Notes under the pieces: model-generated
Seen by the model: the letters and a program-made list of their open reading frames with translations, nothing else
Told to the model about the DNA's origin: nothing
Database searches by the model: none
NCBI GenBank assembly: GCA_020440825.1
Contig: JAGRNJ010000030.1
Span: 1 to 37,541, forward strand
Source of the DNA: Leptospiraceae bacterium
GTDB lineage: Bacteria; Spirochaetota; Leptospiria; Turneriellales; Turneriellaceae
Reading direction: 5' to 3'
DNA: 37,541 bases
Translations under genes and position numbers: made by a program
Shown: piece after piece, positions 1 to 37,541 of the stretch
Numbering within the stretch: the first letter of the stretch is position 1
How the letters are laid out: each line of letters opens with the position of its first letter

Positions 1-68
1 TAAACACGCGGGAAAATATCCATGTATTCAGGAATATCTTCAAAACTTTCAGTTTTTCAGAGATTCCT
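1..68. repeat. Dispersed structured repeat, copy A (truncated by window edge)
   Basis: These 68 bases match positions 6915-6982 at 64 of 68 positions in the same orientation, as I aligned by eye. The right part (30-68) contains an imperfect hairpin: aggaat pairs with attcct, and an inner aaaact/agtttt stem has a ttc loop. This part is identical in both copies. The left part is cut by the start of the window. After the repeat comes TTGACA (76-81), as copy B is followed by TTGACG, so the similarity probably extends past 68. No plus-strand gene follows copy A. I do not know the family. Confidence 0.85.
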
Positions 69-92
69 TAAAAAATTGACAAACCTGTTTTA

Positions 93-186
93 CTGGTTAG
101 CATCCCCAGCTTGATAGGCAAACTCACCCACAGCATCATAGAAGCTACCGTCTGGTTAATCACGATTTCTAATTCATGCTAACCAG
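93..186. repeat. Perfect 11-bp inverted repeat around a gene end
   Basis: ctggttagcat at 93-103 is the exact reverse complement of atgctaaccag at 176-186. The right arm overlaps the last codons and stop of the minus-strand gene ending at 174. In the transcript the arms could pair across a loop of about 72 nt. No U-run follows, so it is not a classical terminator. The 173 bases before that gene hold this repeat and copy A of the dispersed repeat; I see no coding region there. Confidence 0.5.
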
Positions 187-977
187 AACACTACACTCAG
201 ACCCAAAGCTGTCAATACCGATGCTCCCAGAAAGCCGGATGTATAAAGCAAGATGATCAGTTTGCCAATTGCTGCAACAGATTGTTTCTTATCGCCTAAT
301 ATTCCTATTAAAGGAAGCACCTGCAATCCATGAAGACCAATAAAATGCACAGACCGGATGTCTCCGGCTGTGAGGCTCCAGCCAAGAAAGGGAATGGATG
401 TGTTTCCCGGTTCTCCCACACTGTGGGTTAGTATCCCAGACATTAAACCTCCCGCTACGCTTCCAAGTATAAAGAGTATAGATCCCCATCTGATGCCCAA
501 TAGTGTCAGTGTACCAAGGCTTAATTCCTCTGAACTCTTGTTAAAAAAAGGTGCAAGAAATACTACTGTGGCCACACTCGATGTGGCAATCATAACGCCC
601 ATGATTGAATAAATGGTGCTATCCAGAGGGGATTGTATATTGAAATGTGATGCTAGTCCTCGGGCGGCTTGCAAACTAATTAATAACATTTCTCCCCACA
701 TCATTAAGGCTACAACAATGCTTGAAATCTTTACTCTCTGCCTTGCCTTTTCATTCGCATTTTTTAGAAGAGGTGGTGTCAAAAAAGAAAGCGTCAGCAT
801 AAAGATGCCTATTGATGAGGCAAATTTCATTGGTTTGTACCAGTTATCAACATCGCCTACAGTACGTGGATCCGTAAAGCTCAACATAGTGAAAACAAAG
901 AAGAGAATAAGGTGCATAATCCCTGTCCGGGTTGCCCACGCGTTTGAGCGCAGGCTTTTGCGCCAATAAGATTCCAT
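174..977 (-). CDS. Multi-pass membrane protein of unknown function
   Basis: About 267 residues with roughly seven hydrophobic segments and short polar loops; I do not recognise the family. Histidines sit in or next to predicted helices (for example the VHFIGLHGLQVLP stretch near the C-terminus), which could ligate a metal or heme, but that is speculation. A longer reading from a TTG at 1031 would overlap the preceding gene by 44 nt. I prefer the ATG at 977 (sequence MESYWRK), which begins 10 nt after that gene's stop, though neither start has a strong Shine-Dalgarno. It is the last gene of a minus-strand run with the ABA4-like protein and the ABC exporter. Confidence 0.75.
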   Translation of the reverse strand: MESYWRKSLRSNAWATRTGIMHLILFFVFTMLSFTDPRTVGDVDNWYKPMKFASSIGIFMLTLSFLTPPLLKNANEKARQRVKISSIVVALMMWGEMLLISLQAARGLASHFNIQSPLDSTIYSIMGVMIATSSVATVVFLAPFFNKSSEELSLGTLTLLGIRWGSILFILGSVAGGLMSGILTHSVGEPGNTSIPFLGWSLTAGDIRSVHFIGLHGLQVLPLIGILGDKKQSVAAIGKLIILLYTSGFLGASVLTALGLSVVFWLA

Positions 978-987
978 AGAGAGATTG

Positions 988-1455
988 TTACTGGGCAGAT
1001 TCACACTGTTCACCTGTTTCTTTCTTAGCAATGAGCGGTCTCGCGACTCTCCAAATCAAGTACCCTGTGGGTCCAAACATGAAAGTGAAAAACCATATAG
1101 GCAGCATATACCAGATTGGGATATTTGATGATTTCGCCTGTTGCGCTATGACCATCCCTACAAATAGATCAAAAGCCAGATAATGGGCCCAGCCCATCAA
1201 GAGAAGCGTATCTGCCTCAAACAAACTTCGAACATTTGCAAGCGAGTCAAAGCTACCTTCTGCTGAAGGCAGAACTCCAAAGCCAGTTAGCATTAAAATT
1301 ATCGCATAACCTGCTGAGAGTAGTAACGGTATCCAGTATTGATTAAACATAAGAGAAAGAAAGCCCTGCAAGGGGAAGACATAATGCAGCACCAGTGACA
1401 GCCACCCAATTATTGCTATAGTGTTGGAAATAGAGAACAATAACTCATAATCCAT
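988..1455 (-). CDS. ABA4-like (DUF4281) membrane protein
   Basis: 155 residues, four hydrophobic segments. The segment GWAHYLAFDLFVG (about residues 88-100) and the C-terminal FTFMFGPTGYLIWR are hallmarks of the ABA4/DUF4281 family. Plant ABA4 is a plastid membrane protein needed for neoxanthin formation; bacterial members are uncharacterised. No carotenoid genes are visible in this window, so a pigment role cannot be inferred here. It starts 27 nt after the ABC exporter stop and is followed closely by another membrane protein, so the three probably share a transcript. Family assignment is good; function is open. Confidence 0.8.
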   Translation of the reverse strand: MDYELLFSISNTIAIIGWLSLVLHYVFPLQGFLSLMFNQYWIPLLLSAGYAIILMLTGFGVLPSAEGSFDSLANVRSLFEADTLLLMGWAHYLAFDLFVGMVIAQQAKSSNIPIWYMLPIWFFTFMFGPTGYLIWRVARPLIAKKETGEQCESAQ

Positions 1456-1482
1456 AGTATTCTCTCCAAAAGATATTGTACG

Positions 1483-3282
1483 TTAACTTTCACCGATCTG
1501 CAATTTCCACAGGTCGGCATATTTCCCATTTTTTTTGAGCAGTGACTCATGAGAACCTGCTTCGGCGAGCCGCCCCTTCTCGAGAACAAAAATTCGATCA
1601 GCTTTGCGAATTGTAGAGAGGCGGTGGGCAATGATCAAAGCAGTTCTTCCTTTAGTAATCTTGCTAAGATTATGCTGAATTGCGCGTTCTGTTTCAGTAT
1701 CTACTGCGCTCGTTGCTTCGTCGAGAACCAGAACAGGAGCTTTTTTCAGCAGAGCGCGGGCGATCGAAAGCCGTTGCCGCTGCCCGCCCGAAAGTTTTAG
1801 GCCTCTTTCACCGATCATGGTATCATATTTTTGCGGCAGGCTGTCGACAAAATTGTGAAACTGCGCAGATTTTGCCACACGAATCACCTCATTGAGAGAG
1901 GCATCGGGTGAACCATAGGCTATGTTTTCAAAAATAGAGCCGTAAAAGAGGTATACATCTTGACTCACTAGAGAAATATTTTTTCTCAGATCATTCAGTG
2001 TAAGCTGACGGATATCCGTCTTATCAATTAAAATTTCACCTTTGTTTATTTCATACATTCTCAGCAGTAATTTTACTAATGTAGTTTTTCCTGAACCGGT
2101 GGTACCTGCAATACCAATTGTTTCTTTTGGTTTGATTAAGAATGAAAGCTTTTTGATGACTTCAACAGATTTTTTTTCATTTTCAGATAACTGATATGAG
2201 AACTCTACATTCTTAAATTCAATTTCACCTGCGGGGTTGTGCAGAATCTGGGGTTCTTGAGGGTCCCGAATTTTTATTTCACTTTGTATGAGTGAGAAAA
2301 TTCTGTTTCCGCTTGCTTTTGCCCGCTCAAAATCATCAAACGTAGTACCAAGTGTGGTCAGAGGCCACAGCAGTCGCTGTATCATCATTGAGAATAAGAC
2401 GAGCTCGCCTATTGTGATGATTCCTGAGCCCTGCAAGATCCAGTAGCTGCCCAGCAACAGAACTCCGGCAAAACCTAATGCAACGAAACTGCGAATCAAC
2501 GGAACGTACAGAGCACTCAATTGTATGGCATGCAGATTTTTTCGCCGGTAATTTTCTGACTCTTCATTGACGCGCCTGGTTTCTTGCTCTTCGGCTGTGA
2601 AACTTTTTATCACCTGTATACCGCCCAGGTTATTTTCGAGTCTGCTGCCTAAAGCACCAACGGAACTGCGTACCGCGGCATAACGGGGTGAGATTTTTCT
2701 CTGGTAGTAAAAACTGCCAAAGATGACCATTGGCACAGGTATCATACCGAACAGGGCAAGCTGCCAGGAAGTGTCGAACATTATATAACCTGCAAAAATA
2801 AACAGAACAAAAAGTTGCAACAGGGTATTGAACCCCGTGTTTAAGAATCTTTCAAGCTGGTTTACATCATCATTCAAAATCGCCATCGTGTCACCGATTC
2901 TATGATTGTCAAAAAAACTCATTTCGCGGTTTTGTATATGACGGTAGGCTGCCATTCGCAGGTCATGCTGTGCATCTTGGGCAATGCTCATAAATGATTT
3001 TTTATAAAACCATTCGAAGAGGCTTTCAAATCCGAAGATAATAATGGCTAATGATGATAAAAAGATTGCCATTCCCCAGATGTCACCCTGCTTAATAAAA
3101 AAATAGACAAAGCGGGGTGGGGAATTATTTAATGAATCGATAACCCACCCAACCAGAACCGGCGGCATCAGATCGAGTACCTTGTTGATAATGCTATACA
3201 CCATCGCAGCATACACCCGGTTTTTATAAGGTTGCAGAAAGTCGATAAGGGAGGCTATAAAATCGGGTGGGTTTCTGCTCAT
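1483..3282 (-). CDS. ABC exporter, fused permease and ATPase (MsbA/MdlB type)
   Basis: 599 residues, the usual size of a half-size type IV (exporter) ABC protein working as a homodimer or heterodimer in the inner membrane. The N-terminal about 320 residues form a six-helix transmembrane domain. The nucleotide-binding domain follows with Walker A GTTGSGKTT (about 391-399), ABC signature LSGGQRQR (about 495), Walker B VLVLDEATS (about 515) and the switch histidine in IIAHRLSTI. All catalytic motifs are intact. Substrate cannot be read from sequence; lipids, drugs and peptides are all possible for this subfamily. The ATG at 3282 fits the domain start. It lies 51 nt downstream of the SLC12-like permease, on the same strand. 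Confidence 0.92.
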   Translation of the reverse strand: MSRNPPDFIASLIDFLQPYKNRVYAAMVYSIINKVLDLMPPVLVGWVIDSLNNSPPRFVYFFIKQGDIWGMAIFLSSLAIIIFGFESLFEWFYKKSFMSIAQDAQHDLRMAAYRHIQNREMSFFDNHRIGDTMAILNDDVNQLERFLNTGFNTLLQLFVLFIFAGYIMFDTSWQLALFGMIPVPMVIFGSFYYQRKISPRYAAVRSSVGALGSRLENNLGGIQVIKSFTAEEQETRRVNEESENYRRKNLHAIQLSALYVPLIRSFVALGFAGVLLLGSYWILQGSGIITIGELVLFSMMIQRLLWPLTTLGTTFDDFERAKASGNRIFSLIQSEIKIRDPQEPQILHNPAGEIEFKNVEFSYQLSENEKKSVEVIKKLSFLIKPKETIGIAGTTGSGKTTLVKLLLRMYEINKGEILIDKTDIRQLTLNDLRKNISLVSQDVYLFYGSIFENIAYGSPDASLNEVIRVAKSAQFHNFVDSLPQKYDTMIGERGLKLSGGQRQRLSIARALLKKAPVLVLDEATSAVDTETERAIQHNLSKITKGRTALIIAHRLSTIRKADRIFVLEKGRLAEAGSHESLLKKNGKYADLWKLQIGES

Positions 3283-3333
3283 AGTAGTATTTAAAAGTTG
3301 TAAATAGGCAGTACAGAAGAAATCACCGTGTCA

Positions 3334-5610
3334 TCAATCGTCAATGAGTTTTACTGTATTAGCAGACTTTACGAATAAAATAGGCGGCAGATCATCAAAC
3401 TTATGAATTTCTCGTGCAAAGAAAAATTCATTGAGACTGAAAATTTTCTTTTTGTTTGTGTCTTCAAGAAAATCTCCGGGCAGACCCATCATGATAATTT
3501 CAGCGTTTCGCGAAACTTGCCTGACGATTTCGTGAAAAGGTTCTTCTGATTCTGGAAGTATAAACACTTCACCAGAAAGTCGAGCAGATTCGAGCAGGTG
3601 ATGCATCTGAGTACTCGCTGTTTCAGAGTTCTCATCTTCACTCAGTTTTCTAATAATGCGAATTTTCATTTCTGAATGATGCGTTTTTTCTGAAATCATC
3701 ATTATATAGGCAAGCAGAACCATCAGGTTTCCGTTTCTTTCGCCCCTCCACCAGATATCAATGAACTGGCATTTATTGAATAAACCAGCATTTTTGAGAA
3801 GCAGAACATTCTGATTCAGGTTCAATGCAGTCTTCAAAACTTTTACACAGTCTAATTTCTTTGAAAATTCCAGCAGAATACTGTTTTGTCTTAGCCCACC
3901 CATTGACGCAGATTGAATCAAAGCCATAGTGGTTTCAGTAAAGTCTCCTGAAATGAGTGTGTTGGTTGGGATAGAGAATTGATAAAAATTAAAATCATGT
4001 ATTTTTTCTTTCTCTGATTTAATGATATTCATATTAACCAGGCCCTTAAACGAGGCAATCATTTCACTGATTTTCTCCATTTTGTCAGGATGGTTTACCT
4101 TACTTGAAAAACTGATTGTTGTTAAAAAAGGTCTCCAGTTTTTTGAACCCTGTTCAATTTTGGCCAGTGATTTAATACCTCTGTTTATAAATGAAAAAGT
4201 TACGCCCCACCACACACCCTCAAGGCGAGACTCAGATTTATTTCTCAAAATCATCTGAAAAATGACATATTGGGAAAGAATGACAAATATACCGACAAGC
4301 CAGTCAAAAAGGAGAATGATCAGCAGGCAGGTTAAAAAACCATATAGGGATATGAGCCAATGCCCTTTTGAGGTGGGCCGAAATGAGGGATTCCCACTGA
4401 TTCTTTCAAGAAAGGCGGAACCGTTTACCCAACCATAGACGGCCAGAAAGCAGATACCGACAATCATAGCAGCAAGATTTATACTGCCCATCCAGATTAT
4501 ACCGAATGCTACAAAAAATGTCAAAATGGAAGCAAAACGGGGTTCGCTGCCATCTTTAAAAAAATCTGACTTCAAAAACTTTAAGAAATCTGGCAGAACA
4601 GAATCTTTTGACAGTGACTGTGCGGTACGCGGAGCAGTCATGAAACAGCTCAATGCAGATGAGCTTGTGGCAAAAAGAATTCCACTGAGAATAAAAAGCG
4701 CGAATAAATTTTCTGGAAATACTTTTGAGAGACCAAATATCTCGGTAAGTAATTTTCCTTGTGGATTACCATTCACATAACTTTCAATCAGAAATTCTTT
4801 TTTGATGAATGCAAAAACCAAAGCACAGATAAGATACACGATAAAAGTTATAGCGATAGCAAGAAATGTTCCTTTGACTAGACTTTTTTTAGGATCTTTC
4901 AGATCACCACTCATTCCTACACCCGCATCAATACCTGTTACTGCCGGGAAAAATTGGGTAAATGCAGTAAAAAAAATAGCAAATGTCATTGCACGATTTC
5001 CTGAAAGATTAATTTTCGACAGGGAATTTTGAAAAATCGATTCAGATTCAAACTGAAAACCCAGAAAGGGTGAGAAGACGATTGTCAGGGTACTTACCAT
5101 TAAAATTATCAGTATCAAAGACTGAATTCTTAAAGTGAAATCAGCACCCAACATTACAATCACCAGAAACGCAATAACAATTGCACTTGCCAATATCTGT
5201 TTTTGCAGCATGATGCCTTCTGAACTCATATCATTGAATAAATATAAATCAGAAAAATGATAGGCTAGAATCGGCTGCAATGGCTCAGCAAAGCCAATAC
5301 AGTAAAACCCGATCGATGCGGCTTGTGCAAAGTAAAGTTGAATACCAATTGACCCTCCCAGTGATTTACCCAAAGACCTCTTCGAGATGGCATACATCCC
5401 CCCCGGACCAATTGTATTCAGGTTGGTAGCACAATCTGCGAGAGAAAAAGCGGTAGCGAAAGTAACACTATGGGCAATAATAATTATCAGCGACATCATT
5501 AAGAAGCCAGTGTCAGCAGTCAAAGAAGGTAAAAGCAAGAAAAATACGGTGCCAAGAATGGCATTGGTTGAGGGTATGAAAACACCCTGGAATGTATTGA
5601 ATTTTTTCAT
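3334..5610 (-). CDS. SLC12-like cation-chloride cotransporter / APC permease
   Basis: 758 residues. Residues about 1-460 form a roughly 12-helix amino acid/polyamine/organocation (APC) fold. SLC12-type stretches are visible: GVFIPSTNAILG near the N-terminus, SLGGSIGIQLYFAQAASIGFY, and FFPAVTGIDAG followed by MSGDLKDPKKS. The long cytoplasmic C-terminus (about 470-758) keeps the SLC12 motif IDIWWRGERNGNLMVLL (about 615-632), equivalent to IDVWW...GGL in animal Na-K-Cl cotransporters. This supports SLC12-like over a generic amino acid permease. Bacterial members may move chloride with cations or may be amino acid carriers; the ion set is not determinable here. ATG at 5610; a 257-nt gene-free region lies upstream. 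Confidence 0.85.
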   Translation of the reverse strand: MKKFNTFQGVFIPSTNAILGTVFFLLLPSLTADTGFLMMSLIIIIAHSVTFATAFSLADCATNLNTIGPGGMYAISKRSLGKSLGGSIGIQLYFAQAASIGFYCIGFAEPLQPILAYHFSDLYLFNDMSSEGIMLQKQILASAIVIAFLVIVMLGADFTLRIQSLILIILMVSTLTIVFSPFLGFQFESESIFQNSLSKINLSGNRAMTFAIFFTAFTQFFPAVTGIDAGVGMSGDLKDPKKSLVKGTFLAIAITFIVYLICALVFAFIKKEFLIESYVNGNPQGKLLTEIFGLSKVFPENLFALFILSGILFATSSSALSCFMTAPRTAQSLSKDSVLPDFLKFLKSDFFKDGSEPRFASILTFFVAFGIIWMGSINLAAMIVGICFLAVYGWVNGSAFLERISGNPSFRPTSKGHWLISLYGFLTCLLIILLFDWLVGIFVILSQYVIFQMILRNKSESRLEGVWWGVTFSFINRGIKSLAKIEQGSKNWRPFLTTISFSSKVNHPDKMEKISEMIASFKGLVNMNIIKSEKEKIHDFNFYQFSIPTNTLISGDFTETTMALIQSASMGGLRQNSILLEFSKKLDCVKVLKTALNLNQNVLLLKNAGLFNKCQFIDIWWRGERNGNLMVLLAYIMMISEKTHHSEMKIRIIRKLSEDENSETASTQMHHLLESARLSGEVFILPESEEPFHEIVRQVSRNAEIIMMGLPGDFLEDTNKKKIFSLNEFFFAREIHKFDDLPPILFVKSANTVKLIDD

Positions 5611-5751
5611 GGCTTTGCTTCAAAATCATATCACATAAGTGCAATGTCGATCATTTAATAAAATAACCATTGAAGAAAAATAATTTACCCAGAGATTCAG
5701 CGAATCTGTGAGGGAAAAATAGACGTTTTTCTAGTGCAGATTTGTGAATTT

Positions 5752-5785
5752 CTCTCAAAAAGTTCATGAAGGGGCTTTTTCAGAG
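5752..5785. repeat. Hairpin sharing an arm with the 6868-6903 hairpin
   Basis: ctctcaaaaag (5752-5762) pairs with ctttttcagag (5775-5785) with one mismatch, over a 12-nt loop. The right arm ctttttcagagg is identical to the right arm of the hairpin at 6868-6903, about 1.1 kb away. The surrounding gene-free stretch 5611-5867 also holds a gattc/gaatc mini-stem (about 5694-5706) and a caggca/tgcctg stem (5809-5826). I see no convincing promoter. Confidence 0.55.
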
Positions 5786-5867
5786 GTTAGCTGAAGTAAA
5801 AAACTTGTCAGGCAATTAAGTGCCTGTCTTATGCACTATGAAGATAGTGAAGCAGAAACAGGAAAAT

Positions 5868-6008
5868 ATGTTTGCCCTTGCCGGGCTTTCTTTCACAGAA
5901 CTGAAAGTTATAAAAGATGCTTGTGAATTATTTGGCAAGCAGGGTTCTACACAGGCCGAAGCAATTGCCAAAGTAATAAACGATGAAATGAACAATGTAA
6001 CAATTTAA
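5868..6008 (+). CDS. Small hypothetical protein (46 aa)
   Basis: An ATG at 5868 is preceded by AGGA at 5860-5863, a usable but close Shine-Dalgarno, and opens a 46-residue acidic, helix-prone peptide (FTELKVIKDACELF...EAIAKVINDEM). The frame stays open upstream to a GTG at 5820 and an ATG at 5838, but neither has a ribosome site. The helix-turn-helix-like length and alanine/lysine pattern hint at a helical bundle. No family recognised. Its stop directly abuts the stop of the convergent YjdI-like gene with no spacer. Coding status is plausible but unproven. Confidence 0.45.
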   Translation: MFALAGLSFTELKVIKDACELFGKQGSTQAEAIAKVINDEMNNVTI

Positions 6009-6248
6009 CTATTTGTTCTTATAAAAACTCAATGCTCCCGACGGACACTGATTAATCTGTGCCTTTAATTCTTCGGTACTTGCATTTTCAATTGTGATCC
6101 ATGGTTTTGCTTTGGGATTGTAAACCTTGGGCAGGGTTTTTACACAGACAGCTGTATGCTTACAAAGTGCTGGTTGCCAGACTACTGTTAGATCATCGTT
6201 TGAATATTCGAGCTTTTTTGAATTTGCCATAGCACAGCAAATAGCCAT
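6009..6248 (-). CDS. YjdI-type mono-cluster (4Fe-4S) protein
   Basis: 79 residues matching the Fer4_19/YjdI family, which is predicted to bind one iron-sulfur cluster. The family pattern YSNDDLTVVWQPALCKHTAVC, then NPKAKPWI, and the terminal QCPSGALSF are all visible. Cysteines 29, 35 and 68 are the likely ligands. Extra cysteines at residues 4 and 5 are present only if the first ATG (6248) is used; the ATG at 6230 (MANSKK) would remove them and fits the family N-terminus equally well. No clear Shine-Dalgarno at either. Family members are small cytoplasmic electron-transfer or cluster-storage proteins of unproven role. Confidence 0.85.
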   Translation of the reverse strand: MAICCAMANSKKLEYSNDDLTVVWQPALCKHTAVCVKTLPKVYNPKAKPWITIENASTEELKAQINQCPSGALSFYKNK

Positions 6249-6317
6249 TCTCTAATTAGTCAATAGATAAAATATTCTAAGTCGACCTGATTACGCAGTC
6301 AGGATATTATGAAATAC

Positions 6318-6695
6318 CTAACTACGATGTTGATCAATCAGTATCTGGTTGCCATCTGGGTCTACAATAGAAAAACTCGCTGGTCCCGAAGTTTGTGCAG
6401 GATCAATCTCACTTTGAATCGCAATACCGGCGTCTTTGACTTTTTTTTGTATTTCCCGAACGTCGGTAAACTCTTTTGTTTCATTCCCGTTTGAATCCCA
6501 GCCGGGGTTAAATGTCAGAATATTAGAATCAAACATTCCTTGAAACAGGCCAACATTGGTATCACCATTTTTGAGAATTAACCAGCCCTGGCTTTGTTCT
6601 CCGTGAATAACAGTAAATCCCAGAGTCTCATAAAACTCCTTTGATTTTTGTATGTCTTTCACTGCAAGACTAATTGAGAAATTTCCTAGCTGCAT
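6318..6695 (-). CDS. VOC (glyoxalase/bleomycin-resistance fold) protein
   Basis: 125 residues, the size of a single vicinal-oxygen-chelate module pair. The N-terminal FSISLAVKDIQKSKEFYETLGF, the mid GWLILKNGDTNVGLF and the C-terminal FSIVDPDGNQILIDQH follow the duplicated beta-alpha-beta-beta-beta pattern. Such proteins are metal-dependent lyases, dioxygenases, isomerases or drug-binding proteins. The substrate cannot be assigned. ATG at 6695. It is about 70 nt upstream of the YjdI-like gene on the same strand, so both may be co-transcribed. Confidence 0.85.
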   Translation of the reverse strand: MQLGNFSISLAVKDIQKSKEFYETLGFTVIHGEQSQGWLILKNGDTNVGLFQGMFDSNILTFNPGWDSNGNETKEFTDVREIQKKVKDAGIAIQSEIDPAQTSGPASFSIVDPDGNQILIDQHRS

Positions 6696-6867
6696 AATTC
6701 AACTTACTCGTGTAGTTATATTGTCAATGATTTATTTTTGCCTAAACCTTCAAAACTTGTGGAGCCACCTTTGGCTGTCCCTAATTAAGCGCCTCTGCCT
6801 GTACGGGCATAATGACCCGGCTGTTTCAGTATTGAAGGGCTTTTGAACCTATATTATTCTTAAGTAA
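6696..6867. other. Gene-free stretch before the hairpin tract
   Basis: Together with the hairpin tract that follows, this makes a gene-free region of about 350 nt between the VOC gene and the antitoxin. In 6696-6867 I see no ORF with a ribosome site and no resemblance to a tRNA. It presumably contains the promoter of the VOC gene, but I cannot place it with confidence. Confidence 0.5.
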
Positions 6868-7016
6868 CCTCTGTAAAAGTCCCTCCAAGCACTTTTTCAG
6901 AGGCAATGCCGCGCTAATCGCGCGGGAAAACATCCATGTTTTCAGGAATATCTTCAAAACTTTCAGTTTTTCAGAGATTCCTGTAATCATTTTTCGAGCT
7001 GGCCTAAAAAATGATT
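6868..7016. repeat. Five-hairpin tract containing structured repeat copy B
   Basis: Five inverted repeats follow one another. (1) 6868-6880 pairs with 6891-6903, 13-nt arms with one mismatch. (2) ccgcgc 6909-6914 pairs with gcgcgg 6920-6925. (3) gaaaaca 6926-6932 pairs with tgttttc 6937-6943. (4) aggaat 6944-6949 pairs with attcct 6977-6982, with an inner aaaact/agtttt stem. (5) aatcattttt 6985-6994 pairs with aaaaatgatt 7007-7016. Hairpins 2, 3 and 4 abut with no spacer base. Positions 6915-6982 are copy B of the dispersed repeat seen at 1-68. No coding frame with a ribosome site fits. Candidate structured RNA, MITE-like element or transcription-blocking DNA structure. Confidence 0.75.
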
Positions 7017-7043
7017 GACGGAGTATCTTGTAAGTCATAAAAT
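7015..7043 (+). promoter_or_regulatory. Sigma70-type promoter of the toxin-antitoxin module
   Basis: TTGACG (7015-7020), a 17-nt spacer and TAAAAT (7038-7043). The expected start of transcription, seven bases after the -10 box, is 7050, which is the A of an in-frame ATG. The -35 box overlaps the last hairpin of the preceding tract. Confidence 0.65.
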
Positions 7044-7049
7044 ATGACT

Positions 7050-7325
7050 ATGGTTGTAACTACAGATGAAAAGACTGTACCAAAAGGTGTGCTTAAGTCG
7101 CAAATGCTGCGCATTTTTCGGGAAATTGAAGCAACAGGTGAAGAAATAATCGTAACTGATTTTGGCAAGCCCGTGCTTCGAATTACACCAATACGTAAAA
7201 AGCTGAACGTTGCCGACGTATTCGCAGATGTAAGGACTAAAGCCCACCACGTCAAACTAGATGAACAGGATCTTATAAAGCCGCTTGATGAAGCATATTT
7301 TGAGATTAACAATGGTCTTGTTTGA
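7050..7325 (+). CDS. Phd/YefM-family antitoxin
   Basis: About 91 residues from the ATG at 7050; an ATG at 7044 would add two residues. The core LKSQMLRIFREIEATGEEIIVTDFGKPVLRITPI is typical of Phd/YefM antitoxins, which bind their own promoter through the N-terminal fold and neutralise the toxin through the C-terminal tail. The tail here (residues about 55-91) is charged and would wrap the PIN toxin. No Shine-Dalgarno precedes either ATG, which agrees with a leaderless mRNA from the promoter just upstream. It overlaps the toxin start by 14 nt, indicating coupled translation. Confidence 0.88.
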   Translation: MVVTTDEKTVPKGVLKSQMLRIFREIEATGEEIIVTDFGKPVLRITPIRKKLNVADVFADVRTKAHHVKLDEQDLIKPLDEAYFEINNGLV

Positions 7326-7698
7326 TACCCATTCCTTGATCTGGTACACCCATGATGAAAGCAAGCTGACAAAAAGAGGGCTTGAGCTTATTGACAAAGC
7401 GCGGCAGAGCATTGCCTATGTCTCTGCTATTTCTTTTTGGGAGATTGCTCTTAAGGTTAAAAATTCTCAAATCGACATCGGTATGAATGTTGCAGAATAC
7501 AAGTCGCGAATTCGTAAATTAGGCTTTATTGAAATACTGTCGGTTACAGGTGATGATTATATCGACAGTGTACAATTAGATTTTTCGCATAAAGACCCAG
7601 TCGATAGAGTACTTATCATACAGGCACAAAATCGTAACTTAAAATTATTGACGAAAGATCAAGTTATCAAAAAATTTTACGAGAAATGTGTGTGGTAA
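7312..7698 (+). CDS. PIN-domain ribonuclease toxin (VapC-like)
   Basis: 128 residues from the ATG at 7312, inside the end of the antitoxin gene; the frame is open to 7285 but the protein begins naturally at MVLFDTHSLIWY. PIN acidic residues are visible: Asp5 in FDTHSLIW, Glu in FWEIALK, Asp in KDPVDRVLIIQAQ and the final TKD. PIN toxins cut tRNA, rRNA or mRNA with Mg2+ or Mn2+. The DTHSLIW start and the DPVDR motif resemble the PIN group usually paired with Phd-type antitoxins. All predicted metal ligands are present, so the module looks intact. Confidence 0.9.
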   Translation: MVLFDTHSLIWYTHDESKLTKRGLELIDKARQSIAYVSAISFWEIALKVKNSQIDIGMNVAEYKSRIRKLGFIEILSVTGDDYIDSVQLDFSHKDPVDRVLIIQAQNRNLKLLTKDQVIKKFYEKCVW

Positions 7699-7796
7699 TG
7701 TACGATGGCTTTACCTCAAAAAAAATACACTTAAATTGGGATGCATTCGAAAAAATGATCGCACTTACTCCATTCAAAAAATACAAACCGATTTGA
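7698..7796 (+). CDS. Small ORF coupled to the PIN toxin (32 aa)
   Basis: The toxin stop codon overlaps an ATG (TAATG), opening a 32-codon frame ending in TGA at 7794-7796. The product is basic and aromatic-rich (contains LNWDAFEKM and TPFKKYKP). There is no separate Shine-Dalgarno, so expression would depend on termination-reinitiation. It may be a third component of the module, the relic of another gene's end, or chance. I do not recognise it. Confidence 0.35.
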   Translation: MYDGFTSKKIHLNWDAFEKMIALTPFKKYKPI

Positions 7797-7812
7797 ATAA
7801 TCCACTGTGTTG

Positions 7813-7835
7813 CACGACTTCGATTCGAAGTCGTG
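7813..7835. promoter_or_regulatory. Perfect 23-nt palindrome
   Basis: cacgacttcga (7813-7823), a central t, and tcgaagtcgtg (7825-7835). The 11-bp arms are perfect. No T-run flanks it on either strand, so an intrinsic terminator is unlikely. It lies between the toxin-antitoxin module and the DUF4177 gene and could be a protein-binding operator or a cruciform-forming site. Confidence 0.6.
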
Positions 7836-7913
7836 GCCTTGAATAAATATCCAGGTGCAGGTTCCTGAGAAGGAAGCTGTTAGACAATTTGGTTTTGAGC
7901 ACAACAATGACCA

Positions 7914-8105
7914 ATGTTTGAATATAAATTCGTAGAAGTTGAATTGAAATCGGGAATGTTTTCAACGAAACCCAAAGAAGACTATCGTTCGGTTATTGAA
8001 AGCCATGCCACAATGGGCTGGCGACTGGTGCAGATCTTTACCCCTCCATTTAGTTATCAGGGGAATGCAAGCAAAATGGAATTAATTTTCGAAAAGTCGA
8101 AATAA
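7914..8105 (+). CDS. DUF4177-family small protein
   Basis: 63 residues matching the DUF4177 pattern: FEYKFVEVELKSG near the N-terminus, KPKEDYRSVIESHATMGWRLVQIF in the middle, and a final MELIFEK strand. The fold is expected to be a small alpha/beta domain. The function of the family is unknown. ATG at 7914 fits the family start, with no strong ribosome site. It stands alone between the toxin-antitoxin region and a convergent membrane-protein gene. Confidence 0.82.
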   Translation: MFEYKFVEVELKSGMFSTKPKEDYRSVIESHATMGWRLVQIFTPPFSYQGNASKMELIFEKSK

Positions 8106-8171
8106 ATTCATGAAGATGACTCTAATTTTTGTTTAATATGACAATCAGAAAATTAATTATATTTTTCTTAT

Positions 8172-8975
8172 TCAAATAATGCCGCTCGTATTTTTCTTAC
8201 CAATCATTGCCATCCCGGGAATGAAGTTTAAGATAATTAATATTACAAAACCAATACTCCGCCCCCATTGGGCAGTCACAGGTGAAGATGAGCTCTTATA
8301 AACCGGTACTAATTCTCCCGATGCAAAATTCTTACGAACAAATTCCATAGTGTCGCCTTTTTCTGTACTAATTAATTTGACCCATGAAATTTCTTTCTTA
8401 CAGTATTTTTGCCAGGTCTGTAAGTCTGGTATTGGCGGAGCCTCGTATTTTTCACGAGCCACAGTCTCAAACAATAAAATCGCGAAGGTACTTTGATTTT
8501 GATTATTCAAAGGTAAAGCTCCGTCGTAACCGTAGTAGCGGGTATCGCTATCTTTCATTTTCGTACCGCGACGAGCCAGATGCCAGCGCATACTTGTATA
8601 CAGCTCCGGTTTTTCACATAAATTGAGAGATTCAATATTAATGAAGCCCGGCTTCGTTTTATTGAAATCTTCTGAGTATTCTGTCAGGGATGTACCATTG
8701 GTATCGACGGTAAAGGTAAAGGCCTCATAAAAAGAGGGAAAAAATGCTGCCCCGATAATTCCCGTTATAATCGCAACCCCCGCGATTGGCGCAGCCTGCT
8801 CTTCGTCTTTAAAGATTTTAAATACAAGGCCAGTGAAAATTGCAACCAAAATTAGTCCAGGAATCGAGGCGAGTACTGCTAACCATACCCCCCATTTTAT
8901 GGCAATGTAGCCGATGCCAAGGCTAAACGCAAAAAAAGATATTAAAGACAGCAATATAGCTACAATGACTTTCAT
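8172..8975 (-). CDS. Membrane protein with a soluble central domain, unknown function
   Basis: 267 residues. Three hydrophobic segments lie within the first about 90 residues and one near 240-258. Between them is a polar domain of about 150 residues (from FTVDTNG to SSSSPVTAQ), probably outside the cytoplasm. That domain has a tryptophan-rich, cysteine-containing composition and no motif I recognise. ATG at 8975 begins the first hydrophobic helix. It is 44 nt downstream of the PorV/PorQ-like gene on the same strand and may be co-transcribed with it. Confidence 0.75.
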   Translation of the reverse strand: MKVIVAILLSLISFFAFSLGIGYIAIKWGVWLAVLASIPGLILVAIFTGLVFKIFKDEEQAAPIAGVAIITGIIGAAFFPSFYEAFTFTVDTNGTSLTEYSEDFNKTKPGFINIESLNLCEKPELYTSMRWHLARRGTKMKDSDTRYYGYDGALPLNNQNQSTFAILLFETVAREKYEAPPIPDLQTWQKYCKKEISWVKLISTEKGDTMEFVRKNFASGELVPVYKSSSSPVTAQWGRSIGFVILIILNFIPGMAMIGKKNTSGII

Positions 8976-9019
8976 GACATATACAAATTATTTTAGAGTT
9001 CTTAAGTCAAAGAAAAAAC

Positions 9020-10174
9020 TTAATCATCGAATGACAGACCACTTCGCCGGCGAATTTTAACTTTATCGCTACCCTCGAGTTCATCTCTGCTGCCCGAACC
9101 AGCATGCAGGCCCCAGGTGTAGCTCAAGCTCAGGCGAAAGTTGTCACCAATCAGACGCTGGGGAACCCAGGCAAAATTAATAGAATAAGCTTCTGCTCCT
9201 GTATTGTACCGAAATCCGGTACCGACTGTAAAACCACGGGTATCCTGGTTGAATTCATAGCCGGTACGAATCATCAGCATTTCAAAAAAACGCAGTTCAA
9301 GCCCGGTACCAATCACAAAATCGTTGCTCAATACTTTGGTAACATCCAGGGTGAGTAAGCCGTCTTCTCCAATGGTTCGAAAGAAATTGCCGGGACCGCC
9401 CATAAGTTTTACAACATCATTCATAAAAAAGCGATAGGCGGTTCCCGTGCGAAATGTCAGAGGAAGAGGGTCAGATTCATCTATGAAGGCGCCTGCTGCT
9501 CCCAGGTTCAAAATGCTTAAGCCAAAAGTAAAGCCGCGCATAGGGGAGCTTTGCGGCATAATCAAGGCACTGCCCAGGTCAAATGCAAACCCGTTTGAGC
9601 TGTATTGTCCCAGAGACTGGTTAATATACTTTATACCAATCCCGATCGGTAGATTGCGGGTCCACTCATTTGTATCAAACCGGTTTCCATAATATGCCCC
9701 GAATGCAAAATTGCGCGGGGTAAAGGAACCAATTGCATCAGGGGTATCTTCGGTAATCGGTACAGAGCCATAATCTGCATATACAAGAGACGCGCCAAAA
9801 TTACCGGCATCTGCGAAAGGCCCTTTTTTTCCTGATCCTATAAAGTCTGCCCCGATCATCGAGGCATTTACGTTGATCAGTTTTGCGCCTTCCAGAAAGC
9901 CGTCATCAAAACTGTTGAGTTTCATTGTGCTCAATGAAACATCATTGCGGGACACGATTCCCAGAGAGGCCGGGTTCCAGTTTAAACTGGAGGCTTCATC
10001 AATTACTGCAGTCGAGCTTGATCCCATTGAGCTGACTCGCGCATCGGGGATAATTGTTAAAAAATCGGCTGTCGTGGTTCCGGCCCGGGTGGTAGGCCAC
10101 AGTAAGCCGGTACATCCGCCAGCGAATGTAAATACCAGTACTGTTCGATAGAATATGTGTCGAATGTTGTCCAA
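9020..10174 (-). CDS. PorV/PorQ-family outer-membrane beta-barrel protein
   Basis: 384 residues with an N-terminal signal segment (about 1-30) followed by the PorV/PorQ signature region: ADFLTIIPDARVSSMGSSST, then DEASSLNWNPASLG. The rest alternates aromatic and glycine-rich strands typical of an outer-membrane barrel. In Bacteroidota, PorV is a shuttle of the type IX secretion system, but the wider family occurs in many diderms without that system, and no other type IX gene is visible here. The start is a TTG at 10174, preceded by AAGGG seven bases upstream; no ATG occurs before the signature. The C-terminus is charged rather than aromatic, which is unusual for a barrel insertion signal. Confidence 0.8.
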   Translation of the reverse strand: MDNIRHIFYRTVLVFTFAGGCTGLLWPTTRAGTTTADFLTIIPDARVSSMGSSSTAVIDEASSLNWNPASLGIVSRNDVSLSTMKLNSFDDGFLEGAKLINVNASMIGADFIGSGKKGPFADAGNFGASLVYADYGSVPITEDTPDAIGSFTPRNFAFGAYYGNRFDTNEWTRNLPIGIGIKYINQSLGQYSSNGFAFDLGSALIMPQSSPMRGFTFGLSILNLGAAGAFIDESDPLPLTFRTGTAYRFFMNDVVKLMGGPGNFFRTIGEDGLLTLDVTKVLSNDFVIGTGLELRFFEMLMIRTGYEFNQDTRGFTVGTGFRYNTGAEAYSINFAWVPQRLIGDNFRLSLSYTWGLHAGSGSRDELEGSDKVKIRRRSGLSFDD

Positions 10175-10382
10175 TCTCTGCCCTTTTATTTATTTGGCCA
10201 CTTAATTTGACGGGCTTATACGTCTATTTTCGACAATTATATAGCTGTACTTGTGTTTTGGGGCCCCTGTAAAATGCTTTATCTGAATATGGTCATTTGC
10301 TATTGCATTGATTATATTATTGACGTGGTGGGTCTAAATGACCGCCTGAGAATAGTAAACTCGGGATTTCACAGGGAAAAAT

Positions 10383-12332
10383 ATGAATAAAGGCATGAAA
10401 AATATAGCATTAATCTTACTGATCGTGGTTTTAAGCGCGCTCATGTATGAAATGGTGCGCTCTGATCAAACCAGCATAGAAGAAATTCCTTATTCTCAAT
10501 TTATGCGTTTGGTAGAAGAACGCAGAGTAGTTACCCGGCAAGAAGATCCTTTGCAGATCAAGGGCAGCTATATTCAGGGAAATTATCGTAATCAACAGAA
10601 TGAGCTCATTAAATTTAAATCGTATATTGCCTATTCAGACCCTTATTTACTTGAAAACCTGAAAAAAAATCAGGTGAAGTTCTTTAAAGGCTCTCCGCAA
10701 GAAGAAAATCTTTTCTGGCGTTCGATCGGGGCAATTTTACCCTGGATCCTGATACTTGGTTTTATCTGGTTTATGATGATGCGCCAGATTCAGAGTACAG
10801 GCAATCGGGCGATGTCATTCGGACGCTCGCGTGCGAAGCTGAATCCTGAAACCAAAAATAAAGTAACTTTCGCCGATGTGGCCGGGGTAACTGAAGCAAA
10901 AGAAGAACTTGTAGAAGTCGTCGACTTTTTGAAATCTCCCGATAAATTTACCGAAATCGGTGCTAAAATTCCGCGCGGGGTGCTGCTGGTAGGCCCTCCC
11001 GGGACAGGCAAAACCCTGCTCGCCCGGGCAGTTGCAGGTGAGGCCGGGGTTCCGTTTTTCTCTATCTCTGGTTCTGATTTCGTTGAGATGTTTGTCGGGG
11101 TAGGCGCCAGCCGGGTCAGAGACCTGTTCACCCAGGCCAAAAAACACGGAACATGTATTATATTTATTGATGAGATCGATGCGGTTGGCCGTTTACGGGG
11201 TGCCGGAATGGGCGGTGGCCATGATGAGCGGGAACAGACCCTGAACCAGCTCCTGGTTGAGATGGACGGTTTCGAAGGCAATGAAGGCATTATAGTTTTA
11301 GCGGCAACAAACAGGGCGGATGTACTTGACCCCGCACTTTTGCGTCCTGGCCGTTTTGACCGGCAGGTGATGGTAGATGTACCTGACGTTCAAGGCCGGG
11401 AAGAAATACTCAAGATTCATGCCAAAAAAGTACCTATGGCGCCTGAATCATCGTTGTCAACGGTCGCCCGTGGTACTCCGGGATTCACTGGTGCAGATCT
11501 TGCCAACCTGATCAATGAAGCTGCTCTATTGGCTGCCCGTGATAATCGAAAGAAAGTAACCACTCTCGATCTCGAAGCTGCGCGCGACAAAGTGCTTATG
11601 GGTCCAGAGCGGCGTTCGTTCTTTATCAGTGATGCTGAGAAAGAGATTATTGCCTACCATGAAGGTGGCCATGCGTTGCTCGGTGAATTGCTCGATAATT
11701 CTGAGCCAATTCACAAGGTTACGATTATCCCCCGTGGTCGTGCGTTGGGCTTAACCCAATACCTGCCTGAACAGGAAAAACACATGCGCAGTAGAAATTA
11801 CTGGATTGACGAAATCACTGTTTTACTTGGTGGCAGACTTGCCGAAGAAATACGCTTCAAAGATGTTACCACTGGTGCCTCAAATGATATAGAGCGCGCA
11901 ACTGCGATTGTTCGCCGAATGGTGATGGAGTGGGGTATGTCAGATAAGATCGGACCCATTCACTTGAGCGGCAATGATTCAGGTTCAGTTTTTCTGGGCC
12001 GGGACTATACACGCCCCACAGATCACAGTGAAGAGTACGCCCGTATTGTAGATGAAGAAGTGAAGACGATCATACATGAAGCTTTCAAAAGAGGCAGAAC
12101 TCTGCTCAATAAAAACCGAAAAGCACTTGATAGAATTGCAAAAGCACTTTTAGACCGGGAAAGTATCAATGGTGAAGAACTTCAGCTATTGATCAAAGGC
12201 AAAACTCTGCCCCCGCTTAAGTTGAATGGTGAGGGTAAATCGAATACTATTCGGGAAAAGAAATCGGGTGAGAAATCGGGAAAACTAGGCGATGAAATCG
12301 TACCAAACATGGGTGGTGCCCAACCTGCCTGA
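10383..12332 (+). CDS. ftsH: ATP-dependent zinc metalloprotease FtsH
   Basis: 649 residues, normal for FtsH. A membrane-anchored hexameric AAA+ protease that degrades misfolded membrane proteins and regulatory proteins. The first helix (about 5-25) and second helix (about 118-137) bracket a small periplasmic domain. The AAA domain shows Walker A GPPGTGKT (about 204-211), Walker [10 protein letters not shown] (about 259) and the SRH region ending [10 protein letters not shown]. The zinc site is HEGGH (about 426-430); most FtsH have HEAGH, so Gly replaces Ala in the variable position, which should be harmless. AGGGA lies about 6 nt before the ATG. The stop overlaps the next gene by 41 nt. Confidence 0.98.
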
Positions 12333-13293
12333 GAAGAGAAACCATGACCGCTTCATCTATATTTTTTTAGATGGGGTGGGTCTGGGTACAGCAAATGCTC
12401 AGATAAATCCGTTCGCAAAATTCGACAGCACTTTCTTTTCGGTTCACGGGGGAGGCGATTCTGCAAGGTTTCCCGGTGAAATTATCTCGACCGATGCTCA
12501 CATGAGCATTGAAGGGCTTCCGCAATCGGCTACCGGCCAGACCGCTTTGTTTACCGGTTATAACGGAGCGCAGATTGTTGGTCGTCACATCAATGGTTTT
12601 CCCACATTTTCACTGCGGCCTTATCTTAAAACCGCTTCGTTGTTTAATCGACTGCTCGAGACCGGCTATAAAGCAACTCTTTTGAATTCATATTCTGATC
12701 GTTACCTGAAGAGATTGAATCACCGAAGAGCAGAACGTATGATGAGCGCAAGTTCTCTCTTGCAAATGGGTTCAGGCCAGCCTTACTTCACAATTGATGA
12801 TTATCTGCAGGGTAAATCAATGTATATGGACATCACCAACTGGTTTTTAAGAAAACATGGGCAAAAAATTTCATTGGTCAAGCCTGAAGAAAGCGGACGC
12901 AAGTTAGCACGGCTTGCCCGGGAGTATGACACTGTTGTATATGAATATTTTTTTACAGACAAAATTGGCCATGAACAATCCTGGGGGGCAGCAAAGCGCA
13001 TTTTATCTCATGTCGATGGCCTGTTGAGCGGAGTCTGGGAAGAGATAGACCCTCAAGTAGATACTGTGATTGTAAGTTCTGATCATGGGAACATGGAAGA
13101 CCTGTCGACGAAATCTCATACCCATAACAAAGTAGGGACTCTGTTAGGCGGAAAGCATGCGGCCTATTTAGCAAAAAGCATTCAGTATTTATATGATATC
13201 CCACGCCAGATCTTAAAGCTCAAAAACGTTGAATTTCTCGAAAATATTGTACTGCATGATAATGGTCAGTCTGTAGAAACGGCTGAAGTTTAG
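12292..13293 (+). CDS. Alkaline-phosphatase-superfamily metalloenzyme (phosphoglyceromutase-like)
   Basis: 333 residues. Metal-site motifs of the superfamily are in order: FLDGVGLG (Asp27), [11 protein letters not shown] (nucleophile-like Thr near 81-84), DKIGHEQ (about 224) and [17 protein letters not shown] (about 264). It resembles cofactor-independent phosphoglycerate mutase and phosphopentomutase but lacks the large inserted domain, so the substrate is uncertain. The start at 12292 lies inside ftsH (41-nt overlap). No ATG in frame occurs before the catalytic core, but a GTG at 12313 could be used. Coupled to ftsH. Confidence 0.8.
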
Positions 13294-13366
13294 CGATTCC
13301 CTGAAAAGAAAACTGCAAAAGCTATTTATCTTGCCAGTTGAAACTTGATTGTTTTCGTGTCCGAAT

Positions 13367-13726
13367 ATGGAAATAAAAACATTGTCCTTGTATCTTATGG
13401 CAGCGTTTTACTGTTTTGTGGGCATTACCCACTTCACGAATACGAAATTCTTTCTGCGCATCATGCCCCCCTACCTTCCCTGGCACAAAGAACTGGTCTA
13501 TATCAGCGGAGTCATTGAGATCGGTCTTGGGTTAATGTTATTATGGCCTTTGTATTCACATTTGGCTGCCTGGGGAATCATTTTGCTGCTGCTTGCTATT
13601 TTTCCGGCAAATTTATACCATTATACGAGCGGTGGGGCAGGCATGAAGATACCCAAATGGGCTTTACTGATTAGATTGCCTTTTCAGCTTGTTTTTATTG
13701 CCTGGGCTTACTGGCACACCTTTTGA
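13367..13726 (+). CDS. DoxX-like four-helix membrane protein (COG4270 type)
   Basis: 119 residues from the ATG at 13367; a TTG at 13349 would add six residues that do not fit. Four hydrophobic helices. The pattern GITHFTNTKFFLRIMPPYLPW, then LVYISGVIEIGLG and LLLAIFPANLYHY is that of the COG4270 branch of the DoxX family. Function of the branch is not established; DoxX relatives are linked to quinone or thiol redox chemistry. It ends 8 nt before the Ppx/GppA gene, so the two are probably in one operon. Confidence 0.78.
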   Translation: MEIKTLSLYLMAAFYCFVGITHFTNTKFFLRIMPPYLPWHKELVYISGVIEIGLGLMLLWPLYSHLAAWGIILLLLAIFPANLYHYTSGGAGMKIPKWALLIRLPFQLVFIAWAYWHTF

Positions 13727-13734
13727 TAAGTTAG

Positions 13735-15258
13735 ATGAATGTTGCGATAATTGACATCGGTTCGAACAATATAAAGCTGGAAATCTTTGATGTTGATACG
13801 TTAGGTTCTGGCAGACTGCTCTATAGTGAAAAAATACCAGCCCGTCTTGGTCACAATGCTTTTATTACCCAGAAGCTTCATCCTGAAAACCTTGAACTCG
13901 CAGTAAATGGTCTTACCCAGCTCTCACGCATCGTAAAATCACACAACTGTAAAACTGTTATTGCCCTGGGAACTGCTGCATTAAGGGAGACAGAATGCTC
14001 TGATTTCATCAAACGGGTGTATAAAGAATCAGGTATTCAGATCTCTGTAATTTCAGGGCTCGAAGAAGCAAGACTCGTTTACTACGGGGTTCTGGCCCAT
14101 CATCAGTTTAACGCACGAACATTTTTTCTCAATGATATTGGTGGTGGTTCCACAGAAATTTCTGTAAGCGATGATAAAAATATGTATTTCGTTGAAAGCC
14201 TGCGCCTCGGTACTGTGCGCCTCAAAGAAATGTTTCAAAGCAGCAACGAGAAAGATGCATTTGAGATGATGCAACGGTACGTTGAGAAAGTATTTCAACC
14301 GTATTTGAGCGAAATTAAAAATTATAAAATAGATATGGGACTCTCTACCGGCGGTACTGCACGAAATCTGGCAGAAATGGCCGCAGCCCGCTTCAATAAG
14401 AAAGAAGAAGACAGTGGCATGCTGGTGCTGTACACCAGTGATCTGCGCGCCCTTATTTCTGAACTGCAAGAAATGACTCCCAAAGAAAGAGAAAAAACTG
14501 CGGGGCTCGATCCGGCCCGTTCTGACATTATCTTGCCCGGCGGTATTCTGCTGTTGACCTTACTCGAAACTGCAAAAATTGAAAAATCACTGGTTTCGAA
14601 CCGGGGTCTGCGCGATGGCGCGTTGTATGATTATATATTTCGAAAAGTGAATAAAAAGATTTTTGGTGAGCGGCAGGACACTATTCGAATACATGGCCTG
14701 CGTTCTGTCAGTGAAAAATACAATGTTGATAAAGTGCATGCTGCCCATTGTGCCGAACTTGCCCTGCAGTTATTTGATTTATTGATTGATATACATGACG
14801 TTCCTGAAGAAATGCGGGATATTCTCTATGGGGCTGCACTGCTGCATGATGCAGGGCGAATGATTGACTACTCTCAACATCACAAACATTCATTCTACTT
14901 GATACAAAATACCCACCTCTTGGGATTCACGCAGCATGAAAGATTACTGATTGCACTCACAGCAAGGTATCATCGAAAAGGAATGCCAAAATCGTCGCAT
15001 TCAGAATACCAGAGCCTCAACCAGCAAGACCAGAGCCATGTTGTAAAATTAGCCGCGCTCTTGCGCATGGCAGACTCTCTTGACCGCAGTTACCAGAGTT
15101 CTGTAAAGCAGATAGAGCTGCTCGACTCAGGGAAAGACAAATTGCAATTGGGTATTCGAAAGCGCGGAGACATCTCGCTCGAACTTTGGACCTTTGATCG
15201 AAAAAAAGAGTTCGCAGAAAAGATTTTCGGCAGATCAATTGAGCTGAAAGTTATCTGA
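13735..15258 (+). CDS. ppx: Ppx/GppA-family phosphatase with C-terminal HD domain
   Basis: 507 residues. The N-terminal two-thirds is an actin-like ATPase fold: IIDIGSNNIKLEIFDV at the start (phosphate 1), NDIGGGSTEIS near 132 (phosphate 2) and STGGTARNLAEM near 204. The last about 190 residues carry an HD-type domain with LLHDAGRMID near 370 and HHKHSFYLI after it. This is the architecture of exopolyphosphatase and guanosine pentaphosphate phosphohydrolase; sequence alone does not separate polyphosphate from pppGpp hydrolysis. The gene symbol is therefore provisional. It follows the DoxX-like gene by 8 nt and is convergent with a secreted repeat protein. Confidence 0.88.
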   Translation: MNVAIIDIGSNNIKLEIFDVDTLGSGRLLYSEKIPARLGHNAFITQKLHPENLELAVNGLTQLSRIVKSHNCKTVIALGTAALRETECSDFIKRVYKESGIQISVISGLEEARLVYYGVLAHHQFNARTFFLNDIGGGSTEISVSDDKNMYFVESLRLGTVRLKEMFQSSNEKDAFEMMQRYVEKVFQPYLSEIKNYKIDMGLSTGGTARNLAEMAAARFNKKEEDSGMLVLYTSDLRALISELQEMTPKEREKTAGLDPARSDIILPGGILLLTLLETAKIEKSLVSNRGLRDGALYDYIFRKVNKKIFGERQDTIRIHGLRSVSEKYNVDKVHAAHCAELALQLFDLLIDIHDVPEEMRDILYGAALLHDAGRMIDYSQHHKHSFYLIQNTHLLGFTQHERLLIALTARYHRKGMPKSSHSEYQSLNQQDQSHVVKLAALLRMADSLDRSYQSSVKQIELLDSGKDKLQLGIRKRGDISLELWTFDRKKEFAEKIFGRSIELKVI

Positions 15259-15289
15259 AAAGTAAAAAGCAGCTCTCAATTATCTCTAA

Positions 15290-17290
15290 TCAATCTGCGA
15301 GATACAATCGATATGGTGATTCGGGAAATTTATTGAGATAATCCTGCTTATCTTTCTTATTTTGCAGGCTTAACAGATAGTCGATCTCAGGATGCAGAAT
15401 TGCTGAGGTGTCCTGACTTCTTATTTTAGTCAATATGAGAACACCCTCCTGGGTGTTGCCTTTCTGTAAAAGCCAGCGTCCTTTCCAGTAGCCTAAGATG
15501 GCGGCAACTTCATTTTCTTTCTCAAGCAACTGGTTAAATTTGGCCCAGTCAGATTCACGCATTCCATCTGGAAAACGCGCGATGGCCAGACATAGTTCTC
15601 TTACCCCATCGATCTCTCGGTATTGTTTCAAAAGAAAGGTCAAGTAAACAGCCTGATTGCCGTAAGAGCCGGGAGTCTCAAGATATTTTTCTAGCAGTTC
15701 TTCGGCCGTTTTTTCATTGCCTTTGTTTAATTCAATAAGAGCAGAATGGAAATTATATTCGGCAGGATATCTGCGAATTTCAACAGACAATTGCTCAAAA
15801 TTATCGGTTAAAAACAAAAGACGTTGATGCATTTTAATGGCTTCAATCATTGTATTATTTTTCAACATCTGCAGGGCCTCAGAAAAGTTCTGATTCTGAA
15901 ATGCAATTTTTGCCGCAAGCAGCTTAACTTCATTATTGTTCGAATACAATGGAACTTGCAGCAGCTCATAACAGTACTGTTCCTGCCAGCTGTTAAATGG
16001 TGGCTTAGGGCGCGCAGCAATGGTGACCGTCTCTTGCTCAAAATCGACAAGAGATTTTAATAAAATTATTTTCTCGGCTGCCTGCAGGTTCTCCCGGCCC
16101 AGCAGATACTGCTGTAAAACAGTATGTCTTCTGGCTAAAGAAAGGGCCGCAGCCAGGCTCATGCGATTTCCCTCGTCTTGCAGGGCCGTACACTTGTCTA
16201 TCTCATTGTGAATCTCAGCATCGCTCGCCCAGTTGAGCATGAGATTTATCGATTCTTTGCAAATTTCGGGAAACTCCGGTTTTAATTTCTGCATTCCTGC
16301 ATAATACTCTTTTTCACCGGCAGATTTTAAGATCTCATTTTTCAAAGACATGTAGCGAAACTGAGGAATAAGATTGAGCTTGAAGTATTTTTCAAGAAGA
16401 TAAGACGATTCACTTGCTTCAGAATCTGCCATCAAATAGAAGATTTCCTGGTCGTGCAGTTTCCCTCCGTTTTGAATTCCGTCCCTGATTTCAGACAGCG
16501 CCTTTTTGACATCGCCGTTCTGGAAATAGAAGTCGGCAATGATTCGCCGTCCGAAGTCTCCAATTTCCCGTAGTTGGGCCAGGTATTTTTGAGCTTCATT
16601 TTGCCGGCCTTCACGATATAAAAAACTGATTTTCTTTTGCAAGGCATCTGTATCCAGTTTACGTTCGAGTATGAAGTCGAGACAGGCATGTGCTTTATCG
16701 TATTCCTGATAAGTATGATAATACGTTGCCTGGTAAAACTTAATCTGTAATTCATTGAGGCCCGATTGTTTTAACAGGGCAGTATATTTCGGCAAATCAG
16801 TGACTACTGCCAGCTGGCTCCACTGGCTCTCATTGAGAGAAATCGGATACTGCTCAAAAAGACGTATAAAATCGGGAATATTATTATTCTGCAGCAATAA
16901 AGGCATCCACTGTCTTGCCAGATAGATTTGTGAGCGGTCTTTTAGAATCATCGCAATCGGTCTTTCACGATTAAACGAAGTTTCTCCCAGCCGGTAGATA
17001 TCCAGTAATCTTGCTAAAGCCCGTTTTGAAAATGTTTCATCATTATCGAGCAATTCCAGATATAATCTGGCAGAGGCGGGCAGTTCCCGATTCTGAAAAT
17101 AGCACTCAGCCAGAGTTGTTTTTTCAGGGGCAATGAGTCGAACCTGGGATGCCTTATTTTTCAAGCTTACGCATTCATCGGGAAAAGATTGGGAAAAAAC
17201 GGAACTAAAATTACAGACGATTATAATAATAAAAAAGAGAGAATTAATTGACCGGATTGTAGCCAAGATCCCTGCAGCTGCCCTGATCAT
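15290..17290 (-). CDS. Secreted helical-repeat (TPR-like) protein
   Basis: About 666 residues, almost entirely helical pairs of TPR-like spacing after a signal segment ending near FSSVFSQS. Low sequence conservation of individual repeats prevents counting them. A protein-interaction scaffold in the periplasm or on the surface is the likely role. Start choice is hard: TTG at 17311 has AAGGTAGG upstream, ATG at 17290 has no ribosome site, and TTG at 17266 is preceded by AGGGA and would give the cleanest signal peptide. All three overlap the end of the upstream lipoprotein gene, so translation is probably coupled. Last gene of the pcnB operon. Confidence 0.78.
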   Translation of the reverse strand: MIRAAAGILATIRSINSLFFIIIIVCNFSSVFSQSFPDECVSLKNKASQVRLIAPEKTTLAECYFQNRELPASARLYLELLDNDETFSKRALARLLDIYRLGETSFNRERPIAMILKDRSQIYLARQWMPLLLQNNNIPDFIRLFEQYPISLNESQWSQLAVVTDLPKYTALLKQSGLNELQIKFYQATYYHTYQEYDKAHACLDFILERKLDTDALQKKISFLYREGRQNEAQKYLAQLREIGDFGRRIIADFYFQNGDVKKALSEIRDGIQNGGKLHDQEIFYLMADSEASESSYLLEKYFKLNLIPQFRYMSLKNEILKSAGEKEYYAGMQKLKPEFPEICKESINLMLNWASDAEIHNEIDKCTALQDEGNRMSLAAALSLARRHTVLQQYLLGRENLQAAEKIILLKSLVDFEQETVTIAARPKPPFNSWQEQYCYELLQVPLYSNNNEVKLLAAKIAFQNQNFSEALQMLKNNTMIEAIKMHQRLLFLTDNFEQLSVEIRRYPAEYNFHSALIELNKGNEKTAEELLEKYLETPGSYGNQAVYLTFLLKQYREIDGVRELCLAIARFPDGMRESDWAKFNQLLEKENEVAAILGYWKGRWLLQKGNTQEGVLILTKIRSQDTSAILHPEIDYLLSLQNKKDKQDYLNKFPESPYRLYLAD

Positions 17291-17531
17291 TCCAGATTCG
17301 AACTGTTTCAACCTGGCCTACCTTAAACAATTCTGGCAGGCACTGGTCTTTCGCAATGTTATCTCTGCATTCAAAACGGGTTGAGAGTAGATTTTCTGTA
17401 ATGAGCTCATACGTTCTAATTTCATCTATACAGGCAGAGGGTGCCGGGTCAAGTAGAGTACAGCTGCATTGCAGGTTAGTAAAGCCCAGAGTTGCCAGTA
17501 TCAATACCGGTAAACGGGTACTCTGCTTCAA
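17244..17531 (-). CDS. Small predicted lipoprotein
   Basis: About 95 residues. I choose the TTG at 17531, one base after the stop of the reductase gene, because it gives a classical signal peptide (MKQSTRLPVLILATLGF) ending in a loose lipobox TNLQC. The mature part has about six more cysteines, suggesting disulfides in the periplasm. The frame is open further up to 17576, but that would run into the reductase gene. Family unknown. It overlaps the start of the downstream repeat protein by 23-68 nt depending on that start. Four genes packed this way argue for one transcript from pcnB. Confidence 0.65.
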   Translation of the reverse strand: MKQSTRLPVLILATLGFTNLQCSCTLLDPAPSACIDEIRTYELITENLLSTRFECRDNIAKDQCLPELFKVGQVETVRIWNDQGSCRDLGYNPVN

Positions 17532-17532
17532 T

Positions 17533-18567
17533 TTACTTATTTTGCGACAGATGGCTTCTGTCGGTAAATTTATCAAAAAAGATATTGCTGCCCTGAATTC
17601 CTTTCTCTTTTAAAATTGGTATTGCCGCATCAATCATGACAGGTGGTCCACACAGATAAGCCTGGGATTCACTACTTAAATTTGCCTGCGCAATAAATTC
17701 TGTAACCAGACCTCGAGCCCCTTTCCATTTTGAATCGGGTTTTACATGGGAGAGCACGGGTACAAAATTAAACTGTCCCTTCCATTTTGCCGCAATCGCT
17801 TCAATTTCAGAAACGCAGTAAAGATCACGTTGTTCCCGAACCCCGAATAGAAAAGTTACATCTCGTTTTATTTTCCCTGCCGCTTCTTTGAAAATAGCCA
17901 GAATTGGTGCCAGACCGCTGCCACCAGCAATCGCTATGATCGGGTCATTGCCTTCCCGCAGGTAAAAACTTCCGAATGGAGAGCGAACTTGAAGAATCTG
18001 GTTCTTTTTAGCTTCGCCAAACAGCCACTCACTGAATTCCCCACCCGGGGTTTTACGAATAAAAAACTGCAGTTCTTTCGAACCAGCCGGTGAAGCCATT
18101 GAATAGCTGCGAGGGGCGATTCGATCGGGTACAGTCAAGTTGGCATACTGCCCGGCTTTGTATTTAGATTTTTCGGGAATGGCAACCTTCAGTTCAATAA
18201 TGTCGTGTGTAAGTTTCTCGATGGATGTGATTTTACCGGCAAATTCTTCGCTCTCATCTTCTTCGAGCGCAACAATCAGGTCACTGCGCGGAACTGTCTG
18301 GCATGCAAGAACGAAGCCTCGCTTTCGCTCTTCTTCGGTGAGAATCAACGACATGTCGGACAGGGCCAGGTATTCCCCTTCGAGAAGCAGGCATTTACAG
18401 GTAGTACAGCTGCCTGCCTGGCAGCTATAGGGAAAATCTATTCCCGCATTGAGAGCAGCTGACAGTACTGACTGTTTTTCTTTGACAGGAAATTCCCGGC
18501 CGTCATTTTGTAAAACGGCCGAGTATACTTTTTTAGGTTTGGGTTTTAGTTTAGAGAGAATTCCCAT
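17533..18567 (-). CDS. Plant-type 2Fe-2S ferredoxin fused to FAD/NAD(P) reductase
   Basis: 344 residues. An N-terminal [2Fe-2S] domain has Cys49, Cys54, Cys57 and Cys89 in the CX4CX2C...C pattern. A ferredoxin-NADP reductase module follows with FAD motif RSYSMAS (about 152), nucleotide site GGSGLAPILAIF (about 215) and CGPPVMI (about 308). This order is that of oxygenase reductase subunits (MmoC, TmoF type) and AscD-like enzymes. Such proteins pass electrons from NAD(P)H to a hydroxylase or dehydratase. No oxygenase is adjacent; the dioxygenase-like gene at 30530 is of a different, 2-oxoglutarate type and would not need it. It starts 12 nt after pcnB. Confidence 0.88.
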   Translation of the reverse strand: MGILSKLKPKPKKVYSAVLQNDGREFPVKEKQSVLSAALNAGIDFPYSCQAGSCTTCKCLLLEGEYLALSDMSLILTEEERKRGFVLACQTVPRSDLIVALEEDESEEFAGKITSIEKLTHDIIELKVAIPEKSKYKAGQYANLTVPDRIAPRSYSMASPAGSKELQFFIRKTPGGEFSEWLFGEAKKNQILQVRSPFGSFYLREGNDPIIAIAGGSGLAPILAIFKEAAGKIKRDVTFLFGVREQRDLYCVSEIEAIAAKWKGQFNFVPVLSHVKPDSKWKGARGLVTEFIAQANLSSESQAYLCGPPVMIDAAIPILKEKGIQGSNIFFDKFTDRSHLSQNK

Positions 18568-18579
18568 GGTAACTTTGGT

Positions 18580-20076
18580 TCAACTTACCGCATTCTGGGT
18601 TGAACCTCCTCCTTTTCTTCTACGCGGTCGATAGCGTTTTCGACCTCCGTTTTGCCCCTGGCGTCCTTCATTGCCCTGGTATTCCTTATGGTTTTCTCTA
18701 GGGCGACTGTTGCTCGCTGCAACATCTTCTGCATGCTGTCTCTGCATCTGCATTTCGCTCAGTGATCGTTGAAATACTTTGCGAATTGACTGGGGCAGTT
18801 TTTTACGCAGACCAATTTCCCAAAAGAGTGCCCGTTGAATTGATTCTTCATCATTTCTGGCCCGGGCGATAATTTTGTAAAGGGTAAATGATTCGGCAAA
18901 ATGTTCAGTTTCCTGAAAGTCCCGTACCCAGCCTTTTCTTTCTTTTGCTTCGCGGCCAAACAGTGATTGTGTAGCAAACATTAAAGTGAGACGATCAACT
19001 TCTTTGCGTGTAAGACCGAATTCTTTTTCAATCTTGATGAGTTTGTCCCGCACAATTTTTTCAATAGTCTTTGGTTTGTCTGTGAAATCAATGCCCGCAA
19101 GCATGTAGTCGGCAATCAATAGAGCATAATAGATCGTAGTATTGATATCTTCATGCTCTTGAATCATGCGGTCACCGATCGCGATGCGAATGCCTAACTG
19201 AGATTGCAAAAAGTAATGTTCATCTGCACCCTCGGGTAATGTTGACGAAGCAACTTCAGGAAACAGAACTTCGAACAGACCATGATGCACCATCTTGCCA
19301 AAAACTTTCAATGACTGGCCGGTACGAAAAATTTTATTGTATTCTTCGTGCAGGCGGGCCTGGGATGCCTTGAGCAGCAATTTGCGGTGCTTGTTTATTC
19401 CTTTGACCAGTTTCGGGTGCAGTGAGAAGTCGAGCAACCCGGCAAACTTGATTGCCCGCAGTATACGAACAGGATCTTCAGGCAGAGAGATATCTTCATC
19501 ACCAATGATTCTGATAATCTTTTCCTGCAGGTCTTCAAAACCCCCGCAATAGTCTATAATTGTTTCGTTGCGTACATCGAACAGTAATGAGTTTAATGTA
19601 AAATCGCGACGAGCCACATCTTCTTTAAATGTACCGTATTGATTGTCTTTTTTGAGCATAAGCTCATCAACATCTTTTGCGGTACGCCGGTTTTCAGGCA
19701 GAGATCGGGCAGTTGAAACCTCAATTATTTTGTTTCCGCGAAATACAATGTGTACTATGCGAAAACGTTTTCCGATTAAGCGACTGTTATTAAAGATTTT
19801 TTTAACATCGTTAGGACGTGCATTTGTTACTATGTCATAATCTTTAGGCAGGCGATTTAAGAGCAAGTCTCTCACTCCGCCCCCTACAAGATAAGCTTTA
19901 TAACCGAATTGTTGTAAACGTCCTATGACCTTCACTGCATCTGAATCGAGATGCGCTTGACGAACATGATGAAATTCTGAGTAAATTCGCTTCCCTTCGG
20001 GATATTTGAGAATTTTGTCTGCCGAAATTGCTCTGCGTTGTAAGAAAAAACGTTTGAGTATTCCTAGCATACCCAT
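18580..20076 (-). CDS. pcnB: Poly(A) polymerase PcnB
   Basis: 498 residues. The class II nucleotidyltransferase head reads LVGGGVRDLLLNRLPKDYDIVT (about 61-83). The short signature LIGKRFRIVHIVF (about 99-111) is the one that separates bacterial poly(A) polymerases from CCA-adding enzymes. The C-terminus (about 455-498) is strongly basic, with RKRYRPRRRKGGG, fitting RNA binding. It adds 3' poly(A) tails that promote RNA decay. Two in-frame ATGs, 20076 and 20070, are equally possible. First gene of a four-gene minus-strand operon, divergent from the glycosidase. Confidence 0.9.
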   Translation of the reverse strand: MGMLGILKRFFLQRRAISADKILKYPEGKRIYSEFHHVRQAHLDSDAVKVIGRLQQFGYKAYLVGGGVRDLLLNRLPKDYDIVTNARPNDVKKIFNNSRLIGKRFRIVHIVFRGNKIIEVSTARSLPENRRTAKDVDELMLKKDNQYGTFKEDVARRDFTLNSLLFDVRNETIIDYCGGFEDLQEKIIRIIGDEDISLPEDPVRILRAIKFAGLLDFSLHPKLVKGINKHRKLLLKASQARLHEEYNKIFRTGQSLKVFGKMVHHGLFEVLFPEVASSTLPEGADEHYFLQSQLGIRIAIGDRMIQEHEDINTTIYYALLIADYMLAGIDFTDKPKTIEKIVRDKLIKIEKEFGLTRKEVDRLTLMFATQSLFGREAKERKGWVRDFQETEHFAESFTLYKIIARARNDEESIQRALFWEIGLRKKLPQSIRKVFQRSLSEMQMQRQHAEDVAASNSRPRENHKEYQGNEGRQGQNGGRKRYRPRRRKGGGSTQNAVS

Positions 20077-20147
20077 ATATAAGGATGTAATACAGGTTTA
20101 CAATCAAAATTCTGTTTACTTTCTATGGGTGCGACCCAGTTTGAGCC

Positions 20148-21674
20148 ATGATTTATATTTTCATCGCGCTTGGTATTCTTATTTTTTTTATATTCGTGCC
20201 GGTTTTTGGCAAAAAAAGATCAAAAGTACGCTACACCTTGCGTGAAGAAAAGGGCCCTTACACCTTGCCCGAGAAATTTATGTGGGGAACTTCGACTGCC
20301 GCACAACAGATCGAAACACAGCAGAAAACAGACTGGACCGATTTTGAGAATTCTGCGTATAAAAATAGACGATTTGACACTCTCGCACCGGGTAAGGCAA
20401 AGCCGGGGCATATTCATAATCTGGGGGCTTATTCGAAAGAGGTTATAAAAAAGAAAACAGATCATGATGCCAGAATTGAAAAAGATCTGGCGCTGGCAAA
20501 AAAGCTGGGTCACAATGCATATCGCTTTTCTGTCGACTGGGCCAGATTATTCCCGAAACCGGGTATGTCGAGCCCGTCAAAAGCAGGAATCGCCTTTTAT
20601 CAGCGCGTACTGGACGCCTGTCGAAAAAATAAGCTGACGCCATCATTGACCCTGTTTCACTTTTCATCACCCTCCTGGTTATGGCAAGATACTGTTAAAG
20701 GCTGGGAAAACCCGAACACGATTGAAGAATTCCAATCATTAACAAGAGGGGTTGCCGAGCATTTTATTGACCAGGTAGACCATTGGTGTACCCTCAATGA
20801 GCCAATGGTATATGTTTATAACGGGTATTTAGACGGAGTGTTCCCGCCTTTAGAGCAAAGAGGCAATCCGGCTAAGGTAGCCCCTATCATATCGAATCTA
20901 TTGAAAGGGCATGCTGCGGCTTACCATATTTTGCATGATGCAGCCAGGGCAAAAAATAAAGAGATTCAGGTAGGTCTTACCCAGCATACCCGCGCTTTTG
21001 AGCCTTATCGAAACTATGCTGTGCTTGATCGCATTACTGCTTCAATTATTGAACAGGCATTTATCTGGGATATGCTCGACGCAATCGAGACTGGCCATTT
21101 TGCACCAAAAACCGGAGGGGCAAGAGAGAACATTCCCGGCCTTGCCGGAACCCAGGACTATGTAGGCATAAACTATTACGGGCGTTTTTATGTAAAAACA
21201 GATATAACCCGGCCAATGAAATTTGAAGTGCTGATGCACGATGAGCATGACCCGGGCGAAAAAATAAACCAGTTGGGTTGGGCCCTGTACCCCAAGGGAT
21301 TTTATGACGTGCTTGCGTCTGCCCATGCTAAATACAATAAGCCGATCTATATTCTCGAAAACGGGACAGCCGATGATCAGGATGATGATAAAATACGACA
21401 ATCTGTACTGGTCAATCATCTCAAAGAGATATATCATGTTATTAAAGAGAAGGGGGCGGATGTACGCGGTTATTTCCATTGGTCTCTAATCGATAATTTT
21501 GAGTGGGCAGAAGGTTTTGAAGCTCGCTTTGGTCTGGTCAAGATAGATTATGCCAAAAACTTCAAACGCATACCTCGCCCCTCTGCTGAATTATACCGGG
21601 AAATTATCGAAGCTAACGGGGTGACTGAGGCTATCTGGCGCTACTATACTGCTCTCAACGAAGCGAATGGATGA
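20148..21674 (+). CDS. Membrane-anchored family 1 glycoside hydrolase
   Basis: 508 residues. An N-terminal hydrophobic helix (about 1-20) is followed by a basic stretch (GKKRSK), which predicts a signal anchor with the catalytic domain attached; orientation is uncertain, because positives after the helix favour the catalytic domain staying in the cytoplasm. The GH1 barrel shows FMWGTSTAAQQIE, acid/base Glu218 in TLNEP and nucleophile Glu404 in ILENGT. Both catalytic glutamates are present. Retaining beta-glycosidase; sugar specificity is not determinable. Membrane-anchored GH1 enzymes are uncommon. The stop overlaps the next gene by 8 nt. Confidence 0.92.
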   Translation: MIYIFIALGILIFFIFVPVFGKKRSKVRYTLREEKGPYTLPEKFMWGTSTAAQQIETQQKTDWTDFENSAYKNRRFDTLAPGKAKPGHIHNLGAYSKEVIKKKTDHDARIEKDLALAKKLGHNAYRFSVDWARLFPKPGMSSPSKAGIAFYQRVLDACRKNKLTPSLTLFHFSSPSWLWQDTVKGWENPNTIEEFQSLTRGVAEHFIDQVDHWCTLNEPMVYVYNGYLDGVFPPLEQRGNPAKVAPIISNLLKGHAAAYHILHDAARAKNKEIQVGLTQHTRAFEPYRNYAVLDRITASIIEQAFIWDMLDAIETGHFAPKTGGARENIPGLAGTQDYVGINYYGRFYVKTDITRPMKFEVLMHDEHDPGEKINQLGWALYPKGFYDVLASAHAKYNKPIYILENGTADDQDDDKIRQSVLVNHLKEIYHVIKEKGADVRGYFHWSLIDNFEWAEGFEARFGLVKIDYAKNFKRIPRPSAELYREIIEANGVTEAIWRYYTALNEANG

Positions 21675-21933
21675 ACATAATTTCAATCAAATTATGCGGC
21701 CGCGCAAAGTTTGTGTGTGTCGCAGTGTTGACAAGAAAACGCTAGAAGAGGCTGTAAAAAATGGTGCGCGAACTCTGGGACAGCTGACCTTGCAGACCGG
21801 TGCAGCGCGTAACTGTGGTACCTGCCTGCCGCAGGTAATTGAAATTCTGCACGATACCCTGGAGCAAGTTGAAGCGGCTGAATCTGGCCAGGAACCTCTG
21901 CCTTTCAAAAAAGTCGAAAACGCAATTGAATGA
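21667..21933 (+). CDS. Bfd-like [2Fe-2S] domain protein
   Basis: 88 residues. Cys16 and Cys18 (CVC) plus Cys50 and Cys53 (CGTC) form the CXC...CX2C pattern of the BFD-like [2Fe-2S] fold found in bacterioferritin-associated ferredoxin, NirB and NasB. In Bfd, the protein reduces bacterioferritin to release iron; no bacterioferritin is in this window. The C-terminal about 25 residues are acidic. The ATG lies within the end of the glycosidase gene, giving an 8-nt overlap, so it is translationally coupled to a gene of no obvious related function. Its stop touches the stop of the convergent recombinase-like gene. Confidence 0.82.
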   Translation: MDEHNFNQIMRPRKVCVCRSVDKKTLEEAVKNGARTLGQLTLQTGAARNCGTCLPQVIEILHDTLEQVEAAESGQEPLPFKKVENAIE

Positions 21934-22758
21934 CTAATTCAGCTTTACCGGCTCAATTAAATCGTTATTGGCAGAATTTTTCTGGCGGTCATAATAAGCC
22001 AGATAGCTGTATCGCAGTAGATTCGGGTTTACCAGAGATTTCCCTTCTTCGTCTACCCAGCCAAGCAGGTTTGCTGCCCGTTGCAGTGCCCGGTAAACTG
22101 AATATCTGTCTAATGGTTTTCCTGATTTTGTTTCAAATAACCAGATTTTAGAGGCATAGGTTTTTAAGATCAATTCAAACAGGGAACTCGAGATAGTGTA
22201 TCCCTTGCTCGGGTTGCTGGTGTTGCAGTAAATTATCTTTGAGTCGGTTTTTTTTGCACAATCTACTAACTTGAGGTCTAATGCAGACTGAATTCTGGCA
22301 CCGGTATTGATGAGAAACATGATTACCGGTTTATAGTGTGGCTGAACATGGTTAACCAATTCTTGCAGTTGATTCAGGTTCAGTGCTTCAAGCATTTTTA
22401 CATTTTTTTGGTGGGGTACTTTGATCTGGTCGATTTCCTGTAAAATTACAGCCAGCTCAAGTTTTCGGGATTGTGAATTCAAGGTTTCCTGTACGGCTTT
22501 TTTTAACGCAAAGATTTTAACTTTCAAAGTCGATAAACTGATTTCACCGGTCTGTGTCTTTTGCCTCGCGTCTTCAATAAACTGCATGATACTGGCCAGT
22601 GAGACCGGTTCATTCTGCTGGCTTGAGTTGAACTTTCGAATTACCCCTTTGTATGTCTCTGGCCACCGGGGATTTACCGGCAAAGAAATCCCGATAGGGT
22701 TTTTTAACACACTGAGATAGTAATTTTTCTGATTCGAGGGATATAAAGCCTTGTCCAT
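21934..22758 (-). CDS. Tyrosine-recombinase-like protein lacking the catalytic tyrosine
   Basis: 274 residues. Core-binding-like helices at about 50-110 are followed by a catalytic-type domain. Arg155 in INTGARIQSALDL corresponds to the first active-site arginine, and PNLLRYSYLAYY (about 245-256) matches the HxLRHT box with Arg249 kept but the first His replaced by Asn. The frame ends 25 residues after that box, before where the second His/Trp and the nucleophilic Tyr should be. It therefore looks catalytically dead or truncated. No continuation is visible in the other frames before the convergent gene. Divergent from an Arc-like gene. ATG at 22758 has no good ribosome site. Confidence 0.7.
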   Translation of the reverse strand: MDKALYPSNQKNYYLSVLKNPIGISLPVNPRWPETYKGVIRKFNSSQQNEPVSLASIMQFIEDARQKTQTGEISLSTLKVKIFALKKAVQETLNSQSRKLELAVILQEIDQIKVPHQKNVKMLEALNLNQLQELVNHVQPHYKPVIMFLINTGARIQSALDLKLVDCAKKTDSKIIYCNTSNPSKGYTISSSLFELILKTYASKIWLFETKSGKPLDRYSVYRALQRAANLLGWVDEEGKSLVNPNLLRYSYLAYYDRQKNSANNDLIEPVKLN

Positions 22759-22766
22759 ACGTTGAA

Positions 22767-22855
22767 TATCGCACAGGGAGTCTCCCTGACAAGAAAATTC
22801 GAGAGACTGTATTAAACAATAATGAAAATTGTGTTGTATTTATTTCTGTGCGATA
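22767..22855. promoter_or_regulatory. Operator-like palindrome and inverted repeat in divergent intergenic region
   Basis: A perfect 15-bp palindrome cagggagtctccctg lies at 22774-22788, just upstream of the recombinase-like gene. In addition tatcgcacag (22767-22776) is the exact reverse complement of ctgtgcgata (22846-22855). The region separates the recombinase-like gene from the Arc-like gene, so both signals are well placed as binding sites for the small ribbon-helix-helix protein. Confidence 0.6.
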
Positions 22856-22873
22856 ATGCTGTTTATTAAAGGT

Positions 22874-22901
22874 TTGACAAACTGAACTTGTCTGATAGGC
22901 T
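22874..22901 (+). promoter_or_regulatory. Promoter of the Arc-like gene
   Basis: TTGACA (22874-22879), a 16-nt spacer and TAGGCT (22896-22901) with an upstream TG at 22893-22894 that makes an extended -10. The expected transcript start near 22908 leaves a leader of about 16 nt before the ATG. Confidence 0.5.
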
Positions 22902-22923
22902 GTGCAAAAACTACGGAGTCAAA

Positions 22924-23100
22924 ATGTCAGGAAAAAAGAACATTGCTGAAGCAACCGGTATTCCAAGAATTCAAAGAAGTTTGTACTTTCCTGTTGAGCT
23001 GCTCGATACGATTTCAGAAGAAGCCAAGCGGGAGAGACGTTCTTTTAACCAACAGGTAATTTATATGCTGGAAAACCTGGTAGACCAGAAAGCCAGCTGA
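22924..23100 (+). CDS. Arc-type ribbon-helix-helix DNA-binding protein
   Basis: 58 residues from the ATG at 22924, which has a strong CGGAG Shine-Dalgarno; a TTG at 22888 in the same frame lies inside the promoter and is rejected. The pattern IQRSLYFPVELLDTISEEAKRERRSFNQQVIYMLENLV is the beta strand plus two helices of the MetJ/Arc fold. Such proteins bind palindromic operators as dimers of dimers, often to repress themselves and a divergent neighbour. The gene lies divergent from the recombinase-like gene with palindromic DNA between. The pair could be a phage or mobile-element remnant, or a domesticated regulator. Confidence 0.82.
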   Translation: MSGKKNIAEATGIPRIQRSLYFPVELLDTISEEAKRERRSFNQQVIYMLENLVDQKAS

Positions 23101-23101
23101 T

Positions 23102-24994
23102 TCAATAGGTACCGGCAATACTCTCGCCATACGTGCGTTTTAAGCGGGTAAGCGCCCGCCTTGCCTGGTCTGGCGATATTCCCCGTTTTTCAGCATCCCG
23201 GTACAGGGCTACAGCATCTTCAATTGCATTATTGCCTTCGTGAAATCTCGCCAGATCAAAATACACATCCCCGATTGGGATAGCATTTCGTATGGATTCC
23301 ATTTTACCGAGCAGGCTCTTTTCTACATTGTAAGATGCCTCAAGTCTAAGATACTGATTGAGGTCTTTCATGATAGTATCATTGAGCAAAGGTTTTTTTG
23401 CCCGTTGAATTTCATCATAAATTTTTTGAATTTCTGCCCGTTGAGTAACAATCATGCTGTCGAGCTGTTCAAAAGAACGCTTCGATTCTTCGAGGTATGT
23501 CTGCATGCTTTGAAAATTTCCCGACTTTCGATGAGCAAAACCCAGATAGCGGTTGGTATGAAATTTCTGTTGTAACCAGTCTGCGCGCTGTTCAGTATTG
23601 CTGGGGTTAAGACTTTGCAGGTATGTATTGAAATTATTCATTAACTCGATTGAACGTTCATAGTTGCCAGAATTATCTGCATGCAGTTTGCCAAGCTCGT
23701 AAGTTAATGTCCATTTATCTTTTTCATTCGTCGTGGCAGCCAGTGCTTTTTCATAGAAGAAAATACTGTCTACATAGCGCCGTGTATTGTGGTACAATGC
23801 GCCCAGAGCAAGGTATGTCGAAGCAATTTGCTCTTCTTTCAATTGTACTTTTCCCTGCATTTTTTGCGCATCGAGTGCTTTCTCGTAAGCATAAATTGCT
23901 CTGCGCACATGCCGGGAAGATTTGTATTCATTGCCCAGTCGAAACGGTATTTCAGGGTTTTTGGGGTCTAATCGCGATGCCATTTCCATCAGGTTGGCAA
24001 AAGCAGTAAACTCCCGGTTCTGACTGTAGTCATGCAAGAGCGACTGGTTAAATTCTGTTTTGTAGAGCACTTTCTTGTTTAATATTTTCTGCCGTTCTTT
24101 GATTCGATCTTCAATATTCCGAATCAGTTCAGCTGTTTCTACCAGCAATGCCCCTGATTCTGAATTGTAAAGTTCGGCAATCTGTTCAAATTTTGCTTCC
24201 GCTGCTTTCAGATCATTTTTCAAGGTAGCTGCATTGTTCTGTAAGGTTGCAAGGCTTGCCTCATCGTTTTTTAACTGGTTCTGTAAATCTGCCTGGTTAC
24301 GCACGATGACCGGCTGCGGGTCTCCCGGGCGCCGGTAGCTCTCTCGAGCCAGATTGTCTTCGGTGGCAGAGATGCGAAGTTCGAGTGAGCGTATGCTGGT
24401 TTCTGTTTTCGCCAGATCTTCGGTTATTTTTTTGTAGGCATTGGCCGCACTGATTTGTTCATCATTGGGCTTCAATAAGCTCAATCGGTCTTCGTTTGTG
24501 TATACTTCAGGATTCAGGCGCAGGGTACGGTATCTTAAAGACTGTGCATAGTGGTAGGCTGCCTGAAAAGGCCGGTTTAATTTTAGCTGAGCCCGGGCCA
24601 TATACCAGTGCATCTTGAATACATTTGGGGCTTCTTTAATCAAAAAACCATTGGCAGGCTGGGACAGTAGATTTTTAACAAACAATCTGGTAAGGTTAAT
24701 ATTCCATTCTTTCTGGTAGCGGCCATCCGACTCGCCGCTACCCAGATCTTGACGTTGCTGAATTTTTTTGCGGGACGGGTCACTTAAATAAAACTCATCG
24801 AGACGACGGCCTAACTCTTCTGAAACCCCCCGAGGGTCAAAGTCAGTATCTGTCGCGATGGTTTCGATTTCTTCGAGTGAGTATTGAGAATACCGGGCGA
24901 TATCCCTCTGTAAGACCATGCGCTCAGACTGTGCGAACAGAAAGGAAGATGCAATTGGTAAAAGCATGCAAAACGTCCGGCACAATTTCCCCAT
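23102..24994 (-). CDS. Secreted TPR protein of the LpoB cluster
   Basis: About 631 residues from the ATG at 24994, which gives a signal peptide MGKLCRTFCMLLPIASSFLFAQ; the longer TTG reading at 25075 adds a run that is not signal-like. TPR-type helix pairs occur near the middle and C-terminus (for example IPFRLGNEYKSSRHVRRAIYAYEKAL and STYLALGALYHNTRRYVDSIFFYEKAL). A coiled-coil of about 100 residues (from DLAKTETSIRSLELRI to LKAAEAKFEQIA) lies between. A periplasmic scaffold is likely. It follows the COG3014-like lipoprotein gene by 103 nt and ends next to the Arc-like gene's stop. Confidence 0.8.
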   Translation of the reverse strand: MGKLCRTFCMLLPIASSFLFAQSERMVLQRDIARYSQYSLEEIETIATDTDFDPRGVSEELGRRLDEFYLSDPSRKKIQQRQDLGSGESDGRYQKEWNINLTRLFVKNLLSQPANGFLIKEAPNVFKMHWYMARAQLKLNRPFQAAYHYAQSLRYRTLRLNPEVYTNEDRLSLLKPNDEQISAANAYKKITEDLAKTETSIRSLELRISATEDNLARESYRRPGDPQPVIVRNQADLQNQLKNDEASLATLQNNAATLKNDLKAAEAKFEQIAELYNSESGALLVETAELIRNIEDRIKERQKILNKKVLYKTEFNQSLLHDYSQNREFTAFANLMEMASRLDPKNPEIPFRLGNEYKSSRHVRRAIYAYEKALDAQKMQGKVQLKEEQIASTYLALGALYHNTRRYVDSIFFYEKALAATTNEKDKWTLTYELGKLHADNSGNYERSIELMNNFNTYLQSLNPSNTEQRADWLQQKFHTNRYLGFAHRKSGNFQSMQTYLEESKRSFEQLDSMIVTQRAEIQKIYDEIQRAKKPLLNDTIMKDLNQYLRLEASYNVEKSLLGKMESIRNAIPIGDVYFDLARFHEGNNAIEDAVALYRDAEKRGISPDQARRALTRLKRTYGESIAGTY

Positions 24995-25097
24995 ATCTAT
25001 AATATCGGCAAAAAACAGAAATCTGACAGTATTTAACCGGGCACGAAAGATCAGAATAGCTTTCTGAGACGGCAAATCGCCTATAGTTTATTCAACC

Positions 25098-26513
25098 CTA
25101 AAGGCCTACCGGTATTGCTTCTACTCCAGGGGTAAATGATCGCAGATTAACATATACTGTCTTTCCTGCTTCAATGGTAATCTCTGCGGGAATTTCATTT
25201 ATTTCCCGCACCCCGGGTGAGAGCCGCATCGTTAAAGTATACGTTCCCGGTTCAAGTATAATTCTTTGCATTTGAATATTGGCCGGTAACGTGCGCCAGC
25301 AGCGCAGATCGGGTTTTAAAGTCTGGGCTACTGCAGCCCCGGCCCCGCCGCCAATGAGAATTTTCAAGATCGCCCCGCCTAAACCGCCACCGACTGCTTC
25401 ATCGGCAGACTTTCCCAGAGCATACGAGGCCACTGCCGCCGAGACAAATTTGACGGCCAGACTTGCAGTGCTTTTAGCCACCATTGCATCATACTGGTCA
25501 TTAAAATTATGTGTGGCCATACTCTCATAATCGGTAAGCACTTGCAGATTATATTGCTGGTCGTTTAAGGTTAGTGAGGCAGTCTTAGCAGCGGCCGGGT
25601 CGCGAAAAACGTACTCAGGAATCGGGTTTTCAGCAGTACCAAGAGCCGCTACCGCCGCAGCAGAAGAAAGCATTGAACCTTCACTGAGAATTGCTGCATC
25701 AATGGCTACCCGCATTGCCAGCCAGAATTTCTGATCTTGCGCCAGTTTGCCCCGGCTTTTTTTAACCGGAGCCTTCCCGGCCTGATGAATGATAACCAAT
25801 TGCCCTTTTTCTTTGATATTGTCAAATTGACGGTTATCTTTGATTGTCAATTCTAATTCTCGAATTGTCTCAAGATCATTTTCTTTTTTGGCCAGAATAT
25901 ATTTTTGACGATTCAGCCAGCTCGAATCAAATTTGAATAATTCAAAATTTTTGTATTGAACCCTGGCTGTGTTCCAGTCTTTATCATCTTCTGCCAGCAA
26001 AGCAGATAAATAGCGGGCTGCCAGTACCTGCTTATATGCGGCATCATCATATTTCAGGGTACGCATATCCAGTTCGAGTTTCTGCAGAGTCTTTCGGGCC
26101 GCATCTTTCTGGTTTAAGAGCACAAAGTTTAATGCGCGATAGTAGCCGACCAAAACGTGCTCAAAGATTTCGCCATGATATTCACTGCCGCGTTCATTCA
26201 ATATAAAAGCACTGACTTCATCAGAGACACTGGTACGGTATTCATCGATCAGATTTTGTGCAGCTTGAAAGACATTGTTGCTTTGCTCATAATCGCCTGC
26301 AGTATGCAGGGTAATTCCTGCTTCAAGATAATATACAAGTTTGTCTTCATCGCCGGCTTCGGCTGCATTGTATTTGATAGATGCGACAGCCTGGGCAGGA
26401 GATCCCTCAAAGAATGATTTCTCTGCCGAGAGCATTCTCTGCTGGTAAGAGGCACCACAATTCAGCAGAAGAAAAATGAGAAAGAAGAAGAGTGCAGGGC
26501 GGATGGCTTGCAC
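25098..26513 (-). CDS. COG3014-like lipoprotein
   Basis: 471 residues with a lipoprotein signal ending LLLNC (Cys about 19). The first about 220 residues are TPR-like helices. A glycine/alanine-rich stretch (about 375-395) could insert in or lie on a membrane, and the last about 60 residues are beta-rich (PGTYTLTMRLSPG, AGKTVYVNLRS). This layout, and a neighbour coding LpoB, fit the uncharacterised COG3014 family. The start is GTG at 26513, 9 nt after the stop of the LpoB-like gene. A role with LpoB in peptidoglycan synthesis control is inference from gene linkage. Confidence 0.72.
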   Translation of the reverse strand: MQAIRPALFFFLIFLLLNCGASYQQRMLSAEKSFFEGSPAQAVASIKYNAAEAGDEDKLVYYLEAGITLHTAGDYEQSNNVFQAAQNLIDEYRTSVSDEVSAFILNERGSEYHGEIFEHVLVGYYRALNFVLLNQKDAARKTLQKLELDMRTLKYDDAAYKQVLAARYLSALLAEDDKDWNTARVQYKNFELFKFDSSWLNRQKYILAKKENDLETIRELELTIKDNRQFDNIKEKGQLVIIHQAGKAPVKKSRGKLAQDQKFWLAMRVAIDAAILSEGSMLSSAAAVAALGTAENPIPEYVFRDPAAAKTASLTLNDQQYNLQVLTDYESMATHNFNDQYDAMVAKSTASLAVKFVSAAVASYALGKSADEAVGGGLGGAILKILIGGGAGAAVAQTLKPDLRCWRTLPANIQMQRIILEPGTYTLTMRLSPGVREINEIPAEITIEAGKTVYVNLRSFTPGVEAIPVGL

Positions 26514-26522
26514 CTTACAAAT

Positions 26523-27092
26523 CTACCAGTCGAGCCCGCCTTTTTGCAGGGCGGGCATTTTGCGAAAGACTTCTTTCTCAGATGCAACGACAACCTGGGT
26601 TTCGACAGATCTGACTTCCAGGCGAATGGTCTGTTCTACGATTCTATCACCATCTGAACGAAAAATATTTTCATCAATTACTGCTTCTATGAAATAATCG
26701 GGCGTTTTCATTTTTCCTGACTGCAGCTCTTTTTCGGTCAGGCCGGTTTGTGAAAACTCCATTTCTTGCATGGCGCGTTCCCGGTCTTCTACCCGAATGG
26801 TTGGTAAGCCAGCCTTCAAAAGACCGGCCACCAGGCTGTCGGCAAATATATCGAGCGGAATGATTTCAGAGGTTTTGTTTCTTACCGGCAATAAGGCAAA
26901 ATATTTGGTTTCTTCGCCCTTCTTCAGTGTACCAGAAACCTTTTGAGCGAGGGATGCAGCCGCATTTTCAAGTTCCTGGCGAGTCAGCTCGCCAGAATCA
27001 GATAAAAATTCAGTCTTTGTATCGAGCCGTTTTGTGGCTGTAGAACAGGAAACCACCATCACCAGACTCATCAGTATTCCAATTGATTTCAT
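26523..27092 (-). CDS. lpoB: LpoB-family penicillin-binding-protein activator lipoprotein
   Basis: 189 residues. The signal peptide ends VVSCS (Cys16). The core matches the LpoB family: YFALLPVRNKTSEIIPLDIFADSLVAGLLKAGLPTIRVEDRERAM and DYFIEAVIDENIFRSDGDRIVEQTIRLEVRSVET. In Escherichia coli, LpoB is an outer-membrane lipoprotein that activates PBP1b across the periplasm; here the symbol marks family, not proven partner. First gene of a minus-strand cluster with the COG3014-like lipoprotein and a TPR protein. The upstream region to 27398 is shared with a divergent gene. Confidence 0.78.
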   Translation of the reverse strand: MKSIGILMSLVMVVSCSTATKRLDTKTEFLSDSGELTRQELENAAASLAQKVSGTLKKGEETKYFALLPVRNKTSEIIPLDIFADSLVAGLLKAGLPTIRVEDRERAMQEMEFSQTGLTEKELQSGKMKTPDYFIEAVIDENIFRSDGDRIVEQTIRLEVRSVETQVVVASEKEVFRKMPALQKGGLDW

Positions 27093-27191
27093 AAACCCTC
27101 ACGATAATCGCAATACAAAATTGACGTTGCACAAAAACGACGAATTTTGCAATCGCTCTTTTCGATTACCATAGTATTAGACGGGGTTCAA

Positions 27192-27220
27192 TTGATAAAG
27201 TTCAAAAAAGAATGTAAAAC
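27192..27220 (+). promoter_or_regulatory. Candidate promoter of the small secreted protein
   Basis: TTGATA (27192-27197), a 17-nt spacer and TAAAAC (27215-27220). It is followed by a perfect 12-bp palindrome ttttcgcgaaaa (27223-27234) that would lie at the transcript start. The gene-free stretch 27093-27398 also holds the leader ORF below and must contain the lpoB promoter, which I cannot place. Confidence 0.4.
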
Positions 27221-27322
27221 TGTTTTCGCGAAAAGTATTCAGCAAGCGGCAACAAACGACCAGTTTTTTTTGAAAAAAAGTGCATTTTCGGGGTAAAATT
27301 CCGTATTGATACGGAAAAAAGT

Positions 27323-27397
27323 ATGAAGCAATGCGGAGGATCAACAGGAACAGATTTCTTAATCTTAGAACATCAAGAAATTGATACGGAGGATTAA
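27323..27397 (+). CDS. Leader ORF (24 aa) with a duplicated initiation region
   Basis: ATG at 27323 opens 24 sense codons ending in TAA at 27395-27397, one base before the ATG of the next gene. The 11-nt sequence attgatacgga occurs both 7 nt before this ATG (27305-27315) and 8 nt before the next ATG (27380-27390). The peptide is glycine/threonine- and acid-rich with one Cys and no attenuation-type codon run. It could be a translated leader controlling the next gene, or the relic of a tandem duplication. Confidence 0.4.
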   Translation: MKQCGGSTGTDFLILEHQEIDTED

Positions 27398-27398
27398 A

Positions 27399-27776
27399 AT
27401 GAAAAAAATGATAACTACAGTTTCAGCTCTCGCTTTCGCTTTTACAGGGTTTTTGTCTGCAGAGATAATTACCAAAGAATCCAGCGATTCAGTCTACAAG
27501 CGAGTCACCATTCAGAATGAGTGTACTTCTGTTGCACCTGTAGAGGTTTCCAGCGGATACATCAAAAGCAATTTCAGAGACCAGATGGTTCGCAAAATGG
27601 ATCAATCGGTTAAAGCTGTAAACGGCAATGCGCTGGTAATTACCAAGCTTGACCGGGTAGACCATACCAAAATGGGCAAGAAATTCAAAGCCGAAGGTAT
27701 CGCTTACCAGTGCAGCTCAAATACTCTTGCAAAACTGGGAGTAGAGAACACCAAAACCATCGCAATGGTCAGATAG
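27399..27776 (+). CDS. Small secreted protein, RcsF/DUF4156-like (tentative)
   Basis: 125 residues from the ATG at 27399, chosen for its GGAGGA Shine-Dalgarno 7 nt upstream; a TTG at 27381 is rejected. A clear signal peptide ends near GFLSA. Two cysteines (NECTSV and AYQCSS) could form a disulfide. The motif KAVNGNALVITKL followed by AEGIAYQC recalls the RcsF/DUF4156 fold of envelope stress sensors, but I cannot confirm this. A monocistronic unit: own promoter, strong ribosome site and a strong terminator, suggesting high expression. Confidence 0.75.
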   Translation: MKKMITTVSALAFAFTGFLSAEIITKESSDSVYKRVTIQNECTSVAPVEVSSGYIKSNFRDQMVRKMDQSVKAVNGNALVITKLDRVDHTKMGKKFKAEGIAYQCSSNTLAKLGVENTKTIAMVR

Positions 27777-27803
27777 TCGTTTGAATTTTCACTCAAAGAT
27801 TCG

Positions 27804-27856
27804 TTGCGGGTTTGGCTGGCTTCTGAAAATGGAGCCAGCTCCCGCAATAGTTTTTT
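27804..27856 (+). terminator. Intrinsic terminator
   Basis: ttgcggg (27804-27810) pairs with cccgcaa (27841-27847) and, inside, ctggct (27816-27821) with agccag (27833-27838). A run of six T follows at 27851-27856. It ends the small secreted protein gene. The hydrolase gene converging from the other side stops 16 nt further on. Confidence 0.88.
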
Positions 27857-27871
27857 AAATACTCTTGCCTG

Positions 27872-28789
27872 TTATTTTGTCTGCAAAACCCATTTCTGCA
27901 CAATCGGAAAAATTTCTGAAGCTGCACTTTTCGATGAGAAAAGCATTGCATGATCATAATCGGTACTCAGAAAATTGTCTTCACCAGCAGCGAAATACAG
28001 TTTCTGAGTGGAACGTGAAACTTCTCCATAGGTTTTGAACGTATTGAACCAGGCCTCTGTAGGGGCCAGAGAATCAATTTTCCCACCTATGAAAGCAGCG
28101 GGCAGAGACAGTCGACGCAAAACGGATTTCTGGCTGTCAAAATTCAATTTTGCATTCTGTATATTTCCTGGTTTTAATGATCGTCCTTTTTCTTCTTTTG
28201 ATTGCAGATACAGTGAGCAGAGACTGGTTGCAGAACTGCAGCTTCCTGGCCATTTCTCATTTGTCATTCGCCTTAAAAATGAACCGGGATATTCATAATC
28301 AAATCCTGTTCCCAGAAAAAATACCCGGGAGAGAAAGCGGGTCTCTGCACTTTCTGTCAGAAGAAATTCCAATGCTGCCTGCCCACCGAGAGAGAGGCCG
28401 CCCAGTACAATTCTGCTCCCTCTGGAAAGTTCGCGTACCTCTTTTAATGCTTCAGGCAGGGCCGATGATAAGTCATTTAAGTCTCTGCCTTTTGAGGGAC
28501 GTACCAGAAAAACTGTGAATCCCCGTGAATTGAGCCAGGGAATCAACCGGGTGTGCTCCCCTTCATACAGTTCAGTATCTGTAAAAATCAGCGGCGAGGT
28601 CAATAGTACCACCGGGGTTTCGTCATTTGTATAGTAAGTGATGGGAAAACGAATGAGTTCCGCCTTATCACCGATTCTTATGCCTTGAAAAGTATCTTTA
28701 CTGGTAAAATTGGCAACCGATCCGCAGGCTGTTATCAGTATGACAGCGAATACGGAAACGAGTGTTTTGAGAATACTGTTATGGCTCAT
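27872..28789 (-). CDS. Lipoprotein alpha/beta hydrolase (PHA-synthase/depolymerase-like)
   Basis: 305 residues. The signal peptide ends LITAC (Cys22). The alpha/beta-hydrolase nucleophile elbow is GLSLGGQ, the acid is probably Asp in GGKIDSLAP and the base His in DYDHAML. The PVVLLTSPLIF strand and the overall arrangement resemble lipases and polyhydroxyalkanoate synthase-like hydrolases. Substrate unknown; likely an ester in the envelope. Its start overlaps the end of the preceding hydrolase gene by 11 nt, so the two are co-translated. Confidence 0.8.
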   Translation of the reverse strand: MSHNSILKTLVSVFAVILITACGSVANFTSKDTFQGIRIGDKAELIRFPITYYTNDETPVVLLTSPLIFTDTELYEGEHTRLIPWLNSRGFTVFLVRPSKGRDLNDLSSALPEALKEVRELSRGSRIVLGGLSLGGQAALEFLLTESAETRFLSRVFFLGTGFDYEYPGSFLRRMTNEKWPGSCSSATSLCSLYLQSKEEKGRSLKPGNIQNAKLNFDSQKSVLRRLSLPAAFIGGKIDSLAPTEAWFNTFKTYGEVSRSTQKLYFAAGEDNFLSTDYDHAMLFSSKSAASEIFPIVQKWVLQTK

Positions 28790-29891
28790 CGGTGGTCTCC
28801 TGTTCTGTTGCTTCAGGTTCCACGGGTGGCGGTGGGGTATCCCGTTTATTCAGCCACTCAATGACTTTAGGGTGAACCTCTTTGTGAGCATGCAGACCCA
28901 TCACCATATCTGTATGGCCGTAGTCATCGGTAAATCCCGCTGCCCGTTCGAGCAGCATCAGAGTCTTGTCATCCGAGCCTATTTTGTCCCACGAAGCCCG
29001 TACTGAAGCCGGGTCAGCGAGATGGTCACGTCTGCCGCCAATGGTCAGTACCGGGATTTTAATATTCGGCAGCTCTTCAAAGTACGAGAACCCTCCGCCG
29101 GCAGACACAAGTTCACCGGCATTGAGTGAATAGAGAAACTGTTTTGCTTCTGGTTTGGCGATATCGTTGGTAGCAAACCACATCAGCTTTCTTTCCATCT
29201 GATAACCTGTATTTTCGGGATGGTACAGCATTACCCTGAATTGAGACGGTATAAAAATTGGGGCAAGAGATCCCCATTGAGCGGCCATTTTGATGGGCAC
29301 TGAGGGTATAATGATCATACCGGGTGCAGCGTTGTTCCAGGTCATCAGTACCCGTGAAAGAGGTACAAACACCGTGGGTGACCCATAGGTGACCAGATTG
29401 GCGATGCGATTCTCTTTATAGTGTCCGATTCTGGCATAGGCAACCATGCCTCCCATGCTGTGGCCCATCCAGTTAACTTTTTCTGCCCCGGTCTTTTTCA
29501 AGACAAAACTTAAAGCTGTGTCGACGTCGTCTTTTACATAGTCATCTACATTATAGGTAAATGTCTTATCGCCAAACCACCAGCCAGTATCGCCGGCATC
29601 TCTTCTGCCGCGCAGATCCATAAGCCACACATCATAGCCTGCGCGCTGCAGCATGCTTACCAGGCTTTGTTCTTCTTTTGCTTTCCAGTAATTGCGGTTT
29701 GACAACAGTCCATGGCAGATAATAACCGGGTAGTTGCGCTTTATTTTGGCAATGGGGGGAAAATGCTCAATGGTAAGTTTGAAGCCGTCCCGGGTAACGG
29801 GATGATGTATTGTGCCGTGCTTTTCAAGACTGACACAAGACCAGGCAAACAAAGTGAACAGAAAAAGAATAATGATTTTGAATGTTTTCAT
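28779..29891 (-). CDS. Lipoprotein alpha/beta hydrolase (lipase-like)
   Basis: 370 residues. The signal peptide ends FAWSC (Cys19). The oxyanion strand VIICHGLLSNRNYW, nucleophile elbow GHSMGGM, acid Asp in GGRRDHLAD and base His in DYGHTDMVMG are all in place. The lid region and WLMDLRGR follow the acid lipase (LipA/gastric lipase) pattern. The C-terminus is a proline- and acid-rich tail (about 350-370). Probably an envelope-anchored esterase or lipase. First of a pair with the next hydrolase, and 8 nt after a small outer-membrane protein gene on the same strand. Confidence 0.85.
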   Translation of the reverse strand: MKTFKIIILFLFTLFAWSCVSLEKHGTIHHPVTRDGFKLTIEHFPPIAKIKRNYPVIICHGLLSNRNYWKAKEEQSLVSMLQRAGYDVWLMDLRGRRDAGDTGWWFGDKTFTYNVDDYVKDDVDTALSFVLKKTGAEKVNWMGHSMGGMVAYARIGHYKENRIANLVTYGSPTVFVPLSRVLMTWNNAAPGMIIIPSVPIKMAAQWGSLAPIFIPSQFRVMLYHPENTGYQMERKLMWFATNDIAKPEAKQFLYSLNAGELVSAGGGFSYFEELPNIKIPVLTIGGRRDHLADPASVRASWDKIGSDDKTLMLLERAAGFTDDYGHTDMVMGLHAHKEVHPKVIEWLNKRDTPPPPVEPEATEQETTDEP

Positions 29892-29899
29892 AAGCCCGC

Positions 29900-30469
29900 T
29901 TAAAAATAAAATCCAATATGAATGCTGTGGCCCAGACCGCTCATATCGAGAGGAATCGTCTTGGCATAATGTACCATTGCATATCTCAATTCATATTCGA
30001 TGAAGAATGAACCCCAGAAATAAAAACTTAAACCGGTGTGCAGTGAGGTTCGGGCAAACCAGCCAGATGGAGCATTCGGTAATGTGATGTTGACAAAACC
30101 CGAGTCACCACCAAAATAGAAATCAAACATCGAGCGCGGGAACATATGAATGCTCAGGCCCAGAGCAAGCGGGAAATAAGAAAAACCAGACGGGCTGCTT
30201 GATAGCGGAATCGCCGTCTCGCCGCGAAAACCGAAATAGTTATTTGTGAAGTACTCGAAACGTCCTGAGAGTAATGTTATAGAATTTGCATCACCAGCCT
30301 GCTGAATCCAGGAGCCGGCTGACAATTTAAGATGTTCATCCTGGTAGCCGTCGTGATGTTCTTCGTTGAACTGGTTCCAGCGATCCCGAATTTGCACCTT
30401 GGCCGATAAGCTCGAATGCAAGGTGAGCCCCAGCAGAATTAAGCAGGGCACAATAAATTTTCTGTACAT
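29900..30469 (-). CDS. Small outer-membrane beta-barrel protein
   Basis: 189 residues from the ATG at 30469 (MYRKFIVPC); a TTG at 30502 would add 11 residues of no signal character. A signal peptide ends near SSLSA. About eight amphipathic strands with aromatic residues follow, and the last residue is Phe in a barrel insertion motif (IHIGFYF). The size fits an eight-stranded barrel of the OmpX/OmpA-barrel type. Function unknown. Grouped with two lipoprotein hydrolases downstream, so an envelope lipid or surface role is possible. Confidence 0.75.
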   Translation of the reverse strand: MYRKFIVPCLILLGLTLHSSLSAKVQIRDRWNQFNEEHHDGYQDEHLKLSAGSWIQQAGDANSITLLSGRFEYFTNNYFGFRGETAIPLSSSPSGFSYFPLALGLSIHMFPRSMFDFYFGGDSGFVNITLPNAPSGWFARTSLHTGLSFYFWGSFFIEYELRYAMVHYAKTIPLDMSGLGHSIHIGFYF

Positions 30470-30529
30470 TAAACCAGTTTTCAATGATGACGCAGGCGTC
30501 AATAATTATCTGATTTTTTATGAATTTTC

Positions 30530-31393
30530 TTAGCGCGTAGCTCGCAGATAGCTTGTTATCAGTTGATGCGGAATGCGAGAAAACGTCTGGCAATGAAAAA
30601 AGTCATATAAAGTACTGCCGGTTGAATTATCGTCACTAACGTTCTGTGTGACATGATTTTGCAGATCGTCAAGGTGCACTAGTCTAACCTCGAGAGTGTA
30701 ACGAATCTGTGAGGTGCGGTTAGGTAACGTACAATGCAAATGTGCGGGTGAAAACGCCAACAATTGTCCTGCTGGTAAAGCCGGTCGAATCAAACTGTTA
30801 AAATCTAATGGTTCGGTAACAGAGGGAAACAGTTTGGGATGAGTGCCCAATGATTGAAAGCCGCCCTGTTCACACCAGCGTTCATAATCAAATAATTCAG
30901 AATTATTGGGCACGTATTTCTGCCAGTTATCTGGCAGAATTCCCATCGATGCTTCTTTGGCAACATCAAATACAGGAATCCAAAGATTGATCTGGCAATG
31001 TGGGTTGGCGTACCACATGTCGCGGTGCCAGGTGAACGCCATAGAGGCATCGGGTATATGTTCAAGCCCCGGGGCAATTGCCCGCAAGCGTACAGCATCA
31101 AAATAAAAATCTTGCGGACGTAAATTTAACCCCTCAAGTAAATGCGCAACCCCCGTATAAATACGACGGTCCTTTTTTATGAGGTCTCTTGCCTTTTGTA
31201 TTTTATTGAAAAAATCAGGATGCGCAGAATCTGGGTAGTCAGGCGGATGGCTCACACCTAAAGTCTGGGCAATGGCCTCCCTTGCGGGAGAAAGCCAATT
31301 TTCAAGAAAAGGAATTGTGGCTGCGTACATGTCTCCGCGATGCAGATTTTGCCACTGAGAGTCAGGTTGATTTTGCCATAGCTTAATTATCAT
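30530..31393 (-). CDS. Fe(II)/2-oxoglutarate dioxygenase-like (phytanoyl-CoA dioxygenase type)
   Basis: 287 residues. The metal triad is visible: HxD in FTWHRDMWY (His123, Asp125), a distal His in FSPAHLHCTLPN (about 218-220) and Arg231 in QIRYTLEVRLV as 2-oxoglutarate ligand. The NPHCQINLWIPVFD strand between them fits the double-stranded beta-helix core. Such enzymes hydroxylate or halogenate small molecules or lipids. No biosynthetic partners are adjacent. ATG at 31393. It may head the minus-strand group with the barrel and the hydrolases. Confidence 0.75.
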   Translation of the reverse strand: MIIKLWQNQPDSQWQNLHRGDMYAATIPFLENWLSPAREAIAQTLGVSHPPDYPDSAHPDFFNKIQKARDLIKKDRRIYTGVAHLLEGLNLRPQDFYFDAVRLRAIAPGLEHIPDASMAFTWHRDMWYANPHCQINLWIPVFDVAKEASMGILPDNWQKYVPNNSELFDYERWCEQGGFQSLGTHPKLFPSVTEPLDFNSLIRPALPAGQLLAFSPAHLHCTLPNRTSQIRYTLEVRLVHLDDLQNHVTQNVSDDNSTGSTLYDFFHCQTFSRIPHQLITSYLRATR

Positions 31394-31541
31394 TATTTAA
31401 TAATTGAAGATAATCTCAAAAAAAATGAATTGCCTGGGTTTCGAATCTTGAATGAATCAGTGAATTTATCAAGCACATCGGCCAAAACAGTTTTTAGCAA
31501 ATCTCAAGTAGCTCCCAGTATTTATAGGGAATTGACTTTTG

Positions 31542-31578
31542 GGGCAACCCTTAAAAAACTTAAGTTCTTTCGTTGCCC
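31542..31578. repeat. Inverted repeat in a gene-free gap
   Basis: gggcaac (31542-31548) pairs with gttgccc (31572-31578), with an inner palindrome aacttaagtt (31557-31566). It lies just downstream of the S33 hydrolase gene on the minus strand. On that strand the T-run comes before the stem rather than after it, so it is not a standard intrinsic terminator, though it could still stop transcription or protect the 3' end. The rest of 31394-31603 shows nothing I can name. Confidence 0.45.
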
Positions 31579-31603
31579 TAAAAAATCGTTGATTGCCGCG
31601 CCC

Positions 31604-32644
31604 TTATTGTAAGCCGGCGATCACCTGGGTAGCAACTGCATCAAGCTGGTCTGTAAATACATAATGTCCTGCATTTGCAACTGTAACCACTGTATTGTTT
31701 GCGCTCGAAGGTGTGACAGTCAGTGTATTGCGAATTGAATTGGCCGCAGTGGCCCCAAGCTTCGTATCACAGGAGCCTACAATATAAGTTGCTTCATTGA
31801 CACTGCTTACCGCAGCATTCGAGGCAGTAAAATCATAGTTGTAGGTGACCGAAGGGCCGGTAACAGCGCCGGCCAGCATGCCATTTTCGAGGGTTTTGAT
31901 TACCGCAGCATAACCAAAGCGCCAATAGCGTACTTTTTTATAATCTTCGGCATTGCAGTAGTAGTAAGTCTGGGCCGGTAAAAAGTTTATAAAACGAAAA
32001 TCGAGTTCTGCATGGCTTTCGCCCAGCAGATTTCTTTGCCAGGTATAGTCGCCGGCAGCCGTGTTGAAAATTGAAGTCAGCAGGTCATCAGAGTTGGTAT
32101 TCTTGGCCGGCATTGAAGCGATGAACACAATTTTTGTGACTCTGTTTGGGTAAGATTTCATATAGGCCTGGGCCAATGCCCCCCCCCAGGAATGGGCTAC
32201 AATTTTCATCGTGCCACCATTAAAAAAAGATGCCGATGTGCGTATTGCTTCGAGGTCGGCCACATGACCGGCCACCGATAAAGTCGAATCAGAGGGATCC
32301 AGCCGTTGTGAGAGGCCTCCGCCCCGCTGATCATACAAAACATAGCGATGATTATTGACTGAATCATCGACAAGATTTTTTAAAGGCTCCAGTGCTCTGT
32401 AGTCATAGCCGGGACCGCCGTGCAAAAAGACAATATTGTCGTTTGCCCCCGGAGTGCCAACCGTAGTCATTGATATATGCAGCTTTACCCCATTGATGGT
32501 CGCCGAGGGCAGGGCCGGGTCATCGACTACTGTTTTGGGTACCAAGAAGCCATCTTGAGAAGGGTCATTTCCACAGGCGATTGTGGTCATGATCCCGGCA
32601 AAGGCGAAGGATGTTAACAGATTTCGAATAATATTTTTGTTCAT
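31604..32644 (-). CDS. Lipoprotein alpha/beta hydrolase, proline iminopeptidase (S33)-like
   Basis: 346 residues from the ATG at 32644, chosen for its GGGAG ribosome site; an ATG at 32662 overlaps the previous stop as ATGA and is also possible. The signal peptide ends TTIAC. The S33 features are HGGPGYD (oxyanion), YDQRGGGLSQ and the nucleophile AHSWGGALAQ; the base His is in ANAGHYVF near the C-terminus. The mature protein would sit on the envelope, unlike cytoplasmic proline iminopeptidases, so it may be an amidase or lactonase rather than a peptidase. Last gene of the seven-gene operon. Confidence 0.82.
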   Translation of the reverse strand: MNKNIIRNLLTSFAFAGIMTTIACGNDPSQDGFLVPKTVVDDPALPSATINGVKLHISMTTVGTPGANDNIVFLHGGPGYDYRALEPLKNLVDDSVNNHRYVLYDQRGGGLSQRLDPSDSTLSVAGHVADLEAIRTSASFFNGGTMKIVAHSWGGALAQAYMKSYPNRVTKIVFIASMPAKNTNSDDLLTSIFNTAAGDYTWQRNLLGESHAELDFRFINFLPAQTYYYCNAEDYKKVRYWRFGYAAVIKTLENGMLAGAVTGPSVTYNYDFTASNAAVSSVNEATYIVGSCDTKLGATAANSIRNTLTVTPSSANNTVVTVANAGHYVFTDQLDAVATQVIAGLQ

Positions 32645-32658
32645 AATAATCTCCCAAT

Positions 32659-33363
32659 TCATAATTGGCCCGCTGCATTCGACTGCAGGGCGTTAAAGTA
32701 GTAAGTTGTATGCAGTGATATTACCCCGTCTGTCAGTTGTCTTGTGAGAGGGTTTTTGCTGTCTTCAATGGCCATGGTAAACCACAGTCTCAGGCCCGCT
32801 GCAAAATGGTCAGTGAAACGCCAGTATCCAGAAAGTCCGTAGTTGGCAGTTGCTTCAAAACCTTTTGCATAAAAGCCAGATTGAATTCCCGGAAAGTTGG
32901 CCTTTGCATCATCACTGGGCCCTACATAGGTTGTCATCTTGGGTGCCAAACCCAGGTCAAGGGTAACACTCCACGTAGGGGCAATGTATCCGGCCTGTGC
33001 CTGAAAATCAAGATGCCAGGCAAAACCTGACCAGGCAGGGGTGCGAATTGTATAAATTTTTGTACCGGGACGCAGGTTGAGCCCCCAATTGCCAGAGATT
33101 GGCATTGCCCAGTGACCATGCGCTGAAAAACGATAGGAACCCGGGGTATCGAATATTTTACCGGTAGGTATCGCCACCCCAATATCGATGGGCATTAGAT
33201 CAAATAATTTGGGAGTGACATAGCCGCCTTCAACCACAACGGCGCCATCGAGGCCGATTCCGCCATAGGCCATGTTGCCATCTCCTGCAGGTTGAATGCT
33301 CTGGGCAAAAATCCCTGTGGTAATTAAAGATAGTGCAAGTGCAACTATAGATAGTTTTTTCAT
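32659..33363 (-). CDS. Secreted, probably outer-membrane beta-barrel protein
   Basis: 234 residues. The signal peptide ends near TGIFAQS. The mature part is rich in glycine, aromatics and alternating polar/non-polar strands (WHLDFQAQAGYIAP, ATANYGLSGYWRF, AAGLRLWFTMAI). The last strand (SLHTTYYFNAL) is followed by a short tail, which is unlike a strict terminal-Phe signal. GAGG lies 5 nt before the ATG. No family recognised. It lies between the acyltransferase-cNMP gene (20 nt) and the hydrolase (4-nt overlap), so it belongs to the same operon. Confidence 0.72.
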   Translation of the reverse strand: MKKLSIVALALSLITTGIFAQSIQPAGDGNMAYGGIGLDGAVVVEGGYVTPKLFDLMPIDIGVAIPTGKIFDTPGSYRFSAHGHWAMPISGNWGLNLRPGTKIYTIRTPAWSGFAWHLDFQAQAGYIAPTWSVTLDLGLAPKMTTYVGPSDDAKANFPGIQSGFYAKGFEATANYGLSGYWRFTDHFAAGLRLWFTMAIEDSKNPLTRQLTDGVISLHTTYYFNALQSNAAGQL

Positions 33364-33383
33364 ATGAACCTCATTTCGCTATT

Positions 33384-34502
33384 TTATACAGTAGTATAAC
33401 GGTCTACAAATCTTCTGGCCATCAGTCGAATCAGTTCAAGAAACAGCTGCGCTGTTTCTTTGGGATATTGATCAACCAGTTGCTCAACCTTGTCTGCGGC
33501 AATCATCAGTAATTCAGTGTCTTCTAATGCCCGAATTGTTGACGTACGAGGGCTTCGAACCAGAAAGCCCAACTCACCAAATACATCGCCGGGACCAAGA
33601 ATTCCCAGACTCTGCGGGTTATTCTCAGAACGGTAAAAGATCACTTCAACTGCCCCGCTTAAAACAAGATACATTTCATTGCCCATCTCACCCTGGCGAA
33701 TGACAATGTCATTCTTACGAGACTTTATAACACAACTGGTTTTCAGTTTCTGGGAGAGCTGGTTAAACGTAATGGGCAGGCTCGCCTGGTGGGAGGCAAT
33801 GGAACTCAGCAGACGCTCGGTACCCACTTTCTGTGCGAGTATCGCATCGCCAATATCAGGAAAGGTTGCATGGTACCATTCTTCGACATCCCGGGCATCG
33901 CGGCGCTTACGGGCAAAAATATAGAGCGGAGAGCCCACTTTGCGCAGGTATTCAACATCGGGCAGTATAATCACCATGGGGACTTTATAGCCCAATACTT
34001 CATCGGTAAAATTATCAGTGTACCGTCGAAATCCCAAAGCCTCATAAAATTTAACCAGATGAGGAGAGCAGTCAATAAACACCAGTGGTACAAGATTTCG
34101 GTCACACTGGTGATAGCATTCTTGAATCAGTTTCCAGGCAGCTTTACTGCGCGCGCGGTAGTCTTCGCGAATCAGGAACCGGGAAATGACCATACGGTTA
34201 GTGCCTGTAAATTCTTCGCTGAAAAAATTTGACCGGTATTTACTCAAAACAGACTCTGGAACATTTTCGTCATTGAAGACGAAAAGCCGAATTACGCCGA
34301 TAATTTCACCACTCTCACATCGAATATAATAGTTGAGAGACTGGTCATCAACAGAATCTTTTAATGATTTATTTTGAGAATCGGACCAGGGGAAAACATA
34401 TCCCATTTCTTCGGTATATACTTCATACCGAAACCGGTAAATCTCGGCAAGTTCTTCTTGACTTTCGGCTAAAGTTACTGAACCAAGTTTTAGCGGTTCC
34501 AT
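33384..34502 (-). CDS. Autoinducer-synthase-like GNAT acyltransferase fused to a cyclic-nucleotide-binding domain
   Basis: 372 residues. The N-terminal about 200 residues have a GNAT/acyl-homoserine-lactone-synthase-like (FeeM-type) pattern: EIYRFRYEVYTEEMGYVFPW, a VIRLFVF strand, NRMVISRFLIREDYRAR and HLVKFYEALGFRRY. The C-terminal domain (about 240-365) is a cNMP-binding barrel: NDIVIRQGEMGNEMYLVLSG, then the phosphate cassette FGELGFLVRSPRTSTIRAL. Family members of the first part make N-acyl amino acids or acyl lactones from acyl carrier protein. The fusion suggests acyl transfer gated by cAMP or cGMP. Begins 5 nt after the STAS gene. Confidence 0.8.
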   Translation of the reverse strand: MEPLKLGSVTLAESQEELAEIYRFRYEVYTEEMGYVFPWSDSQNKSLKDSVDDQSLNYYIRCESGEIIGVIRLFVFNDENVPESVLSKYRSNFFSEEFTGTNRMVISRFLIREDYRARSKAAWKLIQECYHQCDRNLVPLVFIDCSPHLVKFYEALGFRRYTDNFTDEVLGYKVPMVIILPDVEYLRKVGSPLYIFARKRRDARDVEEWYHATFPDIGDAILAQKVGTERLLSSIASHQASLPITFNQLSQKLKTSCVIKSRKNDIVIRQGEMGNEMYLVLSGAVEVIFYRSENNPQSLGILGPGDVFGELGFLVRSPRTSTIRALEDTELLMIAADKVEQLVDQYPKETAQLFLELIRLMARRFVDRYTTV

Positions 34503-34507
34503 TGGGT

Positions 34508-34861
34508 TTAATCTTCGAAAGCTACCTGAATATCACTCCATATTTTACTGAAATTGGTAAGTGATTTTTCCTGCCAGGCAACAGTCTTACTGCCAATGAC
34601 CGAAATTTGAGCAGTATTTTTTTTACGCATGTTAATCACAAACATGCTCAAAGTGGTAATACCGGCACTGTTTAGAAATTTCAGGTCTTTGTAATCCATT
34701 TTCAAGGTGTCACCGGCAACAAGTTTATCACCGACATCGGCCAGTAATTTTTTGATGGGTTCATATTCAGAAACCCCCTGCAATCGAATATTGCCAGAGA
34801 ATTTGACAGTCTTGCTTCCCTCATCATAAACTACACTATAATCATTATCTTTAATTTCCAT
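34508..34861 (-). CDS. STAS-like partner-switch protein (slr1659 type)
   Basis: 117 residues. The STAS core is visible: KTVKFSGNIRLQGVSEYEPIKKLL, then LKMDYKDLKFLNSAGITTLSMFVINMRKK. Ser65 in LNSAGITT is where anti-sigma-factor antagonists are phosphorylated. The sequence has the look of the slr1659 family, which travels with slr1658-type ATPases. It should switch between the kinase and another target according to phosphorylation at Ser65. One base separates its start from the stop of the ATPase gene, so the two are made as a pair. Confidence 0.82.
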   Translation of the reverse strand: MEIKDNDYSVVYDEGSKTVKFSGNIRLQGVSEYEPIKKLLADVGDKLVAGDTLKMDYKDLKFLNSAGITTLSMFVINMRKKNTAQISVIGSKTVAWQEKSLTNFSKIWSDIQVAFED

Positions 34862-34862
34862 C

Positions 34863-35420
34863 TTAAACCCCTTCTACAGATATAAATGCTTTTACTGTGA
34901 CACTGGTAGCTTTGCCATCTTCATGATCTTGAAACTTAAATGCCATGCTTACCGGGTAATCTTTCAGTATCATCATCAGGCCAATTCCTGATTGTGTATC
35001 ATTTTCGTCTTTTTCTTCAAGTTTCTTGAAATACAGTTCTTCGAGATCTGAATTCAGCAGAGTATTTGCCAGTTTCTTGAAGTTTTCGCTGACATGGGTG
35101 GTCACATGGTTTGTCACCTGAACCTGCAGCAAATTTGAATAATGCTTCAAAGTCAACAGTACAGGTGAACGCTGTTTTGAGAACTTTGCTGCATTTTCAA
35201 TCAGCTCATTGATCACGGTTGAGAGATTATACAGAATTCTCTCATCTTTTTTACCGGGACTGCTGTATGAATAAAAAGAGCCTATGAAGTCTGCCATTAG
35301 ACCGCATCGTTTCCAGTGGGTTACCAGATCAATAGGATGAAATTCAATTTTTACAACACTCTCGGCTGGTATTGTGTCTGGAATTTTATTGTACTCACCG
35401 AGTATTTCTTCTTTTGCCAT
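34863..35420 (-). CDS. slr1658-type HATPase (anti-sigma/serine kinase-like)
   Basis: 185 residues. An N-box NELIENAAKFS (71-81) and a G-box-like QSGIGLMM (143-150) place it in the GHKL ATPase superfamily, with the sequence character of the slr1658 family. In place of a plain DxGxG there is VTNHVTTHV (about 102-110), so the first glycine box is atypical and ATP use should be tested. Predicted to phosphorylate or sequester the STAS partner. 14 nt after the phosphatase gene. Confidence 0.82.
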   Translation of the reverse strand: MAKEEILGEYNKIPDTIPAESVVKIEFHPIDLVTHWKRCGLMADFIGSFYSYSSPGKKDERILYNLSTVINELIENAAKFSKQRSPVLLTLKHYSNLLQVQVTNHVTTHVSENFKKLANTLLNSDLEELYFKKLEEKDENDTQSGIGLMMILKDYPVSMAFKFQDHEDGKATSVTVKAFISVEGV

Positions 35421-35434
35421 ATAGTCTCCGTTTG

Positions 35435-36910
35435 TTACTTACGTCTTAGTACGAGCAGGGTAATATCATCATATAAGGGAACTCCTGCCTGCCATTTGAT
35501 GATATCTGCTTTGATCGCCGTTACAATATCCTGTACCGGTTTTTCTCTGTTTTTTAAGAAAGTTTCTGCCAGTCGAACTTCTGAATACTGTTCCCCGGCA
35601 GGGTTTTCAGCCTCTGTGGCCCCGTCGGTAAACAGTAAAATCTGGTCTCCCGACTCAATTTGCAGGGTCATTGAGTTGATGGTATGAGAAATATCTTCGA
35701 GTAGTCCCACATAAATACCAAGGTCACGGGTGTCGTGAATTTCCAGGGTGCCACTCTTGCGAATAAGAATGACTTTTTCATGTTGACCGCAAATATCTAC
35801 CCGGCCTTTTTCATGGCGCAGCAGACATAGAGTCATGTTTCGGGTATCTTGCAGACGTCCCTGTATGTTTTTATACAGTAGAGCATTTAACTGGGCAAGG
35901 GCATGCTCCAACTTGGGTTCGGGTTCTTCTAGCAGAATACGAAATGCAGATTGAACCATCAGCATTACCACACCCGATGCCAACCCATGATCGGTCACAT
36001 CGCCAACCCCGATATAGGTTCTGTCTTCTTTGGTGAGAACATCGTAGTAGTCACCGCCAACTTCGCTTGCAGGCTGCATAGTTGCACCGATTTCAAGTTC
36101 AGTACATGCATTTAATTCTTCAGGGCGGGGCAAGACCATCATCTGTAATTTTTGTGCGACCTGCAATTCAGCTCCCATTCTCATGTTTTCAACTTCAAGT
36201 TTGCGCTTCTGGTCGCCGGCATCCCGAATTCGAGCCACAACCCGGGGAATCACTTTGAGCATGTTGCCGATTACCCCGCTCTCAGAAAATGCGACCAAAA
36301 CACTGATCAGCATCATGAGCCCCCATAGAATCACAAACTGCATGATTGTCTTGGGGGGTAACGGATGGCCATACCCTTCTGGTGCGGTCAGAATATAAGT
36401 GAAATCAAGGCCTATACGAGTGGCCAGAAAATACATATTGGCAAAAGCAAACAATCCATAGACCAGCGCAGCCCACCGGTTAAGCATCACGCCGGTGATA
36501 AAGATCATTATGATTGAGATGGTAACATCCCAGAGAAAACTGAGGGCAAGGTTGGTATTCGATTGAACCGCAGCAATCGAAACCAGCTGTAGCATGATTA
36601 TGGTAAGCCAGGTGAAGGTTTTGACGAGCCTAGGGTTTCCGCTGCTGCCCTTGACTTGATGATACAGGTTATAGAATCCGGAGGTGAGCATAATCGACAG
36701 CAGCATCGGGTACATGATCCAGTCACGACCGGGATTATTCAAATTTCCATTTTTGACAATAGTTACTACGTTGAAAATCAAAACCGGAATCCCGATTATG
36801 AAGTTGAAAATAATCAACAATCGTATCTTGACATTTTTGCTGGGGGCAACCAGCATTTCTTCGGCTTCTGCGAGCAGGTCGCGGCCGGTGGCTTTCTCTT
36901 CTGTTTTCAT
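35435..36910 (-). CDS. Membrane SpoIIE-type serine phosphatase
   Basis: 491 residues. About six to seven membrane segments (about 30-215) form a sensor region of unknown ligand. A coiled-coil linker (about 224-258) joins the PP2C-like SpoIIE domain (about 270-490). Metal-binding motifs are EVGGDYYD (Asp287), GVGDVTDHG (Asp304), LFTDGATEA (about 426-434) and YDDITLLVL (about 480-488). All acidic ligands are present, so it should be active. It should dephosphorylate the STAS protein two genes downstream in response to a membrane signal. Confidence 0.9.
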   Translation of the reverse strand: MKTEEKATGRDLLAEAEEMLVAPSKNVKIRLLIIFNFIIGIPVLIFNVVTIVKNGNLNNPGRDWIMYPMLLSIMLTSGFYNLYHQVKGSSGNPRLVKTFTWLTIIMLQLVSIAAVQSNTNLALSFLWDVTISIIMIFITGVMLNRWAALVYGLFAFANMYFLATRIGLDFTYILTAPEGYGHPLPPKTIMQFVILWGLMMLISVLVAFSESGVIGNMLKVIPRVVARIRDAGDQKRKLEVENMRMGAELQVAQKLQMMVLPRPEELNACTELEIGATMQPASEVGGDYYDVLTKEDRTYIGVGDVTDHGLASGVVMLMVQSAFRILLEEPEPKLEHALAQLNALLYKNIQGRLQDTRNMTLCLLRHEKGRVDICGQHEKVILIRKSGTLEIHDTRDLGIYVGLLEDISHTINSMTLQIESGDQILLFTDGATEAENPAGEQYSEVRLAETFLKNREKPVQDIVTAIKADIIKWQAGVPLYDDITLLVLRRK

Positions 36911-36913
36911 AAT

Positions 36914-37541
36914 TTATTTTTTGCGGTATGCTTGAAAAATTACTGAAATTTCACAAAAATTCTCAGCAGATGACATGTAATCGCGATGTGCAGTATCATA
37001 GACATCTGCCACTTCTGATCGTTGTCCCATGAAGGCAAACATACTCCAGAAGGTCATTTTTCCCAGGTGAATGTTGGGATATTCGATCACCGGAGAGTCT
37101 TCTTTGCCACGATTATCAACATAGACAAAATCTTCAGCAATTTGTTCAAAACCTGTCGATTCTGCTATTGGCTTCAGTTTCGACATGATTGTTCTGTCAG
37201 CTTCGTATATTTCAAGGTGTTTCTTAACAAGTTCTGTCATGGTCGCAGTACCTTTAAAAGTCGAGTCATCAACATCGAGAACAAAAAAGATACTGCCGGG
37301 TTTCAATATCCGGTTAATCTCTTCGAGGGCTTTCTTGGGCTCTCGCAGGTGAATAAACAGGAAGCTGGCCTGAGCAACATCGTAAGATGCGTCTTCAACC
37401 GGGATTTTATAGACACTGCCGATTTTCCAGTCGATATCGGGGTAGTTCATCTTGGCATACTGGTGCAGATCTTCTGCAAGTTCAACGCCGGTAAAGCTAA
37501 ACCCCGGAAAAAGTTTTCGCACTAGAGAAAAATGAACCCCC
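36914..37541 (-). CDS. Class I SAM-dependent methyltransferase, 5' end outside the window
   Basis: At least 209 residues visible; the frame stays open to the end of the window, so the N-terminus is missing. The visible GTG at 37522 is internal, since GVHFSLVRKLFPG just upstream is the end of motif I. Motif II region FTGVELAEDLHQYA, then the methyltransferase loop PVEDASYDVAQASFLFIHL and motif III ALEEINRILKPGSIFFVLD follow. Substrate unknown. It stops 3 nt before the SpoIIE gene starts, so it is the known first member of the operon. Confidence 0.85.
   Translation of the reverse strand, partial: GVHFSLVRKLFPGFSFTGVELAEDLHQYAKMNYPDIDWKIGSVYKIPVEDASYDVAQASFLFIHLREPKKALEEINRILKPGSIFFVLDVDDSTFKGTATMTELVKKHLEIYEADRTIMSKLKPIAESTGFEQIAEDFVYVDNRGKEDSPVIEYPNIHLGKMTFWSMFAFMGQRSEVADVYDTAHRDYMSSAENFCEISVIFQAYRKK

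Follow-up and report, generated by a model that had tools for sequence, protein, structure and literature searches.

What does a partner switch control when its phosphatase, kinase and STAS protein are encoded together with an acyltransferase, a methyltransferase and surface proteins? We examined this question in a stretch of 37,541 nt (the window), which is an entire contig (C97 of genome G000). The following features on its minus strand are relevant:

36914..37541, minus strand: class I SAM-dependent methyltransferase, cut at its 5' end (Methyltransf_11, 3e-13; gene 1 of the operon in the relative G007)
35435..36910, minus strand: membrane SpoIIE/PP2C phosphatase, 491 aa (PF07228, 1e-34, 120 bits)
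34863..35420, minus strand: slr1658-superfamily switch kinase, a BgrW/SiaB-like HATPase (NF047703, 157.5 bits)
34508..34861, minus strand: slr1659-superfamily STAS protein, BgrV-like, with predicted phosphosite Ser65 (NF047705, 127 bits)
33384..34502, minus strand: FeeM/autoinducer-synthase-like GNAT acyltransferase with a C-terminal cyclic-nucleotide-binding (cNMP) domain (FeeM PF21926, 31.6 bits; cNMP_binding, 84 bits)
32659..33363, minus strand: small signal-peptide protein, probable outer-membrane beta-barrel (beta-rich, low-confidence model)
31604..32662, minus strand: exported lipoprotein-like alpha/beta hydrolase, prolyl-aminopeptidase-like, last gene of the operon (Abhydrolase_1, 9e-16)
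31525..31605, minus strand: hairpin just 3' of the last gene (fold -20.1 kcal/mol, z -1.4)

A re-check of the ORF list reproduced the layout given by the sequence-only reading: seven co-oriented genes with matching coordinates and strands, separated by gaps of 3, 14, 1, 5 and 20 nt and joined once by a 4-nt overlap. That overlap would become a short gap if translation of the hydrolase starts at its second Met, which is preceded by GGGAG and may be the true start. Since the window ends with the contig, the methyltransferase gene, gene 1, is truncated and open at its 5' end, and about 65 N-terminal residues are absent relative to the full-length homologue of 271 aa in locus L036. At the other end, the hairpin weakly suggests a transcript end after the hydrolase gene; a terminator scan returned no strong terminator after this gene and did not pick up the hairpin either.

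All seven genes are present in the same order, with 62-72% identity, in Turneriella sp. Bin_83R (L036/L042), which belongs to another genus of the Turneriellaceae, and the flanks of the unit are unrelated between the two. Conserved order in a second genus combined with unrelated flanks indicates that the seven-gene unit is real and more than a chance arrangement. A third family member (G009) keeps part of the operon. The check on conserved order proposed in the first reading had a mixed outcome: order is preserved wherever a full acyltransferase-cNMP gene accompanies the trio of phosphatase, kinase and STAS genes, but most relatives lack the genes altogether.

The identity of the trio as a partner-switch core, and the presence of Ser65 at the predicted STAS phosphosite, also stood up to analysis. 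The metal-binding motifs of the PP2C phosphatase are intact (GGDYYD 285, GDVTDHG 303, DGATEA 429 and DDITL 481), and four hydrophobic stretches lie N-terminal to its SpoIIE domain. The HATPase kinase retains both the N-box (NELIENA) and the glycine box (SGIGL), and it scores, like the STAS protein, above the cut-off of its family model (100 bits for each of NF047703 and NF047705). Ser65 is found at the predicted STAS phosphosite in all 18 slr1659-type proteins aligned. The three proteins therefore carry the sequence features of a partner switch, namely a PP2C phosphatase with metal motifs, a HATPase with N-box and glycine box, and a STAS protein with the serine.

Among known systems, the closest comparison is with Bgr (BgrRSTUWV) of Sinorhizobium meliloti, whose phosphatase, kinase and STAS proteins are described as setting the activity of the diguanylate cyclase BgrR (PMC7647112, PMC8457831); the Bgr names were given to loci by gene order and family, with BgrW and BgrV for the kinase and the STAS protein. 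The Bgr kinase and STAS protein belong to the same NCBIfam superfamilies as those of the window (169 and 139 bits, above cut-off), the SpoIIE proteins are similar (~1e-63), and a methyltransferase gene lies just 5' of SpoIIE, so that the order methyltransferase-SpoIIE-kinase-STAS is common to both. In contrast, the Bgr effector is a GGDEF-EAL protein, whereas no GGDEF domain is encoded among the seven genes of the window and its relatives have a class III cyclase instead of a diguanylate cyclase. Furthermore, Bgr includes a second, degenerate kinase as well as a methyltransferase fused to STAS, both absent in the window and in G007, while the window adds the acyltransferase-cNMP protein, the outer-membrane protein and the hydrolase. 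SiaABCD of Pseudomonas aeruginosa shares the logic of PP2C phosphatase, HATPase kinase, STAS-fold target and cyclase, but the window kinase reaches only 21.4 bits on the SiaB family (NF038262, cut-off 85), and its STAS protein has no Pfam match, DUF1987 (SiaC) not being detected. Both proteins exceed the cut-offs of the superfamilies named after Synechocystis slr1658 and slr1659, although the kinase scores 102 against the slr1658_cyano equivalog cut-off of 200. A single locus on a cyanobacterial plasmid was examined; it differs from the window in having SulP transporters and no methyltransferase. Overall, the methyltransferase is the commonest companion gene of the trio in spirochaetes and rhizobia, the distribution outside Spirochaetota being taken from plasmid records. 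This gives the methyltransferase a place in such switches, for which we found no description in the literature.

The output of the switch may lie just outside the operon. In G007 and G009 a class III nucleotide cyclase gene is divergent from the methyltransferase gene (at a distance of 103 nt in G007), and an orthologue of this cyclase adjoins slr1659 in two other spirochaetes, G208 and G255. The window genome encodes an orthologue with 75% identity to that of G007 on another contig (C155), some 113 nt short of the contig end and oriented as expected if C155 abuts the window. Contigs C97 and C155 share no sequence overlap; from distance and orientation, the cyclase gene may be adjacent to the operon across the contig break. 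Just before the catalytic domain, five class III and three GGDEF cyclases linked to the trio carry a LYETTLEHSTEIENEL-like motif, present in two copies per GGDEF protein. Nine other cyclase-type proteins from the fetched loci lacked this motif, and it did not turn up in any of 20 shuffles. The motif was defined post hoc from a small number of sequences, may represent a generic signalling helix, and was not apparent on visual inspection of the N-termini of rhizobial BgrR proteins. For comparison, SiaC docks on two repeated motifs of the SiaD stalk via its T68 region, an interaction that is blocked by phosphorylation (PMC8457831). The Sia cyclase is similar in having a stalk with a repeated STAS-docking motif, but a search found no sequence similarity between the stalks of the trio-linked diguanylate cyclases and SiaD.

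The neighbouring class III and diguanylate cyclases, the shared motif and the Bgr and Sia precedents together point to the cyclase as the effector of the switch. We tentatively favour, at somewhat less than even confidence, a relay in which a Bgr/Sia-type switch would act through the cyclase and its cyclic nucleotide on the acyltransferase, and the methyltransferase would carry out the last step towards a methylated acyl product. A membrane signal would reach the SpoIIE phosphatase, which would dephosphorylate Ser65 of the STAS protein, while the slr1658-type kinase would rephosphorylate it. Unphosphorylated STAS protein would then engage and activate the neighbouring class III cyclase, which would take the place that a diguanylate cyclase has in comparable operons. 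The contact on the cyclase may be the conserved stretch immediately N-terminal to the catalytic domain, and the ETTLEHSTEIENEL segment is the candidate partner of the STAS Ser65 loop. The resulting cAMP or cGMP would bind the C-terminal sensor of the acyltransferase and switch it on. Such an arrangement suggests a modular switch core that can be combined with cyclases for either second messenger (c-di-GMP or cNMP) and with various downstream enzymes, the proposed docking motif being open to test. The complete relay, comprising a docking motif common to diguanylate cyclases, a cNMP-gated acyltransferase and the methyltransferase as a conserved component of switch operons, was not described in the literature that we found, and we regard it as doubtful in this full form.

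The first reading had proposed that the switch itself controls the pathway of an acylated molecule. In that case the STAS protein or the kinase would bind the acyltransferase-cNMP protein, the methyltransferase or both, turning them on or off, and the cyclic nucleotide would be an independent second input. The acyltransferase gene directly follows the STAS gene in both genera, and the rhizobial methyltransferase carries a fused STAS-like domain (hhalign 97.9%, E 4e-13). In G020 the methyltransferase adjoins the trio with no cyclase recognised nearby, and there the acyltransferase-methyltransferase fusion lies next to a SpoIIE of the same subfamily (1e-63 vs 3e-28 for the next SpoIIE in that genome) and not next to a cyclase. 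However, the known non-sigma outputs that we found for related switches are cyclases (Bgr, Hsb and Sia), and neither the acyltransferase nor the methyltransferase was found to carry the LYETTLEHSTEIENEL-like motif of the cyclases. The comparative evidence thus favours the cyclase as effector and does not support direct action as such; direct control of the acyltransferase is a possible arrangement, less supported than the cyclase route, and we consider it somewhat unlikely. The classical paradigm for switch control of transcription is SpoIIAB/RsbW. Action via an unlinked sigma factor or regulator, with the operon as one target among several, is improbable, because no trio operon examined contains a conserved sigma factor or DNA-binding regulator and the effectors are enzymes, even though loss of slr1658 alters pgr5 expression in Synechocystis (PMC7555055).

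In the cyclase relay, the acyltransferase and methyltransferase would form one pathway, whose end product would be a small molecule that is both N-acylated and methylated, such as an N-acyl amino acid methyl ester. The notion of one functional unit is supported by two relatives, G020 and G026, in which a single polypeptide comprises both the acyltransferase-cNMP protein and the methyltransferase, and in all five genomes compared the top methyltransferase match was the copy that is fused or linked to the operon. In G026 a class III cyclase gene stands head-to-head with the fusion gene, in line with the cyclase route. However, slr1659 was not found in that genome at E <= 1e-12, which suggests that these enzymes can operate independently of the switch. 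The window acyltransferase exceeds the FeeM gathering score (27 bits) and gives weak PDB matches to AHL synthases (E 0.007-0.7), but Acetyltransf_10 scores higher (37.5 bits), leaving its closest Pfam family ambiguous within the GNAT clan; the cNMP domain and the methyltransferase partner further distinguish it from FeeM/LuxI-type synthases. The cNMP domain carries the phosphate-binding cassette FGELGF...PRTST. Alternatively, the enzyme might modify proteins, as a lysine acetyltransferase gated by cNMP in the manner of mycobacterial Pat; this would agree with the combination of cNMP and GNAT domains in Pat and with the slight advantage of Acetyltransf_10. We consider this role quite unlikely in view of the reversed domain order, a Pat model match that covers the cNMP part only (27 bits vs a cut-off of 460), FeeM as top GNAT model on both fusions, and a fusion partner that is a small-molecule-type methyltransferase. 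For methylated N-acyl signals, a 2024 paper reports that the search for candidate synthase genes had so far come up empty (PMC11580390). The bifunctional acyltransferase-cNMP-methyltransferase protein is a candidate synthase for such signals, and the relay, if true, would supply candidate genes for molecules of the N-acyl amino acid methyl ester type.

Several other candidates were set aside. The window acyltransferase scores 49.3 bits on the exosortase-associated acyltransferase model TIGR03694, below its cut-off of 112. Its AlphaFold model has a mean pLDDT of 77, and Foldseek matches to it were swamped by the cNMP domain. Weak acyltransferase matches in G023, G046 and G072 trace to simple GNATs or to other members of that family in unrelated surroundings, and a 216-aa GNAT between SpoIIE and slr1658 in G039 has no detectable relation to the window protein and was not counted. 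The 330-aa proteins 5' of SpoIIE in G255 and G040 matched no family above cut-off and were not acyltransferase-like in profile comparison.

The outer-membrane protein and the exported hydrolase might act on the passage or removal of the product, although the exporting and degrading roles suggested in the first reading are guesswork. The former has no Pfam or NCBIfam match, and its AlphaFold model from two sequences is beta-rich and uninformative (pLDDT 36); it is 65% identical to its counterpart in G007. The hydrolase scores 64 bits on TIGR01250, under the cut-off of 168, and contains the nucleophile motif AHSWGG.

The seven genes form a unit, read on the minus strand of the window:

31604-37541, minus strand: methyltransferase, SpoIIE phosphatase, slr1658-type kinase, slr1659-type STAS protein, acyltransferase with cyclic-nucleotide (cNMP) domain, putative outer-membrane protein and hydrolase

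The conserved order that the sequence-only reading had proposed to look for was found in Turneriella sp. Bin_83R (G007), from another genus of the family, where all seven genes occur in identical order and strand with 62-72% identity per gene pair; beyond them the two loci have no syntenic gene in common. A third family member (G009) has the methyltransferase, SpoIIE and slr1658 genes, followed by the contig end. slr1659 matches above cut-off were present in 4 of 61 relatives and 8 of 393 Spirochaetota genomes, and strong acyltransferase matches in 4 of these 393. Separation of the genes in most relatives had been named as evidence against the operon: the operon is missing from most relatives, but its genes stay together where present. 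Its distribution is sporadic, yet cohesive wherever it is found.

The window is one entire contig (C97) of a 173-contig draft assembly, and the methyltransferase, the first operon gene, runs past its end. With Turneriella sp. Bin_83R as the nearest named relative found, the genome is taken to be Turneriella-like, within the class Leptospirae. All seven genes were recovered among the window ORFs at the spacings previously read, and family searches bore out most of the identities proposed for them. Pfam and NCBIfam support the SpoIIE phosphatase, a GNAT acyltransferase with FeeM similarity and a cyclic-nucleotide-binding domain, and an exported alpha/beta hydrolase, while NCBIfam places the ATPase and the STAS protein in the slr1658 (157.5 bits) and slr1659 (127 bits) superfamilies. 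The sixth product is a signal-peptide protein to which Pfam/NCBIfam assign no family. The phosphatase retains its metal-binding motifs, with hydrophobic stretches N-terminal to the catalytic domain, the kinase retains its N-box and glycine box, and STAS Ser65 is conserved in 18/18 aligned homologues. The 3.8 Mb draft holds 33 SpoIIE-type phosphatase matches. Two other features were noted in the window:

27872-31393, minus strand: second cluster, right after the operon and absent from the G007 locus; PhyH-like dioxygenase, small signal-peptide protein and alpha/beta hydrolase with weak PHA-synthase similarity
9020-10174: weak PorV-like match (24.8 bits; cut-off 27)

The methyltransferase (METHYLTRANSFERASE) often accompanies the SpoIIE-slr1658-slr1659 trio. 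It lies directly before SpoIIE in the window, G007, G009, G208, G125, G129, G061 and rhizobia, and adjoins slr1659 in G020. When each genus or family contributes a single locus, four of seven complete Spirochaetota trios have it (probability ~5e-6 in a post hoc test, with the background assumed to be 2% of genes). Two relatives, G020 and G026, each encode one protein of ~665 residues that combines a FeeM-type acyltransferase, a cNMP domain and a methyltransferase related to that of the operon (hhalign E 3.5e-23). In every genome tested, the copy that is fused or linked to the operon is the nearest homologue. In G020 the fusion gene and a SpoIIE gene belonging to the window's subfamily (1e-63 vs 3e-28 for the next SpoIIE) point away from each other. 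The acyltransferase (ACYLTRANSFERASE) and the methyltransferase are thus predicted to be one functional unit.

A nucleotide cyclase probably belongs to the locus. A class III cyclase is divergent from the methyltransferase in G007 and G009. Its orthologue directly follows slr1659 in G208, and in G255 it lies just beyond slr1659 in convergent orientation. The G026 fusion also has a class III cyclase head-to-head with it, and in G125, G129 and G061 a diguanylate cyclase stands in for the class III enzyme. The window's own genome, with 29 class III cyclase matches in total, carries an orthologue 75% identical to that of G007 on contig C155. It lies at one end of this contig, with ~113 nt between its 5' end and the contig terminus, which is the placement predicted if C155 and the window are consecutive. 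This adjacency is not proven, because no overlap between the two contigs was found. Trio-linked cyclases of both chemistries have a common segment (LYETTLEHSTEIENEL, LYISTVEYASTIENDL) just before the catalytic domain. It is present twice in each of the three GGDEF proteins and is absent from the nine other cyclase-type proteins of the loci analysed and from 20 shuffles. In SiaD, a helical stalk with two repeated motifs is gripped by SiaC via a segment around T68, whose phosphorylation blocks binding (PMC8457831). No sequence likeness was found between these motifs and our segment, and the parallel is therefore an analogy.

The most economical reading is a relay from switch to cyclase to cNMP to acyltransferase; the genes present, their order, the fusions and the motifs are observed, and each arrow is inferred. 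A signal acting on the SpoIIE phosphatase would yield unphosphorylated STAS protein, which would activate the cyclase; the resulting cNMP would switch on the acyltransferase, and the methyltransferase would complete its product. The K and D residues of the cyclase suggest an adenylate cyclase, whereas the sensor's PRTST, with Thr after the phosphate-binding Arg, resembles cGMP-binding sites; the nucleotide may be cAMP or cGMP. The product may be a methylated N-acyl amino acid or similar compound, because of the FeeM similarity and the fusion.

The operon is a switch of the type of Bgr in S. meliloti and Sia in P. aeruginosa, with another predicted second messenger and other downstream enzymes. 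In the open-access papers searched, none joining these parts was found. A rhizobial megaplasmid operon, at one site in pSymB of S. meliloti 1021 and also in ml21, encodes GGDEF-EAL, a degenerate slr1658, a STAS-like-methyltransferase fusion, SpoIIE, slr1658 and slr1659. By our own assignment it matches BgrRSTUWV, because gene order and family agree. In that system BgrU and BgrW control whether BgrV is phosphorylated, and in this way how active the diguanylate cyclase BgrR is (PMC7647112, PMC8457831). N-terminally, the fusion carries a STAS-like domain (hhalign 97.9%, E 4e-13) in which the phosphorylatable serine is missing. The additional kinase copy no longer has its ATP-binding residues, and this second pair is apparently phosphorylation-dead. 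Such a kinase followed by the serine-less fusion was seen at L077 4352-6054, L078 4324-6065 and L079 4418-6072. The rhizobial slr1659 and fusion have nearly identical plasmid record sets, 120 each.

Related genes also occur in other settings. Orphan slr1659-type STAS genes with no kinase or phosphatase neighbours are present in other spirochaetes (L094, L095, L096 and L098, around the slr1659 match), and in Kovacikia minuta (L076 5558-10874) slr1658-slr1659 lie among SulP-like transporters, one with STAS-like and cNMP-like parts. In G039 (L039 10319-13334) a small GNAT gene, by profile unrelated to the window acyltransferase, stands between SpoIIE and slr1658. In G255 and G040 (L091 5646-6638 and L038 14034-15041), the gene ahead of SpoIIE-slr1658-slr1659 encodes a protein of ~330 aa that matches no family entry above cut-off, the two proteins being 46% identical.
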